From Anaerocolumna cellulosilytica (GTDB lineage: Bacteria > Bacillota > Clostridia > Lachnospirales > Lachnospiraceae), in NCBI RefSeq assembly GCF_014218335.1, contig NZ_AP023367.1, positions 263,001 through 327,000 on the forward strand: a stretch of 64,000 bases of DNA. Direction: 5' to 3'. Made by a program: the position numbers and the translations under genes. This document shows, in pieces, positions 1 to 64,000 of the stretch. Under the pieces are notes generated by a model. It was given only the letters and a program-made list of their open reading frames with translations. It was not told where the DNA came from and ran no database searches. Each line of letters begins with the position of its first letter. Position 1 is the stretch's first letter.

Positions 1-555
1 CATGAAACACCCTGGCAGCTATTGATTGCCACTATTTTGAGTGCGCAATGTACGGATGAAAGGGTGAATATTGTAACCAAAGACCTTTTTGTAAAATATA
101 AGACGTTAGAAGATTTTGCAAAGGCGGATATCAGAGAAATGGAAAAGGATATTCACTCCACCGGTTTTTATCATAATAAAGCCAAAAATATCATAGAATG
201 TGCCAGAACACTGGTTACAGAATATGGAGGAGAAGTACCAAGCGATATAGAATCTTTAACGAAGTTAGCCGGAGTAGGAAGAAAAACTGCCAATGTAATT
301 CGTGGAAATATCTATCATGAACCAAGTATAGTTGTAGATACCCATGTAAAACGTATCTCTGGAAAGTTAGGACTTACGAAAGAAGAAGATCCGATTAAAA
401 TTGAATTTGATTTAATGGATGTATTGCCAAAAGACCACTGGATTCTTTACAATCTCCAGATTATAGCCCATGGAAGGACAATCTGTACGGCCAGAAGCCC
501 CAAATGCAGCGAGTGTTTTTTATATCCTTATTGTAAATGGCCGGGTAAAATATAA
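1..555 (+). CDS. nth: Endonuclease III (5' end outside the window)
   Basis: DNA glycosylase/AP lyase of base excision repair that removes oxidised pyrimidines. The frame is open from base 1 (His-Glu-Thr-Pro-Trp), so the true start lies upstream; 184 residues are visible against about 210 in the family. The helix-hairpin-helix with the catalytic lysine is seen as GVGRKTAN (Lys95 in window numbering) and the catalytic aspartate as VVDTHV (Asp113). The C-terminal iron-sulfur cluster motif C-X6-C-X2-C-X5-C is complete at Cys162, 169, 172 and 178. The next gene follows after 23 bases on the same strand, so the two probably share a transcript. Confidence 0.95.
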   Translation, partial: HETPWQLLIATILSAQCTDERVNIVTKDLFVKYKTLEDFAKADIREMEKDIHSTGFYHNKAKNIIECARTLVTEYGGEVPSDIESLTKLAGVGRKTANVIRGNIYHEPSIVVDTHVKRISGKLGLTKEEDPIKIEFDLMDVLPKDHWILYNLQIIAHGRTICTARSPKCSECFLYPYCKWPGKI

Positions 556-578
556 AGGAAGTAAGGTGAAAAGAACAA

Positions 579-1304
579 ATGAATAACCGGATTACAACCT
601 TTGTCTGCTTTGATATTGAAACAACCGGTTTAAGTCCTGACAGAGACCGGATTATTGAAATAGGGGCATTAAAGGTAATTAACGGTAAGATACGAGAAAC
701 TTTCAGTGAATTCATAAACCCGCAGATGAAACTGCCGCCTAAAATTGTCAGCCTTACCGGAATAAGGGATGATATGCTCTTTTCAGCCGGTATGGAGGAA
801 GAAGTTATTACTCGATTCCACCAATTTGCGGGGGAAGAATATATTCTTATGGGGCATAACATATCATTTGATTACAGTTTTATCAAAACTGCGCTCACAA
901 GACAGGGAAAAAATTTTGATAGGAACGGGATTGATACGTTGGATTTAAGCCGGAGATTATTACCGAATTTAGAGAGTAAAAGTCTGGGAAGTCTTTGTGC
1001 ATATTATGGGATAATCAATGAACATGCTCACAGAGCCTATGACGACGCAAAGGCAACAGCATTACTTTATGTAAAACTTTGTAATGAATTTTATGAAATA
1101 GAACCGGCTGTTTTTGAGCCGAAAGCTTTAAGCTATAAGGTAAAAAAGAACCGGCCAATAACCGGCAAACAAAAAAATTACTTGATAGATTTAATAAAAT
1201 ATCATAAGATAGATTATATAAAATCAGTAGAAGCTCTCACGCAAAGTGAAGCCTCCAGAATAATTGATAAGATTATCCTGGAGAAGGGTAGAATAAACTA
1301 TTAA
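579..1304 (+). CDS. DnaQ-like 3'-5' exonuclease (DEDDh family)
   Basis: A 241-residue protein whose first 170 residues form an exonuclease domain like the epsilon proofreading subunit. The DEDDh residues are visible: Asp12 and Glu14 in FDIETTG, Asp98 in GHNISFDYSF, and His151 with Asp156 in HRAYDDAKA. The last 60 residues (after about 185, starting KKNRPITGKQ) are a separate basic tail of unknown role. It is a stand-alone exonuclease, not the one fused into PolC, so repair or RNA/DNA trimming is as likely as proofreading. It lies 23 bases behind nth. Confidence 0.85.
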   Translation: MNNRITTFVCFDIETTGLSPDRDRIIEIGALKVINGKIRETFSEFINPQMKLPPKIVSLTGIRDDMLFSAGMEEEVITRFHQFAGEEYILMGHNISFDYSFIKTALTRQGKNFDRNGIDTLDLSRRLLPNLESKSLGSLCAYYGIINEHAHRAYDDAKATALLYVKLCNEFYEIEPAVFEPKALSYKVKKNRPITGKQKNYLIDLIKYHKIDYIKSVEALTQSEASRIIDKIILEKGRINY

Positions 1305-1372
1305 GATTGTATTATACTATCAGCATAATAATTATAATTAAAGCTTGGACAGGGTTTTAAATAAATATTAGG

Positions 1373-1975
1373 TTAGGACTGCAATTCCTTAAGGTATTTT
1401 ATAATGTTATCCTTAGAAAGAGATTTTATACCTTCTGCGGTCTGGATTAATGTTTTTATTTTTTCCTTTTGGTTATACTTTATGTAATGCTCAGCTAGAA
1501 GAAAATAGTGCTTACTAACGTCAGTATTACACTGTATACCAAATTCAAGAACGGATAAAGCTTCGTTCTCCATAGCATGGTCATGAAGCCACAAGGCCCA
1601 TTTATAAAGTGTTTTGGCAAGTAGTGTAAAGTTACCGTCACATTGAGATAGGAAGGTAATATTAGCGGTACCGTATTCTAATTTTAAATCGGTATTTGAC
1701 AATCCGGTTAGATTAAGGATTTTTTTATCTGCTAATTCTTTTACGGTATTCTGGATAGCCTTTAGTTCCGAATCCTCAGTGGCTATGAAGGGAAGAGTAT
1801 CGATAGGAATATTAATGTAGTTTAACCCGGAAAGGTCTTTCTTACGTGTTACATTGGCCTGCCGTTCTCGTTGTAGGAAAGCCTCTTTTTCCTTACGCAG
1901 GTTAAAGGTGGTTTTAGAACCAGAAAAACGGATTAGAAGGTATAATATAATTATAATTGTTACTACAATCAGCAT
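1373..1975 (-). CDS. Membrane-anchored protein with TPR-like C-terminus, function unknown
   Basis: About 200 residues when started at the ATG at 1975, which has AGAAAGGA 8 bases upstream; the longer frame to 2179 would cross the divergent small gene at 2022 and is less likely. Residues 1-17 (LIVVTIIIILYLLIRFSG) form one membrane helix, followed by a charged stretch and then by helices resembling tetratricopeptide repeats (ALSVLEFGIQ, HYFLLAEHYIKYNQ). No enzyme motif was seen. The family was not recognised. It may act as a membrane scaffold. Confidence 0.6.
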   Translation of the reverse strand: MLIVVTIIIILYLLIRFSGSKTTFNLRKEKEAFLQRERQANVTRKKDLSGLNYINIPIDTLPFIATEDSELKAIQNTVKELADKKILNLTGLSNTDLKLEYGTANITFLSQCDGNFTLLAKTLYKWALWLHDHAMENEALSVLEFGIQCNTDVSKHYFLLAEHYIKYNQKEKIKTLIQTAEGIKSLSKDNIIKYLKELQS

Positions 1976-2021
1976 AAAATCATTCCTTTCTGAAATAATA
2001 AATAGTAAAGAAGGTGACAAG

Positions 2022-2126
2022 ATGAACTTTAATAACAGAAAAGTAAGAAAAGCCATATCTACTGCTATCATTGTTGTAGTGGTTTTATCTATGGTAGTAC
2101 CTATTCTGCTAAGCGCAATTATGTAA
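2022..2126 (+). CDS. Small single-helix membrane protein (34 aa)
   Basis: Starts MNFNNRKVRKAIST with AAGAAGGTGA upstream, then one hydrophobic helix (AIIVVVVLSMVVPILLSA) and stops. A basic N-terminus plus one C-terminal helix is the layout of Prli42-type stressosome-anchoring miniproteins of Firmicutes; the resemblance is in architecture only. It is transcribed away from the neighbouring membrane-anchored gene, with 46 bases between the two starts, so both promoters overlap or lie inside the partner. Confidence 0.55.
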   Translation: MNFNNRKVRKAISTAIIVVVVLSMVVPILLSAIM

Positions 2127-2192
2127 TCCTTATGTGGTTTAATTAGAATATACATAATATATTTTAAAATGTCAAACAACAGAAATATTATC

Positions 2193-2220
2193 TTGATAAA
2201 TCTAGGGATTATGTTACAAT
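2193..2220 (+). promoter_or_regulatory. Sigma-A-type promoter of the VanW gene
   Basis: TTGATA (2193-2198), 16-base spacer, TACAAT (2215-2220), 32 bases before the ATG at 2253. Confidence 0.5.
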
Positions 2221-2252
2221 AAATGCAAGTACGCGAAAAGGGAGGTAACCGT

Positions 2253-3824
2253 ATGAAGAAGAAAATAATAATCAGAGTGATGGTATTTTTATTACTATGC
2301 TTATTTTCAATCGGAATAAAAAGTCAGGTGTTAGCAGCTTCTGAGGAAGAAACTATAACGAAAGGTGTATATATCGATTCCGTAGATATTGGCGGTATGA
2401 CAAAAGTACAAGCCAAAGAAGCCGTTGACCAATATATAGACGATCTTAAAATTAAAAAAATAACCATAACAGTGGACGATGCTTCTGAGGAATCAACCTT
2501 GGAGGATTTAGGCTTACATTATAAAGATAATAACTATCTTGATGATGCGCTGTTGATTGGTAAGTCAGGTAATCTAATTAAAAGATACAAGGAATTAAAG
2601 GATACAGAAGAGGCAAGTCTGGTTTATAATCTTGAATTTGCATTGAAAAAAGATAAAGTAAAAGATTTCATAAAAGAAAAACTTAGCAGTCATGATGTAA
2701 AAGCTGAGAATGCTGCCGTTAAAAGAGAAAACGGAGCCTTTGTATATACAAATCACACAGTAGGAAGAAAAGTAAATATAAAAGATACCTTAAAGGCAAT
2801 TGAGGATTCGCTTACAGAAGGTTGGGATAAACAGGATATAGCAATCACTGCTGTCGTGGAGGAAGATATTCCTAAATACACCAGAGAAAATGTTGAGAAG
2901 GTAAAAACTCTTTTAGGTACTTTTTCAACCACCTACACTACTTCCTCATCAGATAGAGCGGGGAATCTGGCAAATGGTGCCAGACTTATCAATAACACGG
3001 TATTGTACCCAGGGGATGTATTTTCAGCCTACGAAAAACTTACACCTTTCACAAAAGCCAATGGGTACTATGAAGCCGGTGCTTATGCCAATGGTAAGGT
3101 AGTAGACAGTATTGGTGGCGGTGCTTGTCAGGTAACCACTACATTATATAATGCAGTATTATTGTCGGAACTAGAAGTAGTAGAACGTGCACCTCACTCT
3201 ATGACTGTTAGCTATGTAAAATTATCCATGGATTCTGCCATTGCCGGAACCTGGAAGGATTTAAAATTTAAGAATGATAAGGATTCTCCTATTCTAATTG
3301 AGGTTTATACTAGAGACAGGACGATTACCTTTAACATCTGGGGAAATGAAACCAGAGATACCAAAAGAACAGTTAAGTATGAGTCAGTTGTTTTAAGTGA
3401 AACAAAACCGGGTCCGGATGTTGTTACAAAAGATCCAACCAAACCAGAATCTTACCAGATAACAACTCAGTCTGCTCATACCGGTTATGTGGCCGAGTTA
3501 TATAAGGTTGTATATGAAAATGGAACTGAAGTTAGTAGAACAAGAGTGAATAAAAGCGTATATAACGCATCTCCAAGATATGTAACCGTAGGTTCCATGG
3601 TAGAGGAAGAAGAAGTAGAAGAGGAAGAACCATCTACTGAAACTTCTGGAGGTGGATTACAAGAAGGTCCAACTGACGGTACAGATACAGGTAATACAAC
3701 GAATGAGAAGCCCGGTAAAAAACCTACTGCCAAACCTGAGGATAATAACTCTGATGACACTTCTTCAGAAAGTCAAGAAGAAACAGAATCAACAGAGAGT
3801 ATTGAAGCGGAAGACGGAGTTTAA
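2253..3824 (+). CDS. VanW family secreted protein with peptidoglycan-binding-4 and G5-like regions
   Basis: 523 residues from the ATG at 2253, which has GGGAGGT 6 bases upstream; an in-frame ATG at 2223 lacks a site. A Sec signal sequence (to about VLA) is followed by a YoaR-like peptidoglycan-binding region (GVYIDSVDIGGMTKVQA onwards), then the VanW domain (GTFSTTYTTSSSDRAGNL, PGDVFSAYE, GGGACQVTTTLYNA, APHSMTVSYV), a G5-like segment, and a low-complexity acidic tail rich in Glu, Thr and Ser. VanW proteins are often found in vancomycin clusters but are common general envelope proteins in Clostridia; no van genes are nearby, so a resistance role is not implied. Confidence 0.85.
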   Translation: MKKKIIIRVMVFLLLCLFSIGIKSQVLAASEEETITKGVYIDSVDIGGMTKVQAKEAVDQYIDDLKIKKITITVDDASEESTLEDLGLHYKDNNYLDDALLIGKSGNLIKRYKELKDTEEASLVYNLEFALKKDKVKDFIKEKLSSHDVKAENAAVKRENGAFVYTNHTVGRKVNIKDTLKAIEDSLTEGWDKQDIAITAVVEEDIPKYTRENVEKVKTLLGTFSTTYTTSSSDRAGNLANGARLINNTVLYPGDVFSAYEKLTPFTKANGYYEAGAYANGKVVDSIGGGACQVTTTLYNAVLLSELEVVERAPHSMTVSYVKLSMDSAIAGTWKDLKFKNDKDSPILIEVYTRDRTITFNIWGNETRDTKRTVKYESVVLSETKPGPDVVTKDPTKPESYQITTQSAHTGYVAELYKVVYENGTEVSRTRVNKSVYNASPRYVTVGSMVEEEEVEEEEPSTETSGGGLQEGPTDGTDTGNTTNEKPGKKPTAKPEDNNSDDTSSESQEETESTESIEAEDGV

Positions 3825-3851
3825 GCTTAAGGGCTAACATAAAATTAAAAT

Positions 3852-3933
3852 AAAGGGGCTGTTGCAAATAAAACCTTACTTGTATAATTAATAATACCGG
3901 TAAAGTGTAGTAGAGGTTTGCAACACCCCCTTT
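3852..3933. repeat. Short inverted-repeat element (MITE-like or terminator)
   Basis: Ends are 17-base inverted repeats with one mismatch: AAAGGGGCTGTTGCAAA at the left and TTTGCAACACCCCCTTT at the right, about 82 bases overall, no coding capacity. GGGGCTGTTGCAAA-type ends are typical of transposon termini in Clostridia, and a second copy of this end pair is at 26622-26726. It could also fold as a terminator behind the VanW gene. Confidence 0.6.
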
Positions 3934-4016
3934 TCATTATATGGGCTATCATTATATCAAATGAACTATTTGAATTAAGTAAAATGAATTAACTAAAAAA
4001 CCAGTAAGGAGGCTAT

Positions 4017-5003
4017 ATGGACATAGGCAAAGTATCGGAATCAGTATTAAAAAGATCAATTTTAAAACAAATAAAACATAGAAGAGAGGAAGTACTGGTG
4101 GGTCCCGGTGTTGGTGAGGACTGCAGTGTCGTGGAGCTAAAAGAGGATGAAGTATTTGTAATCTCTACGGATCCAATTACCGGTACAACAGAGGATATTG
4201 GAACTCTTGCTGTACATATTACTGCCAATGACATATCCTCGAATGGTGCTCAGATAATCGGTATTATGCTTACGATTTTGCTCCCGGAGGGAAGCAAGGA
4301 ATCGGAATTAAAGATTTTAATGAAGGATATAGAGCAGGTTTGTCAATCTCTTAATATTGAAATTATGGGCGGGCATACTGAAATTACCGCAGCAGTTAAC
4401 CAACCGGTCATAACCGTTACCGGAGTTGGTAAGATGCCGAAATCTCAAATGATAAAAACCGCAGGTATTAAACCCGGCGAAGAGGTAGTCATGACAAAGT
4501 GGGCAGGACTTGAAGGAACTGCTATTATAGCCAGGGAAAAGGAAGTGGAATTGCTATCCAGATATACGAAAGAATTCATCGGAAATGCTAAAGATTTTCT
4601 AAAACATATATCTGTTGTTCCGGAGGCTGTAATCGGAAGAGAAATGGAAGTAAAAGCAATGCATGATGTGACAGAGGGCGGTATATATGGAGCTCTATGG
4701 GAACTTGCAGCAGCTTCAGGGGTAGGGCTTGAAGTGAATCTTAAAAAAATCCCAATAAGACAAGAGACAGTAGAATTATGCGAATTTTTTGATTTAAATC
4801 CCTATCAGTTGATATCTAGCGGTGTAATGTTAATGGTTACAGATAAAGCAAATGCACTGGTAGAGGCGTTGGAGAAAAAGGGTATACCGGCAGCAGTAAT
4901 CGGCAGGGTAACAAAGGGGAATGACAGGGTTGTTTTAAATGATGATGAAAAACGTTTCCTGGCACCTCCTAAAAGTGATGAACTGTATAAAATATGGAAG
5001 TAA
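4017..5003 (+). CDS. AIR synthase-related protein (PurM/HypE/ThiL superfamily)
   Basis: 328 residues with AAGGAGG just ahead of the ATG. The N-terminal half has the ATP-binding features of the superfamily: GVGEDCSVVE, FVISTDPITG, HITANDISSNGA, and IMGGHTEITA; the C-terminal half has MHDVTEGGIYGAL and LISSGVML. These match the HypE-like branch, but no hydrogenase maturation genes are nearby and the HypE C-terminal cysteine is absent, so the substrate is unknown. The next gene, an Lrp regulator, starts 72 bases downstream. Confidence 0.8.
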   Translation: MDIGKVSESVLKRSILKQIKHRREEVLVGPGVGEDCSVVELKEDEVFVISTDPITGTTEDIGTLAVHITANDISSNGAQIIGIMLTILLPEGSKESELKILMKDIEQVCQSLNIEIMGGHTEITAAVNQPVITVTGVGKMPKSQMIKTAGIKPGEEVVMTKWAGLEGTAIIAREKEVELLSRYTKEFIGNAKDFLKHISVVPEAVIGREMEVKAMHDVTEGGIYGALWELAAASGVGLEVNLKKIPIRQETVELCEFFDLNPYQLISSGVMLMVTDKANALVEALEKKGIPAAVIGRVTKGNDRVVLNDDEKRFLAPPKSDELYKIWK

Positions 5004-5074
5004 TGAATAGTATGAAGTAAGAGTTTTGCAATTAATCGGTGTATAACAAAAAAATATAGAAAGGATGAGGACGG

Positions 5075-5557
5075 TTGAAAGAAAAAATATTAACAGCCAT
5101 CGATAAAAACAGTAAACTTTCTGCCAAGGATTTAGGGGCTATGTTAGGAAGTTCAGAGGAGGAAGTAGCAGAAATTATTAAACAGCTTGAAGAGGATACA
5201 GTTATCTGCGGTTATCCGACTTTAATTAATTGGGATAAGACCCAAAGCGAAAAGGTTACAGCTCTAATTGAAGTAAAAGTAACTCCACAAAGGGGACAGG
5301 GCTTTGATAAAATTGCGGAAAGAATCTATAAGTTTGATGAAGTGGAATCGGTGTATCTTATGTCCGGCGGATTTGATTTAACAGTAATCATTGAAGGCAA
5401 AAGCATGAGAGAAGTTGCTAACTTTGTATCCAGTAAATTAGCACCTATGGAAGCTGTACTCAGTACAGCAACGCATTTCGTATTAAAAAAATACAAAGAA
5501 CATGGGCTGCCCTTAGTTCATGAAACAAAGGATGAAAGGATGTTGATTACACCGTGA
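5075..5557 (+). CDS. Lrp/AsnC family transcriptional regulator
   Basis: 160 residues from a TTG start at 5075 (AAGGATGAGG upstream). Residues 1-60 are a winged helix (LSAKDLGAMLGSSEEEVAEIIKQLE), residues 70-145 a RAM ligand-binding domain (TALIEVKVTPQRGQGFDKIA, LMSGGFDLTVIIEG). Its stop overlaps the start of the aminotransferase gene, so the two are translationally coupled; such Lrp-aminotransferase pairs are common in Firmicutes and suggest sensing of the amino acid handled by the enzyme. Confidence 0.9.
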   Translation: MKEKILTAIDKNSKLSAKDLGAMLGSSEEEVAEIIKQLEEDTVICGYPTLINWDKTQSEKVTALIEVKVTPQRGQGFDKIAERIYKFDEVESVYLMSGGFDLTVIIEGKSMREVANFVSSKLAPMEAVLSTATHFVLKKYKEHGLPLVHETKDERMLITP

Positions 5558-6723
5558 GAAATCCATTATCCAAGTTAGTGGTTAATATTCAGCCTTCAGG
5601 AATCCGCAAATTTTTTGATATTGTAAGTGAGATGAAAGACGCTATATCACTTGGAGTGGGAGAACCTGATTTTGATACGCCTTGGCATATTAGGGAGGAG
5701 GGAATCTATTCTCTCGAAAAAGGAAAAACCTTTTACACCTCCAATGCAGGACTAAAGGAATTAAAAGAAGAGATATGCAACTACCTCTATCGAAGATACC
5801 AATTAAACTACAGCCCTGATCACGAAACCATTGTGACAATAGGAGGTAGTGAGGCCATTGATATCTCCTTAAGGGCAATGCTTGACCCCGGGGATGAAGT
5901 ACTGATACCACAGCCTAGTTATGTTTCCTATTTACCCTGTGTAACCTTAGCAGGAGGGAAGCCAGTAATTATTGAGCTAAAAGATAAAAATCAGTTTAAA
6001 TTAACGAAAGAAGAATTACTAGAAGCTATTACAGATAAGACCAAAATATTAATATTACCGTTTCCTAATAACCCCACCGGAGCTATTATGGAATATGAGG
6101 ACTTAAAAGAAATTGCTAAAATAGTAGAAGAAAAGGATTTATATATTATATCTGATGAAATTTATTCAGAACTTACCTACGGACGAAATCATATATCCAT
6201 TGCTGAGTTTCCCGGAATGAAAGAACGAACTATTTTAATCAATGGGTTTTCAAAGTCTTACGCCATGACCGGATGGCGTCTGGGTTATGCCACAGGACCG
6301 GCTAATATAATTGAGCAAATGATAAAAATCCATCAATTTGCAATTATGTGTGCACCTACAACCAGCCAGTATGCAGCTATTGAAGCATTAAAAAACGGTG
6401 ATGCAGATGTAGACATGATGCGTGTAGCCTATGACCAAAGAAGAAAATATCTAATCAATGCATTTCAAACGATGGGACTGGAATGTTTTGAACCTTTTGG
6501 AGCCTTTTATGTATTTCCTTGTATTAAGAGTCTGGGTATGTCTTCTGAAGAATTTGCAACAATGCTGTTAAAAGAGGAAAAAGTTGCGGTAGTTCCAGGG
6601 ACAGCTTTTGGTGATTGTGGGGAAGGGTTCTTAAGAATTTCCTATGCTTATTCTATAGAAAATCTAAAAATAGCAATAGAGCGTATAGAACGGTTTGTGA
6701 AAAAACATAAAAATAACCAGTAA
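5554..6723 (+). CDS. PLP-dependent aminotransferase, class I/II
   Basis: 389 residues from a GTG that overlaps the preceding TGA by four bases. Fold-type I motifs are present: the Schiff-base lysine in NGFSKSYAMTGWRLGYA (Lys234), the PFPNNPTGA asparagine motif, SDEIYSEL for the cofactor pyridine, and the terminal FLRISYA arginine that binds the substrate carboxylate. It belongs to the aspartate/aromatic aminotransferase Ib group (PatA/AraT-like). The exact amino acid cannot be read from sequence. Confidence 0.9.
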   Translation: MRNPLSKLVVNIQPSGIRKFFDIVSEMKDAISLGVGEPDFDTPWHIREEGIYSLEKGKTFYTSNAGLKELKEEICNYLYRRYQLNYSPDHETIVTIGGSEAIDISLRAMLDPGDEVLIPQPSYVSYLPCVTLAGGKPVIIELKDKNQFKLTKEELLEAITDKTKILILPFPNNPTGAIMEYEDLKEIAKIVEEKDLYIISDEIYSELTYGRNHISIAEFPGMKERTILINGFSKSYAMTGWRLGYATGPANIIEQMIKIHQFAIMCAPTTSQYAAIEALKNGDADVDMMRVAYDQRRKYLINAFQTMGLECFEPFGAFYVFPCIKSLGMSSEEFATMLLKEEKVAVVPGTAFGDCGEGFLRISYAYSIENLKIAIERIERFVKKHKNNQ

Positions 6724-6764
6724 ACGCCAAACTTACCCTTTTATTGTGAAAAAATTAATTTTTA

Positions 6765-6792
6765 TTGTCATACCGGTGATTTTTGTGATAAA
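6765..6792 (+). promoter_or_regulatory. Probable promoter of cheX
   Basis: TTGTCA (6765-6770), 16-base spacer, GATAAA (6787-6792), followed by AGGAGG and the ATG at 6826. Confidence 0.4.
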
Positions 6793-6825
6793 ATCGTTTT
6801 ATGAATTACTTAGGAGGAAAGTACT

Positions 6826-7293
6826 ATGGCAGGTTTGAATGCAGAGCATATTAACCCGTTTCTAATTGCAGCTACCAAAATCTTGAAGGATATGTGCTTT
6901 GTAGATGTAAAAATCGGAAAACCATATGTGAAGAACACAGAATTTAAGGATGATACAATTATTATAATGATTGGTATTACAGGAGAAATCCGGGGACAGG
7001 CCATGATTGCCTTTCCGAATACAGTGGCCTGTGATATTGCTTCAAAAATGATAATGATGCCTGTTACACAACTGGATGAAATGTCAACCAGTGCTGTATG
7101 TGAATTAGGGAATATGATTATGGGTAATACTGCAACTATTTTTTCTACCAAGGGAATTGGAATTGATATAACACCACCTACGCTTTGTAGTGGTAATGTT
7201 TCATTTTCCAATAGTTTTTCCCAGAATATATGTATTCCTCTGGCTTATGTGGATGGTAATAATATTGAAATTAATGTTGCAATAATGGGATAA
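6826..7293 (+). CDS. cheX: CheX-type chemotaxis phosphatase
   Basis: 155 residues, usual length for CheX. The family's catalytic E-X2-N is seen in CELGNMIMGN (Glu93, Asn96). CheX dephosphorylates CheY-P and so resets the flagellar switch, or acts on another receiver domain. No other chemotaxis gene is in the window, so the gene is dispersed from the che operon, which is usual in Clostridia. AGGAGGAAAG precedes the ATG. Confidence 0.85.
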   Translation: MAGLNAEHINPFLIAATKILKDMCFVDVKIGKPYVKNTEFKDDTIIIMIGITGEIRGQAMIAFPNTVACDIASKMIMMPVTQLDEMSTSAVCELGNMIMGNTATIFSTKGIGIDITPPTLCSGNVSFSNSFSQNICIPLAYVDGNNIEINVAIMG

Positions 7294-7340
7294 TATAAGA
7301 CCGCTGTCATGCGAGCTGAAAGATTGAAAGAAGATTAAAT

Positions 7341-7841
7341 ATGAATATTATATTATTTGAACCTGAGATACCTGCTAATACGGGAAACATTGGTAGAACC
7401 TGCGTTGCAACCGGCACAAGTTTGCATCTGATAGAACCGCTGGGATTTCAGTTAACAGAAAAAGAAATTAAGAGAGCCGGTCTGGATTACTGGAAAGACT
7501 TGGATGTAACGGTTTACGAGAGTTTTGAGGATTTCTTAACCAGAAATCCCGGTGCTAAGATATATATGGCAACAACAAAAGCAGTGAATGTATATACAGA
7601 GGTAGAGTATGAGCCCGACTGCTTTATTATGTTTGGTAAAGAAAGTGCAGGGATACCAGAAGAAATCCTTCTTAAGAATAAAAATACTGCTATACGTATA
7701 CCTATGATTGGGGAGATACGTTCCCTTAATCTATCTAATTCGGTTGCCATAGTATTATATGAGGCTTTAAGACAGAATGAATTTTCAGGAATGAAGCGGG
7801 AAGGTCAGCTTCACCGTCACACTTGGGATGAAAGCTTGTAA
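7341..7841 (+). CDS. trmL: tRNA (cytidine/uridine-34-2'-O)-methyltransferase TrmL
   Basis: 166 residues of the SPOUT class. Motifs of the YibK/TrmL family: MNIILFEPEIPANTGNIGRT at the N-terminus, MFGKESAGIPEEIL, and the knot segment IRIPMIGEIRSLNLSNSVA. It methylates the ribose at the wobble position of tRNA-Leu isoacceptors. It is followed by a strong bidirectional hairpin that separates it from the convergent histidine kinase gene. Confidence 0.92.
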   Translation: MNIILFEPEIPANTGNIGRTCVATGTSLHLIEPLGFQLTEKEIKRAGLDYWKDLDVTVYESFEDFLTRNPGAKIYMATTKAVNVYTEVEYEPDCFIMFGKESAGIPEEILLKNKNTAIRIPMIGEIRSLNLSNSVAIVLYEALRQNEFSGMKREGQLHRHTWDESL

Positions 7842-7930
7842 ATAAATAAGATATTGCTGTTTGAAGATGTATAGAAAGATATTAATACATATCTTGGTTG
7901 TAATACAAAAGTGAACAGATTATAAAAGCG

Positions 7931-7967
7931 AATAAGCAGATGCAAGAATAACTTGCATCTGCTTATT
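7931..7967. terminator. Bidirectional terminator hairpin
   Basis: A perfect 16-base stem (AATAAGCAGATGCAAG, 7931-7946, with its complement at 7952-7967) and a 5-base loop, lying between convergent trmL and the histidine kinase gene. Confidence 0.8.
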
Positions 7968-8022
7968 TATGTGTTTGAATAAATAAATAGCTAGTAGATT
8001 TGTTGACTTTAGCGTTCATTTA

Positions 8023-9444
8023 CTATATTAAAAAGCCTTCTGTTCGCGCTAATGTAAATAAGAATTCGGTACCAACGCCTTCAGTACTGATTACATTTAT
8101 ATTTTCATCGTGAGCAGTTATAATTTCTTTTGCAATGGATAAACCAAGACCGGTGCCCTTTTTATCTTTACCTCTGGAAGTATCTGTTTTGTAAAAACGC
8201 TCCCAGATTTTCTTTATGCTCTCTTTTGGTATGCCGATACCATTATCTTTAACAGATACAAAGACCTTATCACCTTTTTCAACTGTGGAAATCTTTATAG
8301 TTGAATTGTGATGGCTGAATTTTATGGCATTGTCTAACAAGTTATAAAGTACCTGCTGTATTTTACCCATATCAGCATTTACCAGGGTTTCCTTAGAAGA
8401 AAAGATAAGATTTAAGGTTATCTTTTTTTGGGTACAGGTACCTTCAAAGCTCTCCGCTGTTTTTTTGATTATATTATTAATATCAAAAGATACGATATCT
8501 AAGAGGGTACCATGGTTTTCAAAACTGTTTAGGGCTAAAAGACTGGTAGTTAACTTATTCAACCGTTCTGTCTCAAAAAGGATAATGCCTAAATATTTAT
8601 CCTTGAGTTCATATGGAATAGTACCATCTTGAAGAGCTTCTGCATAACCCTTGATAGAAGTCAATGGGGAACGGAAATCATGGGATATATTCGCTACGAA
8701 TTTTTTTTGGTAATCATCTAGTTTATCCAGTTCTCCTGCCATATAAGACACGGAAGCTGCCAGAGTAGCATACTCGTCCTGCCGCTTTAATTTTAATGGA
8801 TAAGAATAGTTACCCTTCGCGTATTCCTGTGCGGCTTTATTTATTTTACCTAGTGGATGTAAGGTCAGATAATACAGACCTACAAATATAACAAGCAAAA
8901 ATACTAAAAATATTAACAAGCATATATTGATGGTATCAATGACATATACGCTGTCTCGTTGTATTTCCTGCAAAGAGGAGTGGATAACAATGTAACCTCT
9001 TGTCTGATATTTGTATACTACAGGATATACAACAGTAACCATTGGTTCTGTCAATACACCTTCTAACTCTGTATAATCTGAAAAGGTTTCATCGAAAAAG
9101 TCAGGATCAATACTTAGAACATTTACTTCTTCCCCTTCGGTAATATTCTTACTGGTATCAGAAATTATATCACCTTTGGTGTTAACAATCCAGATTCTAG
9201 CCTCTAGAATGGAGCCAATGGTTTTTATCTGGGTAGAGAGATAAGGGAGAGAGAGCTGCTTATCATAATAACTAGACATATAATCTGAGGATATGGAGGT
9301 AGCCTCATTGTATAACAAGGATTTTTTGTCTTCAATCAGCTTCTGCTCATAACGGTCTAACCCGTAGGTATTCAAGAGAAAGAACATACAGAAAGCAGAG
9401 GCTAAGTATAAAACCAGCAATTGAAGCCACAAGTATCGTTTCAA
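8023..9444 (-). CDS. Sensor histidine kinase (HAMP, HisKA, HATPase_c)
   Basis: 473 residues from a TTG at 9444 with AGGGGGAAAG upstream. Two membrane helices (about 6-26 and 170-192) flank an extracellular sensor of roughly 140 residues; HAMP about 192-245; dimerisation domain with the phosphorylated His255 in SHDFRSPLTSIKGY; ATPase domain with NLLDNAIKFS, DNGIGIPKES and GTGLGLSIAKE. It is the second gene of an operon, 42 bases behind its response regulator. The signal sensed is unknown. Confidence 0.9.
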   Translation of the reverse strand: MKRYLWLQLLVLYLASAFCMFFLLNTYGLDRYEQKLIEDKKSLLYNEATSISSDYMSSYYDKQLSLPYLSTQIKTIGSILEARIWIVNTKGDIISDTSKNITEGEEVNVLSIDPDFFDETFSDYTELEGVLTEPMVTVVYPVVYKYQTRGYIVIHSSLQEIQRDSVYVIDTINICLLIFLVFLLVIFVGLYYLTLHPLGKINKAAQEYAKGNYSYPLKLKRQDEYATLAASVSYMAGELDKLDDYQKKFVANISHDFRSPLTSIKGYAEALQDGTIPYELKDKYLGIILFETERLNKLTTSLLALNSFENHGTLLDIVSFDINNIIKKTAESFEGTCTQKKITLNLIFSSKETLVNADMGKIQQVLYNLLDNAIKFSHHNSTIKISTVEKGDKVFVSVKDNGIGIPKESIKKIWERFYKTDTSRGKDKKGTGLGLSIAKEIITAHDENINVISTEGVGTEFLFTLARTEGFLI

Positions 9445-9486
9445 AGTTCTCTTTCCCCCTTTTATCGTCTTAAGATATCATTACAA

Positions 9487-10212
9487 TTATCTTTTTGTTT
9501 CAAATTTATAACCGATGCCCCAAACAGTGGATAAACTCCAAGAGGCATGGTCTTTTATCTTTTCCCGTAGTCTCTTAATATGTACGTCTACGGTTCTGGT
9601 ATCTCCGATGTATTCATAGCCCCAGATATGGTCTAAAAGCTGTTCTCTGGTAAATACCTGGTTGGGATGAGAAGCTAAAAAATAAAATAATTCCAGTTCT
9701 TTTGGAGGCATTTCTATGGTGCTGCCATAATAGGTCACGGAGTAGTTGGATTGATTAATAATAAGGTCAGCATAAGAAACATAGTCTCCCGTTTGTTCTG
9801 GTGCCGGTGCTTCTGCTTGAGGAGGGGCTGCTGTAACCACTGGATGGAAACGTCTTAATACTGCTTTGACTCTGGCAACCAGTTCTTTTGAGTCAAAAGG
9901 TTTGATAATATAATCATCAGCACCTAGTTCAAGTCCCAATACTTTATCGAAGATTTCACCCTTGGCAGACAGCATAATAATAGGAACAGAAGAGGTTTTG
10001 CGAATTTCACGGCATACTTCATAGCCGTCAATACCAGGAAGCATCAGGTCCAACAAGATAAGACCCGGCTGATAGGTACCAAATGCCTGAATTGCCTCTT
10101 CACCATCATGTACCATCTGTGTGTCAAAGCATTCTTTGGTTAAATAAAGGGAGATTAATTCCGCTATATTAACATCATCATCCACAATTAAAATTTTTTG
10201 CTTCGCAGCCAT
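9487..10212 (-). CDS. OmpR/PhoB-family response regulator
   Basis: 241 residues: receiver domain with acidic pocket Asp11-Asp12, phosphoacceptor Asp55 (LILLDLMLPG) and Lys105 (DDYIIKPF); winged-helix domain from about 145 with PPKELELFYFLASHP and TRTVDVHIKRLREKI. The linker is unusually rich in Ala, Pro and Glu (AAPPQAEAPAPEQ). The gene starts 19 bases behind mutS2 on the same strand and precedes its cognate kinase, so mutS2, the regulator and the kinase may be cotranscribed. Confidence 0.92.
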   Translation of the reverse strand: MAAKQKILIVDDDVNIAELISLYLTKECFDTQMVHDGEEAIQAFGTYQPGLILLDLMLPGIDGYEVCREIRKTSSVPIIMLSAKGEIFDKVLGLELGADDYIIKPFDSKELVARVKAVLRRFHPVVTAAPPQAEAPAPEQTGDYVSYADLIINQSNYSVTYYGSTIEMPPKELELFYFLASHPNQVFTREQLLDHIWGYEYIGDTRTVDVHIKRLREKIKDHASWSLSTVWGIGYKFETKR

Positions 10213-10231
10213 ATAGACTCCTTTCTGACTA

Positions 10232-12610
10232 CTATTTAAATTCTACTATCGTAACACCCTGTCCGCCTTCGCCAAAGGCACCTTCGCGGTAAGTCTTAAC
10301 ATATTTGGTTTTCTTTAAATGCGCATGAACGGCATTTTTTAGTGCACCCGTACCCCTTCCGTGAATAACTGTAACTTGCGGCAAATGAGAAAGATAGGCA
10401 TCATCTAAATATTTATCTAATAACGGCAGTGCCTCGTCAACGGTTTTACCGATAACATTGATTTCGGGGCTGATGGTTGAGGCTTTTGACATCTTTATTT
10501 TGCCACTGCCGGTACGGTTAAGGTTTGGCCCGGTGATTACGGGTTCATCAATTAATTCAAGATCACTGATATTAACTTGAGAACGAAGAATACCCATCTG
10601 AACAAATAAATCACCCTTGGCGTTTGGCAGACTGTTTACGATACCTTTTAAACCAAGGCTTAAAACATTAACGGAATCACCAAGCTTAAAGTCACCGGCC
10701 TTAGAGGTCTTATTATTTTTCTTACCGGGTTTTATAGCTAACTTGGATTCGGTTTTTGATAAACGTTCTCTTAGTGCATTACGTTCATTTTCCATGTCTT
10801 TGCCAAGTCCCCCGTCAGTACTCCATTTATTAAAATTCTTAATCGTACGGTCGGCAACGTCTTTGGCTTCCTGCAGAATTTTCCTGGCTTCTTCATTGGC
10901 CTCTGCAAATAGCCTTTCTTTTGCGTTATCGAAACGGTTTGATTTCTCTTCCAGCTTACGTTTTAGTTCCTCAATTTCTTTTTTTGTATTACTGATTTCT
11001 TCCTGTTCCTTCTCAATTGCAATGCGGCTGTTATTGAGTTCGGCTATTAAGTCTTCAAAGCTCTTATCCTGACTTCCAATCAGGTTTTTCGCATCATCAA
11101 TTACAGAAGAAGGAAGGCCTAATTTAGAAGAGATGGCAAAGGCATTACTTTTTCCAGGGATACCAATTAAGAGTCTGTACGTGGGGCGTAAGGTCTCAAC
11201 ATCAAATTCACAGCAGGCGTTGCTAACGCCTTCTGTGGAAAGTGCATAGACCTTTAATTCACTGTAATGGGTAGTTGCCATAGTGCGAACCTGTCTTTTG
11301 TGAAGATTGGAAAGGATTGCCATAGCTAGCGCAGCACCTTCTGTCGGATCAGTACCGGCACCCAATTCATCAAAGAGTACTAATGATTTATAATTCGCCT
11401 TCTCTAAGATTGATACGGTATTCACCATGTGAGAAGAGAAGGTACTTAAGCTTTGTTCAATGCTCTGTTCATCCCCAATATCAGCATAGACCTCTTCAAA
11501 TACAGCTAGCTCTGACCCGTCAAAGGCAGGAATGTGAAGACCGGCCTGCCCTAAAAGAGTAAAAAGGCCTACGGTTTTTAAGGAAACAGTCTTACCGCCG
11601 GTATTAGGCCCGGTTATAACCAACAGATTAAAGTCTTTTCCTAGGACAATGTCAATAGGAACAACCTTTTTAGTATCAATGAGAGGGTGTCTTCCTTTTT
11701 TTATATTTACGATTCCCCTGTCATTAAATTTTGGCTCGCTGCATTTCATTTGTTTTGACAGGGCAGCCCTTGCAAAGATAAAATCAAGCTGAGGTAATAT
11801 CTTGATATTTTGCTCAAGCTGTTCTTTATATTCGCCGGCCTGATTGCTTAACGCCGCAAGTATTCTCTCAATCTCTTCCTGTTCCTTAATCTCAAGTTCT
11901 TTTAAGTCATTGTTAAGCTTCACAACTGCCATGGGTTCAATAAAAAGTGTAGAACCGGAGGAGGACTGGTCGTGAATCATGCCCGGAAACTGGCTGCGGT
12001 ATTCCTGTTTGATGGGGATACAGTAGCGTCCGTTTCTCATAGTTACAATATTCTCTTGTAACAGGGACTTAGAAGTCTGAGAGCTTACAATGGCATTTAA
12101 TTGTTCGTGTATTTTGTCATTAGTTACTTTCATGGATCTGCGTATGCTTTTTAAGGCAGAGCTGGCATCATCTGCTATTTCTTCTTCGCTGATGATACAA
12201 CGTCTGATTTCGTTGCTTAATGGGCTTAAAGGCTCTAAAGTGTTAAACATTTCATCCAGGGAATCACCTGTATTTTCTTCTGCAGCTCTGGCACCATAGG
12301 CTTTAATTCGTAAGGTGGCATCCAGAACAGAGCTGATATGCAAAAGTTCTCCTGCACCAAGAGTTGAACCGATTTCCAGTCTTTTGATGGATGGACGGAT
12401 ATCATGCACTCCATAAAAACCAAGACTTCCTTTGCGAAAAATACGCGACAGGGCATCCGTGGTTTCGGTTTGTGCTTTTATAATTTCCTCCAGGTTGCTG
12501 GAGGGTAAAAGGTTTTTACAAAGTTCTTTTCCAAGGCCGGAGCCTGCAAGAACAATTAATTTATCTATAATCTTAAAATATTCGAGCGTTTTCAAAGCTT
12601 TTTCATTCAT
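10232..12610 (-). CDS. mutS2: MutS2 family ATPase/endonuclease
   Basis: 792 residues, the usual length. Clamp/lever helices fill the first 300 residues; the ABC-type ATPase has Walker A GPNTGGKT at 334-341, Walker B LVLFDELGAGTDPTEG and the switch histidine in TTHYSE; a coiled coil spans about 520-610; the KOW-like and C-terminal Smr domain (from about 715) carries VTVIHGRGTGALK. MutS2 acts in suppression of homologous recombination and, as RqcU in Bacillus, in rescue of collided ribosomes. Confidence 0.95.
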   Translation of the reverse strand: MNEKALKTLEYFKIIDKLIVLAGSGLGKELCKNLLPSSNLEEIIKAQTETTDALSRIFRKGSLGFYGVHDIRPSIKRLEIGSTLGAGELLHISSVLDATLRIKAYGARAAEENTGDSLDEMFNTLEPLSPLSNEIRRCIISEEEIADDASSALKSIRRSMKVTNDKIHEQLNAIVSSQTSKSLLQENIVTMRNGRYCIPIKQEYRSQFPGMIHDQSSSGSTLFIEPMAVVKLNNDLKELEIKEQEEIERILAALSNQAGEYKEQLEQNIKILPQLDFIFARAALSKQMKCSEPKFNDRGIVNIKKGRHPLIDTKKVVPIDIVLGKDFNLLVITGPNTGGKTVSLKTVGLFTLLGQAGLHIPAFDGSELAVFEEVYADIGDEQSIEQSLSTFSSHMVNTVSILEKANYKSLVLFDELGAGTDPTEGAALAMAILSNLHKRQVRTMATTHYSELKVYALSTEGVSNACCEFDVETLRPTYRLLIGIPGKSNAFAISSKLGLPSSVIDDAKNLIGSQDKSFEDLIAELNNSRIAIEKEQEEISNTKKEIEELKRKLEEKSNRFDNAKERLFAEANEEARKILQEAKDVADRTIKNFNKWSTDGGLGKDMENERNALRERLSKTESKLAIKPGKKNNKTSKAGDFKLGDSVNVLSLGLKGIVNSLPNAKGDLFVQMGILRSQVNISDLELIDEPVITGPNLNRTGSGKIKMSKASTISPEINVIGKTVDEALPLLDKYLDDAYLSHLPQVTVIHGRGTGALKNAVHAHLKKTKYVKTYREGAFGEGGQGVTIVEFK

Positions 12611-12829
12611 AAGCTTCCTCCATACATGTATAAAAATATCTATTATTTCCTGCTGATCTAAGAATTAGGCCGCTACTTCCTAATTCTTTATTCTACCTTA
12701 TTTTGAGCAAAATTAAAACAATAAAATGAAAAATAGAAGAGAATCCCCCTTTTGTTTACAATTCATTCATATAATGTTCATAAGTACATGATAAAATATA
12801 CCTACGGATTGTCCTAAAGGAGAAAAGAA

Positions 12830-14185
12830 ATGTCTGAAGATAATAACGGTAAAGATGGGAAAGTATACTCCTTTATTCAGGAGCAGGTAACCTCCAAAAA
12901 GAAGTTTAAAATAAAGAGAATGTTATATTCCGCCGCATGGACAATTATTCTGGCATGCATATTCGGGCTTGTAGCAGGAGTGGTATTTTGTATCTCAGGA
13001 CCTGCTATTAATCGTTTGCTGGGGAAAAATGAAGATAAAAAAACAGTGGAGTTCCCCACGATAACACCTGAGGACAATAATAACACTAATCCAAATGGAA
13101 ATAGTGGAACCGGCGGCAGCGAGGAAGAAGACAGTGATGGAAAAAACGACGGAGAAACAGAGACAGAGCCTAAAACAGAAACTGTTATAATAGAAAAATA
13201 TATTAACGCTGACATAAAGGATTTAATTAGTATCTCTCAGGATTTACGAAATCTGGTCAGTAAGGCGGAAGCCTCTGTGGTGAAGGTCATTGCCATTAGT
13301 AACAGTAAAGATGTATTTAATAATGACTATGAATCAGCTGGTATGACGACGGGTCTTGTAGTTGCTGATAATGGAGAAGATTTACTGGTACTGGTAAGTT
13401 ATGATAAGGTCAAGGATGCAGCTGACATAAGAGTGAATGTACATGACAGCTTACAGGTTAAAGCAAAGCTTCAGGATTATGATGTAGATTTAAATCTGGC
13501 TATAATTGCTTTAAGCCTTGTAGAAATTCCGGAGTCTGTGAAAGATTCCATACAAATAGCAAACTTAGGGGAGTCTTACACGTTGTCTTCCGGTATGTTT
13601 ATTGTGGCACTGGGAAGCCCCAATGGTTATGTTGGTTCGATGGAGGTTGGTATAGTCACCAGTAAAGGGCTTAGCCTTCCCGTGACAGACAATCGTATTG
13701 ATGTATTTCAAACGGATATTAATTATAATGAAAACAGTGACGGATTTATCATTAACCTAAAAGGTGAAGTGATAGGCCTGATTACAAATAAATTAAAAGA
13801 CGAATACAACGGTCAGGTTAATACAGCTATCGGAATTTCAAAAATTAAAAAGATAATTGAAGATATGGCAAATCAGAAGGACAGAAGCTACTTTGGTATA
13901 AAAGGTACAGATATGACAGAAGCTGCTCTGTTAGAGGCAGGCATTGAAAACGGAATCTGCATAACAGAAGTGGAAGCAGATTCTCCTGCATTAGCAGCAG
14001 GTTTACAAAGTGGGGATATGATATTAACGGTTAACGATATACCCATAATTTCTATGAGTAGTTTTTATAATCAGCTATCCTCTTCTGTGCCAAAGTCTAA
14101 GATAAAAATAACCATCCAGCGAATAGTTAAAAGTGAACTTAAGATGCTTGAAGTAGAAGTAACTTTAAGTAAAAAGGTAAACTAA
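12830..14185 (+). CDS. HtrA-like membrane protein with PDZ domain, protease triad degenerate
   Basis: 451 residues. One membrane helix (about 33-54), an Asn/Asp/Glu/Gly-rich linker to about 115, a trypsin-like domain (about 135-345) and a PDZ domain (about 355-445; GICITEVEADSPALAAGLQSGD without gaps in the motif). The usual catalytic histidine segment TNxHVV is replaced by VSYDKV, and GNSGGPL is replaced by ENSDGFI, so serine protease activity is probably lost although the serine itself may remain; VDLNLAII keeps the Asp position. It may act as a binding or chaperone protein at the membrane. It is divergent from mutS2. Confidence 0.8.
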   Translation: MSEDNNGKDGKVYSFIQEQVTSKKKFKIKRMLYSAAWTIILACIFGLVAGVVFCISGPAINRLLGKNEDKKTVEFPTITPEDNNNTNPNGNSGTGGSEEEDSDGKNDGETETEPKTETVIIEKYINADIKDLISISQDLRNLVSKAEASVVKVIAISNSKDVFNNDYESAGMTTGLVVADNGEDLLVLVSYDKVKDAADIRVNVHDSLQVKAKLQDYDVDLNLAIIALSLVEIPESVKDSIQIANLGESYTLSSGMFIVALGSPNGYVGSMEVGIVTSKGLSLPVTDNRIDVFQTDINYNENSDGFIINLKGEVIGLITNKLKDEYNGQVNTAIGISKIKKIIEDMANQKDRSYFGIKGTDMTEAALLEAGIENGICITEVEADSPALAAGLQSGDMILTVNDIPIISMSSFYNQLSSSVPKSKIKITIQRIVKSELKMLEVEVTLSKKVN

Positions 14186-14205
14186 TCATGTAAAATAAGC
14201 AACAT

Positions 14206-14231
14206 AAAAAAGGAGTACAAGCTCCTTTTTT
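14206..14231 (+). terminator. Rho-independent terminator
   Basis: Ten-base stem AAAAAAGGAG (14206-14215) with CTCCTTTTTT (14222-14231) and a T run, 21 bases after the HtrA-like gene. Confidence 0.85.
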
Positions 14232-14421
14232 TATGCCGTTTAACCTCCTGTGCATAATTTAGCGAAAAAGGGCTTACGGGAGATGGTGAGTAAAACCCTT
14301 ATTGAGGTTGAAAAGAGGGGACGCCTAGGTTATAATAAAGCGTAGACGACGGAAAATCCGGTGCATGCTGGTCAAATTGGTTGTTAAAATAGGAAAAGAG
14401 TTAGAAAGGCCGGGTATCTGA

Positions 14422-15363
14422 ATGAGATATATTGGAGAATTAAGAGATGGGGAGATGGTATCAGAAACCTATCTCTGTAAAACAAAACAGACATTAAAGA
14501 CAAAAGCAGGTAAGAATTATTATTCCATGCTCTTACAGGATAAATCGGGAACCTTGGATGCAAAGATTTGGGAACTATCTTCTGGAATTGACCACTTTGA
14601 GGCTATGGAGTATATTCGTGTAGACGGACAGGTGGTAAGCTTTCAAGGCTCCTTGCAATTAAATGTAAAACGTGTTAGAAGAAGTCAGGAAGGGGAATAC
14701 GACCCTGCGGATTTTGTACCTACAACGGCTAAAAATGTTGAACAAATGTACAGTGACTTATTAAAATATATAGCTAAATTTCAACAGCCTCACTTAAAAA
14801 GGCTGGCAGAAAGTTTTTTTGCAGATGATAAAGACTTTGCCCTGCGTTTTAAAAAACATTCTGCCGCAAAAAGTGTACATCATGGATTTGTAGGTGGATT
14901 ATTGGAACATACTTTAGGTGTAGTGAATTTGTGTGATTATTATGCAAATAACTATCCGATACTTAACAGAGATTTACTCCTATGTGCCGCCATGTTTCAC
15001 GATGTGGGTAAGATGGAGGAGTTATCTACTTTTCCTGAAAATGACTACACCGATGACGGACAGCTTTTAGGACATATTTATATCGGGGCTGAAATAATAG
15101 GAGCAAGGATTCGTACAATACAGGGATTTCCGCCTCAACTTGCAGCACAGCTAAAGCACTGTATTTTAGCGCACCATGGAGAGTTGGAATATGGTTCTCC
15201 CAAAAAGCCGGCTATTATCGAAGCGTTGGCTCTAAATTTTGCAGACAATACCGATGCAAAAATTCAGACAATGACAGAATTATTAAACAGCGGAGATGAA
15301 AAGGCCACTTGGCTGGGACTTAGCCGTTTATTCGAATCCAACATCAGAAGGACCACCTTTTAA
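14422..15363 (+). CDS. yhaM: 3'-5' exoribonuclease YhaM family
   Basis: 313 residues. N-terminal OB-fold (about 12-95; AKIWELSSGIDHFE, VDGQVVSFQGSLQL) and an HD phosphohydrolase domain (about 150-290) with HHGFVGGLLEHTLG, the metal-binding AAMFHDVGK and ILAHHGELEYGSPK. YhaM trims RNA ends and can also act on single-stranded DNA. It lies 21 bases ahead of the rRNA methyltransferase gene. The ATG at 14422 has no strong Shine-Dalgarno (GAAAGGCCGGG). Confidence 0.9.
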   Translation: MRYIGELRDGEMVSETYLCKTKQTLKTKAGKNYYSMLLQDKSGTLDAKIWELSSGIDHFEAMEYIRVDGQVVSFQGSLQLNVKRVRRSQEGEYDPADFVPTTAKNVEQMYSDLLKYIAKFQQPHLKRLAESFFADDKDFALRFKKHSAAKSVHHGFVGGLLEHTLGVVNLCDYYANNYPILNRDLLLCAAMFHDVGKMEELSTFPENDYTDDGQLLGHIYIGAEIIGARIRTIQGFPPQLAAQLKHCILAHHGELEYGSPKKPAIIEALALNFADNTDAKIQTMTELLNSGDEKATWLGLSRLFESNIRRTTF

Positions 15364-15384
15364 AGGATTATAGGAAGAAAATTC

Positions 15385-16788
15385 ATGATTATTAATAAAA
15401 ATGAAGAATGTATAATAGAGATTGAAGACATTGGTTCCCAAGGCGAAGGAATCGGAAAATACCAGGGCTATACCTTATTTGTAAAAAATGCTTTAGTAGG
15501 GGATTCGGTTCGGGTTAAGGCTATGAAATGTAAAAAAAATTATGGCTACGCCCGGTTAATGGAGATTCTTAAGCCATCTCCTTACCGTGTTACTCCAAAG
15601 TGCAGTATTGCAGGAAAATGCGGGGGCTGTGCAATTCAACATTTGGATTATCAAAAGCAGTTAGAGTATAAACAGAATAAGGTAAAAAACTGCTTAGAAA
15701 GAATCGGCGGCTTTGGCAGTGAAATCAAAATGGAACCCATCATAGGAATGGAAGAACCCTATTATTACCGAAATAAGGCTCAGTTTCCGGTGAGCAAGAG
15801 TAAGGATGGGAAACCACTTATCGGATTTTATGCAGGCGGTACCCACTCCATAATTGATACAGAGCATTGTTACATTCAGGCTGAAGAAAATGTAGAGATT
15901 GTTAAGATTATCCGCGAATTTTTAACGGAATATGATATTAGCATGTATGAGGAGGAAACTCATACTGGGCTTTTGCGCCATATTTTAACCAGGGTAGGGT
16001 TTGTCACGGGTGAAATTATGGTATGTCTGATTGTTAACGGCAAGGACATTCCTCGTAAGGATATATTGATTAACAGGTTAAAATTAATAAAGGGAATGAC
16101 CAGTATCAGTCTTAATATTAATAAAGAAAAGACTAATGTAATTCTTGGAGATAAGGTTATTCCATTGTGGGGACAGCCGTATATTACAGATTATATCGGT
16201 GATGTTAAATATCAGATATCTCCTCTTTCCTTTTATCAGGTTAACCCCAGACAGACCAAGGTACTGTATGAAACCGCTCTTGATTATGCCGGTTTACAAG
16301 GAGAGGAAACCGTATGGGATTTATACTGCGGAATCGGTACTATATCCTTGTTTTTAGCGCAAAGAGCAAAGCAGGTATATGGTGTTGAGATTATACCACA
16401 AGCAATAGAGGATGCTAAAAGAAATGCAGAGATTAATGGGATAAAAAATGCTGCGTTTTTTGTGGGGGCAGCAGAAGATGTATTACCTTTAAAATATCAG
16501 GAAGATAAAATATATGCTGAAGTTATCGTTGTAGACCCTCCAAGAAAAGGGTGTGAACAAAGTTTACTTGATACCATTATTCAGATGCAGCCCAAAAGGG
16601 TTGTGTATGTATCCTGTGACCCGGCAACGCTGGCAAGGGATGCACGTTATCTTTGTGATAGAGGCTATGAGCTGGTTAAGGTACAGGTAGTTGACCAGTT
16701 TGCTCATAGTGTACATGTGGAGACGGTTGTACTTTTATCCAACGAAAAGAAAAAGGCATATCATGTTGAAATTGAAATGAAGATGTAA
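15385..16788 (+). CDS. rlmD: 23S rRNA (uracil-C5)-methyltransferase, RlmD/RlmCD type
   Basis: 467 residues. TRAM domain at residues 8-60 (IEIEDIGSQGEGIGKYQGYT); an iron-sulfur cluster site with Cys in KCSIAGKCGGCAIQH and a later EHCYI; Rossmann methyltransferase with DLYCGIGTISLFLA and VDPPRKGC; and the catalytic cysteine in VVYVSCDPATLARD. It uses SAM to make m5U in 23S rRNA; a single Firmicutes enzyme often serves both U747 and U1939. A short relic matching its last 20 codons occurs at 19429-19500. Confidence 0.92.
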   Translation: MIINKNEECIIEIEDIGSQGEGIGKYQGYTLFVKNALVGDSVRVKAMKCKKNYGYARLMEILKPSPYRVTPKCSIAGKCGGCAIQHLDYQKQLEYKQNKVKNCLERIGGFGSEIKMEPIIGMEEPYYYRNKAQFPVSKSKDGKPLIGFYAGGTHSIIDTEHCYIQAEENVEIVKIIREFLTEYDISMYEEETHTGLLRHILTRVGFVTGEIMVCLIVNGKDIPRKDILINRLKLIKGMTSISLNINKEKTNVILGDKVIPLWGQPYITDYIGDVKYQISPLSFYQVNPRQTKVLYETALDYAGLQGEETVWDLYCGIGTISLFLAQRAKQVYGVEIIPQAIEDAKRNAEINGIKNAAFFVGAAEDVLPLKYQEDKIYAEVIVVDPPRKGCEQSLLDTIIQMQPKRVVYVSCDPATLARDARYLCDRGYELVKVQVVDQFAHSVHVETVVLLSNEKKKAYHVEIEMKM

Positions 16789-16795
16789 AGAAATT

Positions 16796-16818
16796 GAGAT
16801 TGCTTTTATAGCAATCTC
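16796..16818 (+). terminator. Terminator hairpin after rlmD
   Basis: GAGATTGCT (16796-16804), 5-base loop, AGCAATCTC (16810-16818), then TTTCC. Confidence 0.7.
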
Positions 16819-17004
16819 TTTCCAATTACAGGAATATATGATAGAATATCAATGGCATAATCAAATGGTGATTATACCATAATTAATGCTTAAGAATAAT
16901 TGAGAAAGGATGATATGATATGAGAAATAATTTTAGAGTAATATTAACAAGCTTAAGGAGGGCGACTATAATTTAACCCTCCAGAAAAAATTGGAGGATA
17001 TTAA

Positions 17005-17535
17005 ATGTTTATAAGAAATAATAATTTAACTATTAGAAACGCAACTTCAAATGATGCTTCTATTTTATGTAAATGGTGGAATGATGGAAAAGTTATGGCT
17101 CATGCAGGGTTCCCTAATGGACTCGGTATATCAGAAGAAATAATAATTCAACAGCTTTCATGTGATACAGATGAAATTCATCGACGTCTTATAATTGAAG
17201 TTGATCGAGTGCCTACAGGTGAAATGAATTATCGAAACAAAGGTAATGGCATTGCAGAAATAGGCATAAAGATATGTGATTTTTCAAAGCAGGAAAAGGG
17301 TCATGGAAAGAAGTTGCTTTCAATGTTAATCAATGCTCTTTTTAAAGATTTAGGTTATAAGAAGATAATTTTAGATACGAACCTAAACAACCTTAGAGCT
17401 CAACACGTTTATGAAAAATTAGGATTTCAGAAGATACGGGTAAATGTAGAACCGTGGAAAAATCAACTAGGGGAGCTACAATCCTCAATTGATTACGAAC
17501 TCGAGGAAAAAGACTTTATAAATTATTCTGACTAA
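17005..17535 (+). CDS. GNAT family N-acetyltransferase
   Basis: 176 residues with the GNAT core: IAEIGIKICDFSKQEKGHGK covering the beta-4 and acetyl-CoA pyrophosphate loop (Q/R-x-x-G-x-G/K variant QEKGHGK), then the LDTNLNNLRAQHVYEKLGFQK motif that closes the fold. The N-terminal part resembles RimJ/AAC(6')-like enzymes. The substrate is unknown; aminoglycosides or ribosomal proteins are both possible. The ATG has TTGGAGGA upstream, within an inverted repeat (GGAGGG ... CCCTCC at about 16957-16981) that could mask initiation. Confidence 0.8.
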   Translation: MFIRNNNLTIRNATSNDASILCKWWNDGKVMAHAGFPNGLGISEEIIIQQLSCDTDEIHRRLIIEVDRVPTGEMNYRNKGNGIAEIGIKICDFSKQEKGHGKKLLSMLINALFKDLGYKKIILDTNLNNLRAQHVYEKLGFQKIRVNVEPWKNQLGELQSSIDYELEEKDFINYSD

Positions 17536-17549
17536 TTATATACATAAGG

Positions 17550-17577
17550 AAACACGTCCATTTCGGAGCGTGTTTTT
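17550..17577 (+). terminator. Terminator after the GNAT gene
   Basis: AAACACG (17550-17556) pairs with CGTGTTT (17569-17575) around a short loop, followed by a T run. Confidence 0.75.
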
Positions 17578-17580
17578 TTA

Positions 17581-18156
17581 AGGAGAAACGATTGATGAAA
17601 GAACATTAAAAAGTATCGTGTTCATTTGCAATCCCGAAAGGGGTTGCAAATGAACTTGCTACTTCGTTGGATAAAGAGAAACACGTTGAGAGGTGCGTTT
17701 TATTAACGCGAAAAAGTACAGTGGATTATAATGTTAAGATTAAGATAGATCTGTAATGAGTTGATTTGTAGAATTGTTATCTGATACCGAAAGATTTTTT
17801 TATTAACAATAAATATGAAACTATACATTAAGATTGTTGAAATTGATTAAAGAATATATGGTTATAAATAAAGAGCTTCTTCGAAATTTGAAGAAGCTCT
17901 TTTAAGCATAGTACATCTTAAATCATACCATAAGTTGTAATTAAAGTCTAGTAATTTTTTTGATACGAAGTACAATGGAATTACCGGTATAAAGGATCCT
18001 AACCTAAGGAGGGTATCAAATGATTACAAAGGCAGCATAATATGAAAAAAGGGAGCATATTGACCAACGGGTGTTAAAACGGAAGGATTATTGAGCTACG
18101 CAGGACATTCCCTTTTTGGAACAGGTCATCAAAAAATTGAAAGGCATGTGTGTTAA
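17581..18156. other. Gene-poor stretch with two strong hairpins and a six-codon ORF
   Basis: No gene longer than a few codons was found. It holds a perfect 16-base stem with a GAAA tetraloop (17620-17655, one U-G pair, no T run) and a terminator-like 13-base stem AAAGAGCTTCTTC (17870-17882) with its complement at 17890-17902 followed by TTT. At 18020 a very good ribosome site (TAAGGAGG) precedes ATG and only six codons (MITKAA, stop at 18040). This looks like a remnant of lost genes or a leader for the methyltransferase at 18157. Confidence 0.5.
17870..17903 (+). terminator. Terminator-like hairpin
   Basis: Thirteen-base stem AAAGAGCTTCTTC / GAAGAAGCTCTTT with a 7-base loop, ending in TTT. 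No intact gene lies directly upstream. Confidence 0.65.
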
Positions 18157-18903
18157 ATGAAAAAAGATAGTTCAACGGAATGCTGGAATAACGTAGAGAT
18201 TGAAGAGTATATAATGAAAGCACAAAATAATGATTTTCGCATGCATTATATTATGCCATATACTTTAAAAGCAATTGGAGATGTAAAGGCTAAGCATATT
18301 TTAGATTTAGGATGCGGAGAAGGAGGATATTCAAGAGCACTTGCTGATATGGGGGCAGTTGTTACAGCAGTTGATTGTTCAGAAGCTTTGTTAACTTATG
18401 TTGCTGATAGAGCTATGAAAGAAGGAACTAATATTAAGGCGTTGAGGCGGAATGCCAATGAGCTAACTAATATTCAGAATGATGTATTTGACATTGTTTT
18501 ATGCTCTATGATGTTAATGGATGTGAAAGACCTCGACGGAACATTAAAAGAAATCCATAGGGTAATAAAGCATAATGGAAAGGTCTTTATATCCATTCTC
18601 CATCCGTGCTTTAAGCCCAAAGAAAGTAAATGGATATTAGAGGAAGATGGAATTAAGGTAGCTATCAAGGATTATTTTAATCCGACAGAATGGACAGATA
18701 TGATTAATGGAGTAAATACACCTCTTATATATCGACACAGAACACTCTCCCATTATATTAAGGCATTCAATGAAAATGATTTTATATTGGCTGATATGAA
18801 TGAACCTATTCCCACCATGGAGCAGTTGAGAAGTTCTTTACGAATTGAATGGCTTAGTAAAATACCTATGTATTTGTTTATAGAACTTAAAAAGAAAGGA
18901 TAG
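18157..18903 (+). CDS. SAM-dependent class I methyltransferase
   Basis: 248 residues. Motif I is HILDLGCGEGGYSRAL (about residues 48-63), acidic end of beta-2 is VTAVDCSEALL, and motif IV region is DIVLCSMMLMDVKDLDG. It belongs to the UbiE/COQ5-like small-molecule group. The GNAT gene follows within 15 bases, so they form a pair. The substrate is unknown. The start ATG lacks a clear Shine-Dalgarno (AAAGGCATGTGTGTTAA). Confidence 0.82.
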   Translation: MKKDSSTECWNNVEIEEYIMKAQNNDFRMHYIMPYTLKAIGDVKAKHILDLGCGEGGYSRALADMGAVVTAVDCSEALLTYVADRAMKEGTNIKALRRNANELTNIQNDVFDIVLCSMMLMDVKDLDGTLKEIHRVIKHNGKVFISILHPCFKPKESKWILEEDGIKVAIKDYFNPTEWTDMINGVNTPLIYRHRTLSHYIKAFNENDFILADMNEPIPTMEQLRSSLRIEWLSKIPMYLFIELKKKG

Positions 18904-18914
18904 GAGTGAAAAAA

Positions 18915-19391
18915 ATGATAACTTTACGGAAAATTACACTGGATAATCGGAGGGAATTGTTTCAGCTAAAAGTTACAAAAGAGCAACAACGATTTGTGGC
19001 ATCTAATTTATCAAGTGTCGCATCCTGTTATGTTTTAACAACGAATGGTAGTTGTCCGATACCCTTTGCTATTTATGCTGATGAACAGATGGTAGGTTTT
19101 GTTATGATTGTTTATGGAAATACAGGATATGAACAGCCTGATATGGCAAAGGATAATTACTGTATATTACGGCTGATGATAGGAGAACAATATCAGAATC
19201 GTGGGTATGGTCGTGAGGCGATGGTAAAAATCCTTAAGTACATACGTACATTTCCGGCAGGCACAGCAAAATATTGCTGGATACCATATGAGTCAGATAA
19301 TGTAGTGGCTAAAAAATTATATGAAAGCTTTGGTTTTTGCGATAACGGTGAAGTTTATAATAATGAGCCTATTACAGTGTTAGAATTGTAA
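18915..19391 (+). CDS. GNAT family N-acetyltransferase (spermidine/diamine-like)
   Basis: 158 residues from ATG 18915 (GGAG 8 bases upstream); GTG 18906 is an in-frame alternative. GNAT motif A is in LRLMIGEQYQNRGYGREAMVKIL (acetyl-CoA loop QNRGYG) and the last strand motif is VVAKKLYESFGF. The N-terminal segment LKVTKEQQRFVASNLSS and the internal layout resemble Bacillus PaiA/BltD-type polyamine or small-amine acetyltransferases. Confidence 0.82.
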   Translation: MITLRKITLDNRRELFQLKVTKEQQRFVASNLSSVASCYVLTTNGSCPIPFAIYADEQMVGFVMIVYGNTGYEQPDMAKDNYCILRLMIGEQYQNRGYGREAMVKILKYIRTFPAGTAKYCWIPYESDNVVAKKLYESFGFCDNGEVYNNEPITVLEL

Positions 19392-19428
19392 GTAGTATTG
19401 CTGTATAATAGATTTTTAAGAGTAACCG

Positions 19429-19500
19429 TATGAACATCGAGAGGGTAGCTCTTTTGTCCAACGAAAAGAAAAAAGTCATAAAGCATTATGTTCATAGTGG
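19429..19500 (+). pseudogene. Relic of the 3' end of an rlmD-like gene
   Basis: Translates as MNIERVALLSNEKKKVIKHY and a few more residues, like the end of the enzyme encoded at 15385-16788 (VETVVLLSNEKKKAYHVEI). A 17-base exact repeat TCCAACGAAAAGAAAAA is at 16738-16754 and 19457-19473. The two copies bracket the acetyltransferase/methyltransferase block. Confidence 0.7.
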
Positions 19501-19506
19501 CTGAAT

Positions 19507-19553
19507 GAAAGTTGGTAGTTATGTTTTGAAAGAAAACATAGCTATCAACTTTC
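19507..19553 (+). terminator. Long terminator-like hairpin
   Basis: A 21-base stem with two G-U pairs: GAAAGTTGGTAGTTATGTTTT (first 20 bases from 19507) pairs with the segment ending at 19553, 5-base loop, then TTTATAT. Confidence 0.7.
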
Positions 19554-19680
19554 TTTATATTAGATAGTTAGTACATAACCTAATCTTATCCCTGGCACTG
19601 TTAAATCTTATTAATTCTCCCTTTCCTCCAATCACCTTCAAACATTAGAATAAAAAATGGAAAATACAGCAAATATCAGA

Positions 19681-19709
19681 TTGACAATATATGGGATAAT
19701 TTGTATTAT
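19681..19709 (+). promoter_or_regulatory. Promoter of the RHS toxin cluster
   Basis: TTGACA (19681-19686), 17-base spacer, TATTAT (19704-19709), followed by GGGAGG and the ATG at 19745. It could drive the three genes up to 26296. Confidence 0.65.
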
Positions 19710-19744
19710 AAAAGGGAAAAATACATTATGGGAGGTATTAGTAT

Positions 19745-19987
19745 ATGATAAAAACAAATTTAAAAAGGTTGGGATTATTTACCATTGCTATCTCGCTTGT
19801 ATTCCTATGTAATCCCAGACAAATTACACTAGCTGAAAAAGTAGGAAAGACAGGACAAGTTGAATTAATGGAGTATGTATATGATACCAATAACCGGCTT
19901 GTTGAAATTAAAAAGGCAGGAGTAACAATAGCTGTACTTAACTATGACAGCAATGGCAATCTGTTAGGCATTCAGATTATTTCATAA
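19745..19987 (+). CDS. Small secreted protein with one YD/RHS-type repeat
   Basis: 80 residues. A signal peptide (MIKTNLKRLGLFTIAISLVFL, first 20 hydrophobic; cleavage probably before EKVGKTG) precedes MEYVYDTNNRLVEIKKAG and VLNYDSNGNLLGIQ, which are YD-repeat units of RHS proteins. It sits at the head of the RHS cluster and is too short to form a shell. It may be a partner or a relic of a larger RHS gene. GGGAGG precedes the start. Confidence 0.65.
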   Translation: MIKTNLKRLGLFTIAISLVFLCNPRQITLAEKVGKTGQVELMEYVYDTNNRLVEIKKAGVTIAVLNYDSNGNLLGIQIIS

Positions 19988-20102
19988 AAATAAGCCAGAA
20001 TTTCTTATCTACAACAATTTACATCAAAAAAATACGAAATTAGACCCAACTTTGTGCCTTTGGCTCAGAGTTTGCAGGTATTAGAAAGGACATGGTAATC
20101 AT

Positions 20103-20951
20103 ATGAAACATAAAAAAATTATAGCTATTACGTTATGTGTAGGCTTATTAGCATCTAGCTTTAGTGGATATTTAACAGGATATTCAAAAAATGAAAAGAA
20201 CAAACTAACTATTAAAAAATATGATTCTAGTTTGGATAATAGTGGATTAACTACATTACCATCGGTAGATTTAGTTGAAATAGAATCGGAAGCTATTATT
20301 CCAGAAAATACACCATACCATAAAAATACATCTATCTCAGATATGGAAGGAGAAATCATGTATAAAGGGACAAAAGTCACACTAAATCCTGAGGGGAAGG
20401 ATGTCTATAGCATAGGTAAAGAAGAAATTGAAGCCATGATGCAAGAAGGTTATTCAGTGGTAGATATATTTGAAGCAGACAAGATAAGCAATGAGACAGG
20501 CATTGCGCCTGAAATTCTGTTGGAAAAAAAGACGGATTCCAGTAAGTCACTGGCAGAAATAAAGAAAGAAATATTAGAAGAGAATCGGGAAAAAACATAT
20601 GAAAAATTAAAAGACACATACAAAAAGGAATATGAAAAACTAAAAAATAAAAAATTGAAGGAAACTGAAATAATGAATCTCTTGGCCTATGCAGATGTAA
20701 ATAATATTAAGGTTACAGATGAACTAATCGTTACCTATCAAAAAAGCGGTGAGAAATTATTTCAAAGTACCATGAATGAGAGTAAAGTAAATCAAGGAAC
20801 GAAAGAAAAATATCAACTATCGGATGCAGAAACGAAAGGTTTAACACAAGAATTAATGAGTAAGCTAGAGCTGTTATCACAGAAAACAGGCAAACCCGTG
20901 GAGGAGATGGTGAAGGCCTATTATAAAGGCAATGAGCAAAAAAATAAATAG
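20103..20951 (+). CDS. Secreted coiled-coil protein of unknown function
   Basis: 282 residues with a signal peptide (hydrophobic 7-28, LCVGLLASSFSGYLTG). The mature chain is highly charged; residues about 150-195 are rich in Lys/Glu heptads and likely a coiled coil. No family was recognised. It ends 17 bases before the large RHS gene and follows the small YD-repeat protein, so it is likely to help export, anchor or fold the RHS toxin. Confidence 0.7.
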   Translation: MKHKKIIAITLCVGLLASSFSGYLTGYSKNEKNKLTIKKYDSSLDNSGLTTLPSVDLVEIESEAIIPENTPYHKNTSISDMEGEIMYKGTKVTLNPEGKDVYSIGKEEIEAMMQEGYSVVDIFEADKISNETGIAPEILLEKKTDSSKSLAEIKKEILEENREKTYEKLKDTYKKEYEKLKNKKLKETEIMNLLAYADVNNIKVTDELIVTYQKSGEKLFQSTMNESKVNQGTKEKYQLSDAETKGLTQELMSKLELLSQKTGKPVEEMVKAYYKGNEQKNK

Positions 20952-20968
20952 GGGAGAAGGGTAAGAAC

Positions 20969-23900
20969 ATGAAGAGAAAAATTAAAAATATAGTCAGTAC
21001 CATATTTCTAATGGCAGTCATGTTATTATCGATGGGAAATACCTGCTACGCAGAAGTGGATATTGATGCACTGGAAGGGTACTTAAATGGAGTAGTGACA
21101 CAGCAGAATATAAATCAGATTAATAATCCTAAATATGCTAATAGAAGTAACACTACAGAAACAATTGATCCTATTACGGGAAACTTAATACTAAGGGAAG
21201 CGGATTTATCCTTACCTGGTAAAGAAGGTTTGGACTTAACCATTGGAAGAGTTTACAATTCTGCTCAGGACGAATTTGAAAAGAGAGTCTCTGTAACCTC
21301 ATCCTCAAGTTCTTATACCCAAACCTATACGGGATATGTAGTTGTGGTATTGTTCTATAATGAGAGCGATGGAACAGTCTATACCAATACAATTGGAACC
21401 TTTAGTGACTATGAAGCAGCAGTAGATATATATTATTATTATGCAAATAATGTGGTGAATTGTGTACCTCTTTATATACAAGAGCGAACTACAATAACCT
21501 ATTATACGGATTACATTATAACTACAAAAAATTATCCGGATAAATACAGCTATTACAAAACCAGATATAACTTGGGGGCAGGGTGGTCATTTTCTTTCCC
21601 TTCCGTACAGATAGAGGATTATAATGGACAAAAATATATGTATTATCATGATGGAACAGGAGCTGTATATAAAATAATGGGAACTGTTGATGCTGGAGGC
21701 TCAAACTTAGAGGGTTATGAAGGCAAAGATGTTAAGTTTGTGGAGGACAACGGCACCTATGTAAATGAGGATACTGTTTCATCGAAATATAAATTTATTA
21801 ACTCAGACAAGACGACCGCATATTTTGCCGCAGACGGAAGGCTGTTAGGTATTAAAGACCGGTTTGGCAACCAAATCAAATTCAGGCATACAAACACCCA
21901 GATATATGATAAGACGTATCCTATTATCAGTCAGATTGAAGATAGTATAGGAAGAATTATTCAATTTTCCTATACGGGAAATAACATTGTGTTGACAGTA
22001 ACCGCACCCAGGGAAACAGAGCAAATTACAATTACCTATGAAAGGTATTACCATACAAAGGAAGTTGTTGATGACGGAACTGTCATTGACACCTATGATT
22101 ATCCGATTCTTTTTAAAGTGATTGATCCGGTGGGCAGGATAACCTATTATGAGGATTACTATTATTACAATAACAATACCTATCCCCATGAAAGATATTC
22201 CTACAGTGTGAAGAATTTGACAGCAGCTTCTGCCTCTGCCGACCGGTATTTACTGGGAAGTGTTGTGTATGCAGGAGCAAAAACCCGCTATGAATATGAA
22301 AAGGTAATAAGAAATCTTGGAGCGGAAGGGGCAACGGATGCCTACAGAATAAAGGCCAGATACGACCAAGTTCAAAGGCTTGACGGAACCACCCAGACAC
22401 CATTAGATTGGGCAGGCAATTATAATAGAATTGATTATACCTATTCTGGTGATTATACCGGATATCCTGCTTATGCCAGTGAAGATATATTACCAGCTAC
22501 CTATCAATTCTATTCAGAAACAACTGCCGGAAATGGTTTAAAAACAAAATATTTATTTAATGGAATAAGGCAGCAGCTTCAAAAGGAAAGCACAGCAGCC
22601 AATCATGAGAAAAAGGTTGTAAAGAATCTGGAATTTGATAGTACCTATAAGTTTAAACCTACCAAAACAGAGCTTACAGAATATGCCGCTGATGGTACCT
22701 TGGCCTCTATGCTTTATATAGGAATGACATATACAGACTGGGGAGGACTGCATACTTCCACGTTGCCTTTGACCCCATCCCAATATAATGACAGTAACAC
22801 AAAGGCAAAGTATACAACAACTTATCGTTATGAAGACCCTGCTTATCCGTTTTTTCTAACAAAAAAGCAATATTACCAAAATGATACAACGCTATTAACC
22901 GAGAGCTACAGCTACGATTCATTGGGAAGAATCGCAAGTAACACAAATGCAAAGGGAGAGATAACCGCTTACAGCTATTATACGGATGAAGATAACAGCC
23001 GGATTGAAGAAGTTACAAAAACCCTTGAAGATGGAAAAACAGCAAAAACTAAATATGTATATGGAAGCGAGGCAAGCTATGCGTACCCTACGGAAGTAAT
23101 TAACTATTATACCAATGAATGGGGCGCTTATATGGAGAGTAGAACAGGTAAGACTTATGATATGCTCCTTGGACTGGTAAAAACAGAAATGGATGCAGAG
23201 TATAAAATAACCAATTATACTTACGATAAGCTTGGAAGACTCACCTCAAAACAATTACCGGATTTCGTAAATAACATCGGAGAATATTATACGGTTACTG
23301 AAGAATACTCCTATACCAATGCATATAATTTAGATTATATGGATGAAGGCGGGTACTTATATGGAACGACTGTAGAATCCTATACACGGTATGTGGATAA
23401 TAATGATGGCTTCCAATCCTACTACAATGTAGTAAATGAATTTTATGATGCCTATGGAAATCTAAGAAACAGTATGTCGTATAATTCAAAATGGATAAAT
23501 ACGGCAAGCTATACCTACGATAATCTTCTCCGGGTTACATCCTCTGTGGATGCAGAAGGAAATACAGTGACAGCCTCCTATAATGCATGGGGTGAGAATA
23601 ACGAATCAACCGATGCCTTAGGTAATCTATATGTAAGTGAATATGATGTAAAAAATAACAAAATAATGAGCTACTTTGTAGCAGCCGGTAATATCCCGGG
23701 CTACCGTGCCAATACAGCCTTAAATACTTATAAGGAAAATTACATAGAGGTAATGCTTGACCAGTTTGGAAGAGCCATAGAAAGAAGGGCTTATGAAAAT
23801 TGGCCGGCATTAAGCGGAGAATTATCGGAAGTTTACCGGTATGACATTGCGGGTAACTTAATTGGCTACATAGACCCGAAAAAGAACTTAAACGAAGACG

Positions 23901-26296
23901 GGTATACAAAAACGTATCAATATGATGCATTGAATCAGATGATACAGGTAAAAGATGCACTGAATCAGGTAACCAATGTAAGTTATACCGGGCTGGGTAA
24001 AATAGCAGCAGTATCTCTGAAAGAGAATAACAGCAGTCCCACATCCATTACTTTGTATACAAAAACATATGATGAAATGGGTAATTTGATAAGTAAAGCA
24101 GGTACCTCCGGCGAAGAAGCTGTGAACACCTATAATGGTCTTGGATTAACAACCCAATCTATAGACAGAAACGGCAGTACGATATTCCAAAATTATGATG
24201 CTTTAAACCAATTATATAACATAACACAATTTAATGCCGATTATACAATAGGCGAATTTTATGAATATACCTACCGGACACCGTTTGGATATTTTGACGA
24301 GCTGAAATATGAAGATGGTTTGCCCACTGCCCAGAGTCATTACTATTATGACCAAAGCGGACAGGTTAAGCAAAAGAATATCTTTACCGGAAATATCCAA
24401 TCTAATCTTAAGCTGCAGTATGATGACACCGGCAACTTAGAAAGGCTGGGAGCCGGAGTATTTGACAGTGATTATTTCTACTCTCATTATGGCTATACAG
24501 GAGGAAGGCTGACAAAGGTACAGACAAACGGAGCAGTAACTCCGAGTATCTCAGATACCGACAATGCATCCTATGAATATTACCCGGATGGTAAATTAAA
24601 GAAGATAACTTATCCGAGATTAAATGACAATTCCCTGCTGACAACGGAATATGTCTATAATGCAATCGGCAGGCTGACTTCTGTAACAAATAAGAAGAAC
24701 AGCACCATATTATCAAGCTTTGCTTATACCTATGATGCAAATGGCAATATACTAACTGTGAATGACGGTACTACAACAAAGAACTATGTGTATGACAAGT
24801 TAAACCGTTTAATTGAAATCCAGCCTGCTGTGGGCAATAAAACAGTATATACCTATGATTTACGCGGAAACCGTTTGACGGTAAGCAGTGACTGGTTTCA
24901 CCTTGACCTTGTAGATACCACCTACACCTATGATTTGCAAAATAGATTAAAAACAGTTACAAAAGGCAGTACCGTAACCATTATGGAGGCTGCTAATCCG
25001 CAGACAGAAAGAGAGACAGTAACAGGTTCTGCACTGGAAGTTTCTAAAAAGGAGGTTCCAGGCATAGGTGCTAAGGAAGAAAGGACATCTGAGATAAAGA
25101 CAGTAACAGGCTCTGCCATATATACGGCTCAGGGAACGCAAACAACGACTATGGAGTATTACGCAGACGGCTTAAGAGCGGGGAAATATACCGAAGCCGG
25201 TTCTGATTTGTATGTCTATGACCTGTCAGGCTATCTGGTGGCAGAGGCCAAAAATGCAGCCACCATTACGGCAAACTATGTATGGGGACCGGACAGAGTT
25301 CTTTCCAAAAAGGAAACCGGCGGAGGAGAATATTATTATCTGTATAACGGACATGGAGATGTAGTCCAGATAGTTGACAGAAACGGAAATGTGGTCAATA
25401 ATTATAAATATGACGAGTGGGGAAATATTCTGGAGAGTAATGAAACCATAAGCAATCCCTTTAAGTATGCCGGAGAGATATATGATGAAGAAACAGGCTT
25501 GTATTACTTAAGAGCCAGATATTATGACCCGGCTTTGGGAAGGTTTCTTAATGAAGACAGTGTAGAGGGTCAGGTGAACAATCCTCTTTCCCTGAATCTG
25601 TATACGTATTGCTATAATAACCCACTAATCTATATAGACCCTACAGGAAATACAGCGAAAGATTTCTTTACAGGACTTGCTAATGCTTTGGATGATAATT
25701 TAACAGGCGGAGCCTTGAACTGGCTAGTCAGTAAAATGCTAAAGGTGAATCATGATTATCGTTATGAAAGTGGAGTAGATTATTATACAGGCCGTGTTGT
25801 AGGTGATGTCTTATCTATGCTTGGAGGAAGCGGCTCTATTGTTAGCGGCATAGGAACCATTGTAACTTCAATAACAGGAGGGGGAGCTATCACAGTTTCT
25901 TCCGGCGGAACTCTTGTTTTAGGCGGCGGAGCTATTGTTGTAGAAGGAGTTATAGCTGGAACGGCTCAGGTTACATATGGTGGAGTAGTACTGGAGGCAT
26001 CGGCTAAGAACTTTGGGAATGATTTGAATAAGTTGAAAAGTATGTATAATAAGAGAGGTCCTCAGATAAGTAAAGTCACAGGGCGTATTGGTGACTTAGA
26101 TACTAGTGGAACTCCTAATTCAACTATAGAACTGTATGATAAAAATGGAAATCTGCTGCAAAAAAGATATTATGATGGTAATGGTAAAGCCTATAAAGAC
26201 GTTGATTTCTCACATGGAAATGGTGACGGTTCACATACATTTCCTCATGAACATTATTGGATATGGAAGAATGGAAAACCTACAAGATCAAAGTGA
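20969..26296 (+). CDS. RHS/YD-repeat secreted polymorphic toxin (WapA-like), type-24-like toxin tip
   Basis: 1775 residues. Signal peptide ending at CYA (residue 28); DPITGNLIL and LSLPGKEGLDL start of the RHS region at about 66-90; a long run of YD repeats to about 1490; RHS-associated core from about 1496 (NPFKYAGEIYDEETGLYY, YYDPALGRFLNEDS) to IDPTGN near 1560, which marks the self-cleavage and toxin junction. Then a hydrophobic Gly-rich segment (about 1610-1690), common to all cassettes here, and a variable tip of about 85 residues with TGRIGDLD, LYDKNGNLLQKRYYD and HTFPHEH, resembling polymorphic toxin type 24 (putative nuclease). It is directly followed by an immunity candidate. Confidence 0.88.
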   Translation: MKRKIKNIVSTIFLMAVMLLSMGNTCYAEVDIDALEGYLNGVVTQQNINQINNPKYANRSNTTETIDPITGNLILREADLSLPGKEGLDLTIGRVYNSAQDEFEKRVSVTSSSSSYTQTYTGYVVVVLFYNESDGTVYTNTIGTFSDYEAAVDIYYYYANNVVNCVPLYIQERTTITYYTDYIITTKNYPDKYSYYKTRYNLGAGWSFSFPSVQIEDYNGQKYMYYHDGTGAVYKIMGTVDAGGSNLEGYEGKDVKFVEDNGTYVNEDTVSSKYKFINSDKTTAYFAADGRLLGIKDRFGNQIKFRHTNTQIYDKTYPIISQIEDSIGRIIQFSYTGNNIVLTVTAPRETEQITITYERYYHTKEVVDDGTVIDTYDYPILFKVIDPVGRITYYEDYYYYNNNTYPHERYSYSVKNLTAASASADRYLLGSVVYAGAKTRYEYEKVIRNLGAEGATDAYRIKARYDQVQRLDGTTQTPLDWAGNYNRIDYTYSGDYTGYPAYASEDILPATYQFYSETTAGNGLKTKYLFNGIRQQLQKESTAANHEKKVVKNLEFDSTYKFKPTKTELTEYAADGTLASMLYIGMTYTDWGGLHTSTLPLTPSQYNDSNTKAKYTTTYRYEDPAYPFFLTKKQYYQNDTTLLTESYSYDSLGRIASNTNAKGEITAYSYYTDEDNSRIEEVTKTLEDGKTAKTKYVYGSEASYAYPTEVINYYTNEWGAYMESRTGKTYDMLLGLVKTEMDAEYKITNYTYDKLGRLTSKQLPDFVNNIGEYYTVTEEYSYTNAYNLDYMDEGGYLYGTTVESYTRYVDNNDGFQSYYNVVNEFYDAYGNLRNSMSYNSKWINTASYTYDNLLRVTSSVDAEGNTVTASYNAWGENNESTDALGNLYVSEYDVKNNKIMSYFVAAGNIPGYRANTALNTYKENYIEVMLDQFGRAIERRAYENWPALSGELSEVYRYDIAGNLIGYIDPKKNLNEDGYTKTYQYDALNQMIQVKDALNQVTNVSYTGLGKIAAVSLKENNSSPTSITLYTKTYDEMGNLISKAGTSGEEAVNTYNGLGLTTQSIDRNGSTIFQNYDALNQLYNITQFNADYTIGEFYEYTYRTPFGYFDELKYEDGLPTAQSHYYYDQSGQVKQKNIFTGNIQSNLKLQYDDTGNLERLGAGVFDSDYFYSHYGYTGGRLTKVQTNGAVTPSISDTDNASYEYYPDGKLKKITYPRLNDNSLLTTEYVYNAIGRLTSVTNKKNSTILSSFAYTYDANGNILTVNDGTTTKNYVYDKLNRLIEIQPAVGNKTVYTYDLRGNRLTVSSDWFHLDLVDTTYTYDLQNRLKTVTKGSTVTIMEAANPQTERETVTGSALEVSKKEVPGIGAKEERTSEIKTVTGSAIYTAQGTQTTTMEYYADGLRAGKYTEAGSDLYVYDLSGYLVAEAKNAATITANYVWGPDRVLSKKETGGGEYYYLYNGHGDVVQIVDRNGNVVNNYKYDEWGNILESNETISNPFKYAGEIYDEETGLYYLRARYYDPALGRFLNEDSVEGQVNNPLSLNLYTYCYNNPLIYIDPTGNTAKDFFTGLANALDDNLTGGALNWLVSKMLKVNHDYRYESGVDYYTGRVVGDVLSMLGGSGSIVSGIGTIVTSITGGGAITVSSGGTLVLGGGAIVVEGVIAGTAQVTYGGVVLEASAKNFGNDLNKLKSMYNKRGPQISKVTGRIGDLDTSGTPNSTIELYDKNGNLLQKRYYDGNGKAYKDVDFSHGNGDGSHTFPHEHYWIWKNGKPTRSK

Positions 26297-26311
26297 AAGA
26301 GAGGGAGCGTA

Positions 26312-26587
26312 GTGAGTAATTTGTATGATGTGATTGTTAATGAATTAAACAATAAATCTATATCAGCTTTGATTTTTTTGTTAGATAGTGGTCGTGAGCT
26401 TAGTTTTAAATATAATAATATTGAATATGCTATAACGTGGAATGAAAAGAAAATATGTCTAGAAAATGAAAACCATGATAGTGTACAAAAATTTGATGAT
26501 GCCTGGAGTTTTATAGAAAATGTACTGGTACAAGGAAAAACATTTCTTGAAGTTTGGAGTAATATTGAACTTTTATATTTATTTTAG
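26312..26587 (+). CDS. Putative immunity protein for the RHS toxin tip
   Basis: 91 residues from a GTG start with GAGGGAG upstream, 15 bases after the RHS stop. Acidic, small, no signal sequence, so cytoplasmic, as needed to neutralise the toxin tip inside the producing cell. The family was not recognised; the call rests on position and size. It is not similar to the 153-residue protein that follows the related toxin tip at 32800. Confidence 0.6.
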   Translation: MSNLYDVIVNELNNKSISALIFLLDSGRELSFKYNNIEYAITWNEKKICLENENHDSVQKFDDAWSFIENVLVQGKTFLEVWSNIELLYLF

Positions 26588-26621
26588 TTTATAATTAGTA
26601 TGTAATTAAAATTATTACTGT

Positions 26622-26726
26622 AAATGGGGCTGTTGCAAAATTAATTTTTCATATAAGATATTGGTAATGACCCAGAGGTCTAACACCATAGCTTGTTGAA
26701 TTATCACATTTTGCAACAGTCTCTTT
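26622..26726. repeat. Second copy of the GGGGCTGTTGCAAA inverted-repeat element
   Basis: Left end AAATGGGGCTGTTGCAAAAT (26622-26641), right end ATTTTGCAACAGTCTCTTT (26708-26726). Twelve bases, CTGTTGCAAAAT, are perfect inverted repeats. No coding capacity; same end sequence as the element at 3852-3933, but the interior differs. Confidence 0.6.
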
Positions 26727-26897
26727 AGAAATGTCAATTATAGGATTGATATAGTTGTCAATATTGAAAAACAATGAAAAACTAGCCATTTTCTTAGATA
26801 CTAGAATTAGTGATTTTGACTTATATATTTATTCAACTTTTTGTGATTTTATAGAATAGTTAAAAAGTTTTGAGTGCACAGCAAATGAATCAATATA

Positions 26898-27032
26898 AAA
26901 ATTCAAGTGCTTAGTGGAAATGACATTCACTTTAAAACTAAACAAGATGCTTTAGATATTATTAAGGGAAGATTGGAAGCTTTAAACAAGAATTAGCTGG
27001 TGGCAGAAGTGCGGAAGGGTGGCATTTTGACA
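26898..27032 (+). pseudogene. Relic of a polymorphic-toxin tip
   Basis: Reads VLSGNDIHFKTKQDALDIIK then, after a frameshift near 26990, QELAGGRSAEGWHFD. No start, no RHS shell in front. It runs straight into RHS relic sequence at 27033. It lies in an otherwise gene-free stretch (26727-27030) that shows only A/T-rich sequence before it. Confidence 0.5.
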
Positions 27033-27569
27033 ACAGTATATACCTATGATTTATGCGGAAACCGTTTGACGGTAAGCAGTGCTGGTTTCACCTTGACCTT
27101 GTAGATATAGTACACCTATGATTTGCAAAATAGTAAAAGCAGTTACAAAAGGAAGTACCTTAATTATTATTTGAGACTGCTAATCCGCAGACAGAAGGAG
27201 ATACAATAGAACAGCTTAGGTTACATATGGTGGAGTAGTACTGGAGGCATCGGCTAAGGACTTTGGGAATGATTTCAATAAACTCAATGAGCATATGACA
27301 AATCATGGTAAACAATGGACTCAACGCCGTGGATTTAGTGAGCAGAAAATAATGATGTTATGCAAAATTATTCTCACAAAGTATACCAATCTGGTGGAAA
27401 GACAGTGTATGCTAAAAAAAATGGGAATTACTATGATGTTGTTATAACTAATAAAAATGGACAAGTAATTACAGCAGTTGGGGGAAATACTAAATCTCTT
27501 AGAAATTGGAGTGATGTTACTAAGATGTTAAATAATCATGGAGGCTATAGTTCTTTACCAACGCATTAA
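27033..27569 (+). pseudogene. Broken RHS C-terminal cassette with DUF4258/RelE-like toxin tip
   Basis: 27033-27210 repeats the region of the intact RHS gene around 24840-25010 with several indels, then jumps at about 27212 to the segment just before the toxin tip. The tip reads HGKQWTQRRGFSEQK, a single-base loss at about 27350 (AAAATAATG against AAAATTAATG in the copy at 33825) shifts the frame, and the rest continues from 27360 as a 69-codon frame (NYSHKVYQSGGKTVYAKKNG onwards). The HGxxRxxxRGxSExxI pattern fits DUF4258/BECR-fold ribonucleases. Confidence 0.7.
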
Positions 27570-27581
27570 GAGGAGTTTTTT

Positions 27582-28073
27582 ATGCCTAAGATTGTAAATA
27601 AAGAAAAAAATGTTATACTTGAATTAAATTTATTAAATAATACTTATCTGGATATAGACTTTTTAAGAGAAGACTTTGAGAATTGGATACCTTTTGATTT
27701 CGCTCTATATGTTGAAAATGAGATTTACAGATATCCTCCAGAAAATGGTGCTACCTTTACACTTTATGAATTAAGGAATTTAATTACTCAATTAAATAAA
27801 ATAATAATATTAAAAAAAGAAAAATTGGAAATTGAAAAGTATTTATTTAGTAGTCTTGAAGGTTATTTTGACTTGATTTTATATGATCCATTGGAAGAAG
27901 ATGCACTTAGTCTTGAAGTATGGATTAATATGGGCACATTAACAGAAGGAAAATCCTATGGGTATAACAAAGGGTTTCAATTTGATGCGGAATTAAAGCA
28001 AGTTAAAGAATTTACAAAACAACTTACAGAACAGTTTAACAAAATACTGAGTGAGACAGAAAGAAACAAATAA
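27582..28073 (+). CDS. Immunity protein (WapI-like), copy 1
   Basis: 163 residues, RBS AGAGGAG, starting 12 bases after the broken toxin tip. Beta-rich start (KNVILELNLLNNTYLDIDF), a helical middle (LYELRNLITQLNKIIILKKE) and the conserved-looking end SYGYNKGFQFDAELKQVKEF. The layout resembles WapI-type immunity proteins, but this is not certain. A copy with about four amino-acid changes is at 34055-34546. It is intact although the adjacent toxin is broken, so it may give orphan immunity against kin. Confidence 0.65.
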   Translation: MPKIVNKEKNVILELNLLNNTYLDIDFLREDFENWIPFDFALYVENEIYRYPPENGATFTLYELRNLITQLNKIIILKKEKLEIEKYLFSSLEGYFDLILYDPLEEDALSLEVWINMGTLTEGKSYGYNKGFQFDAELKQVKEFTKQLTEQFNKILSETERNK

Positions 28074-28165
28074 AATAGAACAATTCATTACAAAATAATT
28101 ACTTTACATTAGCAACTTGAAATTCCTTTTGGAAAATATAGAGGAATTTCAAGTTGCTAGTTAAT
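28044..28165 (+). repeat. Cassette-junction repeat with hairpin, copy 1
   Basis: About 120 bases shared with 33306-33431 and 34517-34638. It contains the end of the immunity gene (or its relic), A/T-rich spacer and a 17-base perfect stem AGCAACTTGAAATTCCT (28111-28127) / 28142-28158. RHS cassette homology (AATTTAACAGGCGGAGCC) begins directly after the stem. The hairpin may terminate transcription of the immunity gene. Confidence 0.75.
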
Positions 28166-28774
28166 TTAACAGGCGGAGCCTTGAACTGGCTAGTCAGTAA
28201 AATGCTAAAGGTAAATCATGATTATCGTTATGAAAGTGGAGTAGATTATTATACAGGCCGTGTTGTAGGTGATGTCTTATCTATGCTTGGAGGAAGCGGC
28301 TCTATTGTTAGCGGCATAGGAACCATTGTAACTTCAATAACAGGAGGGGGAGCCATCACAGTTTCTTCCGGCGGAACTCTTGTTTTAGGCGGTGGAGCTA
28401 TTGTTGTAGAAGGAGTTATAGCTGGAACGGCTCAGGTTACATATGGTGGAGTAGTACTGGAGGCATCGGCTAAGAACTTTGGGAATGATTTGAATAAGTT
28501 GAGGGAAGCGAGTAATAAGGGAGGCTTTAAATTTCCCAAATCAAATAGTGACATGAAGAAGGTATTTGGAGTAAATGATAAAGTATTCCATAAGCAAATC
28601 AAACCAGAAATAATAAGGCAAATTAATAAAGATCCTGTATATAGCAAAGAATTTAGAAAAATGGGAAATAATCCAGATATTGGGGTGGATGATTTTGGAA
28701 ATATAGTTCTTAAAGATGTAAGAACTCAAAAAACATTACAAACTAATTGGTCTTTTAAAAGCTTTATACCATAA
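28154..28774 (+). CDS. Orphan RHS C-terminal cassette with unassigned toxin tip
   Basis: 206-codon frame with only a weak TTG start inside the junction hairpin, so probably silent unless recombined. The first 115 residues equal the hydrophobic Gly-rich segment of the intact RHS protein; the last 85 (SNKGGFKFPKSNSDMKKVF, then NPDIGVDDFGNIVLKD) are a different tip. Its family was not firmly recognised; the DIGVDDFGNIVLKD ending is common to several RHS and CDI nuclease tips. An immunity gene follows after 14 bases. Confidence 0.65.
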   Translation: MLVNLTGGALNWLVSKMLKVNHDYRYESGVDYYTGRVVGDVLSMLGGSGSIVSGIGTIVTSITGGGAITVSSGGTLVLGGGAIVVEGVIAGTAQVTYGGVVLEASAKNFGNDLNKLREASNKGGFKFPKSNSDMKKVFGVNDKVFHKQIKPEIIRQINKDPVYSKEFRKMGNNPDIGVDDFGNIVLKDVRTQKTLQTNWSFKSFIP

Positions 28775-28788
28775 TAAGGAGAACACAT

Positions 28789-29292
28789 ATGTCATATGAT
28801 ATAAATGTTTTGTGTATGAATCAAGATAATGTATCAGTGTTGCCATTTGCATCTGAAATTGAATTAAGAAACGAAATTGATTTTCCTAATTTAGGAAGGT
28901 ATTATTCTGTGTGGCCTTTTATGTGTAAATCAAAAGGAATTTGGTACTCAATTGGAAAAGATAATGATGGTTACTTTAATCCAATGTCAATAGTTGATGC
29001 AGACTTTGACAACATCATAGAAAATAGTTATATACCTTATTGGGTTTCAGATGATGAAGTAAAATCAAATATTAAACCGCTGATTGTAAATGCTGAATAT
29101 AAAAATGATTTTATGAGGATTATTGAATTTTTACTTAAACAGTCTCCCAGTAGAACTATTATGTTTTTGGGCAGATACCAAGGTGGGGAAAAAGAAATAG
29201 TATATGGGGTTTTGGAACGCCAAGAGTTTATAAAATTATTAATTCAATCTAAAGTACTATTTAATGTTTGTTACATTATTAGTGATTGTTAA
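28789..29292 (+). CDS. Putative immunity protein of the 28154 cassette
   Basis: 167 residues, ATG with AAGGAG upstream, no signal sequence, acidic. Family not recognised. Position directly behind a toxin tip is the main evidence. Aromatic-rich N-terminal half (YYSVWPFMCKSKGIWYSIG). The gene ends at the border of a transposase relic. Confidence 0.6.
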   Translation: MSYDINVLCMNQDNVSVLPFASEIELRNEIDFPNLGRYYSVWPFMCKSKGIWYSIGKDNDGYFNPMSIVDADFDNIIENSYIPYWVSDDEVKSNIKPLIVNAEYKNDFMRIIEFLLKQSPSRTIMFLGRYQGGEKEIVYGVLERQEFIKLLIQSKVLFNVCYIISDC

Positions 29293-29295
29293 TAT

Positions 29296-29697
29296 CAGAA
29301 AGATAATGGCTTTTTGTCATAGTGGGGTGGGATTCTTTGAATCCCGCTCCATTACTATATTTAGAAGCATTTTTATGTTTACTTCCATAATTCCTGTTTT
29401 TGGGCATGCCAAATAAGCCTCTGTATTTTTTTTGCGTCGTCCAGTTATTATCAGATAGAGCAATGAATGATTCTTGTCTGAAAACGCTTAAAGTTACGGA
29501 CTCCAAAAGATATTCTTTATAGTACCTTGATTTTATTATTGTAGCCCTCCGTTGGGCCATTGGTATATTTATACTTGAAGGCATTCAGGATTTCTTCGGA
29601 CCAGTGGATGATGGGCCTGCCGCAAATCATCATTGTAAAGTAACATCAAATCACAGGCTTTCTTGTTTTCCTCCCTTAGTCTAGGATAACGGATTAA
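29296..29697 (-). pseudogene. ISL3-family transposase relic (C-terminal end)
   Basis: On the minus strand 29635-29535 reads WSEEILNAFKYKYTNGPTEG and YNNKIKVL, then an in-frame TAA, then RISFGVRNFKRFQTRIIH, the hallmark end of IS204/IS1001/ISL3 transposases. Only the last part of the gene remains and it holds stops. Its upstream edge abuts RHS sequence at 29698, so the element or a deletion that followed it cut the shell of the next RHS copy. Confidence 0.75.
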
Positions 29698-29734
29698 TGA
29701 CAAGTTAAACCGTTTAATTGAAATCCAGCCTGCT

Positions 29735-31240
29735 GTGGGCAATAAAACAGTATATACCTATGATTTACGCGGAAACCGTTTGACGGTAAGCAGTGACTGG
29801 TTTCACCTTGACCTTGTAGATACCGGCTATACCTATGATTTGCAAAATAGATTAAAAACAGTTACAAAAGGCAGTGCCTTAACTATTATGGAGACTGCTA
29901 ATCCGCAGACAGAAGGGAAGACAGTAACAGGTTCTGCACTGGAAGTTTCTAAAAAGGATGTTTCACTCATAGCTGCTGAGGATGAAAGGACATCTGAGAT
30001 AAAGACAATAACAGGCTCTGCCATATATACGGCTCAGGGAGTTAAGACAACGACCATGGAATATTATGCAGACGGCTTAAGAGCAGGGAAATATACCGAA
30101 GCCGGTTCTGATTTGTATGTCTATGACCTGTCAGGCTATCTGGTGGCAGAGGCCAAAAATGCAGCCACTATTACGGCAAACTATGTATGGGGACCGGACA
30201 GAGTTCTTTCCAAAAAGGAAACCGGCGGAGGAGAATATTATTATCTGTATAATGGACATGGAGATGTAGTCCAGATAGTTGACAGAAACGGAAATGTGGT
30301 TAATAATTATAAATATGACGAGTGGGGAAATATTCTGGAGAGTACTGAAACCATAAGCAATCCCTTTAAGTATGCCGGAGAGATATATGATGAAGAAACA
30401 GGCTTGTATTACTTAAGAGCCAGATATTATGACCCGGCTTTGGGAAGGTTTCTTAATGAAGACAGTGTAGAGGGTCAGGTGAACAATCCTCTTTCCCTGA
30501 ATCTGTATACGTATTGCTATAATAACCCACTAATCTATATAGACCCTACAGGAAATACAGCGAAAGATTTCTTTACAGGGCTTGCTAATGCTTTGGACGA
30601 TAATTTAACAGGCGGAGCCTTGAACTGGCTAGTCAGTAAAATGCTAAAGGTGAATCATGATTATCGTTATGAAAGTGGAGTAGATTATTATACAGGCCGT
30701 GTTGTAGGTGATGTCTTATCTATGCTTGGAGGAAGCGGCTCTATTGTTAGCGGCATAGGAACCATTGTAACCTCAATAACAGGAGGGGGAGCTATCACAG
30801 TTTCTTCCGGCGGAACTCTTGTTTTAGGCGGCGGAGCTATTGTTGTAGAAGGAGTTATAGCTGGAACAGCTCAGGTTACATATGGTGGATTAGTCATAGC
30901 AACAGCATCTGGAAATTTTAATAATGACGTTAATAATCTGAAAAAGGCCTACTCCGCTCAGAATTCAATAAATAATGTCCTTAGTGGAGCAGCTGAAACT
31001 ACAAGCAGTAAAGGTGTTGCGAGAAATTATGAAAAATCGGGAGGTTATAATCAAACATTAAGAGACTTTGATAGTCTTAACCCAATAAACGTAAAAAACA
31101 TTCAAACACAATACGGTCTAGGAAAAGTAGGTAAGCTAAGTGATGGAACAACAGTTGTTGCAAGGCCAGGTAGTAAAACGGGTGGACCAACTCTGGAAAT
31201 AACTGTATCAAATAATAAAGTATATAAAATAAGATATTAA
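29735..31240 (+). CDS. 5'-truncated RHS protein with a third toxin tip
   Basis: 501-codon frame, beginning in the RHS shell (matches 24793 onward of the intact gene from about 29698) with only a GTG and no ribosome site or signal peptide; a stop lies just upstream. It keeps the last YD repeats, the whole RHS core (YYDPALGRFLNEDS, IDPTGN) and the Gly-rich segment; the tip differs: SKGVARNYEKSGGYNQTLRD then LSDGTTVVARPGSKTGGPTL. This tip resembles nuclease-type tips of Firmicutes RHS/LXG toxins, assignment uncertain. It is an orphan module; expression would need recombination with the full gene. Confidence 0.7.
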   Translation: MGNKTVYTYDLRGNRLTVSSDWFHLDLVDTGYTYDLQNRLKTVTKGSALTIMETANPQTEGKTVTGSALEVSKKDVSLIAAEDERTSEIKTITGSAIYTAQGVKTTTMEYYADGLRAGKYTEAGSDLYVYDLSGYLVAEAKNAATITANYVWGPDRVLSKKETGGGEYYYLYNGHGDVVQIVDRNGNVVNNYKYDEWGNILESTETISNPFKYAGEIYDEETGLYYLRARYYDPALGRFLNEDSVEGQVNNPLSLNLYTYCYNNPLIYIDPTGNTAKDFFTGLANALDDNLTGGALNWLVSKMLKVNHDYRYESGVDYYTGRVVGDVLSMLGGSGSIVSGIGTIVTSITGGGAITVSSGGTLVLGGGAIVVEGVIAGTAQVTYGGLVIATASGNFNNDVNNLKKAYSAQNSINNVLSGAAETTSSKGVARNYEKSGGYNQTLRDFDSLNPINVKNIQTQYGLGKVGKLSDGTTVVARPGSKTGGPTLEITVSNNKVYKIRY

Positions 31241-31252
31241 TTTGGAGATAAA

Positions 31253-31663
31253 ATGGAACATTGGACAGAAATTTATAAAAATGTTATACCAGATGGAAAG
31301 TATCAAACTCTTGTTCAAAATGGTGAAGAATCTGGTCTGTCAATTAGACTAGAAAGCAAGGAATATACAATAAATATTAATTTCGGTGTAGTAGCTGCAT
31401 TCAGGATGCTGGATGAAGGAATTTTACTGAATGAAGTATTTTATAACAACGAAATTATCAAATTTAAAAATAACAAATTTGCAAATGTTATTTATAAAAT
31501 TGAGAATGGAGAATTTGGTAATTTTATAAAAAATGCATGCAATGAACTATATAGTTACCTTGAATTAGAACACTATACAATTGTCACTATGAATTATATA
31601 ATAGAGATAATATCTAGTGGAGAACCCGATATTAAAGTAAAAAAAACAAAACATTTTGACTAA
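31253..31663 (+). CDS. Putative immunity protein of the 29735 cassette
   Basis: 136 residues, TTGGAGAT upstream of the ATG, 12 bases after the truncated RHS frame. Cytoplasmic, mixed alpha/beta (YTININFGVVAAFRMLDEG). Family not recognised; position is the evidence. Confidence 0.6.
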   Translation: MEHWTEIYKNVIPDGKYQTLVQNGEESGLSIRLESKEYTININFGVVAAFRMLDEGILLNEVFYNNEIIKFKNNKFANVIYKIENGEFGNFIKNACNELYSYLELEHYTIVTMNYIIEIISSGEPDIKVKKTKHFD

Positions 31664-31677
31664 GCTTTATATACACT

Positions 31678-31845
31678 CAAATTTGTAAAAAAGAAAGTAA
31701 AAATCAAGTTTGGGGACAACATCTTTGGGCAAGAGGGTATTTTTTAGCAAGTAGTGGAAATGTTATAAATAATAAGAGATTATATGTAAAATCAGTAAAT
31801 GGAAGAATTCTTTATTTTGGAATGTGGGTGAAGGATATGTCATAA
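31678..31845 (+). pseudogene. IS200/IS605 TnpA-like relic
   Basis: A stop-free stretch without start reads KNQVWGQHLWARGYFLASSG, which is the HLWARGYF motif region of IS200/IS605 Y1 transposases, after which similarity fades. It is a fragment only. The rest of 31846-32078 has no gene; it contains a frame fragment (WNVGEGYVITTMKR) that may be an immunity relic, and a terminator hairpin. Confidence 0.55.
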
Positions 31846-31979
31846 CAACTATGAAAAGATTACCACGATAAGGTTATTGTTTTATAGAAGATAAGTATTT
31901 CGTTAGGTATAAGGGTGAAATTACTAACGCAATACGAAGCCATGAAGTTATCAACATCTTAAAACGAATAGCCATTTAA

Positions 31980-32030
31980 TAAATAATCACAAAAGAAGTA
32001 TATTTTGTCATTTTCTTTTGTGATTATTTA
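31980..32030. terminator. Strong hairpin
   Basis: Perfect 18-base stem TAAATAATCACAAAAGAA (31980-31997) / 32013-32030 with a 15-base loop, A/T-rich flanks so it can work in both directions. It sits just before the next RHS cassette. Confidence 0.7.
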
Positions 32031-32078
32031 TATATAAGTATTTTATATGATGAATTACAAGTTATTTATCTACATTCT

Positions 32079-32800
32079 CAGGTGAACAATCCACTTTCCC
32101 TGAATCTGTATACGTATTGCTATAATAATCCACTAATCTATATAGACCCTACAGGAAATGCAGCGAAAGATTTCTTTACAGGGCTTGCTAATGCTTTGGA
32201 CGATAATTTAACAGGCGGAGCCTTGAACTGGCTAGTCAGTAAAATGCTAAAGGTGAATCATGATTATCGCTATGAAAGTGGAGTAGATTTTATACAGGCC
32301 GTGTTGTAGGTGATGTCTTATCTATGCTTGGAGGAAGCGGCTCTATTGTTAGCGGCATAGGAACCATTGTAACCTCAATAACAGGAGGGGGAGCTATCAC
32401 AGTTTCTTCCGGCGGAACTCTTGTTTTAGGCGGCGGAGCTATTGTTGTAGAAGGAGTTATAGCTGGAACGGCTCAGGTTACATATGGTGGAGTAGTACTG
32501 GAGGCATCGGCTAAGAACTTTGGGAATGATTTGAATAAGTTGAGGGAAGCGAGTAAATCCGATGGAGATTTTAAGATTAATAAAAAAACAGGGCGTGTTG
32601 GTAGTTTAAGCACTAAAGGAGAAGCGAATTCAGTTACCGAATTATACGATAACAATGGAAAACTCTTACAAAAACATTACTATGATAGTAATGGAAAAGT
32701 TTATAAGGATATAGATTTTTCGCATGGAAATAGTGATGGAACACATACTTTTCCACATGAACATAATTGGGATTGGTCGAAAAAAAATCCTCGTCAATAG
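32079..32800 (+). pseudogene. Frameshifted RHS cassette with second type-24-like tip
   Basis: Begins in the RHS core (NNPLSLNLYTYCYNNPLIYI) with no upstream shell. One base is missing at about 32289 (GATTTTATACAGG against GATTATTATACAGG in the other copies), splitting it into frames ending at 32309 and beginning near 32324. The tip (TGRVGSLS, LYDNNGKLLQKHYYD, HTFPHEHNWDW) is homologous to that of the intact RHS protein at about two-thirds identity. Confidence 0.75.
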
Positions 32801-32809
32801 GAGAAAAAT

Positions 32810-33271
32810 ATGATGTTTAATAAAATAAGTACTCAAGATGATGTTCAAGAATTAATGAAAAAATTTGGATCTTTTCATGATAGTTGTATTAAAGAATTAA
32901 GGTATATTAGTGGAGGGTACGTTAGTAAAGGATATTCAGACCAGAATAGACCAATGTATCCATTAAATTCGAAAAGGAGTGTTAATATTATTTTTCAGAG
33001 TCAGAATGCAGATTATTCAGTCATAGAGATGAAATTTGATTATATTCAGAAATTGAATTTAGTACCAAGAAATGAAGATTATGACTGCGTTATTTACGAT
33101 GCATCACTGGTGAAAATTGGTGATTTGTTCTATTGGAGTGAATGGGGAGATTTTAAGATAGAGGATATTATCAATGAGAATCGAACATGGATATCGTCAA
33201 AAGAAGTGCATTGGCGTCAATTACCTGAGGAATTTTTAGGTGATAAACTCATTTATAATGATTTTACTTAA
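32810..33271 (+). CDS. Putative immunity protein of the second type-24-like tip
   Basis: 153 residues from ATGATG with AGGAGAAA upstream, 9 bases after the tip. Begins with a helix then FGSFHDSCIKELRYISGG, followed by beta strands (VNIIFQSQ). The FHDSC-I-KE pattern recurs in cytoplasmic immunity-type proteins. Not similar to the 91-residue protein behind the related tip at 26312. Confidence 0.6.
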   Translation: MMFNKISTQDDVQELMKKFGSFHDSCIKELRYISGGYVSKGYSDQNRPMYPLNSKRSVNIIFQSQNADYSVIEMKFDYIQKLNLVPRNEDYDCVIYDASLVKIGDLFYWSEWGDFKIEDIINENRTWISSKEVHWRQLPEEFLGDKLIYNDFT

Positions 33272-33305
33272 TATCTTAATGCCTAGTGTAGATATGCTAT
33301 AGGAA

Positions 33306-33431
33306 CAAAATACTGAGCGAGACAGAAAGAAACTAATAAAAGAGAACTATTCATTACAAAATAATTACTTTACATTAGAAACTTGAAATTCCTTTTGGAA
33401 AATATAGAGGAATTTCGAGTTTCTAGTTAAT
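33306..33431 (+). repeat. Cassette-junction repeat with hairpin, copy 2
   Basis: Same unit as at 28044 but here the immunity gene in front is only a relic tail (ACTGAGCGAGACAGAAAGAA). Stem AGAAACTTGAAATTCCT (33377-33393) / 33408-33424. The G-C pair near the base of copy 1 is an A-T pair here on both sides, a compensatory change. Confidence 0.75.
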
Positions 33432-33433
33432 TT

Positions 33434-34021
33434 AACAGGCGGAGCCTTGAACTGGCTAGTCAGTAAAATGCTAAAGGTGAATCATGATTATCGCTATGAA
33501 AGTGGAGTAGATTATTATACAGGCCGTGTTGTAGGTGATGTCTTATCTATGCTTGGAGGAAGCGGCTCTATTGTTAGCGGCATAGGAACCTCAATAACAG
33601 GAGGGGGAGCCATTACAGTTTCTTCCGGCGGAACTCTTGTTTTAGGCGGTGGAGCTATTGTTGTAGAAGGAGTTATAACTGGAACGGCTCAGGTTACATA
33701 TGGTGGAGTAGTACTGGAGGCATCGGTTAAGAACTTTGGGAATGATTTGAATAAACTCAATGAGCATATGACAAATCATGGTAAACAAAGGACTCAACAA
33801 CGTGGATTTAGTGAGCAGAAAATTAATGATGTTATGCAAAATTATTCTCACAAAGTATACCAATCTGGTGGGAAGACAGTGTATGCTAAAAAAATGGGAA
33901 TTACTATGATGTTGTTATAACTAATAAAAATGGACAAGTAATTACAGCAGTTGGGGGAAATACTAAATCTCTTAGAAATTGGAGTGATGTTACGAAGATG
34001 TTAAATAATCATGGAGGCTAA
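33434..34021 (+). pseudogene. Broken RHS cassette with DUF4258-like tip, copy 2
   Basis: Gly-rich segment with a 9-base in-frame deletion (GIGTSITG instead of [11 protein letters not shown]), then tip HGKQRTQQRGFSEQKINDVM. A run of seven A at about 33890, where copy 1 has eight, shifts the frame and gives a stop at 33920; the last codons also have TAA where copy 1 has TAT. Copies 1 and 2 are thus broken at different places. Confidence 0.75.
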
Positions 34022-34054
34022 AGTTCTTTACCAACGCATTAAGAGGAGTTTTTT

Positions 34055-34546
34055 ATGCCTAAGATTGTAAATAAAGAAAAAAATGTTATACTTGAATTAA
34101 ATTTATTAAATAATACTTATCTGGATATAGACTTTTTAAGAGAAGACTTTGAGAATTGGATACCTTTTGATTTGGCTCTATATGTTGAAAATGAGATTTA
34201 CAGATACCCTCCAGAAAATGGTGCTACTTTTACACTTTATGAATTAAGGAATTTGATTACTCAATTAAATAAAATTATAATATTAAAAAAAGAAAAGTTG
34301 GAAATTGAAAAGTATTTATTTAGTAGTTTTGAAGGTTATTTTGACTTGATTTTATATGATCCATTGGAAGAAGATGCACTTAGTCTTGAAGTATGGATTA
34401 ATATGGGCACATTAACAGAAGGAAAATCCTATGGGTATAACAAAGGGTTTCAATTTGATGCGGAAATAAAGCAAGTTAAAGAATTTACAAAACAACTTAC
34501 AGAACAGTTTAACAAAATACGGAGTGAGACAGAAAGAAACAAATAA
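34055..34546 (+). CDS. Immunity protein (WapI-like), copy 2
   Basis: 163 residues, nearly identical to the protein at 27582-28073 (differences such as Phe to Leu in PFDLALY, Leu to Phe in SSFEGYF, Leu to Ile in DAEIKQV, Leu to Arg in KIRSETE). Same AGAGGAG ribosome site. Both copies remain open while both adjoining toxins are broken. Confidence 0.65.
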   Translation: MPKIVNKEKNVILELNLLNNTYLDIDFLREDFENWIPFDLALYVENEIYRYPPENGATFTLYELRNLITQLNKIIILKKEKLEIEKYLFSSFEGYFDLILYDPLEEDALSLEVWINMGTLTEGKSYGYNKGFQFDAEIKQVKEFTKQLTEQFNKIRSETERNK

Positions 34547-34638
34547 AATAGAACAATTCATTACAAAATAATTACTTTACATTAGTAACTTGAAATTCCT
34601 TTTGGAAAATATAGAGGAATTTCAAGTTTCTAGTTAAT
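34517..34638 (+). repeat. Cassette-junction repeat with hairpin, copy 3
   Basis: Third copy of the unit. Stem AGTAACTTGAAATTCCT (34584-34600) / 34615-34631 with one mismatch near the base. Followed by a decayed RHS cassette. Confidence 0.7.
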
Positions 34639-34965
34639 TTAACAGACGGAGCATTGAAGTGGTCTGTAAGTAAAATGCTGAAGGTAAATCATGATTATTG
34701 TTATGAAAGTGGGTAGATTATTATACAGGCCGTGTTGTAGGTGATGTTTTGTCCATGCTTGGAGGAAGTGGCTCTATTGTTGGCGGCATAGGAACAATTG
34801 TAACCTCAATAACAGGAGGGGGAGCCGTCATGGAAAGTTTGGAGTAGAGAAGTATGTGGAGGACCTCATGTAGAAGATACTACAAACTTAGGAAAGTTCA
34901 GTATTGTAAAAGAACAATCTTCTTCTGCTGGAGTTAGAAGGATTAAAGGAGTCATTAATAAATAA
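34633..34965 (+). pseudogene. Decayed RHS cassette with another toxin tip
   Basis: Divergent copy of the Gly-rich segment (AATTTAACAGACGGAGCATTG, first 20 bases from 34637) with a lost base at about 34713 and a deletion that joins it to a tip ending [10 protein letters not shown], frameshift near 34858, [20 protein letters not shown], terminating at 34965. It is more diverged than the other cassettes, so older. Confidence 0.6.
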
Positions 34966-35043
34966 TATTATTTTAAGAAATTTCAGATAAACAGCTAAAA
35001 AGTATAAGTTATTTAACTGGTTATTCAGTGTTAGTAAAAGAGC

Positions 35044-35077
35044 AAGGTCACACAGTTTCGGCTGTTGTGGCCTTTTT
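35044..35077 (+). terminator. Terminator hairpin closing the RHS island
   Basis: AAGGTCACACAG / CTGTTGTGGCCTT stem around TTTCGG, followed by TTTTAAAG. Confidence 0.65.
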
Positions 35078-35327
35078 AAAGTTTTATATTATATACAGGA
35101 AAGGTATAGTGCGTATTGTGAAGAGTTAAGAGGTTATAGTAAAGCCATAAGAAATCTCTTCACATGGAATTAAATGGTATTATAATACTATATGTTGAAT
35201 TATAGTAAATATAGTAAAATATAAGAATGAATTTTTTGTTATAGAACGAGAAGTAGGAAAGAGGTTTTATCATTATTAAAGTAATCAAACAGTAGGGAAG
35301 AGGATGATATAGAAGGGGGATTGTAGA
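35078..35327. other. Stretch without a recognised gene
   Basis: A/T-rich, many stops in all frames; no homology to the RHS cassettes seen. It separates the RHS island from the injection cluster. Confidence 0.4.
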
Positions 35328-35489
35328 TTGATAGACGAGGAAAACCAATATAGATATATTAGTAACTTAATGCCATTCGTTGAGGGGATGGTACCTCTAT
35401 ATGAAGACGCTAAGCTGGCACAGGAAGAATTATTAGATAAAAACATAGCATACCGATTGTTAAGCAGCATACCATGCAATGCGAGCTAG
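35328..35489 (+). CDS. Small ORF before the injection cluster (53 aa), doubtful
   Basis: TTG start with GAAGGGGG 8 bases upstream; reads IDEENQYRYISNLMPFVEGM then VPLYEDAKLAQEELLDKNIA, a helical acidic peptide, to TAG at 35487. No family recognised. It could be the start of a longer decayed gene. Confidence 0.35.
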   Translation: MIDEENQYRYISNLMPFVEGMVPLYEDAKLAQEELLDKNIAYRLLSSIPCNAS

Positions 35490-35572
35490 TATAGCAATAG
35501 AGAGCATATAATGATAGTTACTTGATAATGTAATGAGTTAGTGAATGAAAAGAATAGGGAAGGAATAGTATA

Positions 35573-36493
35573 ATGAAGAGAATAGTATTTATCGGGATGA
35601 TTTTGTGCATGATGTTCGGATGTAGTGGATGTAACACAAATAAAGTGAATGAGAATCCGAAAAACAATGAGGTAGAACAAGAAAATAATAATATAGAAAA
35701 ACAAGCAGAACAGGACAATACGGAAGTAAAAATTGACGAAGCGTTGCCATCTTTTGAGGCAGAATCCACTCAAACAGTAATAAATGATGTATGTGAAAAA
35801 ATTGAGTTTAATAAAACCATTGATTTTGATGTTAACCTGGATGGTGAGAAAGAAGTAATATCAATTGATGCACCTGAAGTTACGGATGGCGATTACAGAA
35901 CAATTTCCATATCTATTAATGATACAACGACAGAAATCGTTGAAGCGGAATCATATGGAGATGCATATCTATTACAAAATGAACAAGGTAATATAGGATT
36001 ACTATTTGATGTTTGGTGGAGTAATGATGTTAGCAAAACCTATTTATGTAAAATAGATAGGGATAGGAAGATTATTGGAATAGAAGAGATTGAAGGAAAT
36101 ATGGCTGAGAATTCAGTTACAACAAGCACTTTGACAATCGAAAATTATATTAATCTGTTTGGAAGCTGGTATGGAACTTGTGAATATGAAATTACCTCTG
36201 ATTTGCAATTAAGTATTAAAGAGAATTTTAAAATTAAAAATGAGGATGAAAGATATATTACATCAATAAAAGAATTAGTTTTAGAGGTGAAAGAAGGAGA
36301 AACCTGGACAGCGAAACCATTAAAAGAGAATAAAAAATTCTATCCTATAGCCACAGACAATGTGGAATATATGTATTTTATAACAGAAGAGGAAGAAGAG
36401 GTTCGTATCAAATTTACAAGAGTGGATTATCAAGTATATGTGAATGATGTTGCAATTGAGGAATTATTTGCTGGAATAGAAATCGCTGGATAG
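35573..36493 (+). CDS. Lipoprotein, VgrG/PAAR cluster
   Basis: 306 residues; signal sequence with lipobox-like MFGCSGC, then an Asn/Glu/Lys-rich linker to about 60. The folded part contains a calcium-loop-like stretch FDVNLDGEKEVISID and later beta-rich sequence. Family not recognised. It ends 18 bases before the cell-wall hydrolase gene and may be its surface partner or an immunity lipoprotein that protects the producer's wall. Confidence 0.6.
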   Translation: MKRIVFIGMILCMMFGCSGCNTNKVNENPKNNEVEQENNNIEKQAEQDNTEVKIDEALPSFEAESTQTVINDVCEKIEFNKTIDFDVNLDGEKEVISIDAPEVTDGDYRTISISINDTTTEIVEAESYGDAYLLQNEQGNIGLLFDVWWSNDVSKTYLCKIDRDRKIIGIEEIEGNMAENSVTTSTLTIENYINLFGSWYGTCEYEITSDLQLSIKENFKIKNEDERYITSIKELVLEVKEGETWTAKPLKENKKFYPIATDNVEYMYFITEEEEEVRIKFTRVDYQVYVNDVAIEELFAGIEIAG

Positions 36494-36511
36494 TCTTAGG
36501 AGGATAAACAT

Positions 36512-38677
36512 ATGTCAGATATAGAGGCTTTTATAGAGATTGCAACGGAAGAGCTTGGATATCTAGAGAAGAAAACAAATGAAAAACTAGAAAGTAAAAA
36601 AGATAATGCCGGAACAAATAACTACACCAAATATGGAAAATGGATTGGTTTAAATGGTCAGCCCTGGTGCCATTCTTTTGTGTCTTGGTGTGCAAATGAA
36701 GCAGGCATTTCCAGCAGTATTATTCCTAAGACAGGCGGTACTCATACTGGCGCTAACTGGTTTAAAAAACGAGGACAGTTTATCAAACCTTCAAAAGACA
36801 ATCCACCAAAACGGGGAGATTTAATGTATCATGACTCAGGTGGAGGGAAAGGTCATGTAGGGATTGTAATTGCTTATAATGGAGATGGTACTGTTACAAC
36901 GATAGAAGGTAATACGAATAATGCCGGAAGCAGAGAAGGAACCGTAGTTACTAAAAAAGAGCGAAAGTTCAGTTATATTTGGGGTTTTGGAAGACCAAAA
37001 TATTCGGACACCTCCTCTGAGGAGGAAATAAATCCTGGCAAAGAGGAAACGAAAAAAGAAGATAATGCAAACAAGGGAACTAGTGGCAAGGCAAACAATA
37101 CATTACAACGTGGCAGTAAAGGTAAAAAGGTTGAGGAGTTACAAAAGAACTTAATTTACCTTAAGTACGATCCTAAAGGTGCTGATGGTAGTTTTGGTTC
37201 GAATACAGAGAAAGCCGTAATAGCCTTTCAAAAAGCAAATGGTTTAAAGCCGGATGGTATAGTCGGACCTAAAACCCAAGCAATGCTTGATAAATTAGTA
37301 AAAGAAAAGAAAATAAAAGATGCAAACTCAAAAAGCACTTCAATTGTTGTAGATGGGGCAACGTTAAAATGCTCAAATGGGATAAATCCGACCAAACTAA
37401 AAGTACCTAAGAGTCATGGTGCCAAAATACAAAACAAAAATGAGGCTACTGTCAATGATAATAAAGTAAACATAAATATTATGACCTTTGGACAATGTAA
37501 GAAAACAAACAAAGTATGCACTCCTATCATAAGAAATACATGGAAAAATAGTAAAGGAAATTACAAATTAAATAATGAGCAAGTGTTAACTAAGAATAGC
37601 TGCCTTGCATGTAATAATTCCGGAATTATTACAATTGAAGATGATGGTCAAAAAAAGGGTTCCACTGAGAAAAAGGCAACGGAGACTGCAACATTAACGT
37701 TTAAGACCAATAGAACATTAAAATACGGAAGCAAGGGAGCAGATGTTGTTCAATTACAAAAAGTATTGAATAAGTTTAAATGTGGAAATTTAATTCCAGA
37801 CGGTGAGTTCGGTAAAAAAACAAAAAATGCAGTGATTGCATTTCAAAAAAAATATGGCTTAAAACCAGATGGTGTAGTTGGTCCTAAAACAAAAGCAAAA
37901 ATTGCTGAGTTACTAAAAAAGGAAGAGGTCGATCAGAAAAATTCTAATAATAAGAAAGATACTTCAAAGGAAGATACAAGTAAAAAAGACAATAACAAAA
38001 AAGATGGGGATGTAAACAAGTACATAGAAAACCTAAGAAAGAATCCGTTAGGTTTTTCAAAAGAGAAATTAGAATCAGTATGTGCGGCAGCAGAAGTGTT
38101 GCTTAATGAAAACTATAAGCTTGCATTTGTAGCCGGAATACTTGGAAATATTGTAGCAGAGGGAAAAATAGGACAATTCGAGAGTTCGAATTACAAATCA
38201 AATCCTTCAAAAGAGCCAGCTTATCTGGTTTATGTTGATAAAAACTTCAGTTATAGAGAAAAATTTTCTGGTCAGAATATTTCAAAAGTTGGAATTAAGG
38301 CGACCTATAAGTTAGCATTAAAATGTAAGGAGTCCGGTTATCAAGGTAAATATGGATTGGGTTGCGTACAATGGACAGGTTCTCGTTGTACGAGCTTAGT
38401 TGAGCAGTATAGAAAAATCTGTGGGGAGGATGCCTATCCAACCACTGAAGAATGTGCAAGTGTTGAAAGTAATTTTATAGCAATAGAATTGAAAAGTGAC
38501 AGTTATAAAGGGGTATATAAAAAATGGTGTAATGAGAATAATGGTGGTGTTGATTCGAATGATAGTGCGCGTTCAGCAGGAAAGATTGTCTGTAAAGAGT
38601 ACGAAAGACCAAAGGCAGACTCGTCAAAAGAAAGAGGCGAGAAGGCAGTAAAGATCTATAATACAATGAAGGGATAA
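36512..38677 (+). CDS. CHAP endopeptidase/amidase - PG-binding - DUF4280 (PAAR-like) - PG-binding - tail-lysozyme fusion
   Basis: 721 residues, no signal peptide. Domains in order: CHAP (1-165; Cys53 in QPWCHSFVSW, His115 in GKGHVGIV, Glu/Asn in IEGN); PG_binding_1 (about 195-262; LKPDGIVGPKTQAML); DUF4280, a PAAR-like spike tip (about 278-382; IVVDGATLKCSNGINPTKL, FGQCK, then CLACNNSGIITIE); a second PG_binding_1 (about 402-465; LKPDGVVGPKTKAKI); a Lys/Asp/Ser-rich linker; and a phage-tail-lysozyme-like domain (about 505-715; LGNIVAEGKIGQFESS, GKYGLGCVQWTG). Combining a spike tip with two hydrolases implies delivery on a contractile machine to cut a Gram-positive wall, either as effector or to open a path. 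Confidence 0.85.
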   Translation: MSDIEAFIEIATEELGYLEKKTNEKLESKKDNAGTNNYTKYGKWIGLNGQPWCHSFVSWCANEAGISSSIIPKTGGTHTGANWFKKRGQFIKPSKDNPPKRGDLMYHDSGGGKGHVGIVIAYNGDGTVTTIEGNTNNAGSREGTVVTKKERKFSYIWGFGRPKYSDTSSEEEINPGKEETKKEDNANKGTSGKANNTLQRGSKGKKVEELQKNLIYLKYDPKGADGSFGSNTEKAVIAFQKANGLKPDGIVGPKTQAMLDKLVKEKKIKDANSKSTSIVVDGATLKCSNGINPTKLKVPKSHGAKIQNKNEATVNDNKVNINIMTFGQCKKTNKVCTPIIRNTWKNSKGNYKLNNEQVLTKNSCLACNNSGIITIEDDGQKKGSTEKKATETATLTFKTNRTLKYGSKGADVVQLQKVLNKFKCGNLIPDGEFGKKTKNAVIAFQKKYGLKPDGVVGPKTKAKIAELLKKEEVDQKNSNNKKDTSKEDTSKKDNNKKDGDVNKYIENLRKNPLGFSKEKLESVCAAAEVLLNENYKLAFVAGILGNIVAEGKIGQFESSNYKSNPSKEPAYLVYVDKNFSYREKFSGQNISKVGIKATYKLALKCKESGYQGKYGLGCVQWTGSRCTSLVEQYRKICGEDAYPTTEECASVESNFIAIELKSDSYKGVYKKWCNENNGGVDSNDSARSAGKIVCKEYERPKADSSKERGEKAVKIYNTMKG

Positions 38678-38688
38678 GGAATAAATTA

Positions 38689-38856
38689 ATGGAAAGTTTA
38701 TCAAATAATATGCGTAAAAGCATACTACTTACTTTAATAATAACAGTTACACTATTCCTGCCATTTACTAACAGGGGTCGTACCTATGCGAAAGATAAGC
38801 AGGCTGTAGAGATTACTTATAATAACGAGCTAAAGAAAGAAGTTGGTTATGGCTGA
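38689..38856 (+). CDS. Short signal-peptide ORF (55 aa), possible relic
   Basis: ATG with AAGGAATAAATTA upstream, 12 bases after the hydrolase gene. MESLSNNMRKSILLTLIITV and LFLPFTNRGRTYA form a signal peptide; only about 20 residues (KDKQAVEITYNNELKK) follow before TGA. It may be the front of a truncated secreted gene rather than a functional peptide. Confidence 0.45.
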   Translation: MESLSNNMRKSILLTLIITVTLFLPFTNRGRTYAKDKQAVEITYNNELKKEVGYG

Positions 38857-38908
38857 TGAATAAGAAGTCCTGTAATCTATGTATTTAATTGGCTAAGGAG
38901 GAAATTAG

Positions 38909-40318
38909 ATGGAAGCAATAACATATCATCAATTAAAAACAAATATACCAAATATAAAAAGAATTGAATCATTAAGTATACAGCAAAACCTAAATAAACA
39001 TGCAACAATGCGGTTAACAGGAATAATGGATGAAAAATCTATAGATCAATTTGTTGTACAAAATGAAGAAGATAAAGAGATAGAGGTGTACACGGAGGAT
39101 GAAAATTCAGAGTATAAGATTTTGTTTCGAGGAATTGTTAAAGAGGAGCAAATTCGTTTTGTGCAGGGTATTTGTTATATAGAAATAGTGGGAACATCCT
39201 ACACCTATTTGTTAGATATTAAGAAGAGAAAGCAATCATTTCAAGATGCTGCAATGTCTCTTCAAGAAATCTTAGCACATATTATGAAGCAATACGCGGG
39301 ATGGGACGTACAAGATACGATTCAAAGGAAAGAAGGGGTGGGGCAGCTTCTGATACAATACAATGAAACGGATTGGGAATTCTTAAAAAGGCTTGCATCT
39401 ATTTATCATAAACCAATCCTGCCAATGATTAACTATAAAACGCCAAAGTTAGTCTTTGGAGCAAAGGAAGGTAAAGAGATTGGTAAGCTATCACAGTTTA
39501 ATTATGTCGTATCAAAAGATTTAGAGTACTATTCCAAAGCCAAAAATAATAAATTACCAGAAATCAAATTAGAAGATACCATTATCTATAAGGTTACAAC
39601 CAGGAACGAATTTGAGATTGGGGATGTAGGTGAATTCCAAGATAGAATCATATATATTCGTTCAAAGAATTGTGAAATGCATGGTGGGGAACTTCAGTTT
39701 GAATATGAACTAACAACAAAAAATGCTTTTTTGCAGGAGGATAAATACAACCAAAATATTGTAGGAACCTCTATCAAAGGAACGGTACTAGAGCGAGTGA
39801 ATGATAAGGTTAAAGTGCAGCTTGCAATTGATGAGAACAAGCAGAGTAAAGAAAAAGCTTGGGAGTTTCCTTATATGACACCATATTCATCGGAGGGTCA
39901 TAGCGGCTGGTATTGTATGCCGGAGATAGGAGATACCGTAAATATCTATTTTCCAAGCAAACGAGAAGAAGAAGCAGTTGCACAAAACTCCGTACGGTCT
40001 AAGAGTGCAAAAGGAGATAAGATAACAGATCCTGCTGTTAAATATTTTCGTACAGCTGATGGGAAGGAAATTAAATTCAGTAAAGATGAAATCTGCATAT
40101 CCTGTAAAAATATGTATATTAAAATGACGGAAAATGATGGAATCCGTATTGTTAGTTCAGGTAATCTTAATTTCTCATCAGGGAAAGGAATCACTCTGCA
40201 AGCAGAAAAAGAAATTAATATCCATGCAAATGACCAGATTAAATTAGAGTGTAAATCAAGTGAAATTGTTATGAATACAAACATAGATATATGCGGAGAA
40301 GATGTTCGTATTAACTAA
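38909..40318 (+). CDS. VgrG/Pvc8-like contractile injection spike protein 1
   Basis: 469 residues, AAGGAGGAAA upstream. N-terminal gp27/phage late control D-like part (IQQNLNKHATMRLTGIM; FRGIVKEEQIRF; YNETDWEFLKRLASIYHKPI), then the gp5 OB-fold (GTSIKGTVLERVNDKVKVQL; TPYSSEGHSGWYCMPEIGD) and a C-terminal beta-prism region (IRIVSSGNLNFSSGKGITLQ). Such proteins form the trimeric spike on which a PAAR tip sits. Shorter than many T6SS VgrGs, without an extension domain. Confidence 0.85.
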   Translation: MEAITYHQLKTNIPNIKRIESLSIQQNLNKHATMRLTGIMDEKSIDQFVVQNEEDKEIEVYTEDENSEYKILFRGIVKEEQIRFVQGICYIEIVGTSYTYLLDIKKRKQSFQDAAMSLQEILAHIMKQYAGWDVQDTIQRKEGVGQLLIQYNETDWEFLKRLASIYHKPILPMINYKTPKLVFGAKEGKEIGKLSQFNYVVSKDLEYYSKAKNNKLPEIKLEDTIIYKVTTRNEFEIGDVGEFQDRIIYIRSKNCEMHGGELQFEYELTTKNAFLQEDKYNQNIVGTSIKGTVLERVNDKVKVQLAIDENKQSKEKAWEFPYMTPYSSEGHSGWYCMPEIGDTVNIYFPSKREEEAVAQNSVRSKSAKGDKITDPAVKYFRTADGKEIKFSKDEICISCKNMYIKMTENDGIRIVSSGNLNFSSGKGITLQAEKEINIHANDQIKLECKSSEIVMNTNIDICGEDVRIN

Positions 40319-40346
40319 TCAACCGGCTGAGGAGTAAGTTAACTTT

Positions 40347-40838
40347 ATGGAATATTTTATACTACAGCATGATAATCGGCTATTAGAGCCTTTACAGATA
40401 AAGAAACAGGACTGTAACCTTTTAACAAAAGAACCTTTTATACTACCTTGTGAGATGGAAGAAAATACATGGATACCTGAATTCTTTGTCCTTAAGGAAC
40501 TTTTTGAACATTACTTCTTTGTATCCGATCGATTAAAAGAACTACTTGATATCTATAGTAAAGAAGTTGAAGCAATTCCATGTTTTCTGACAGATATTAA
40601 ACGACAAAGACAAGAATGTTTTTGGAAAATAGAGTTGCCGGAAATATATCATACGATGCAAGAAGACAATGTAAAAATGAGTGATTTGTGTATGGATGAA
40701 CAACAAGTACAAGGGAGATACCTATTTCTTCTCTCATCAGGTAAAAGGAAATATGGTGTCGTGTCTTTGCATCTAGCTGAACATATGTTACGCAAGAATT
40801 ATTACGGAATTCTGTATATTCCGGTAAAAGTATCATAG
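40347..40838 (+). CDS. Small protein between two VgrG genes (DUF1629/Imm11-like)
   Basis: 163 residues. Contains FFVSDRLKELLDIYSKEVEA, the VSDRLK motif seen in DUF1629/immunity-11-type proteins, and otherwise mixed alpha/beta sequence ending in GILYIPVKVS. Tentative family call. Lying between two spike genes (28 and 12 bases) it may be a spike-binding adaptor or an immunity protein. Confidence 0.55.
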   Translation: MEYFILQHDNRLLEPLQIKKQDCNLLTKEPFILPCEMEENTWIPEFFVLKELFEHYFFVSDRLKELLDIYSKEVEAIPCFLTDIKRQRQECFWKIELPEIYHTMQEDNVKMSDLCMDEQQVQGRYLFLLSSGKRKYGVVSLHLAEHMLRKNYYGILYIPVKVS

Positions 40839-40850
40839 GAGAATTAGTAT

Positions 40851-42272
40851 ATGGAGACAATAACTTTTAATGAGCTGCTGTTTGAACTTCCTATAACGTA
40901 TGAATATATAAAGGAATGCAGCTTGGCTGAAAAAATAAACGAACATGTAAACGTACGCATCCAAGGAGTACTTACAGAAGAAGAACAGATACGAGCACTA
41001 GAACAAGTGTCAATGGAAAGTCAGGTTCGCATATATACAGAGGAAGAAGAATTATTTTATGGCATCGTAACCAGTTTTGATATTACATATCTTAATGGTG
41101 TAGGTGAATTCGTACTTTGCGCGGCCGATGAATCGATACGCTTAGATATTGTTAAGAAAAGCAGAAGCTATCAAGATATCAATCAAACCTATGCGGCTAT
41201 TATTAAAAAGACGATAGGAGAGTATTTTGGAGACTTTGCAAATATAAGTCAATATACAGTGTATCCCCAGGCACCTATTATTCAATATAAGGAGACCGAT
41301 TGGGAATTCATTAAAAGAATAGCTTCCTACATGGGAACCTATCTACAACCGGAAGCAAAAAGAAAAGGAATTCAGATTTATCTGGGTGAACATGACGGAT
41401 ATAAACGTAATCCTGCAATCTATGAATATGTTGAAAAGAGTGAGAACCAAGCGTATGTATCAAAGGAGAACAAGGAGTACATAACAAAAATCAAAAACTG
41501 CAAATCAATATGGATTCATGTTTCTGAAAATTATAACATGGGAGATAAGATAGTAATGAAGCAAGAACTCTATACAATTATAGAGAAAACAGCTTGTATG
41601 GAAAAAGAACAGCTCTTATTTACTTACCGATTAAAAAGGAGAGAAGATCTTCAGATTTCTATCAACCATAATAAAGCAATGAAAGGAACCTCCTTAGAAG
41701 GAATCATATTAGCAATCAAGGATGATAAGATAAAACTCCAGTTATGTATTGATGAAACCCAGGACGAAGAAAGGGCATATTTGTATCCTTTTGCAGTCCC
41801 ATACACAGCGGAGGGAAACACCGGATGGTATATGATGCCACAGATTGGTGAAGGAGCTTTCTTATATATCCCTTCAGAAGATGAAAGCCAAGGTTATATA
41901 TCGACAGCAATACATAAGGAAGGGGAAAGCAACCCCTTTATGATGAATGAATCGGTACACAGAATCGGCAGCGAAGATAATAAGTCACTTGTTATGGGAC
42001 GGGACGAGCTATCCTTTCAGTCAGAGGACAAGGAATTCTTTATTACCATGATGGAAGAAGAAGGTATATCCGTTGTAAGTGACGAGGGAATAAAACTAAT
42101 GGCAGGGAAGAAGTGCAACTTGCATGGAAATAGAATTAAACTGTATGCGAAAGAGAGAATCACATTGACCACCAAGAAGACGAGTATTAACCTAGATTCA
42201 GTGGTGGATATTAGTGGGGATAACCAGAGAAAGAGTGTAGCAGATGAGTTGCTGTATAGCTTGGGAGGCTAA
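40851..42272 (+). CDS. VgrG/Pvc8-like contractile injection spike protein 2
   Basis: 473 residues, AGGAGAATTAGT upstream. Same layout as the protein at 38909: YKETDWEFIKRIASYMGTYL, OB-fold GTSLEGIILAIKDDKIKLQL and VPYTAEGNTGWYMMPQIGEG, prism region VVSDEGIKLMAGKKCNLHGN. The two are paralogues that have diverged strongly in the N-terminal half, which suggests two spikes for different cargo or a heteromeric spike. Confidence 0.85.
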   Translation: METITFNELLFELPITYEYIKECSLAEKINEHVNVRIQGVLTEEEQIRALEQVSMESQVRIYTEEEELFYGIVTSFDITYLNGVGEFVLCAADESIRLDIVKKSRSYQDINQTYAAIIKKTIGEYFGDFANISQYTVYPQAPIIQYKETDWEFIKRIASYMGTYLQPEAKRKGIQIYLGEHDGYKRNPAIYEYVEKSENQAYVSKENKEYITKIKNCKSIWIHVSENYNMGDKIVMKQELYTIIEKTACMEKEQLLFTYRLKRREDLQISINHNKAMKGTSLEGIILAIKDDKIKLQLCIDETQDEERAYLYPFAVPYTAEGNTGWYMMPQIGEGAFLYIPSEDESQGYISTAIHKEGESNPFMMNESVHRIGSEDNKSLVMGRDELSFQSEDKEFFITMMEEEGISVVSDEGIKLMAGKKCNLHGNRIKLYAKERITLTTKKTSINLDSVVDISGDNQRKSVADELLYSLGG

Positions 42273-42383
42273 AGCGTAATCGAATAAGAATGAATGGGCT
42301 GTATTTACTAGTAGGGCAGTCAATAGTAGAGACATATGAAAGACACTCGTAGTAAGCTGGATAAAGAGATAGGGGGAGTTACT

Positions 42384-42602
42384 ATGGCAGAAAGTGCATT
42401 AGAGAATGTGAAGAGGACGCTGGTTCGAAGAAGAGAATATGTAAAAAAAGGTAAAGCATTCGAGGGTGCGAGAGGCTATCAATATAATAAATGGAGTGTG
42501 CAGGAAGAAATGAAAGAACTAGCTGGAATAAAAAATATGAATCATAAAGCAAGTACAAGGATAATGAATTCGGGCATCGTGAATATCAAATGTAAGAAGT
42601 AA
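42384..42602 (+). CDS. Small basic protein of the VgrG cluster (72 aa)
   Basis: Start chosen at ATG 42384 (AGGGGGAG 6 bases upstream; ATG 42336 in frame has no site). MAESALENVKRTLVRRREYV, then KWSVQEEMKELAGIKNMNHK, ending SGIVNIKCKK. Basic and helical. Not recognised; conserved size and position in a spike cluster suggest an adaptor or an effector N-terminal fragment. Confidence 0.55.
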   Translation: MAESALENVKRTLVRRREYVKKGKAFEGARGYQYNKWSVQEEMKELAGIKNMNHKASTRIMNSGIVNIKCKK

Positions 42603-42762
42603 GATATCTAAAGTAATATACCTTTGATAACGACGGTAAGATAGCTCAAAATAGGCTGGATAGAAGAGTTTACGCTGGATGAATTACAACATAGTAAGAC
42701 AAATAATCATAAGAATGTTTTATAGGTGGAGAAGATAGTAATATCCATAGTGGAGGATTACA

Positions 42763-43362
42763 ATGTTTATTGAAAGAACTACAGTTGCAGAAAAAATAAT
42801 TGAACTAAGAAATAAGAGGAACCAAATACAGGAGAGGGTAATTTCAGAAGATGATTTAGACAATGGATTTGTTGTTATCAATCAAAAAGTTTATGAAATA
42901 GAAGAGATGGCATTGGCAGAAGGGAAATTCACCATGTCTATGCCGACAGAGTTTGGACTTCTAGATGAAAGCCTTGCTGAATCAAAATATCCTAACCTTT
43001 TACGACCACAGTACATATATAGTGATAAAACGACAGGTGTTAATATTACATTTACAATCGATGATAAAAAAATAGACGCCGAAGAAGTTGAAGAATTGAA
43101 AGAGAATCTTATCTGCATACTGTCAGATTTACACCCAGAGTATGAAATAATAGACGAAGTAATAATACATGGAGACGACTTAACCATAGCGACATTTGGC
43201 TTTATAAAGTCAACCCTTGATGGAGAGCTTTATCAAATGATATTTCTTATGTCCCTTAATGAGAAGTTATTATTGGGTGGATTTAACTGTAATGCGCAAG
43301 TAAAAGAAGAGTGGTACCCTGTGATTCATCAGATGGTACAGACAATACGACCAATTAATTAA
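42763..43362 (+). CDS. DcrB/DUF1795-like protein, possible Eag-type chaperone
   Basis: 199 residues, TGGAGGATT upstream. The part from residue 50 (FTMSMPTEFGLLDESLAESK) through VNITFTIDDKKIDAEEVEEL and YQMIFLMSLNEKLLLGGFNC to WYPVIHQMVQTIRPI matches the DcrB/PsbP-like fold of DUF1795, which includes the EagT6/EagR chaperones that load RHS-type effectors on VgrG in T6SS. Family similarity is by pattern only; no signal peptide, so cytoplasmic. Confidence 0.55.
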   Translation: MFIERTTVAEKIIELRNKRNQIQERVISEDDLDNGFVVINQKVYEIEEMALAEGKFTMSMPTEFGLLDESLAESKYPNLLRPQYIYSDKTTGVNITFTIDDKKIDAEEVEELKENLICILSDLHPEYEIIDEVIIHGDDLTIATFGFIKSTLDGELYQMIFLMSLNEKLLLGGFNCNAQVKEEWYPVIHQMVQTIRPIN

Positions 43363-43379
43363 GATATGAATTCGGGTGA

Positions 43380-44192
43380 TTGAATATGAAGCATGAACTA
43401 GAGAAGTTTTATATCAATGAAGTTGAAACAAGACTAAGTAACATAAGGAAAGAAATTGAGCAGGAATTAGATGAGAAAAGTGCGGAATGGAAGGAACAAT
43501 TCTTGCTTGAATTTAAGGTGCTTTGTAAAAGAATTGACCAATACTGTGTTGAGAAATCTTACGAACCCTTCTATCTAATATTTCATCTATTGCGAACCAG
43601 AATTCTTGAGCATAACTATCAATATGAAGTTAAAATTTATAATGAAGACTGGTATCTAGAGGACGGAATTTATGTTGGTGACTTTAATGTTGCATTTATA
43701 TATCATCAATTTGAGAAGCTATGGAAACAGTTAATGTGCGAAAGATTAAGATATGTGAGGAAAATAAGTGAAGCAGATATCCAATTTATTATATTAGAGA
43801 CAGTAGGAGAATTTCATCAATACATCCTAAGATTTCTTAGAGAGAATATCATAGAAGCAATCTCCACAGAAGAATACAAATCCCTTACAAAAGGGAACCG
43901 ATTTGTAATAAAGACAGGAGAGTATCTAGAGATAGGAGATTTTATTTTTGTTGAAGAGAATAATAAGGATTATGTAAAGCTTGTCCAGTGGCTAGATGAA
44001 CATAAAGAAGGCGATGTATATACCTTTGAAGATTTCAGTGGAATAGTAATTAAGGACAAGCAATATACCAACATGGATTTAAGGTATGTCAATTTTAGTG
44101 GTGCAAGGTTTGAGAACGTGACCTTTCATAATTGTAAACTGGAAGGAGCAAGATTTGACTTATGTGACCTGGCTACGGTAGGGTTTGATTAA
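43380..44192 (+). CDS. Protein with C-terminal pentapeptide repeats, VgrG cluster
   Basis: 270 residues. First 190 are helical and charged (EKFYINEVETRLSNIRKEIE; WKQLMCERLRYVRKISEAD), unlike known families; the end from about 232 (YTNMDLRYVNFSGARFENVT; CKLEGARFDLCDL) makes about seven pentapeptide repeats, a right-handed beta-helix. The start lies 17 bases behind the DcrB-like gene, so it is likely in the same operon and the last gene of the cluster. Confidence 0.65.
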   Translation: MNMKHELEKFYINEVETRLSNIRKEIEQELDEKSAEWKEQFLLEFKVLCKRIDQYCVEKSYEPFYLIFHLLRTRILEHNYQYEVKIYNEDWYLEDGIYVGDFNVAFIYHQFEKLWKQLMCERLRYVRKISEADIQFIILETVGEFHQYILRFLRENIIEAISTEEYKSLTKGNRFVIKTGEYLEIGDFIFVEENNKDYVKLVQWLDEHKEGDVYTFEDFSGIVIKDKQYTNMDLRYVNFSGARFENVTFHNCKLEGARFDLCDLATVGFD

Positions 44193-44312
44193 AAATAGAG
44201 TCTGCGTATATCTGAAATATGAACATAAAAAACATGGAGACTAATTCCAATGTGTTGCTAGTAAGCTGACTTTCGTATATAATATACTAAAACAAAAAAA
44301 TAGGAGGCTGTC

Positions 44313-45053
44313 ATGAAACGTAAACCCTTATTAAGGAAGATTCTTTACCTTTTGCTTTTATTCATTTTTCCTTTTGTTCTAAGTGCCTGTAGGCAAAACA
44401 GTAAAAGCATGCCGGAAACCACGGGTGTATCACTAAGTGAGATTGTTACAGTGAATTCTGATGAATCTACGAGTGGTTTACCACAGACATCATCTGATGA
44501 TGAGTCTTCTGTAAATAATGATACGATTACAGCATATGACAATTTCTTAGCAGGAAGTATTAACGCACAAGACTTAAAGCATGAGATAAGTGATGGGGTC
44601 GTTACAATTAACGATATTTCTATGGAGCCAGATTTTAAAACGTATTATGCCCTTTTTGATATGAATGGGGATGGAATACCGGAACTTCATCTGCGCCCGA
44701 TTGCAGGGGGCAGTTATTCCATTTTTACATATCTTGATGGACAAATAGTTTTATGGCATAATGGCCCTGATTATGAATCTCCACTAAACAACGGAGCAAT
44801 CTTATACGAACGTGACGGAGCAGCACCGACTCATGTAAATTATTATTATTTAGTTTTGGACTCCCAAGGAGATGAGATTTCAAAAGTATATTTCTCAAAA
44901 TATCACAGCGTCGATGAAAGTGGAACGACGGAAAGTACCGATTATGAAGTGTTTATGTTTGAGGATAAGGAAGTATCCAAAGATGAATGGAATTCACTAA
45001 CCGATGAATATCTTTCGCATTCATCTGAATTAATCGTATGGAATGAATTATAA
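44313..45053 (+). CDS. Lipoprotein with calcium-loop-like motif
   Basis: 246 residues, AATAGGAGG upstream. Signal sequence with lipobox VLSAC, Ser/Thr-rich linker to about 75, then a domain starting ITAYDNFLAGSINAQDL with the loop FDMNGDGIPELHL (Asp-x-Asn-x-Asp-Gly) and repeated beta strands. Family typical of Clostridial lipoproteins of unknown function. It is separated from the preceding cluster by 120 bases. Confidence 0.65.
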   Translation: MKRKPLLRKILYLLLLFIFPFVLSACRQNSKSMPETTGVSLSEIVTVNSDESTSGLPQTSSDDESSVNNDTITAYDNFLAGSINAQDLKHEISDGVVTINDISMEPDFKTYYALFDMNGDGIPELHLRPIAGGSYSIFTYLDGQIVLWHNGPDYESPLNNGAILYERDGAAPTHVNYYYLVLDSQGDEISKVYFSKYHSVDESGTTESTDYEVFMFEDKEVSKDEWNSLTDEYLSHSSELIVWNEL

Positions 45054-45092
45054 GTAAATTCTCCGCAATATATAACAGTGTTATTAAGATAT

Positions 45093-45743
45093 CTATAAAT
45101 TCCTTTCGTTACGGTACCTACAAGGAGATATACCGGTTTCTTTTTTAAAACAGGTACAAAAATAGGAATCATTAGCAAAGCCACATTTTTCTGCAATTAA
45201 ATGGATCGGTAACTGAGAATTCTTAAGAAGTTTCTTTGCCAAGGCAATCCTTTGCTTTAGGATATACTGTTTAAAACTGCAATTTACTTGTTTTTTGAAA
45301 ATATCGCTAAGATAGCACCGATTAATATTAATATTTCCACATACACAATCTAATGTCAACGGTTCATCCAAATGTGTGCGGATGTATGCGATGGCATTTT
45401 TTACGTGTTTATTTTTGTATTTTTCCACCATATACTCAGAGCAATACCCATAGGATAAAACTATCTTTTCTCCAACCTCAAGAAAATTGTTAGAGGATAG
45501 AGTTTTACGAATTATATGCTCATTCTCGTGACAACACTTATGTAAGCTGACCTTTTCATTTATTAAAATGTAGTTGTATATACTGATATTTAATGAATAC
45601 AGGTATATCGTCTTTAATTGAAGGTTTCCTTCTTTCTCTAGCAGCTCTGCTTTTTCTTTTAATGAATGAATTGCTGCTTTCGTATTTCCATTATATAAAA
45701 AAGTACATATTTCTAAATGGTTGTATAAAATTTCTTCCATCAC
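45093..45743 (-). CDS. AraC family transcriptional regulator
   Basis: 216 residues. The last 100 form the two-helix-turn-helix AraC domain (AIAYIRTHLDEPLTLDCVCG; YLSDIFKKQV; LLKNSQLPIHLIAEKCGFAN; SYFCTCFKKETGISPCRYR). The first 110 are a helical region without a cupin motif. It is divergent from the haem/iron operon (126 bases between starts), so it probably controls it, as AraC-type regulators do for several siderophore and haem systems. Confidence 0.85.
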   Translation of the reverse strand: MMEEILYNHLEICTFLYNGNTKAAIHSLKEKAELLEKEGNLQLKTIYLYSLNISIYNYILINEKVSLHKCCHENEHIIRKTLSSNNFLEVGEKIVLSYGYCSEYMVEKYKNKHVKNAIAYIRTHLDEPLTLDCVCGNININRCYLSDIFKKQVNCSFKQYILKQRIALAKKLLKNSQLPIHLIAEKCGFANDSYFCTCFKKETGISPCRYRNERNL

Positions 45744-45801
45744 GTATTCCCTTCTAAAAATAATTAAATTAAATCCAAAATTTTTTAAACATATAACTAG
45801 T

Positions 45802-45835
45802 ATAACATGTTATCATGAAAAAAGTTAGATAAAAC
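45802..45835. promoter_or_regulatory. Candidate operator between the AraC gene and the haem operon
   Basis: A perfect 12-base palindrome ATAACATGTTAT (45802-45813) and, just right of it, GTTAG-N6-CTAAC. Both lie in the divergent promoter region. Which protein binds is not shown by the sequence. Confidence 0.35.
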
Positions 45836-45868
45836 TAACAAAATATCATATTAGGAAAGAGGTCTTTA

Positions 45869-46858
45869 ATGATGAAGAGAAATATACTATTTCTTTTGAT
45901 TTTTACAATGCTGATGGCAGCAGTTGCTTGCAGCAAAAAGGATAATAAAACAAATACAGATACAACAACATCGGCCAGTACCAAAAAGGAAGAGGAAACA
46001 GCAGGGAAAGAGAATCCTGATAGTCAGACCGAAAGCAGTAGTCAAGAGACAGCTGACAAGGAAGCTTCCGACATAGAGCTAAGTCAGCACAGAGTAATTG
46101 CTTCCTCTGTAGCTGTTGTTGAAATATTGGATGCGTTAGGTGTTCCCATGGTTGGCGTACCAACCAGTAGTTATGAATTGCCGGAAAGTGTGAAAGAGGC
46201 ACAGAGGATAGGAAATCCCATGTCACCGGACATGGAAATCATGGCTTCTCTTGAACCCACAGTAATTATATCGGTTGATTCCCTAACAGAGGAGTTAAAA
46301 ACGCAATTTGAAGCACTTAATATTCCGGGTAAATTTTTGAATTTATCCAGCTATGACGGACTTAAGGAAAGTATCACAAGCCTTGGTGTTTATTTTGGGG
46401 TTGAAGAGAAAGCAGCAGAGCTTATCTTAGAATGTAAAGGCAAAGAAACGGCTATTACAGCGTTAATTGATGGAAAAGAAAGCCCCTCTGTTCTGATTAT
46501 ATTCGGAGTCTCAGGAAGCTTTATGGCAGCAACAGAAAGTACGTATGTGGGAGATTTGGTAAAACGTGTTGGTGCAACCAATGTCTTAGAAGGCATGGGA
46601 GGCAGTTTTATTCCTGTTGATATGGAATTTTTAGCAGATAAAAACCCGGAATACATATTATTTATGGCTCATGCAAATCCGGAAGAATCTTTAGAGGCAT
46701 TTCGAAAAGAATTTGATACCAATGAGGCATGGCAGAATTTTGATGCTGTAAAAGATGATAAGGTAATTGCGCTTGATACAGGTTATTTTGGTATGAGTGC
46801 AAATCTGCTGGCAACGGAAGCAATGGAAAAGCTGGTTGGTTACCTATATACAGAATAA
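45869..46858 (+). CDS. Haem/iron-siderophore ABC transporter, substrate-binding lipoprotein
   Basis: 329 residues, AAAGAGG upstream of ATGATG. Lipobox VACS, then a Thr/Ser/Glu linker to about 70, then a class III binding protein fold: HRVIASSVAVVEILDALGVP, NPMSPDMEIMASLEPTVIIS, VGATNVLEGMGGSFIPVDME. This shape fits IsdE/HmuT/FhuD-type proteins. First gene of a five-gene operon that ends with a haem-breaking type radical SAM enzyme, so haem is the likelier ligand. Confidence 0.85.
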   Translation: MMKRNILFLLIFTMLMAAVACSKKDNKTNTDTTTSASTKKEEETAGKENPDSQTESSSQETADKEASDIELSQHRVIASSVAVVEILDALGVPMVGVPTSSYELPESVKEAQRIGNPMSPDMEIMASLEPTVIISVDSLTEELKTQFEALNIPGKFLNLSSYDGLKESITSLGVYFGVEEKAAELILECKGKETAITALIDGKESPSVLIIFGVSGSFMAATESTYVGDLVKRVGATNVLEGMGGSFIPVDMEFLADKNPEYILFMAHANPEESLEAFRKEFDTNEAWQNFDAVKDDKVIALDTGYFGMSANLLATEAMEKLVGYLYTE

Positions 46859-46871
46859 GTTGAGAAGTGAC

Positions 46872-47852
46872 ATGAAAAAAATAGGTGCATTTGTAATAGT
46901 AAGTATTTTACTGGTTTTTGGAATTATTTTTTCGATTTCAGTGGGCAGTGTCAATGTTCCGATTCAGGATATAATAGAGGCGTTGTTCACAAAAGAAACA
47001 GGGAGCGTTGGAATTATCAGAAATATTCGAATCCCAAGAGTAATTATGGGCGTTTTAGTTGGAGCAAACCTGTCAGTAGCAGGTGTTTTGTTACAGGGAG
47101 TTATGAGAAATCCTTTGGCTGACCCTGGAATCACCGGAATTTCCTCCGGAGCTAGTATTGTGGTCATGCTGATAATGCTATACTTTCCAAAGAATACTCA
47201 TATGATACCCTTTTATGGTTTTCTTGGAGGAATGGCTGCTTGCTTTATGATTTATTCACTTGCCTGGAAAAAGGGGATTACAGCAGTAAGAATCATTCTT
47301 GCCGGTGTTGCTGTAAATGCGATTCTTGGTGGTGTCAGCAGTATGATGTCTATTCTTAACAGTGAAAATCTTGCAGGGGTATTAAATTGGATGAACGGAA
47401 GTTTAGGAAAAAAAAGCTGGAATGAGGTTAAGGTGATGATTCTTTATACCGGTATTGGTCTGGTGCTTGCCATGCCACTGGCAAAAAGCTGCAACCTGTT
47501 GGCTTTAGGTGATAAAAATGCCAAGAGTCTGGGTATGAATCCTAACTTACATAGAATTCTAATTTCTTTAGTGGCTGTTTTCCTAGCAGGGGTGTCCACA
47601 GCTTATGCAGGGGTTATTAGCTTTGTGGGACTAGTAGTGCCTCATGTAGCCAGATTATTGATGGGCTCAGACCACAAGGTTTTACTTCCTTTTGCCGCTA
47701 TTCTAGGTTCGTTTGTTTTAGTCCTGGCAGACACGCTTGGCAGAACGGTAACCGCACCTTACGAAATTCCTGTGGGGGTTATTATGTCTGTACTTGGTGG
47801 TCCGTTCTTTCTGTATCTGTTAAGGAAAGGAGAGAATAATTATGGAAGCTAA
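46872..47852 (+). CDS. FecCD-family ABC transporter permease
   Basis: 326 residues from ATG 46872 (a longer frame from 46797 overlaps the binding-protein gene). About nine to ten membrane helices; family motifs IRIPRVIMGVLVGANLSVAG, GVMRNPLADPGITGISSGA and the EAA-loop-like ALGDKNAKSLGMN; ends SVLGGPFFLYLLRK. Imports the ligand from the binding lipoprotein. Its stop overlaps the ATPase start by 11 bases. Confidence 0.9.
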   Translation: MKKIGAFVIVSILLVFGIIFSISVGSVNVPIQDIIEALFTKETGSVGIIRNIRIPRVIMGVLVGANLSVAGVLLQGVMRNPLADPGITGISSGASIVVMLIMLYFPKNTHMIPFYGFLGGMAACFMIYSLAWKKGITAVRIILAGVAVNAILGGVSSMMSILNSENLAGVLNWMNGSLGKKSWNEVKVMILYTGIGLVLAMPLAKSCNLLALGDKNAKSLGMNPNLHRILISLVAVFLAGVSTAYAGVISFVGLVVPHVARLLMGSDHKVLLPFAAILGSFVLVLADTLGRTVTAPYEIPVGVIMSVLGGPFFLYLLRKGENNYGS

Positions 47853-48612
47853 GCAACTTATTTTTCAGTATGGTACAAATCCATTTATAAAGAATCTGGA
47901 TACAAAAATAGAAAAAGGGCAGATTACAACAATAATTGGACCAAATGGTTCCGGAAAATCCACTCTATTAAATCTTTTTGTAAACCAGTTAAAACCGGAA
48001 AACGGCAGCATACTATTAGATGGAAAAGAGTTAAGCTCCTATAAACAAAAGAAATTGGCAGAAAAAATAGCAATTGTATATCAACAGAATAATGCGCCGG
48101 GTGATATTACGGTTGAGAGACTGGTAAGATACGGAAGGACTCCATATCAGAGTTTTTTTAGTAACAAAGATGAGGAGGAGGACCAGGTTATTGACTGGGC
48201 ACTTTCGGTGACAAAATTATCAGAGCTTCAGACCAAGAAGCTATGTGAGCTGTCCGGCGGAGAAAGGCAGAGAGCATGGATTGCTATGGCATTGGCTCAA
48301 AAGACAGACATGCTGTTTTTAGATGAGCCAACTACATATCTTGATGTTTATTACCAATATGAAATACTTAATTTGGTTCGGGAATTAAATCAAACATTTC
48401 AGATGACAATACTCATGGTACTCCATGATATTAATCAGGCAATTCAATTCAGTGATAATGTAATTATTATGAAGAAGGGCAGAATCGTATATGACGGGCC
48501 TGTAAGGGAAGGGATTACAGAACGCAGAATTGAGGAGGTATATGGTATAAAATCTATGATACAGTGGTGCGAGCAAAACAAGTGCCCCTACATGATTCCA
48601 CTTAGTACATAA
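47842..48612 (+). CDS. Haem/siderophore ABC transporter, ATP-binding protein
   Basis: 256 residues. Walker A GPNGSGKST, Q-loop VYQQNN, signature LSGGERQRAWIAMAL, Walker B MLFLDEPTTYLD, switch histidine MVLHDINQA. FepC/FhuC/HmuV-type. The extra end (YGIKSMIQWCEQNKCPYM) is specific. Translationally coupled to the permease. Confidence 0.92.
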   Translation: MEAKQLIFQYGTNPFIKNLDTKIEKGQITTIIGPNGSGKSTLLNLFVNQLKPENGSILLDGKELSSYKQKKLAEKIAIVYQQNNAPGDITVERLVRYGRTPYQSFFSNKDEEEDQVIDWALSVTKLSELQTKKLCELSGGERQRAWIAMALAQKTDMLFLDEPTTYLDVYYQYEILNLVRELNQTFQMTILMVLHDINQAIQFSDNVIIMKKGRIVYDGPVREGITERRIEEVYGIKSMIQWCEQNKCPYMIPLST

Positions 48613-48631
48613 AATAAAAGGAGATAACAAA

Positions 48632-49144
48632 ATGAAGGTTTTGGTAACATATTCCAGTTTAACAGGAAATACACAAAAAGTAGCAGAAGGTATCTATGAA
48701 GGAATTCAAGCAGAGGTTAAAGATATTAAACCGATGAAAGAAGTAACAGAACTTGATAGTTACGATGTTGTTCTGGCAGGATACTGGGTTGACAAAGGTG
48801 GTCCCAATGAGGAAGCAAAGAAATTCTTGGAGCGCCTTGAAGGTAAGAAAGTAGGTATTTTTGCAACGCTTGGCTATTGGCCGGATACGGAGCATGGCTG
48901 GAACTCACTTATGAACGGGGAAGAAGTTGTGAAAGAAAAAAATCAAGTCATTGCCAAATACATTTGTCAAGGCAAGCTAAACGACAGTATAATTGCCAGG
49001 TTTGAAAAGTTACCGGCAGACAATCCCCATGCAATTACAGAAGAAAAAAGAAGAAGATATGCGGTGGCAAAAAATCATCCCAGTGAGGCAGATATTGCTC
49101 ATGCAGCAGAATTATTTTGCGAAAGGTTAAGTACCAATGTTTAA
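48632..49144 (+). CDS. Flavodoxin family protein, haem operon
   Basis: 170 residues. FMN phosphate loop TYSSLTGNTQKVAEGI, second loop region AGYWVDKGGPNEEA, third LGYWPDTEHGWNSL. Usual for flavodoxin-like electron carriers. Position between the haem importer and the radical SAM enzyme, overlapping the latter by 8 bases, suggests it supplies electrons to it, as HmuF does beside HmuW in the Fusobacterium hmu operon (analogy). Confidence 0.85.
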   Translation: MKVLVTYSSLTGNTQKVAEGIYEGIQAEVKDIKPMKEVTELDSYDVVLAGYWVDKGGPNEEAKKFLERLEGKKVGIFATLGYWPDTEHGWNSLMNGEEVVKEKNQVIAKYICQGKLNDSIIARFEKLPADNPHAITEEKRRRYAVAKNHPSEADIAHAAELFCERLSTNV

Positions 49145-50345
49145 TTCCAGACTGAAAACGCATCACAGTGCTATGGCAGAAGGTGCAAAGTATCTTAAAG
49201 GACCGGGTGTTCTAATGGATGTTCTAGAGCAAAAGAATAGTACGAACCGGCAGCCTGCAACTATTTATATTCATGTTCCTTTTTGCAGTAAAATTTGTAG
49301 TTTTTGTAATATGCGAAGAAGCTTGCAGGAACCTCACAGTAACTATGGGGACTGGATAGTGGAAGAGATTAGAAACTATGGCAGTTACACGTCGGTTAAA
49401 GAGATGGTATTTGATGCAGTCTATTTTGGAGGAGGTACTCCAACAACCTTAGACAAAGAAGACTTAAGAAAAATTATTAGAGCATTAAAGGAATGTTTTC
49501 GATTTACAGAGAATGCAGAGTTTACCATCGAAACAACGGTGTCCGAATTGACAGAAGATAAAATAGCTATGTTTTGGGAGGAAGGAGTCAACCGCTTTTC
49601 TGTTGGAGTTCAGACCTTTCATGATGAGGGCAGAAGACAGATGAACCGGATTGGCAGCGGTAGACAAGCCTTTGAAAAGCTTAGATATTTAAAAAATGCG
49701 GGATTTGCTACGGTAAGTATGGATTTAATTTATAATTACCCTAACCAGACAGTTGGCGATTTGATGGAGGATTTAAAGAAAATAACTTCTCTTGAACTGG
49801 GTGGATTTTCTATGTATTCCTTGATTAATATGAAAGAAACAAAGATAGATGAAGCACAGGGACTTAAAAATGATGAAGAGATGTTTTTTCGCATTGCAGA
49901 AACCATGGAGAGAAGCGGATACCGGTTTCTTGAGTTGACGAAGATGGTTCGGGATGATACGTATAAATACATTATGAACCGTCATTATGGTGCGGATACT
50001 TTACCCTTAGGTGCCGGTGCAGGGGGAAGTATATGCGGACTGGCCATGATGAATCCGATTGATTTAAGGGAGTATCAGACTTCTGTAGCAGAATTTGGGA
50101 ACCGAAAAGGAATGCAGATGCACCCTGCCTATAAAGACAGCGTAATTTTTAAAGGAGATTTACAAAGGGGCTATCTGCCGAGAAATACAGCATTATACAA
50201 GGATTATGAAGCCTATCAGGCAATACTTTCAAAGCTTCTTGCGGAACATTACGTGGTAAAAGAAGGGGAGGAGTATCGTCTCACCCACAAAGGAATCTTT
50301 TGGGGGAATACAATCTCCAGGGAGTTGGCTGCTATGACGCAGTAG
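49137..50345 (+). CDS. HutW/ChuW/HmuW-like radical SAM enzyme (anaerobic haem breakdown)
   Basis: 402 residues. The HemN-like core has the cluster motif Cys50-X3-Cys54-X2-Cys57 in HVPFCSKICSFCNMRR, a SAM-binding FGGGTPTTL, and VNRFSVGVQTF; the C-terminal part (YRLTHKGIFWGNTISREL) is the HemN-type winged end. Start MFNSRLKTHHSAM is like that of HutW/ChuW rather than HemW, and the operon has haem-type import. ChuW opens the porphyrin ring without oxygen using SAM methyl transfer. Shorter than E. coli ChuW (about 445), so exact chemistry is not assured; a HemN/HemW role is the alternative. Confidence 0.78.
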   Translation: MFNSRLKTHHSAMAEGAKYLKGPGVLMDVLEQKNSTNRQPATIYIHVPFCSKICSFCNMRRSLQEPHSNYGDWIVEEIRNYGSYTSVKEMVFDAVYFGGGTPTTLDKEDLRKIIRALKECFRFTENAEFTIETTVSELTEDKIAMFWEEGVNRFSVGVQTFHDEGRRQMNRIGSGRQAFEKLRYLKNAGFATVSMDLIYNYPNQTVGDLMEDLKKITSLELGGFSMYSLINMKETKIDEAQGLKNDEEMFFRIAETMERSGYRFLELTKMVRDDTYKYIMNRHYGADTLPLGAGAGGSICGLAMMNPIDLREYQTSVAEFGNRKGMQMHPAYKDSVIFKGDLQRGYLPRNTALYKDYEAYQAILSKLLAEHYVVKEGEEYRLTHKGIFWGNTISRELAAMTQ

Positions 50346-50725
50346 TATTATAAAAAGAAACGTCTTTAATACCTTTATTTTATATAGCGAAGTAGAAAAA
50401 GTTCAGGTTATAAAGGGATTAAAAAATATCTGATATACAAAAAGTGACTAAAAATAGATTCGGCTATTTTTAGTCACAACTTATTATATGCATTATATAA
50501 TATTTATTAAAACAAGTTTACCCTTTGAATTTTGCTAAAATATTTATAAACAGTAATTATAAAGTAAGTATTAAAAAAGTATAAATATGTAAAAAATAAT
50601 GGCGTTGACATGGAACTTTGGCATATAATAAAGAAGACCATATGTTTTATCAAGGTTCTTTCCTGAGAAGACTCTCTATTAGGCAATATTAGAGGGAAGA
50701 AAAATAAATCAAAGAGGTACAAGCC
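50346..50725. other. Intergenic region with terminator, no gene
   Basis: Contains the haem operon terminator at 50444-50477 and the TetR gene promoter region (TTGACA-like GTTGACATGG at about 50603). No coding frame was found. Confidence 0.5.
50444..50477 (+). terminator. Terminator of the haem operon
   Basis: Perfect 14-base stem GTGACTAAAAATAG (50444-50457) / 50464-50477 with a 6-base loop. Confidence 0.75.
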
Positions 50726-51280
50726 ATGTCAGTGATAACAAAAAAAGCTTTGGCGGCTTCTCTAAAAAAACTTATGGAGAAGAAGCCGATTGAAAAGATT
50801 ACAATTAAAGATATTGTCAAAGATTGTGAAGTGAATCGCCAGACCTTTTATTACCACTTTCAGGATATCTATGATTTGTTGGAATGGATATTTGTAACGG
50901 AAGGTTTCAATGCTTTGGACGGAAAAAAGACCTATGACAGTTGGAGAGAAGGGTTTCTTAAGGTATTTAAATATGTGGAAGAGAATAGGGGATTAGTAAT
51001 AAATCTATTTCACTCTCTAGGGCGTGAACGTCTGGAACGGTTTCTGTATAATGAGGTATATAAGCTTCTTAAGGGAGTGGTAGAAGAGCAGGCAGAGGGG
51101 CTAACGGTAGCAGAGGAAAATAAGGCCTTTATTGCTGATTTTTATAAATATGCTTTTGTTGGAATTATGCTGGAATGGATTCGAACCGGAATGAAAGAAA
51201 AACCCGATGCTATAATTGATAAAATTAATAAGTTGATTACCGGAGATATACATAAAGCGCTGCTGAAATATCAAAAATAG
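50726..51280 (+). CDS. TetR/AcrR family regulator (TetR_C_8/DhaS-like)
   Basis: 184 residues. Helix-turn-helix at about 22-50 (ITIKDIVKDCEVNRQTFYYH with FQDIYDLLEWIF). The all-helical C-terminal domain resembles the DhaS-like group. The stretch GIMLEWIRTGMKEKPDAIID is the family's final helix. No clear target next door; it faces the calcium ATPase gene across a bidirectional terminator. Confidence 0.85.
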   Translation: MSVITKKALAASLKKLMEKKPIEKITIKDIVKDCEVNRQTFYYHFQDIYDLLEWIFVTEGFNALDGKKTYDSWREGFLKVFKYVEENRGLVINLFHSLGRERLERFLYNEVYKLLKGVVEEQAEGLTVAEENKAFIADFYKYAFVGIMLEWIRTGMKEKPDAIIDKINKLITGDIHKALLKYQK

Positions 51281-51319
51281 TATTCTTAGCCTTGTATTAC
51301 ATTCTATTTAAATTACCAT

Positions 51320-51363
51320 AAAAGAACCTGAGGAACAGGCTGACTGTCTCTTCAGGTTCTTTT
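51320..51363. terminator. Bidirectional terminator
   Basis: Stem AAAAGAACCTGA (51320-51331) / TCAGGTTCTTTT (51352-51363), between convergent TetR and P-ATPase genes. Confidence 0.8.
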
Positions 51364-51374
51364 GATATAAGAAA

Positions 51375-54041
51375 CTATTGGTCTTCTTTCTTTTCTGCCA
51401 TTCTCATAAATATTTTAATAATTTCATTAACAGCCAATGGGATAAGTGCAAATACAAGTACAATACCCCAATCACGAAGGCTTAAATTGTGAACTTTAAA
51501 AGCATTTGCTAAAAAGGGAATAGAGATAACTCCTAATTGTAATATAAAGCCTACTATTATAGCACCTACCAAATACAAATTGCTAAAAATTCCAACTTGA
51601 AAGATAGATTTGCTGGGATTGCGCATGGTTAAGGAATACATTAACTGGGAGGCAGCCAATACAACAAAGGACATAGTTCTTGAATAAGTCATAACTTCTT
51701 CCGGGATTTGTGCAGAATTAAGGTGATAGCCGTGTTCTGCAAGCCCAAAGTAAAAAGCGGCTAAGGTCAAGATACCAATGAGCAGACCACCAATAATGGC
51801 CCTTAACCCTGCGCCCTTAGCAAAGAAGCTCTCTTTAGGACTTCGGGGGTTTTTCTTCATAACATCTTTATCGCCGGGGTCAACACCCAGAGCAATTGCC
51901 GGAAGAGAATCCGTTATTAAGTTTATCCACAATATCTGCGTAGGAAGTAATGGTACGGGCCAGAAGAATAAAATAGAGGTCAAAATGGTCACAACCTCAC
52001 CAAGGTTACAGGATAATAAAAAGATAACCGCCTTTTTAATATTATTATATATATTTCTGCCTTCTTCAATTGCATTGACAATGGTGGTAAAGTTGTCATC
52101 CGTTAATATCATATCGCTTGCACCCTTAGCCACATCCGTTCCGGTAATGCCCATAGCAACACCTATATCAGCATACTTTAAAGAGGGAGCGTCGTTTACT
52201 CCGTCACCGGTCATAGATACAATATTTCCATGGGATTTAAAGGCGCGTACAATCTTGACTTTATGTTCCGGTGAAACTCTTGCAAATACTCGGTACTCGT
52301 TAATTTTACTTGAAAAAACATCTTCCGGTATTTCATCGATTTCAGCACCGGTGAGGCTTTGTTCAATGGAATCTGCAATACCAAGCTCTTTCGCAATGGC
52401 AACGGCTGTATTTTTATGGTCACCGGTAATCATAATTGGGGTAATACCTGCTAATTTTGCTTCCATGATTGAAGCTTTTACCTCAAGTCTTGGTGGATCA
52501 ATCATGCCAACCAGACCGATAATTGTTAAATCTTTTTCCATCGCATCAGGAGCTAATACAGTATCCGTATCTTTAAAGGCAACCCCCAGAACACGAAGAG
52601 CAGCATCAGACATTTCCTCAGTTTTTTTCAGATAGTCTGCTTTTAGTTCTTCGGTTAAAGGAACCTTTTGACCATTTACCAATGCGGTGGTAGAAATTTT
52701 TAACAGATTATCAATGGCACCCTTTGTGTGGACCCGGTAACCGGCGGCTTCTTCATTTAAGGTAGACATTAACTTCCGGTCTGAATCAAAAGGAAATTCA
52801 GATATTCTTTTGTGTCTGGCACCTAGGGCGGCTTTGGTTAGCTGAAAGCGTTCGCCAAGAACAATCAAAGCTACCTCAGTCGGGTCACCGGTACCCTGCC
52901 CATTTTCATAGGTGGCATCAGAGCATAAAACTAGAGATTTTATTAGATCTGCTTCATCACCGTCTGCACTAAGCAAGGAATCGGCGGAAGGTATGTTAGT
53001 CAGTTTATGATAGGTATATTGCTTTACGACTGTCATTCTATTCTGCGTTAAGGTACCAGTTTTATCCGAGCAGATAATGTTGACAGAACCCAGAGTTTCC
53101 ACAGCCGGAAGCTTCTTTACAATGGCATTAATTTTTGACATTCTGGTAACGCCAAGTGCCAGTACGATAGCTACAATAGCGGCTAGCCCCTCGGGAATTG
53201 CGGCAACTGCTAAACTAATGGCAGTTAGAAACATTTCGAATAAATCTCTCTTTTGAATCAAGGCTACTATAAAAATCAACACACAGATACCAATAGCGAT
53301 AAAACCCAGGATACGTCCGAGTTCATCCAGACGCTTTTGCAGGGGCGTCATTTCATCAGTATCTTCATCCAGTATTTTAGCTATTTTTCCAATCTCTGTA
53401 TCCATGGCGGTAGCAACTACAACACCTTCACCCCGTCCATAAGTGGCTAGAGTAGACATAAATGCCATATTTGCCGCATCGCCAATCGGTGTTTTAGGGT
53501 CATTAAAGAGCTTTAAAGAATTCTTATCTGCCGGTACGGATTCTCCGGTCAGTGCAGATTCTTCTATTTGGAGATTGGCACTTTCAATCAGTCTTAAATC
53601 TGCCGGTACATAACGCCCTGCATCCAGGATTACAATATCACCGGGTACTACCTCTTCGGAGTTAATCTCTTTTACTTCTCCATCCCGTCGCACCAAGGAT
53701 CTGGGAGTTGTCATCTGTTGAAGTGCTTCAACTGCTTTTTCTGCTTTGGATTCCTGAACAACACCTATAACTGCATTTAAGAGTACTACCATTAAGATGA
53801 TGATGGCATCAACATACTCATTTATGAATATAGTAATGACGGCAGCACCTAAAAGTACATAAATCAGCATATCCTTTAATTGCGACAGGAGCAGGGAAAA
53901 TAAACTTTTCTTTGGTTTGCCCTTTAATTTATTCATGCCGAATTTTTCAAGTCTGTTCTGGGCCTCCTGGGAAGAAAGTCCGGTTAAAGGGTCTACTTTC
54001 AATTCATTAAAAATATCATCCTTAGTTTTGGAAAACCACAT
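51375..54041 (-). CDS. Calcium-translocating P-type ATPase (PMCA/SERCA-like)
   Basis: 888 residues. Cation ATPase N-terminus (GLSSQEAQNRLEKFGMN), actuator loop TGES (ALTGESVPADK), membrane PEGL motif (AVAAIPEGLAAIVAI), phosphorylated Asp326 in CSDKTGTLTQN, hinge TGDGVNDAPSLK and C-terminal six-helix end. The calcium-site residues in M4 (AIPEGL) and M6 (NLITDSLPAIALGVDP) are seen. Pumps Ca2+ out of the cytoplasm. Monocistronic, with a 524-base region upstream. Confidence 0.92.
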   Translation of the reverse strand: MWFSKTKDDIFNELKVDPLTGLSSQEAQNRLEKFGMNKLKGKPKKSLFSLLLSQLKDMLIYVLLGAAVITIFINEYVDAIIILMVVLLNAVIGVVQESKAEKAVEALQQMTTPRSLVRRDGEVKEINSEEVVPGDIVILDAGRYVPADLRLIESANLQIEESALTGESVPADKNSLKLFNDPKTPIGDAANMAFMSTLATYGRGEGVVVATAMDTEIGKIAKILDEDTDEMTPLQKRLDELGRILGFIAIGICVLIFIVALIQKRDLFEMFLTAISLAVAAIPEGLAAIVAIVLALGVTRMSKINAIVKKLPAVETLGSVNIICSDKTGTLTQNRMTVVKQYTYHKLTNIPSADSLLSADGDEADLIKSLVLCSDATYENGQGTGDPTEVALIVLGERFQLTKAALGARHKRISEFPFDSDRKLMSTLNEEAAGYRVHTKGAIDNLLKISTTALVNGQKVPLTEELKADYLKKTEEMSDAALRVLGVAFKDTDTVLAPDAMEKDLTIIGLVGMIDPPRLEVKASIMEAKLAGITPIMITGDHKNTAVAIAKELGIADSIEQSLTGAEIDEIPEDVFSSKINEYRVFARVSPEHKVKIVRAFKSHGNIVSMTGDGVNDAPSLKYADIGVAMGITGTDVAKGASDMILTDDNFTTIVNAIEEGRNIYNNIKKAVIFLLSCNLGEVVTILTSILFFWPVPLLPTQILWINLITDSLPAIALGVDPGDKDVMKKNPRSPKESFFAKGAGLRAIIGGLLIGILTLAAFYFGLAEHGYHLNSAQIPEEVMTYSRTMSFVVLAASQLMYSLTMRNPSKSIFQVGIFSNLYLVGAIIVGFILQLGVISIPFLANAFKVHNLSLRDWGIVLVFALIPLAVNEIIKIFMRMAEKKEDQ

Positions 54042-54478
54042 ACGAACACCTCTCTCATAGTAATGAAATACATATTATTTTATTTTTAGACCATGTAAAA
54101 GAAGACAATCATCCTTTCTAGTTTTTTCTGTGTGCAATTGCTTTATACATAATACTTACATTTATCCGAAACATTTATCTATAGTAAAATTTTACTATAA
54201 ATTTCTGGTAGAGTAAAATTAATTTTTCATTATAAATTCCTATCTGTATGCAATGGCACAGATACAAATCAAGATGTGCTTAAAAAGTTTTTGATTATCA
54301 TCCTAAATATCTGCTATAGTTATCAGTTTTTCCTTGTTTTTCTATCTAAATTATCATTCCCTGTTACTATGATATGTAAGACCTCTTTTCTTAAGACGCT
54401 CCTCGTATCTCTTTAGCGTCACATTGTAAAGGCTATGCTAATAACCTGTTTAATAATAAAAAATTATCAAATAAGTAG
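54042..54478. other. Intergenic region between two metal ATPase loci, no gene
   Basis: A/T-rich; holds the upstream region of the minus-strand calcium ATPase and leads to the ArsR promoter. A short A/T repeat near 54180-54230 (TAGTAAAATTTTACTA, a perfect 16-base palindrome at 54182-54197) may be regulatory. No coding frame found. Confidence 0.4.
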
Positions 54479-54507
54479 TTGACAATTTTTTGGTTTCGGA
54501 ATATTAT
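54479..54507 (+). promoter_or_regulatory. Promoter of the ArsR-ATPase operon
   Basis: TTGACA (54479-54484), 17-base spacer, TATTAT (54502-54507), overlapping the operator region downstream. Confidence 0.65.
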
Positions 54508-54517
54508 AATTATATAA

Positions 54518-54537
54518 ATATGAATAGTTGTTCATAT
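54518..54537. promoter_or_regulatory. ArsR/CadC-type operator
   Basis: ATATGAA-N6-TTCATAT inverted repeat directly after the -10 box. This is the shape of ArsR/SmtB-family operators. The repressor encoded next is the likely binder. Confidence 0.65.
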
Positions 54538-54565
54538 GTTCAATCATTAAAAGGAGGTAACCTAA

Positions 54566-54931
54566 GTGGGTAAGAATCAAGAAATAGATCGTTGTAATTG
54601 TACTGTGATACATGAGAATGTGATAGAAAAAGTGAAAGAACAGATGCCCCCAGAAGAAAGCTTGTATGATTTAGCAGAATTATTTAAGGTTTTTGGTGAT
54701 ACCACCAGAATAAAAATATTATGTGCATTAGCAGAAGCGGAGATGTGTGTCTGTGATATAGCGGCATTGCTTAATATGACCCAGTCTTCTATCTCTCATC
54801 AGCTAAGAGCTTTAAAGCAGGCAAGGTTGGTTAAGTTCAGAAGAGATGGTAAAGTGGTTTATTATTCATTAGATGATGACCATGTACAAAGTATTTTTAA
54901 ATTAGGTTTAGTTCATGTGAATGAAAAATAA
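54566..54931 (+). CDS. CadC-like ArsR-family metal-responsive repressor
   Basis: 121 residues from a GTG with AGGAGGTAA upstream. Winged helix with CDIAALLNMTQSSISHQLRA. Metal ligands of both known sites are present: Cys10 and Cys12 (CNC) with Cys61 and Cys63 (MCVCD) for the alpha-3N cadmium/lead site, and Asp104, His106, His117 and Glu120 (D-x-H-x10-H-x2-E) for the alpha-5 zinc site. It should release its operator on binding Cd, Pb or Zn, turning on the ATPase 30 bases downstream. Confidence 0.88.
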   Translation: MGKNQEIDRCNCTVIHENVIEKVKEQMPPEESLYDLAELFKVFGDTTRIKILCALAEAEMCVCDIAALLNMTQSSISHQLRALKQARLVKFRRDGKVVYYSLDDDHVQSIFKLGLVHVNEK

Positions 54932-54961
54932 ATTTACACATATATCGGAAAGGGCGTGGTT

Positions 54962-57259
54962 ATGAGTATGGAAGGCAGGATAAGTACAAAGTTAGTTTTA
55001 GACGGACTTTGCTGCAGCAATTGTGCTATGAAGATTGAACAGAAAGTTAGCGAATTAAAGGAGGTTAGTCATACCAGCCTTAATTTTGCAACGAAGCTTC
55101 TGCTCATTGAAACAGAACAGGGGAATAGTCAGGAAGAATTACTGCAGAAGGTAAAAAAGATAGTTAAAGACATTGAACCGGAAGTCGTTGTAAAAGAATA
55201 TAAAAGTCCGAGAGCAAAAAGAGTAAAAGCGCAGGTACAGGTTCCTAAGCAGGAAGGGGAGCAGCGTCAGGATGGATGCAGTGATGGCTGTTGTGGGGGT
55301 CATGGACACGGCCACGCGCAGGATGAACATATACATCATGGACATTATGGAGCAGAAGACCATTCTCATGAAGAGGAAGATGAGCATGGTCATAGTCATT
55401 CCCATGGTGAAGGCGGTTCTCTAAAGAAAAAAATAATTAAGTTCGGAATATCAGCGGTTATCTTTGCTATTGCCATGATTTTTGATTTGCCCAAGTCGGT
55501 TTCATTTGGCTTATTTTTTATCAGTTACCTCTTATCAGGTGGAGATGTACTTTTAAAAGCAGGTAAGAATATCTTAAGAGGGGATGTCTTTGATGAAAAT
55601 TTCCTGATGGGTATTGCGACCATTGGTGCATTTGCTATTGGTGAATTTGCAGAAGGTGTAGGAGTTATGTTATTCTACCAGGTTGGGGAGATGTTTCAGG
55701 ACCTTGCAGTAAATCGCTCCAGAAAATCCATTGCCGATTTAATGGATATCAGACCGGATTATGCGAATCTTATTATTGACGGAATTGCAAAAAAAGTAGC
55801 ACCAGAAGAAATTGATATCGGACAATTGATTCTGGTTAAACCCGGAGAAAAGGTGCCGCTTGACGGTAAGGTGGTAGAAGGTACTTCCATGATTGACTCT
55901 TCTGCTTTAACCGGTGAATCCGTACCAAGAGAAGTAGTACCGGGAGACAATGTATTGGGTGGCTTTATTAATAAAAATGGTGTGCTCACGATAGAAGTTA
56001 TGAAGGACTTTGAAGAGTCCACCGTATCAAAAATACTTGATTTGGTTCAAAATGCAAGCAGCCGAAAGGCTCCTACGGAGAACTTTATCACTAAATTCGC
56101 CAGAAGATATACACCGGTTGTTACTATAACGGCTGCTTTAATGGCTATATTACCACCACTTATTCTGCCGGGTGCTACATTTTCTGAATGGGTATATAGA
56201 GCCCTTATATTCCTTGTAATTTCCTGCCCATGTGCCCTTGTAATCTCTATACCGTTAGGATTTTTCGGTGGCATAGGCGGAGCCTCAAGACATGGAGTTT
56301 TAATCAAAGGAAGTAATTACTTAGAGGCGCTTAATTATGTTGATACAGTTATCTTTGATAAAACTGGTACATTGACAAAAGGTGTATTTAAGGTAACCCA
56401 GATGAATACCGTAGAAGACATATCAAAAGAACAGTTGCTAGAGTATGCAGCTTATGCAGAAAGTTATTCCAACCACCCCATTGCTTTATCCATACAAAAG
56501 GCATATGGCAGAGAAATTGATAAGGAACAGCTAGAGGAATACGAAGAAATAGCAGGTCATGGCATTAAAGTACGCCTTAATGACAAAATGATTTATGCCG
56601 GTAATGCTAAGCTGATGGAGAAGGAAGCCATTGCTTATGATAAAACAGATTTTCTTGGTACTGTGGTGCATATTGGAATCAATGGAACCTATGCCGGAAA
56701 TATTATAATTTCAGACGAAGTAAAAGAAGACTCTGCAAAAGCAATGAAAGAATTAAAAGAAATCGGCATGAAAAAGCTTGTAATGTTAACTGGAGACAGT
56801 AAATCTGTCGGTGAAAAAATCGGCAGACAGTTAGGACTTGATGAGGTTCATGCAGAGCTATTGCCGGATCAGAAGGTAGAGCAGTTAGAAGCTATTTATA
56901 AACAGAAAGCCGGAAAAGGCAAGCTGATTTTTGTAGGTGACGGCATTAATGATGCGCCTGTATTAGCCCGTGCGGATATTGGTGTGGCAATGGGAGGTTT
57001 AGGTTCTGATGCAGCAATCGAAGCAGCAGATGTGGTATTAATGACAGATGAACCTTCCAAGTTAATCAGTGCCATTAAAATAGCAAAGAAAACCCATACT
57101 ATTGTATGGCAAAATATAGTATTCGCTTTAGCTATAAAGGCAGTCTTTCTGATATTGGGTGCTTTTGGTGTTGCGAACATGTGGGAAGCCGTCTTTGCAG
57201 ATGTTGGTGTCGCATTAATAGCCGTACTAAATGCTATGCGGGCAATGAAGATAAAATAG
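54962..57259 (+). CDS. P1B-type heavy-metal ATPase (Zn/Cd/Pb export, CadA/ZntA type)
   Basis: 765 residues from ATG 54962 (AAAGGG upstream; GTG 54956 also possible). One heavy-metal-associated domain with GLCCSNCAMK, a His-rich stretch with many HGH/HSH units at about 105-150, membrane helices, ALTGESVP, CPC metal gate at 422-424 (SCPCALVIS), phosphorylated Asp466 (FDKTGTLTKG), SNHPIA and GDGINDAPVLARAD. These specify the zinc-cadmium-lead group rather than copper. Second gene of the ArsR operon. Confidence 0.92.
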   Translation: MSMEGRISTKLVLDGLCCSNCAMKIEQKVSELKEVSHTSLNFATKLLLIETEQGNSQEELLQKVKKIVKDIEPEVVVKEYKSPRAKRVKAQVQVPKQEGEQRQDGCSDGCCGGHGHGHAQDEHIHHGHYGAEDHSHEEEDEHGHSHSHGEGGSLKKKIIKFGISAVIFAIAMIFDLPKSVSFGLFFISYLLSGGDVLLKAGKNILRGDVFDENFLMGIATIGAFAIGEFAEGVGVMLFYQVGEMFQDLAVNRSRKSIADLMDIRPDYANLIIDGIAKKVAPEEIDIGQLILVKPGEKVPLDGKVVEGTSMIDSSALTGESVPREVVPGDNVLGGFINKNGVLTIEVMKDFEESTVSKILDLVQNASSRKAPTENFITKFARRYTPVVTITAALMAILPPLILPGATFSEWVYRALIFLVISCPCALVISIPLGFFGGIGGASRHGVLIKGSNYLEALNYVDTVIFDKTGTLTKGVFKVTQMNTVEDISKEQLLEYAAYAESYSNHPIALSIQKAYGREIDKEQLEEYEEIAGHGIKVRLNDKMIYAGNAKLMEKEAIAYDKTDFLGTVVHIGINGTYAGNIIISDEVKEDSAKAMKELKEIGMKKLVMLTGDSKSVGEKIGRQLGLDEVHAELLPDQKVEQLEAIYKQKAGKGKLIFVGDGINDAPVLARADIGVAMGGLGSDAAIEAADVVLMTDEPSKLISAIKIAKKTHTIVWQNIVFALAIKAVFLILGAFGVANMWEAVFADVGVALIAVLNAMRAMKIK

Positions 57260-57298
57260 GAAATAAAAATTTTCGGCAATTAATTACAATATACATTC

Positions 57299-57342
57299 AA
57301 AAAATCGTGTAATTCTAGGTTATATTAGAACCACGATTTTTT
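57299..57342 (+). terminator. Terminator after the heavy-metal ATPase
   Basis: AAAAAATCGTG (57299-57309) / CACGATTTTTT (57332-57342), 22-base loop region, ends in T run. Confidence 0.7.
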
Positions 57343-57488
57343 GATTTGGATTTACGACATTCATAAAAAATCCATAATCCTATGCTAACATGAAATCATA
57401 CTGTCCTTTTTAAATCGTACAGCAGGTGTAACGCCTGAACATGTAGTTACAAAATGGAATAGGCTTTCTTGTGCAAAGGAGGGATTTC

Positions 57489-57647
57489 CTGTATACTAAA
57501 ATAAATTTAAAACGTATTGCCCAATTATTGGAGAAACTAAAAAAGGCAATTCAGAAATTCTTACTGGACATGGCAAAGGAGAATGAAGAATTGTATGGAA
57601 AAGAAAGAATGGACTGCTGTAAATTGAATCGTATAAAAAAGAGGTGA
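57489..57647 (+). CDS. Possible small basic ORF (52 aa), doubtful
   Basis: CTG (57489) or in-frame GTG (57471); AAAGGAGGG lies 5-6 bases before the CTG. Reads YTKINLKRIAQLLEKLKKAI then QKFLLDMAKENEELYGKERM, helical and basic, ending 4 bases before the response regulator GTG. Could be a leader peptide or a small partner of the two-component pair. Confidence 0.35.
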   Translation: MYTKINLKRIAQLLEKLKKAIQKFLLDMAKENEELYGKERMDCCKLNRIKKR

Positions 57648-57651
57648 GCTT

Positions 57652-58347
57652 GTGGCAAACAACCCAAAGAGAATTCTTATTGTAGAGGATGAAGTAAAAA
57701 TAGTAGAATTTATTGAATCCTACCTGTTAAATAGTGGCTATGAGGTCTTTAAAGCTTATAATGGCAGAGAGGCTTTAAAAATATATGCAGAACAAATAAT
57801 AGATATGGTTTTGTTAGACCTGATGTTACCGGATATTAGCGGAGAACAAATCTGCAAAGAGATTCGCAAAACATCCCACGTACCTATAATTATGCTGACG
57901 GCAAAGAGCAGCGATGATAATGTAATACAGGGTCTTGACCTTGGAGCAGATGATTACATGACAAAGCCCTTTAGCCCAAGGCAAATGGTAGCCCGTGTAA
58001 ATGCTTTATTTCGCCGTACCACAAAGGAAGAGCCTTCAAATATTCTAAGCTTTTGCGGGGAAGATTTAGTGATAAGCCAGTCAGACTATCTGGTAAAGAA
58101 GAAGGGCAATGCCGTCAGCCTAACACCCAGTGAGTACAAGTTACTTATCACTCTTGCAAAGCGTCCAGGTAAAGTATTTACCAGAGAAGAGCTGATAGAT
58201 ATAGCTTTTGACGGTGATTTTTTAGGATATGACAGAACCATTGACTCTCATATAAAAAATCTTAGGGGGAAAATTGAGGATAACTCTAAGGAATGCAATT
58301 ACATTCTTACCATTCGGGGAATCGGCTATAAGTTTGGGGGTATTTAA
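57652..58347 (+). CDS. OmpR/PhoB-family response regulator
   Basis: 231 residues from GTG 57652 (AGAGGTGAGC upstream). Receiver with Glu12-Asp13, phosphoacceptor Asp56 (MVLLDLMLPD) and Lys105 (DDYMTKPF); winged helix with LTPSEYKLLITLAKRPG and DRTIDSHIKNLRGKIED. Its stop abuts the ATG of the kinase. Confidence 0.92.
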   Translation: MANNPKRILIVEDEVKIVEFIESYLLNSGYEVFKAYNGREALKIYAEQIIDMVLLDLMLPDISGEQICKEIRKTSHVPIIMLTAKSSDDNVIQGLDLGADDYMTKPFSPRQMVARVNALFRRTTKEEPSNILSFCGEDLVISQSDYLVKKKGNAVSLTPSEYKLLITLAKRPGKVFTREELIDIAFDGDFLGYDRTIDSHIKNLRGKIEDNSKECNYILTIRGIGYKFGGI

Positions 58348-59739
58348 ATGGGACCTTCCTTAAGAAGTAAACTCACCTTATCTTATATAGTTATTGTTGT
58401 TATTATTGTTGGAATGACTAGTCTCATTGCCAATATGGGAATAAAAACCCAGTTTGAAAAGTATGCTATTCAAAAACAGGAAAAGCAGACAGAGGAAATC
58501 ATAGAACTTATAAAGATAAAGTATGAACAGGATAAGGTACTAAATCCTTCCTATCTTGAAATAATTGGAATGAATGCACTGCAAAATGGGCTGACTATCG
58601 TAGTAAAGGACAGTAAGAACAATACCGTTTGGTCGGCCTATGAGCATAATAATGGACTATGTCAGGCAATGATAATAAATATGGCTGCTAATATGAATCG
58701 TTATTCCAATCAGTGGAACGGAGAATACCAGGAAAAAAATTATGAATTAACGCAGGGAAAAACCAGCATAGGGACACTGACCACAGGCTTTGTAGGACCA
58801 TATTATTTTAATGAGGAAGAACTTATCTTTATAAAAGCATTAAATTCTTTGTTTGTGGTCATTGGTGTAAGTTCTCTTTTAGTAGCTGTGGGAGCAGGTA
58901 TATTTATGTCAGATCGTATTAGCAGACCACTTAATTCCGTGTCTATAAAAGCACTATCCTTATCTCAAGGTAAGTATAAGGAACGCCTAAAAGAGGAATC
59001 AAACACGAAAGAAATCCGTATTTTAATCAATACTATTAATGAACTTTCGGAAGCATTAGAAGCAAAAGATAATCTTAGAAAACAACTGACCCAGGATGTT
59101 GCTCATGAGCTTAGAACGCCGTTAACCTCGGTGCAAGGGCATATGGAAGCTATGCTGGACGGAATATGGGATATGAGCACAGACCGTTTATCAAGTTGCT
59201 ATGAAGAAATAATCAGGATAAAAAAGTTAATCGGAAGTATTGAGGACTTATCCGGTGTAGAAAATGAAAATCTATTGCTTCATAAAACAGAATTTGACTT
59301 TACAAAACTTATCCTCCGGTTATTGAATAACTATGCGAATGAGCTATTAGAGAAGAAAATACAGGTTACGTATACGAATCGAGAAAATCTGGTCTATGCG
59401 GATGAAGATAAGATGAGTCAGGTATTTAATAATCTTTTATCCAATGCAATAAAGTATTCAAAAGAAGGAACGCAAGTTAGTATTGAGATAAAATATGCTT
59501 TTGACAAAGTAAAAATAAGTATGAAGGATACAGGAATCGGTATAGATGAAGGTGATTTACCCCATATTTTTGAACGCTTTTACCGTGCGGATAAATCCAG
59601 AAATAGAAGTACCGGTGGTGTAGGCATAGGTTTAGCTATCACGAAGACACTCATTGAAGCCCACAACGGCAGTATAGAGGTGAAAAGTAAGCTAGGAGAA
59701 GGAACTGAATTTATAATAAGCTTGCCGAGGGGTGTGTAG
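58348..59739 (+). CDS. Sensor histidine kinase (HAMP, HisKA, HATPase_c)
   Basis: 463 residues. Membrane helices at about 10-28 and 163-187, an extracellular part of about 130 residues, HAMP to about 240, His253 in QDVAHELRTPLTSVQGH, and ATPase motifs NLLSNAIKYS, DTGIGIDEGD and GVGIGLAITKTL. The pair is close in type to metal- or envelope-stress sensors, but the signal is unknown. No intergenic base separates it from the regulator gene. Confidence 0.9.
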   Translation: MGPSLRSKLTLSYIVIVVIIVGMTSLIANMGIKTQFEKYAIQKQEKQTEEIIELIKIKYEQDKVLNPSYLEIIGMNALQNGLTIVVKDSKNNTVWSAYEHNNGLCQAMIINMAANMNRYSNQWNGEYQEKNYELTQGKTSIGTLTTGFVGPYYFNEEELIFIKALNSLFVVIGVSSLLVAVGAGIFMSDRISRPLNSVSIKALSLSQGKYKERLKEESNTKEIRILINTINELSEALEAKDNLRKQLTQDVAHELRTPLTSVQGHMEAMLDGIWDMSTDRLSSCYEEIIRIKKLIGSIEDLSGVENENLLLHKTEFDFTKLILRLLNNYANELLEKKIQVTYTNRENLVYADEDKMSQVFNNLLSNAIKYSKEGTQVSIEIKYAFDKVKISMKDTGIGIDEGDLPHIFERFYRADKSRNRSTGGVGIGLAITKTLIEAHNGSIEVKSKLGEGTEFIISLPRGV

Positions 59740-59811
59740 GAATAATAATTTGAATCAGTCAAAATTTATATAAGTGAATAAAATACGATTCTAATACTGG
59801 CTTAATAAAGT

Positions 59812-59868
59812 ACCCTGTCTTCGTTCCTAACCTTTTTAGGGGTAAGAACGCAGACAGGATGTTTTTTA
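59812..59868 (+). terminator. Terminator after the histidine kinase gene
   Basis: Imperfect long stem CCCTGTCTTCGTTCCTAACC / GGTAAGAACGCAGACAGGAT around a short loop, then GTTTTTTAT. Confidence 0.75.
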
Positions 59869-59950
59869 TAACCGTATCAATTATTAGAGAAGTATTATAG
59901 TAGTAACACTCAAAATACCTTTACTTACCATTAGGGAAATATAGAATATT

Positions 59951-62752
59951 CTAAGGAATCTGCCGGTCAAAATGAAAGCATTGCTCTAACCCCATTCTTC
60001 TAACCGAATCTAACCAATTAAAAATTCGTGTCTGATTATATACAGGCATTCCATTCTCGTCTTTAACCTTTTCAAGAGCCAATGCTATTAAGGCGTATTC
60101 ATTTTCTAATATGGTATCAAAAACGCCTTGATCATCGGTGTTGATGGAAACGAATAATTGTGCCTTATCCATACTTTCACTTCTCGTCTCAAGACCAAGA
60201 TTGTTAAAGTTAAGTATGGGATGCTTGTCAAATCTTTTAAATGTACTAATTAGCACGTTTGATGTTGGATTACATTCAATACCAATACCTCGTTCCCTGA
60301 CTTCACGCTGCATATTTAGTTGTATTGCTTTTAAAGCTTTTATCATGTATATAGGAACTTTAAATACAACTTTTTTGCTTCCTTCCTGCTTAACTCCTGC
60401 ATCATAATGATATCTTAGAGTTAAAGTTGTAATTATATTGTCCCGGCGAATTTTTTTACCTTTTTGAAGGGCACACCGATCCCAATAACTGATGTCTTTA
60501 TTCTGGGAAAAGGACACTTTATCCTTTGCACAAGTAAAATCATAAAGCATCTTAGGATCATCTCCACGAAGATGCCATGCCAGTATATATAAATCAACGG
60601 GCATTACTTCGTTATTAGAGCGATTCCATGCTACGTCTTTCGTTGTCCAATCCGTGCCAGTCATATATATCTGAGAATAGTAATCGTTATATAGTTCTTG
60701 AAGTTTATCAATATATTCTGAACTATTATCAATGGTATATTCTTTTAACTTTTTGATTGTCCATGCAATATTATCGAGTAAATCCTGCTTTGACAGATTG
60801 ACATGATTTCCTTTATTCTTGTACCAGTCTTCTACATCAATTCCAAGGACTATAGCGTGACCTAGCCGGTCACCATGCGTTAGTTCAAGAAAAATGATTG
60901 CTTCTTCCACGGCTCTCAAACCATCTGCAATGTCAAGAAAATCTTCGCCTACATGGTAGGTAGCCCGTAAGGGGGGAAGATGAATTTCTTTGCAAAATTC
61001 CCGTTCAAAATCTCTATTGGGAATATGTCCTTTCAGATAACGAAAGGCTTGTCCAAATACTTCCGGGCGTTCTATTAATTCGTTGGAACATGCATCGATT
61101 CCCAGTACTCTGGAGGATATGTCTCTATTATGTTCCCGCATCTTGGCGATGGCTTTTGCATATTGCTTTAATTCTTTTCTATGTTCATAATGCCTGCAAT
61201 ACATTAGCCCACTTAAAGGATCTTCAGAGTTGATTTTTTTATCAATACATTTGGGAAAATGAAATACATAGAAAAAATGCTCTTTGAGAATGGAGTCAAT
61301 TTTTTGCTTTTCTTCTGCTGTGTTATTAGAAAGATGTTCGTAAAAGTTTCTTTCTGCAATGGAATATCGTTCTCCTAGCAAATGAGATTTGAAATTTCTC
61401 TTGTCAATCCAATAATTGTTTGCGTCATTGCATAGCTCGTTTATTATTTGTGAATCATAAGAATGAATCGTTTTTATATTTTGCTTCACATCCTTATCAG
61501 GACAAATTCTTGCTTCAATAGATACTACATTCTGACGTTTTACAGACATTAAGATTGCCTGAGCTGGTAATAAATCCTTTAAAGTACGGTTTCCGCGTAA
61601 AAATTTCTGCTTTCTATCTTGATAATCTGAAAAGTTAGAAAATCCTACACGATTATTGGCTTGTATCAATTCTTTTCTTAACGTATTTTTAATCACCAAG
61701 TAAGCATAAAACAAATCAGCGTTTTTCATAAAATCTTTATCATTAGTAAAGATTGCTTTAAAACACTTATACATGAAAAAACGTTCTCCTGAAAAGTACT
61801 CGAAGATGCTGTCATTTCTGCGAACTTGGTTTATTAAACAGTAATCGATGCTATCTCTGGAACGACCATCTAACAATGTGTTTAAAACACTTATTTCTGA
61901 CTGAATTTGGTGGTCGTATAGTTTAATAATTTTATTTTCCTTATCATATTCCATGATTGCTTTTATTATATGCTCTGCTTGCAGATTCTGATATATTTTA
62001 TCAAAATCAGAATACTTCTTACATACGTATACTTGATAAAATAATACAACTCTTATAATTTGTGCCAATGTCAGCAGATTACTAATTCTTGTATACTCTC
62101 CGTAGCCCTTGTCTAACCGCTCTAATCTTTCATCTAGCTTAAGTTCTTCCTTACTTTTTACGTTATTCATGATATTAAGCCAAGACAATTTAAAAGTTGG
62201 GGCTGAACCTAGTAAGTGGAAGTGATTATCCGCCATACCCTGAGACAGCATATTATGAATACGTATATTATTACTTTTCGTTACCACGTCCCATGAAAAA
62301 TCTACCCGCTTGCGTCCAGAGAGTACATCACAATAAGCAAAATGGGCAGCAATAAACATATCCTGATCCAGATATAAGGTAGTATCTCTCCATTTTAATA
62401 ATTCTTTGTATTTGCATTTAACATTTTCACCATCATTTTCAAGAAAATCTCCTGCATAATTGGCAATCAGATTGAATACAGAATATGTTTGTCCTGTTTG
62501 ATAAACGGTCTGCTTGGATTCTTCTCTGGTGACAAAAAAGAGATTCTCTATCTCATCTTTTGAAAATACTTTTGCAATCTCTTGATATAAGTCTACAAAG
62601 AGATTGCGGTTTATTTCTTTATCACTGGAATAATTCAACACTTCCATATGCATAGTTTTTTTTCTTACATCTTTTGATAGAAATTGATTAAGAATTCGTG
62701 TAGGATTATATTCACATAAAAGAACCCGTAGTGGGAATTGCATATTGTCCAT
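59951..62752 (-). CDS. rdrB: RADAR adenosine deaminase RdrB
   Basis: 933 residues, about 2.5 times a normal adenosine deaminase (about 350). Every catalytic motif of the family is present in order: zinc ligands His177 and His179 in ADNHFHLLGSAP; His600 and Glu603 in YHVGEDF; His632 in HGDRLGHA; the Glu826-Cys-Asn-Pro-Thr-Ser-Asn segment; and Asp873-Asp874 in NTDDQGVF. The 420 residues between the first and second motifs are an insertion, and there is a 170-residue N-terminal extension, as in RdrB of the RADAR anti-phage system. RdrB deaminates adenosine nucleotides or RNA after activation by RdrA. It is 14 bases behind the partial gene. Confidence 0.85.
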   Translation of the reverse strand: MDNMQFPLRVLLCEYNPTRILNQFLSKDVRKKTMHMEVLNYSSDKEINRNLFVDLYQEIAKVFSKDEIENLFFVTREESKQTVYQTGQTYSVFNLIANYAGDFLENDGENVKCKYKELLKWRDTTLYLDQDMFIAAHFAYCDVLSGRKRVDFSWDVVTKSNNIRIHNMLSQGMADNHFHLLGSAPTFKLSWLNIMNNVKSKEELKLDERLERLDKGYGEYTRISNLLTLAQIIRVVLFYQVYVCKKYSDFDKIYQNLQAEHIIKAIMEYDKENKIIKLYDHQIQSEISVLNTLLDGRSRDSIDYCLINQVRRNDSIFEYFSGERFFMYKCFKAIFTNDKDFMKNADLFYAYLVIKNTLRKELIQANNRVGFSNFSDYQDRKQKFLRGNRTLKDLLPAQAILMSVKRQNVVSIEARICPDKDVKQNIKTIHSYDSQIINELCNDANNYWIDKRNFKSHLLGERYSIAERNFYEHLSNNTAEEKQKIDSILKEHFFYVFHFPKCIDKKINSEDPLSGLMYCRHYEHRKELKQYAKAIAKMREHNRDISSRVLGIDACSNELIERPEVFGQAFRYLKGHIPNRDFEREFCKEIHLPPLRATYHVGEDFLDIADGLRAVEEAIIFLELTHGDRLGHAIVLGIDVEDWYKNKGNHVNLSKQDLLDNIAWTIKKLKEYTIDNSSEYIDKLQELYNDYYSQIYMTGTDWTTKDVAWNRSNNEVMPVDLYILAWHLRGDDPKMLYDFTCAKDKVSFSQNKDISYWDRCALQKGKKIRRDNIITTLTLRYHYDAGVKQEGSKKVVFKVPIYMIKALKAIQLNMQREVRERGIGIECNPTSNVLISTFKRFDKHPILNFNNLGLETRSESMDKAQLFVSINTDDQGVFDTILENEYALIALALEKVKDENGMPVYNQTRIFNWLDSVRRMGLEQCFHFDRQIP

Positions 62753-62766
62753 AATAACCTCCTACT

Positions 62767-64000
62767 TTATTCTGCTAATTGGTTTGTGGCTTCATCAAAC
62801 ATACGAATGATTCTTCTTCCTCGTTCTCCAAAAACCTGCTCTTCTCCAAAATTCATAGCATCTTGATTCATAGTATGGTTTTTGGTTATTGTATCAAAAT
62901 AATCTGATATTTCGTTCTCCAAAATTGTTTTCTGAGTAACATCTGTGACATATTTTAGTAACTCATCAAATTTTTTACTAAGTGTCTTTTTAATGGCAGG
63001 TAAGTTAATTTTCATTCCCTGCTGATAATTTCTGGAGCACCTGCTTGCGGAGGAATTAATGTAGTTATAGGCAAGCTTTCTATCATTCATATACTTTTCT
63101 TTTTTTGCTGTAGGTGGTACTGTCTTTTCAAGTGCAAAAGGAGGAGATGTCACAATATTAGCAAAGTGTTCCTTTTGGACTTGTTCTTTTTCAATATTAT
63201 AATCTAAATTTATCTGAACAAAATTTAAGATATAAGCTGGCAATTCTAAGTGAATACTTGGCCTAAGTACAGTAGGAAACTGAGAATACGCCTCATTAAA
63301 GCTGTCGTTTAATAGTTCTATAGAACTTTTTAATTTGCTTTTATAATCCGTTTTTTCAAAGCGTTTATTTTGAATCCTTTTTCGTAAGATTCTTATAAAT
63401 TCAAAATATACATCCATATTAATAATGGATTCAAACATGCTTGGTAGCTCAAGCAAGGAAGCATCCCCAGATACATCCTTTGTATACTGTTCCTCCAAGT
63501 AAAAATCAGAAAAATAATAGTTGATTATATGAAAAGGACTATATGTGAAGTTAGTAATAGTTTCTTTTTCGATAAGCATAGAAGGCTGTTCACTATTCCA
63601 ACTTGTTAATCGAGCAATTTGGCTTACCCGTTGTTGTAGCAATGAATAAAAACAAGCCAACCCTTCATTAACATGTTGCCATTCCTCAATATATTCTGTT
63701 AAGTGCTGATTTTCATTAGGAGAATTAACTTCTTCTTTCTCTAGTATATCAAGTATATTCTGAATAGCTTCAAATGACGTAGATACTTTGTTGTATTGAT
63801 TCAAGGCACCTGCTCTATGTATATACTTTAATAAGCCCTCTTCTTCAACTACATAATTATAAAAAGAGGGTGGCAAGGTAATTTTATCAATAGTCAGTTC
63901 TGGTAATATAATGTCGGTACCCAAATTTATTTCCTCTTTAAAAGCATTGTAATTTCTAGCATCGTTAAAAATACTTCCCAGCCAGTCGTTTCCTAAGAGG
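62767..64000 (-). CDS. rdrA: Large protein upstream of RdrB, probably C-terminal part of RdrA ATPase (start outside the window)
   Basis: The frame is open from the right edge (base 64000) through 62767: LLGNDWLGSIFNDARN is read before the TTG at 63924, so that TTG is unlikely to be the true start although AAAGAGGA lies upstream. About 410 residues are visible, without an ATPase motif (it would be in the N-terminal part). Content is helical (YSQFPTVLRPSIHLELPAYI; SRNYQQGMKINLPAIKKTL). RdrA is typically about 900 residues and precedes rdrB; the identification rests on the neighbour and length, not on motifs. Confidence 0.6.
   Translation of the reverse strand, partial: LLGNDWLGSIFNDARNYNAFKEEINLGTDIILPELTIDKITLPPSFYNYVVEEEGLLKYIHRAGALNQYNKVSTSFEAIQNILDILEKEEVNSPNENQHLTEYIEEWQHVNEGLACFYSLLQQRVSQIARLTSWNSEQPSMLIEKETITNFTYSPFHIINYYFSDFYLEEQYTKDVSGDASLLELPSMFESIINMDVYFEFIRILRKRIQNKRFEKTDYKSKLKSSIELLNDSFNEAYSQFPTVLRPSIHLELPAYILNFVQINLDYNIEKEQVQKEHFANIVTSPPFALEKTVPPTAKKEKYMNDRKLAYNYINSSASRCSRNYQQGMKINLPAIKKTLSKKFDELLKYVTDVTQKTILENEISDYFDTITKNHTMNQDAMNFGEEQVFGERGRRIIRMFDEATNQLAE

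Follow-up and report, generated by a model that had tools for sequence, protein, structure and literature searches.

RADAR is a rare anti-phage system, found in 270 of ~38,000 genomes (PMC9994260), and its published types consist of rdrAB alone, rdrAB with Csx27 or rdrAB with SLATT (PMC7699616). In E. coli RADAR, RdrA docks on RdrB, and infection leads to conversion of ATP/dATP to ITP/dITP and to abortive infection (PMC9994260). Nearly all contacts with RdrB are made by the crown (RdrA insertion 1), mutation of which weakens or abolishes defence (PMC9994260). The zinc ligands of E. coli RdrB are H152, H154, H498 and H530, and the catalytic residue is E501 (PMC9994260). Overexpression of RdrB alone is toxic (PMC9994260). 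The locus described here, divergent and intact and with an extra gene that weakly resembles the RdrA-RdrB interface, offers a direct handle on how the toxic RADAR deaminase stays silent and is then triggered.

The window is a stretch of 64,000 nucleotides, bases 263001-327000 of the complete single-contig 5.43 Mb genome of Anaerocolumna cellulosilytica. A first-pass annotation of this stretch had placed a RADAR-like locus at its right edge, where the gene preceding the deaminase gene is cut. Bases 320000-339999 of the genome, here termed L003, were read across the edge. The features of the locus are as follows.

59951..62752, minus strand: rdrB, encoding a 933-aa adenosine deaminase, with an ATG start and PADLOC, NCBIfam and PDB profile matches.
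62216..62224, minus strand: HFH motif of RdrB, residues 177-179, with zinc ligands H177/H179 in invariant columns, equivalent to E. coli H152/H154 (PMC9994260).
60944..60955, minus strand: HVGE motif of RdrB, residues 600-603, with zinc ligand H600 and catalytic E603, equivalent to E. coli H498/E501 (PMC9994260).
60854..60874, minus strand: GDRLGHA motif of RdrB, residues 627-633, with H632, equivalent to the E. coli zinc ligand H530 (PMC9994260).
60131..60142, minus strand: NTDD motif of RdrB, residues 871-874, with the adenosine deaminase family aspartates D873/D874 in invariant columns.
62767..64000, minus strand: the part of rdrA within the window, encoding the C-terminal 410 residues; the full gene encodes 930 aa (L003:5768-8560, window-equivalent 62767-65559).
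L003:8575-9060 (window-equivalent 65574-66059), minus strand, outside the window: the third gene, P0001, 161 codons, 14 nt 5' of rdrA.
L003:9112-9084 (window-equivalent 66083-66111), outside the window: a promoter-like site, TTGCCG-17-TATAAT, upstream of P0001.
L003:9193-9179: a terminator-like hairpin after the preceding mutS2-family gene.

The locus most probably represents a complete RADAR system, consisting of rdrA and rdrB with ATP/dATP-deamination defence; by analogy with the solved systems we assign this reading a probability of about 0.93, a figure that does not extend to the role of the third gene. The two core genes lie in tandem on one strand with a 14-nt gap, an order also present in dozens of related loci. 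The first-pass annotation had given the strand and coordinates of the 933-aa deaminase reading frame and the order of its motifs correctly, and had rightly recognized a large preceding gene on the minus strand, 410 residues of which are visible and which is open to the window edge. The predicted P-loop AAA+ ATPase of about 900 residues to the right of the window was found: the cut gene encodes a 930-aa AAA+ protein with intact Walker A and B motifs. Two outcomes had been named in advance as refuting RADAR, an upstream gene lacking an ATPase domain and a deaminase aligning better to housekeeping enzymes over its whole length. As the upstream product has an ATPase domain and the RdrB alignment is nearly full-length, neither applies, and the RADAR assignment is borne out by profile, fold, gene order and catalytic motifs.

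In RdrB, residues H177, H179, H600, E603, H632, D873 and D874 are invariant in an alignment of 12 homologues, and the ECNPTSN motif is located at residues 826-832. The large insertion between the first and second motifs, emphasized in the first-pass annotation, is real, yet such an insertion is usual for RdrB: the H179-to-H600 spacing here corresponds to that between H154 and H498 in E. coli RdrB (PMC9994260). The PADLOC RdrB model matches the product at 5e-29, and the NCBIfam RdrB model NF041744 matches at 1.1e-46, covering residues 25-924. In a PDB profile search, RdrB 8fnv/8fnw is matched at 1.9e-62, compared with 1.6e-6 for the best ordinary deaminase.

RdrA contains an AAA+ P-loop domain with Walker A GDRGTGKTST and Walker B LIIPIDDID. 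Among 30 RdrA proteins, G78, R80, G81, G83, K84 and S86 of Walker A, D235, D236 and D238 of Walker B, and R376 are invariant. The ATPase part matches RdrA models of PADLOC (7e-14) and NCBIfam (1.4e-23), and the 30-member RdrA profile matches E. coli RdrA 8hr7/8fnt at 3.6e-15. The AlphaFold model has a mean pLDDT of 63.6, being good over residues ~70-450 and of low confidence in the C-terminal lobe; all 20 significant (top) Foldseek matches of this model are RdrA chains. VIA-align superimposes it on 8fnw_M with a Z of 22.2 and an rmsd of 2.5 over 233 residues (model residues 29-329, crown included), at an identity to solved RdrA chains of ~11-18%. The crown insertion is present in the model as helices 138-152, 159-180, 183-203 and 206-222, followed by the Walker B strand 228-234.

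Compared with the E. coli P0304799.3 and S. suis SS993 systems (PDB 8fnt-8fnw, 8hr7-8hrc), the locus has the same tandem rdrA-rdrB, an AAA+ RdrA with a crown, and the same RdrB zinc and catalytic residues, with the first motif likewise followed by a long insertion. It differs in sequence (~11-25% identity), in RdrB length (933 aa versus 799 aa) and in the presence of P0001, which is unlike any described RADAR partner. Profile scores are far under the NCBIfam equivalog cut-offs (83 of 600 bits for RdrA and 160 of 800 bits for RdrB), which places the locus in a divergent branch; the rdrA-rdrB core is a divergent, previously undescribed member of the known RADAR kind. The CRISPR-associated ATP deaminase Cad1/CARF-ADA shares the deaminase fold, with a weak PADLOC match (1.5e-07, RdrB residues 814-890), but RdrB here has no CARF match save via the deaminase part, and its partner is RdrA rather than a CRISPR system.

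As in the solved E. coli system, an RdrA heptamer, shaped as an AAA+ funnel, would dock via its helical crown onto an RdrB dodecamer. Upon phage infection, RdrB would deaminate ATP/dATP to ITP/dITP, and these products would poison the nucleotide pool so that phage replication stops. From this literature we infer that assembly, deamination and defence would take place here; all the catalytic parts that this requires are intact.

Coding-like signal in P0001, rdrA and rdrB is confined to their own frames (0.156, 0.144 and 0.134 bits/codon, respectively; other frames are negative), and the three genes have a similar low GC. The three make up an operon-like unit behind the single promoter-like site. 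As a GGAGG stands before the second ATG of P0001, its product is probably 155 aa rather than 161 aa. The unit sits at the junction of the mutS2-family gene and a histidine kinase gene. In 7 congeners these neighbours occur without RADAR and are separated by nothing or by an unrelated ~135-aa gene; thus, among the genomes examined, the three-gene unit is confined to this one, and it was probably acquired as a whole. The junction is, by this comparison, a variable insertion site. No integrase or transposase adjoining the unit is visible. The ~135-aa gene is conserved at this site in three congeners (L193:2380-2784, L194:2610-3020 and L195:2349-2762), and the site is empty in the others examined.

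As in SLATT- and Csx27-associated RADAR, a small extra gene accompanies the RADAR core, but P0001 matches neither model. A third gene beyond the window edge had been anticipated, and this part of the first-pass annotation stands; its suggested identity as a SLATT or Csx27-like partner does not. The P0001-rdrA-rdrB operon, flanked by the mutS2-family and histidine kinase genes, contains no SLATT 2TM protein, whereas the same Pfam/NCBIfam SLATT models do find P0006 at a second RADAR locus of this genome (1e-15 to 2e-19). Csx27 is likewise absent from the operon by PADLOC, the same library finding Csx27 in a related locus, L037. The arrangement P0001-rdrA-rdrB, a single instance, therefore fits no published RADAR type (PMC7699616).

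P0001 has no obvious membrane segment by eye. It has no Pfam, PADLOC or NCBIfam match, and PADLOC and SLATT models gave none even at E values up to 1. The one PHROGs match (E 0.046) is not credible, and an Rfam search of the locus returned nothing. Searches of viral contigs, plasmids and phages and of 397 family, 391 class and 15 genus genomes gave no credible homologue. None of about 90 RADAR loci compared has such a gene standing separately ahead of rdrA, and the nearest relatives (Propionispira, Clostridium hydrogenum and Oceanirhabdus) have no equivalent 5' of rdrA. Kinship with HD-GYP proteins, matched at E 2e-5 to 5e-3 in three genomes at class level, was considered; the match was rejected, since it aligned P0001 strands with HD-GYP helices and had been selected out of 391 genomes, and it serves as a gauge of chance.

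Among all ORFs of the RADAR loci, those most similar to P0001, itself aside, are RdrA proteins, with every match at one and the same place between Walker A and Walker B. The stretch matched is insertion 1, the crown. A profile built from the ATPase domains of 27 nearby RdrA proteins matches P0001 residues 52-151 at 16 bits (c-E 2.4e-7; E 0.0018 over 9,168 ORFs), making P0001 the top-scoring non-RdrA ORF of the 9,168; the next scores 9.7 bits. With this profile, the highest score is 13.0 in 10,000 shuffles and 10.2 in 3,646 natural 161-aa windows taken from other genes, not counting additional RdrA copies in L079 and L110. With a broader 78-member RdrA profile, P0001 scores 8.4 bits, roughly what the best shuffles reach, and hhalign gives a probability of 28%. 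Predicted helices of P0001 and of the RdrA crown occur in matching order; P0001 has no P-loop or Walker A and ends ahead of the Walker B aspartates. AlphaFold of P0001 alone gives a pLDDT of 47, and Foldseek with this model finds nothing with E under 3. Homology of P0001 to the RdrA crown is a hypothesis that we consider somewhat less likely than not, the match being weak with the broader profile (8.4 bits) and in structure.

For the deaminase, an alternative reading is that rdrB is an enlarged housekeeping adenosine/AMP deaminase beside an unrelated ATPase gene. General adenosine deaminase models of Pfam and NCBIfam do match RdrB, but over residues ~812-894 only and at 1e-9 to 1e-11; these ~80 C-terminal residues compare with the span of 25-924 covered by the RdrB model at 1e-46. 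The alternative that the first-pass annotation had left to be checked is further opposed by the identity of the neighbour as RdrA by both profile and fold, by the rdrA-rdrB tandem in dozens of loci, and by sister species that lack the operon at the same site, unlike what is expected of a housekeeping gene. A housekeeping deaminase with an unrelated ATPase was accordingly rejected on the RdrA fold match of the neighbour, and this reading is exceedingly improbable.

P0001 could be a bystander to defence, either an unrelated orphan or a decaying remnant of another accessory or of an rdrA copy; this is a serious contender, with odds a little short of even. The lack of homologues in the genomes, plasmids, phages and viral contigs searched and the high variability of the slot 5' of rdrA across loci are in line with it, but the ORF is intact, has a ribosome-binding site, is spaced 14 nt from rdrA, shows the same in-frame codon bias as rdrA and rdrB, and lies inside the same acquired unit. 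A more specific proposal is that P0001 is a free-standing, ATPase-less mimic of the RdrA crown, occupying the surface of RdrB on which RdrA docks. The 16-bit crown match, exceeding all shuffles and unrelated natural windows, the crown-like helix order with Walker A and the Walker B acids missing, the predominance of the crown in RdrA-RdrB contacts and the toxicity of overexpressed RdrB by itself (PMC9994260) are all consistent with this proposal. Against it, the score is weak and falls to 8.4 bits with the 78-RdrA profile (hhalign 28%), the model is poor (pLDDT 47) and has no structural match, the chance-level HD-GYP match scores about as high, and there are no homologues in which conservation could be assessed. 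In this reading, which we regard as unlikely, P0001 would act as an antitoxin-like brake until infection, as an assembly timer, or as a limiter of the number of docked RdrA rings; if true, it would be a kind of regulator so far undescribed in RADAR. On balance, P0001 is most likely, though tentatively, an accessory of the RADAR operon, possibly acting on RdrA-RdrB docking.

The genome carries a second, SLATT-associated RADAR at ~1.14 Mb (L004:4541-12356, about 1144540-1152355). Its genes encode a SLATT protein (NCBIfam 2.3e-19) located upstream, a 162-aa basic ORF, an RdrA of 1130 aa and an RdrB of 996 aa. The two RdrB proteins of the genome are ~23% identical, that at L004 being of a different clade.

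In 29 of 89 RADAR loci, mostly of Lachnospiraceae and other Clostridia, the gene directly 5' of rdrA encodes a TPR-type protein of 400-540 aa with a conserved N-terminus, IxIIHxxx...FFRxxGIxVxE (L034, L035, L037-L040, L053, L056, L065, L070, L071, L075, L079, L086, L091, L094, L095, L099, L101, L102, L104-L106, L109, L113, L116, L118, L120 and L121). As two members searched have no PADLOC match, this protein is a candidate for an undescribed RADAR partner or sensor. A Csx27-like membrane protein is encoded 5' of the TPR gene at L037:3977-4666 (PADLOC 2.3e-6) and L039:15176-15883.

RdrA is split into adjacent genes, encoding an ATPase of ~320 aa and a C-terminal part of 470-700 aa, in Flavobacterium, Chryseobacterium, Tenacibaculum and a Fusobacteriaceae MAG (L058:7571-10008, L059:7592-10008, L069:7622-10008, L073:7360-9861, L076:7624-10008 and L078:191-3282). 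The position of the split is similar in several genera. We suggest that the TPR gene offers a candidate sensor, and split RdrA a domain boundary, for testing. At L079:1368-10628, a further RdrA-like ORF lies downstream of rdrA and rdrB, close to the end of the contig, so that two RADAR units might be present there in tandem.
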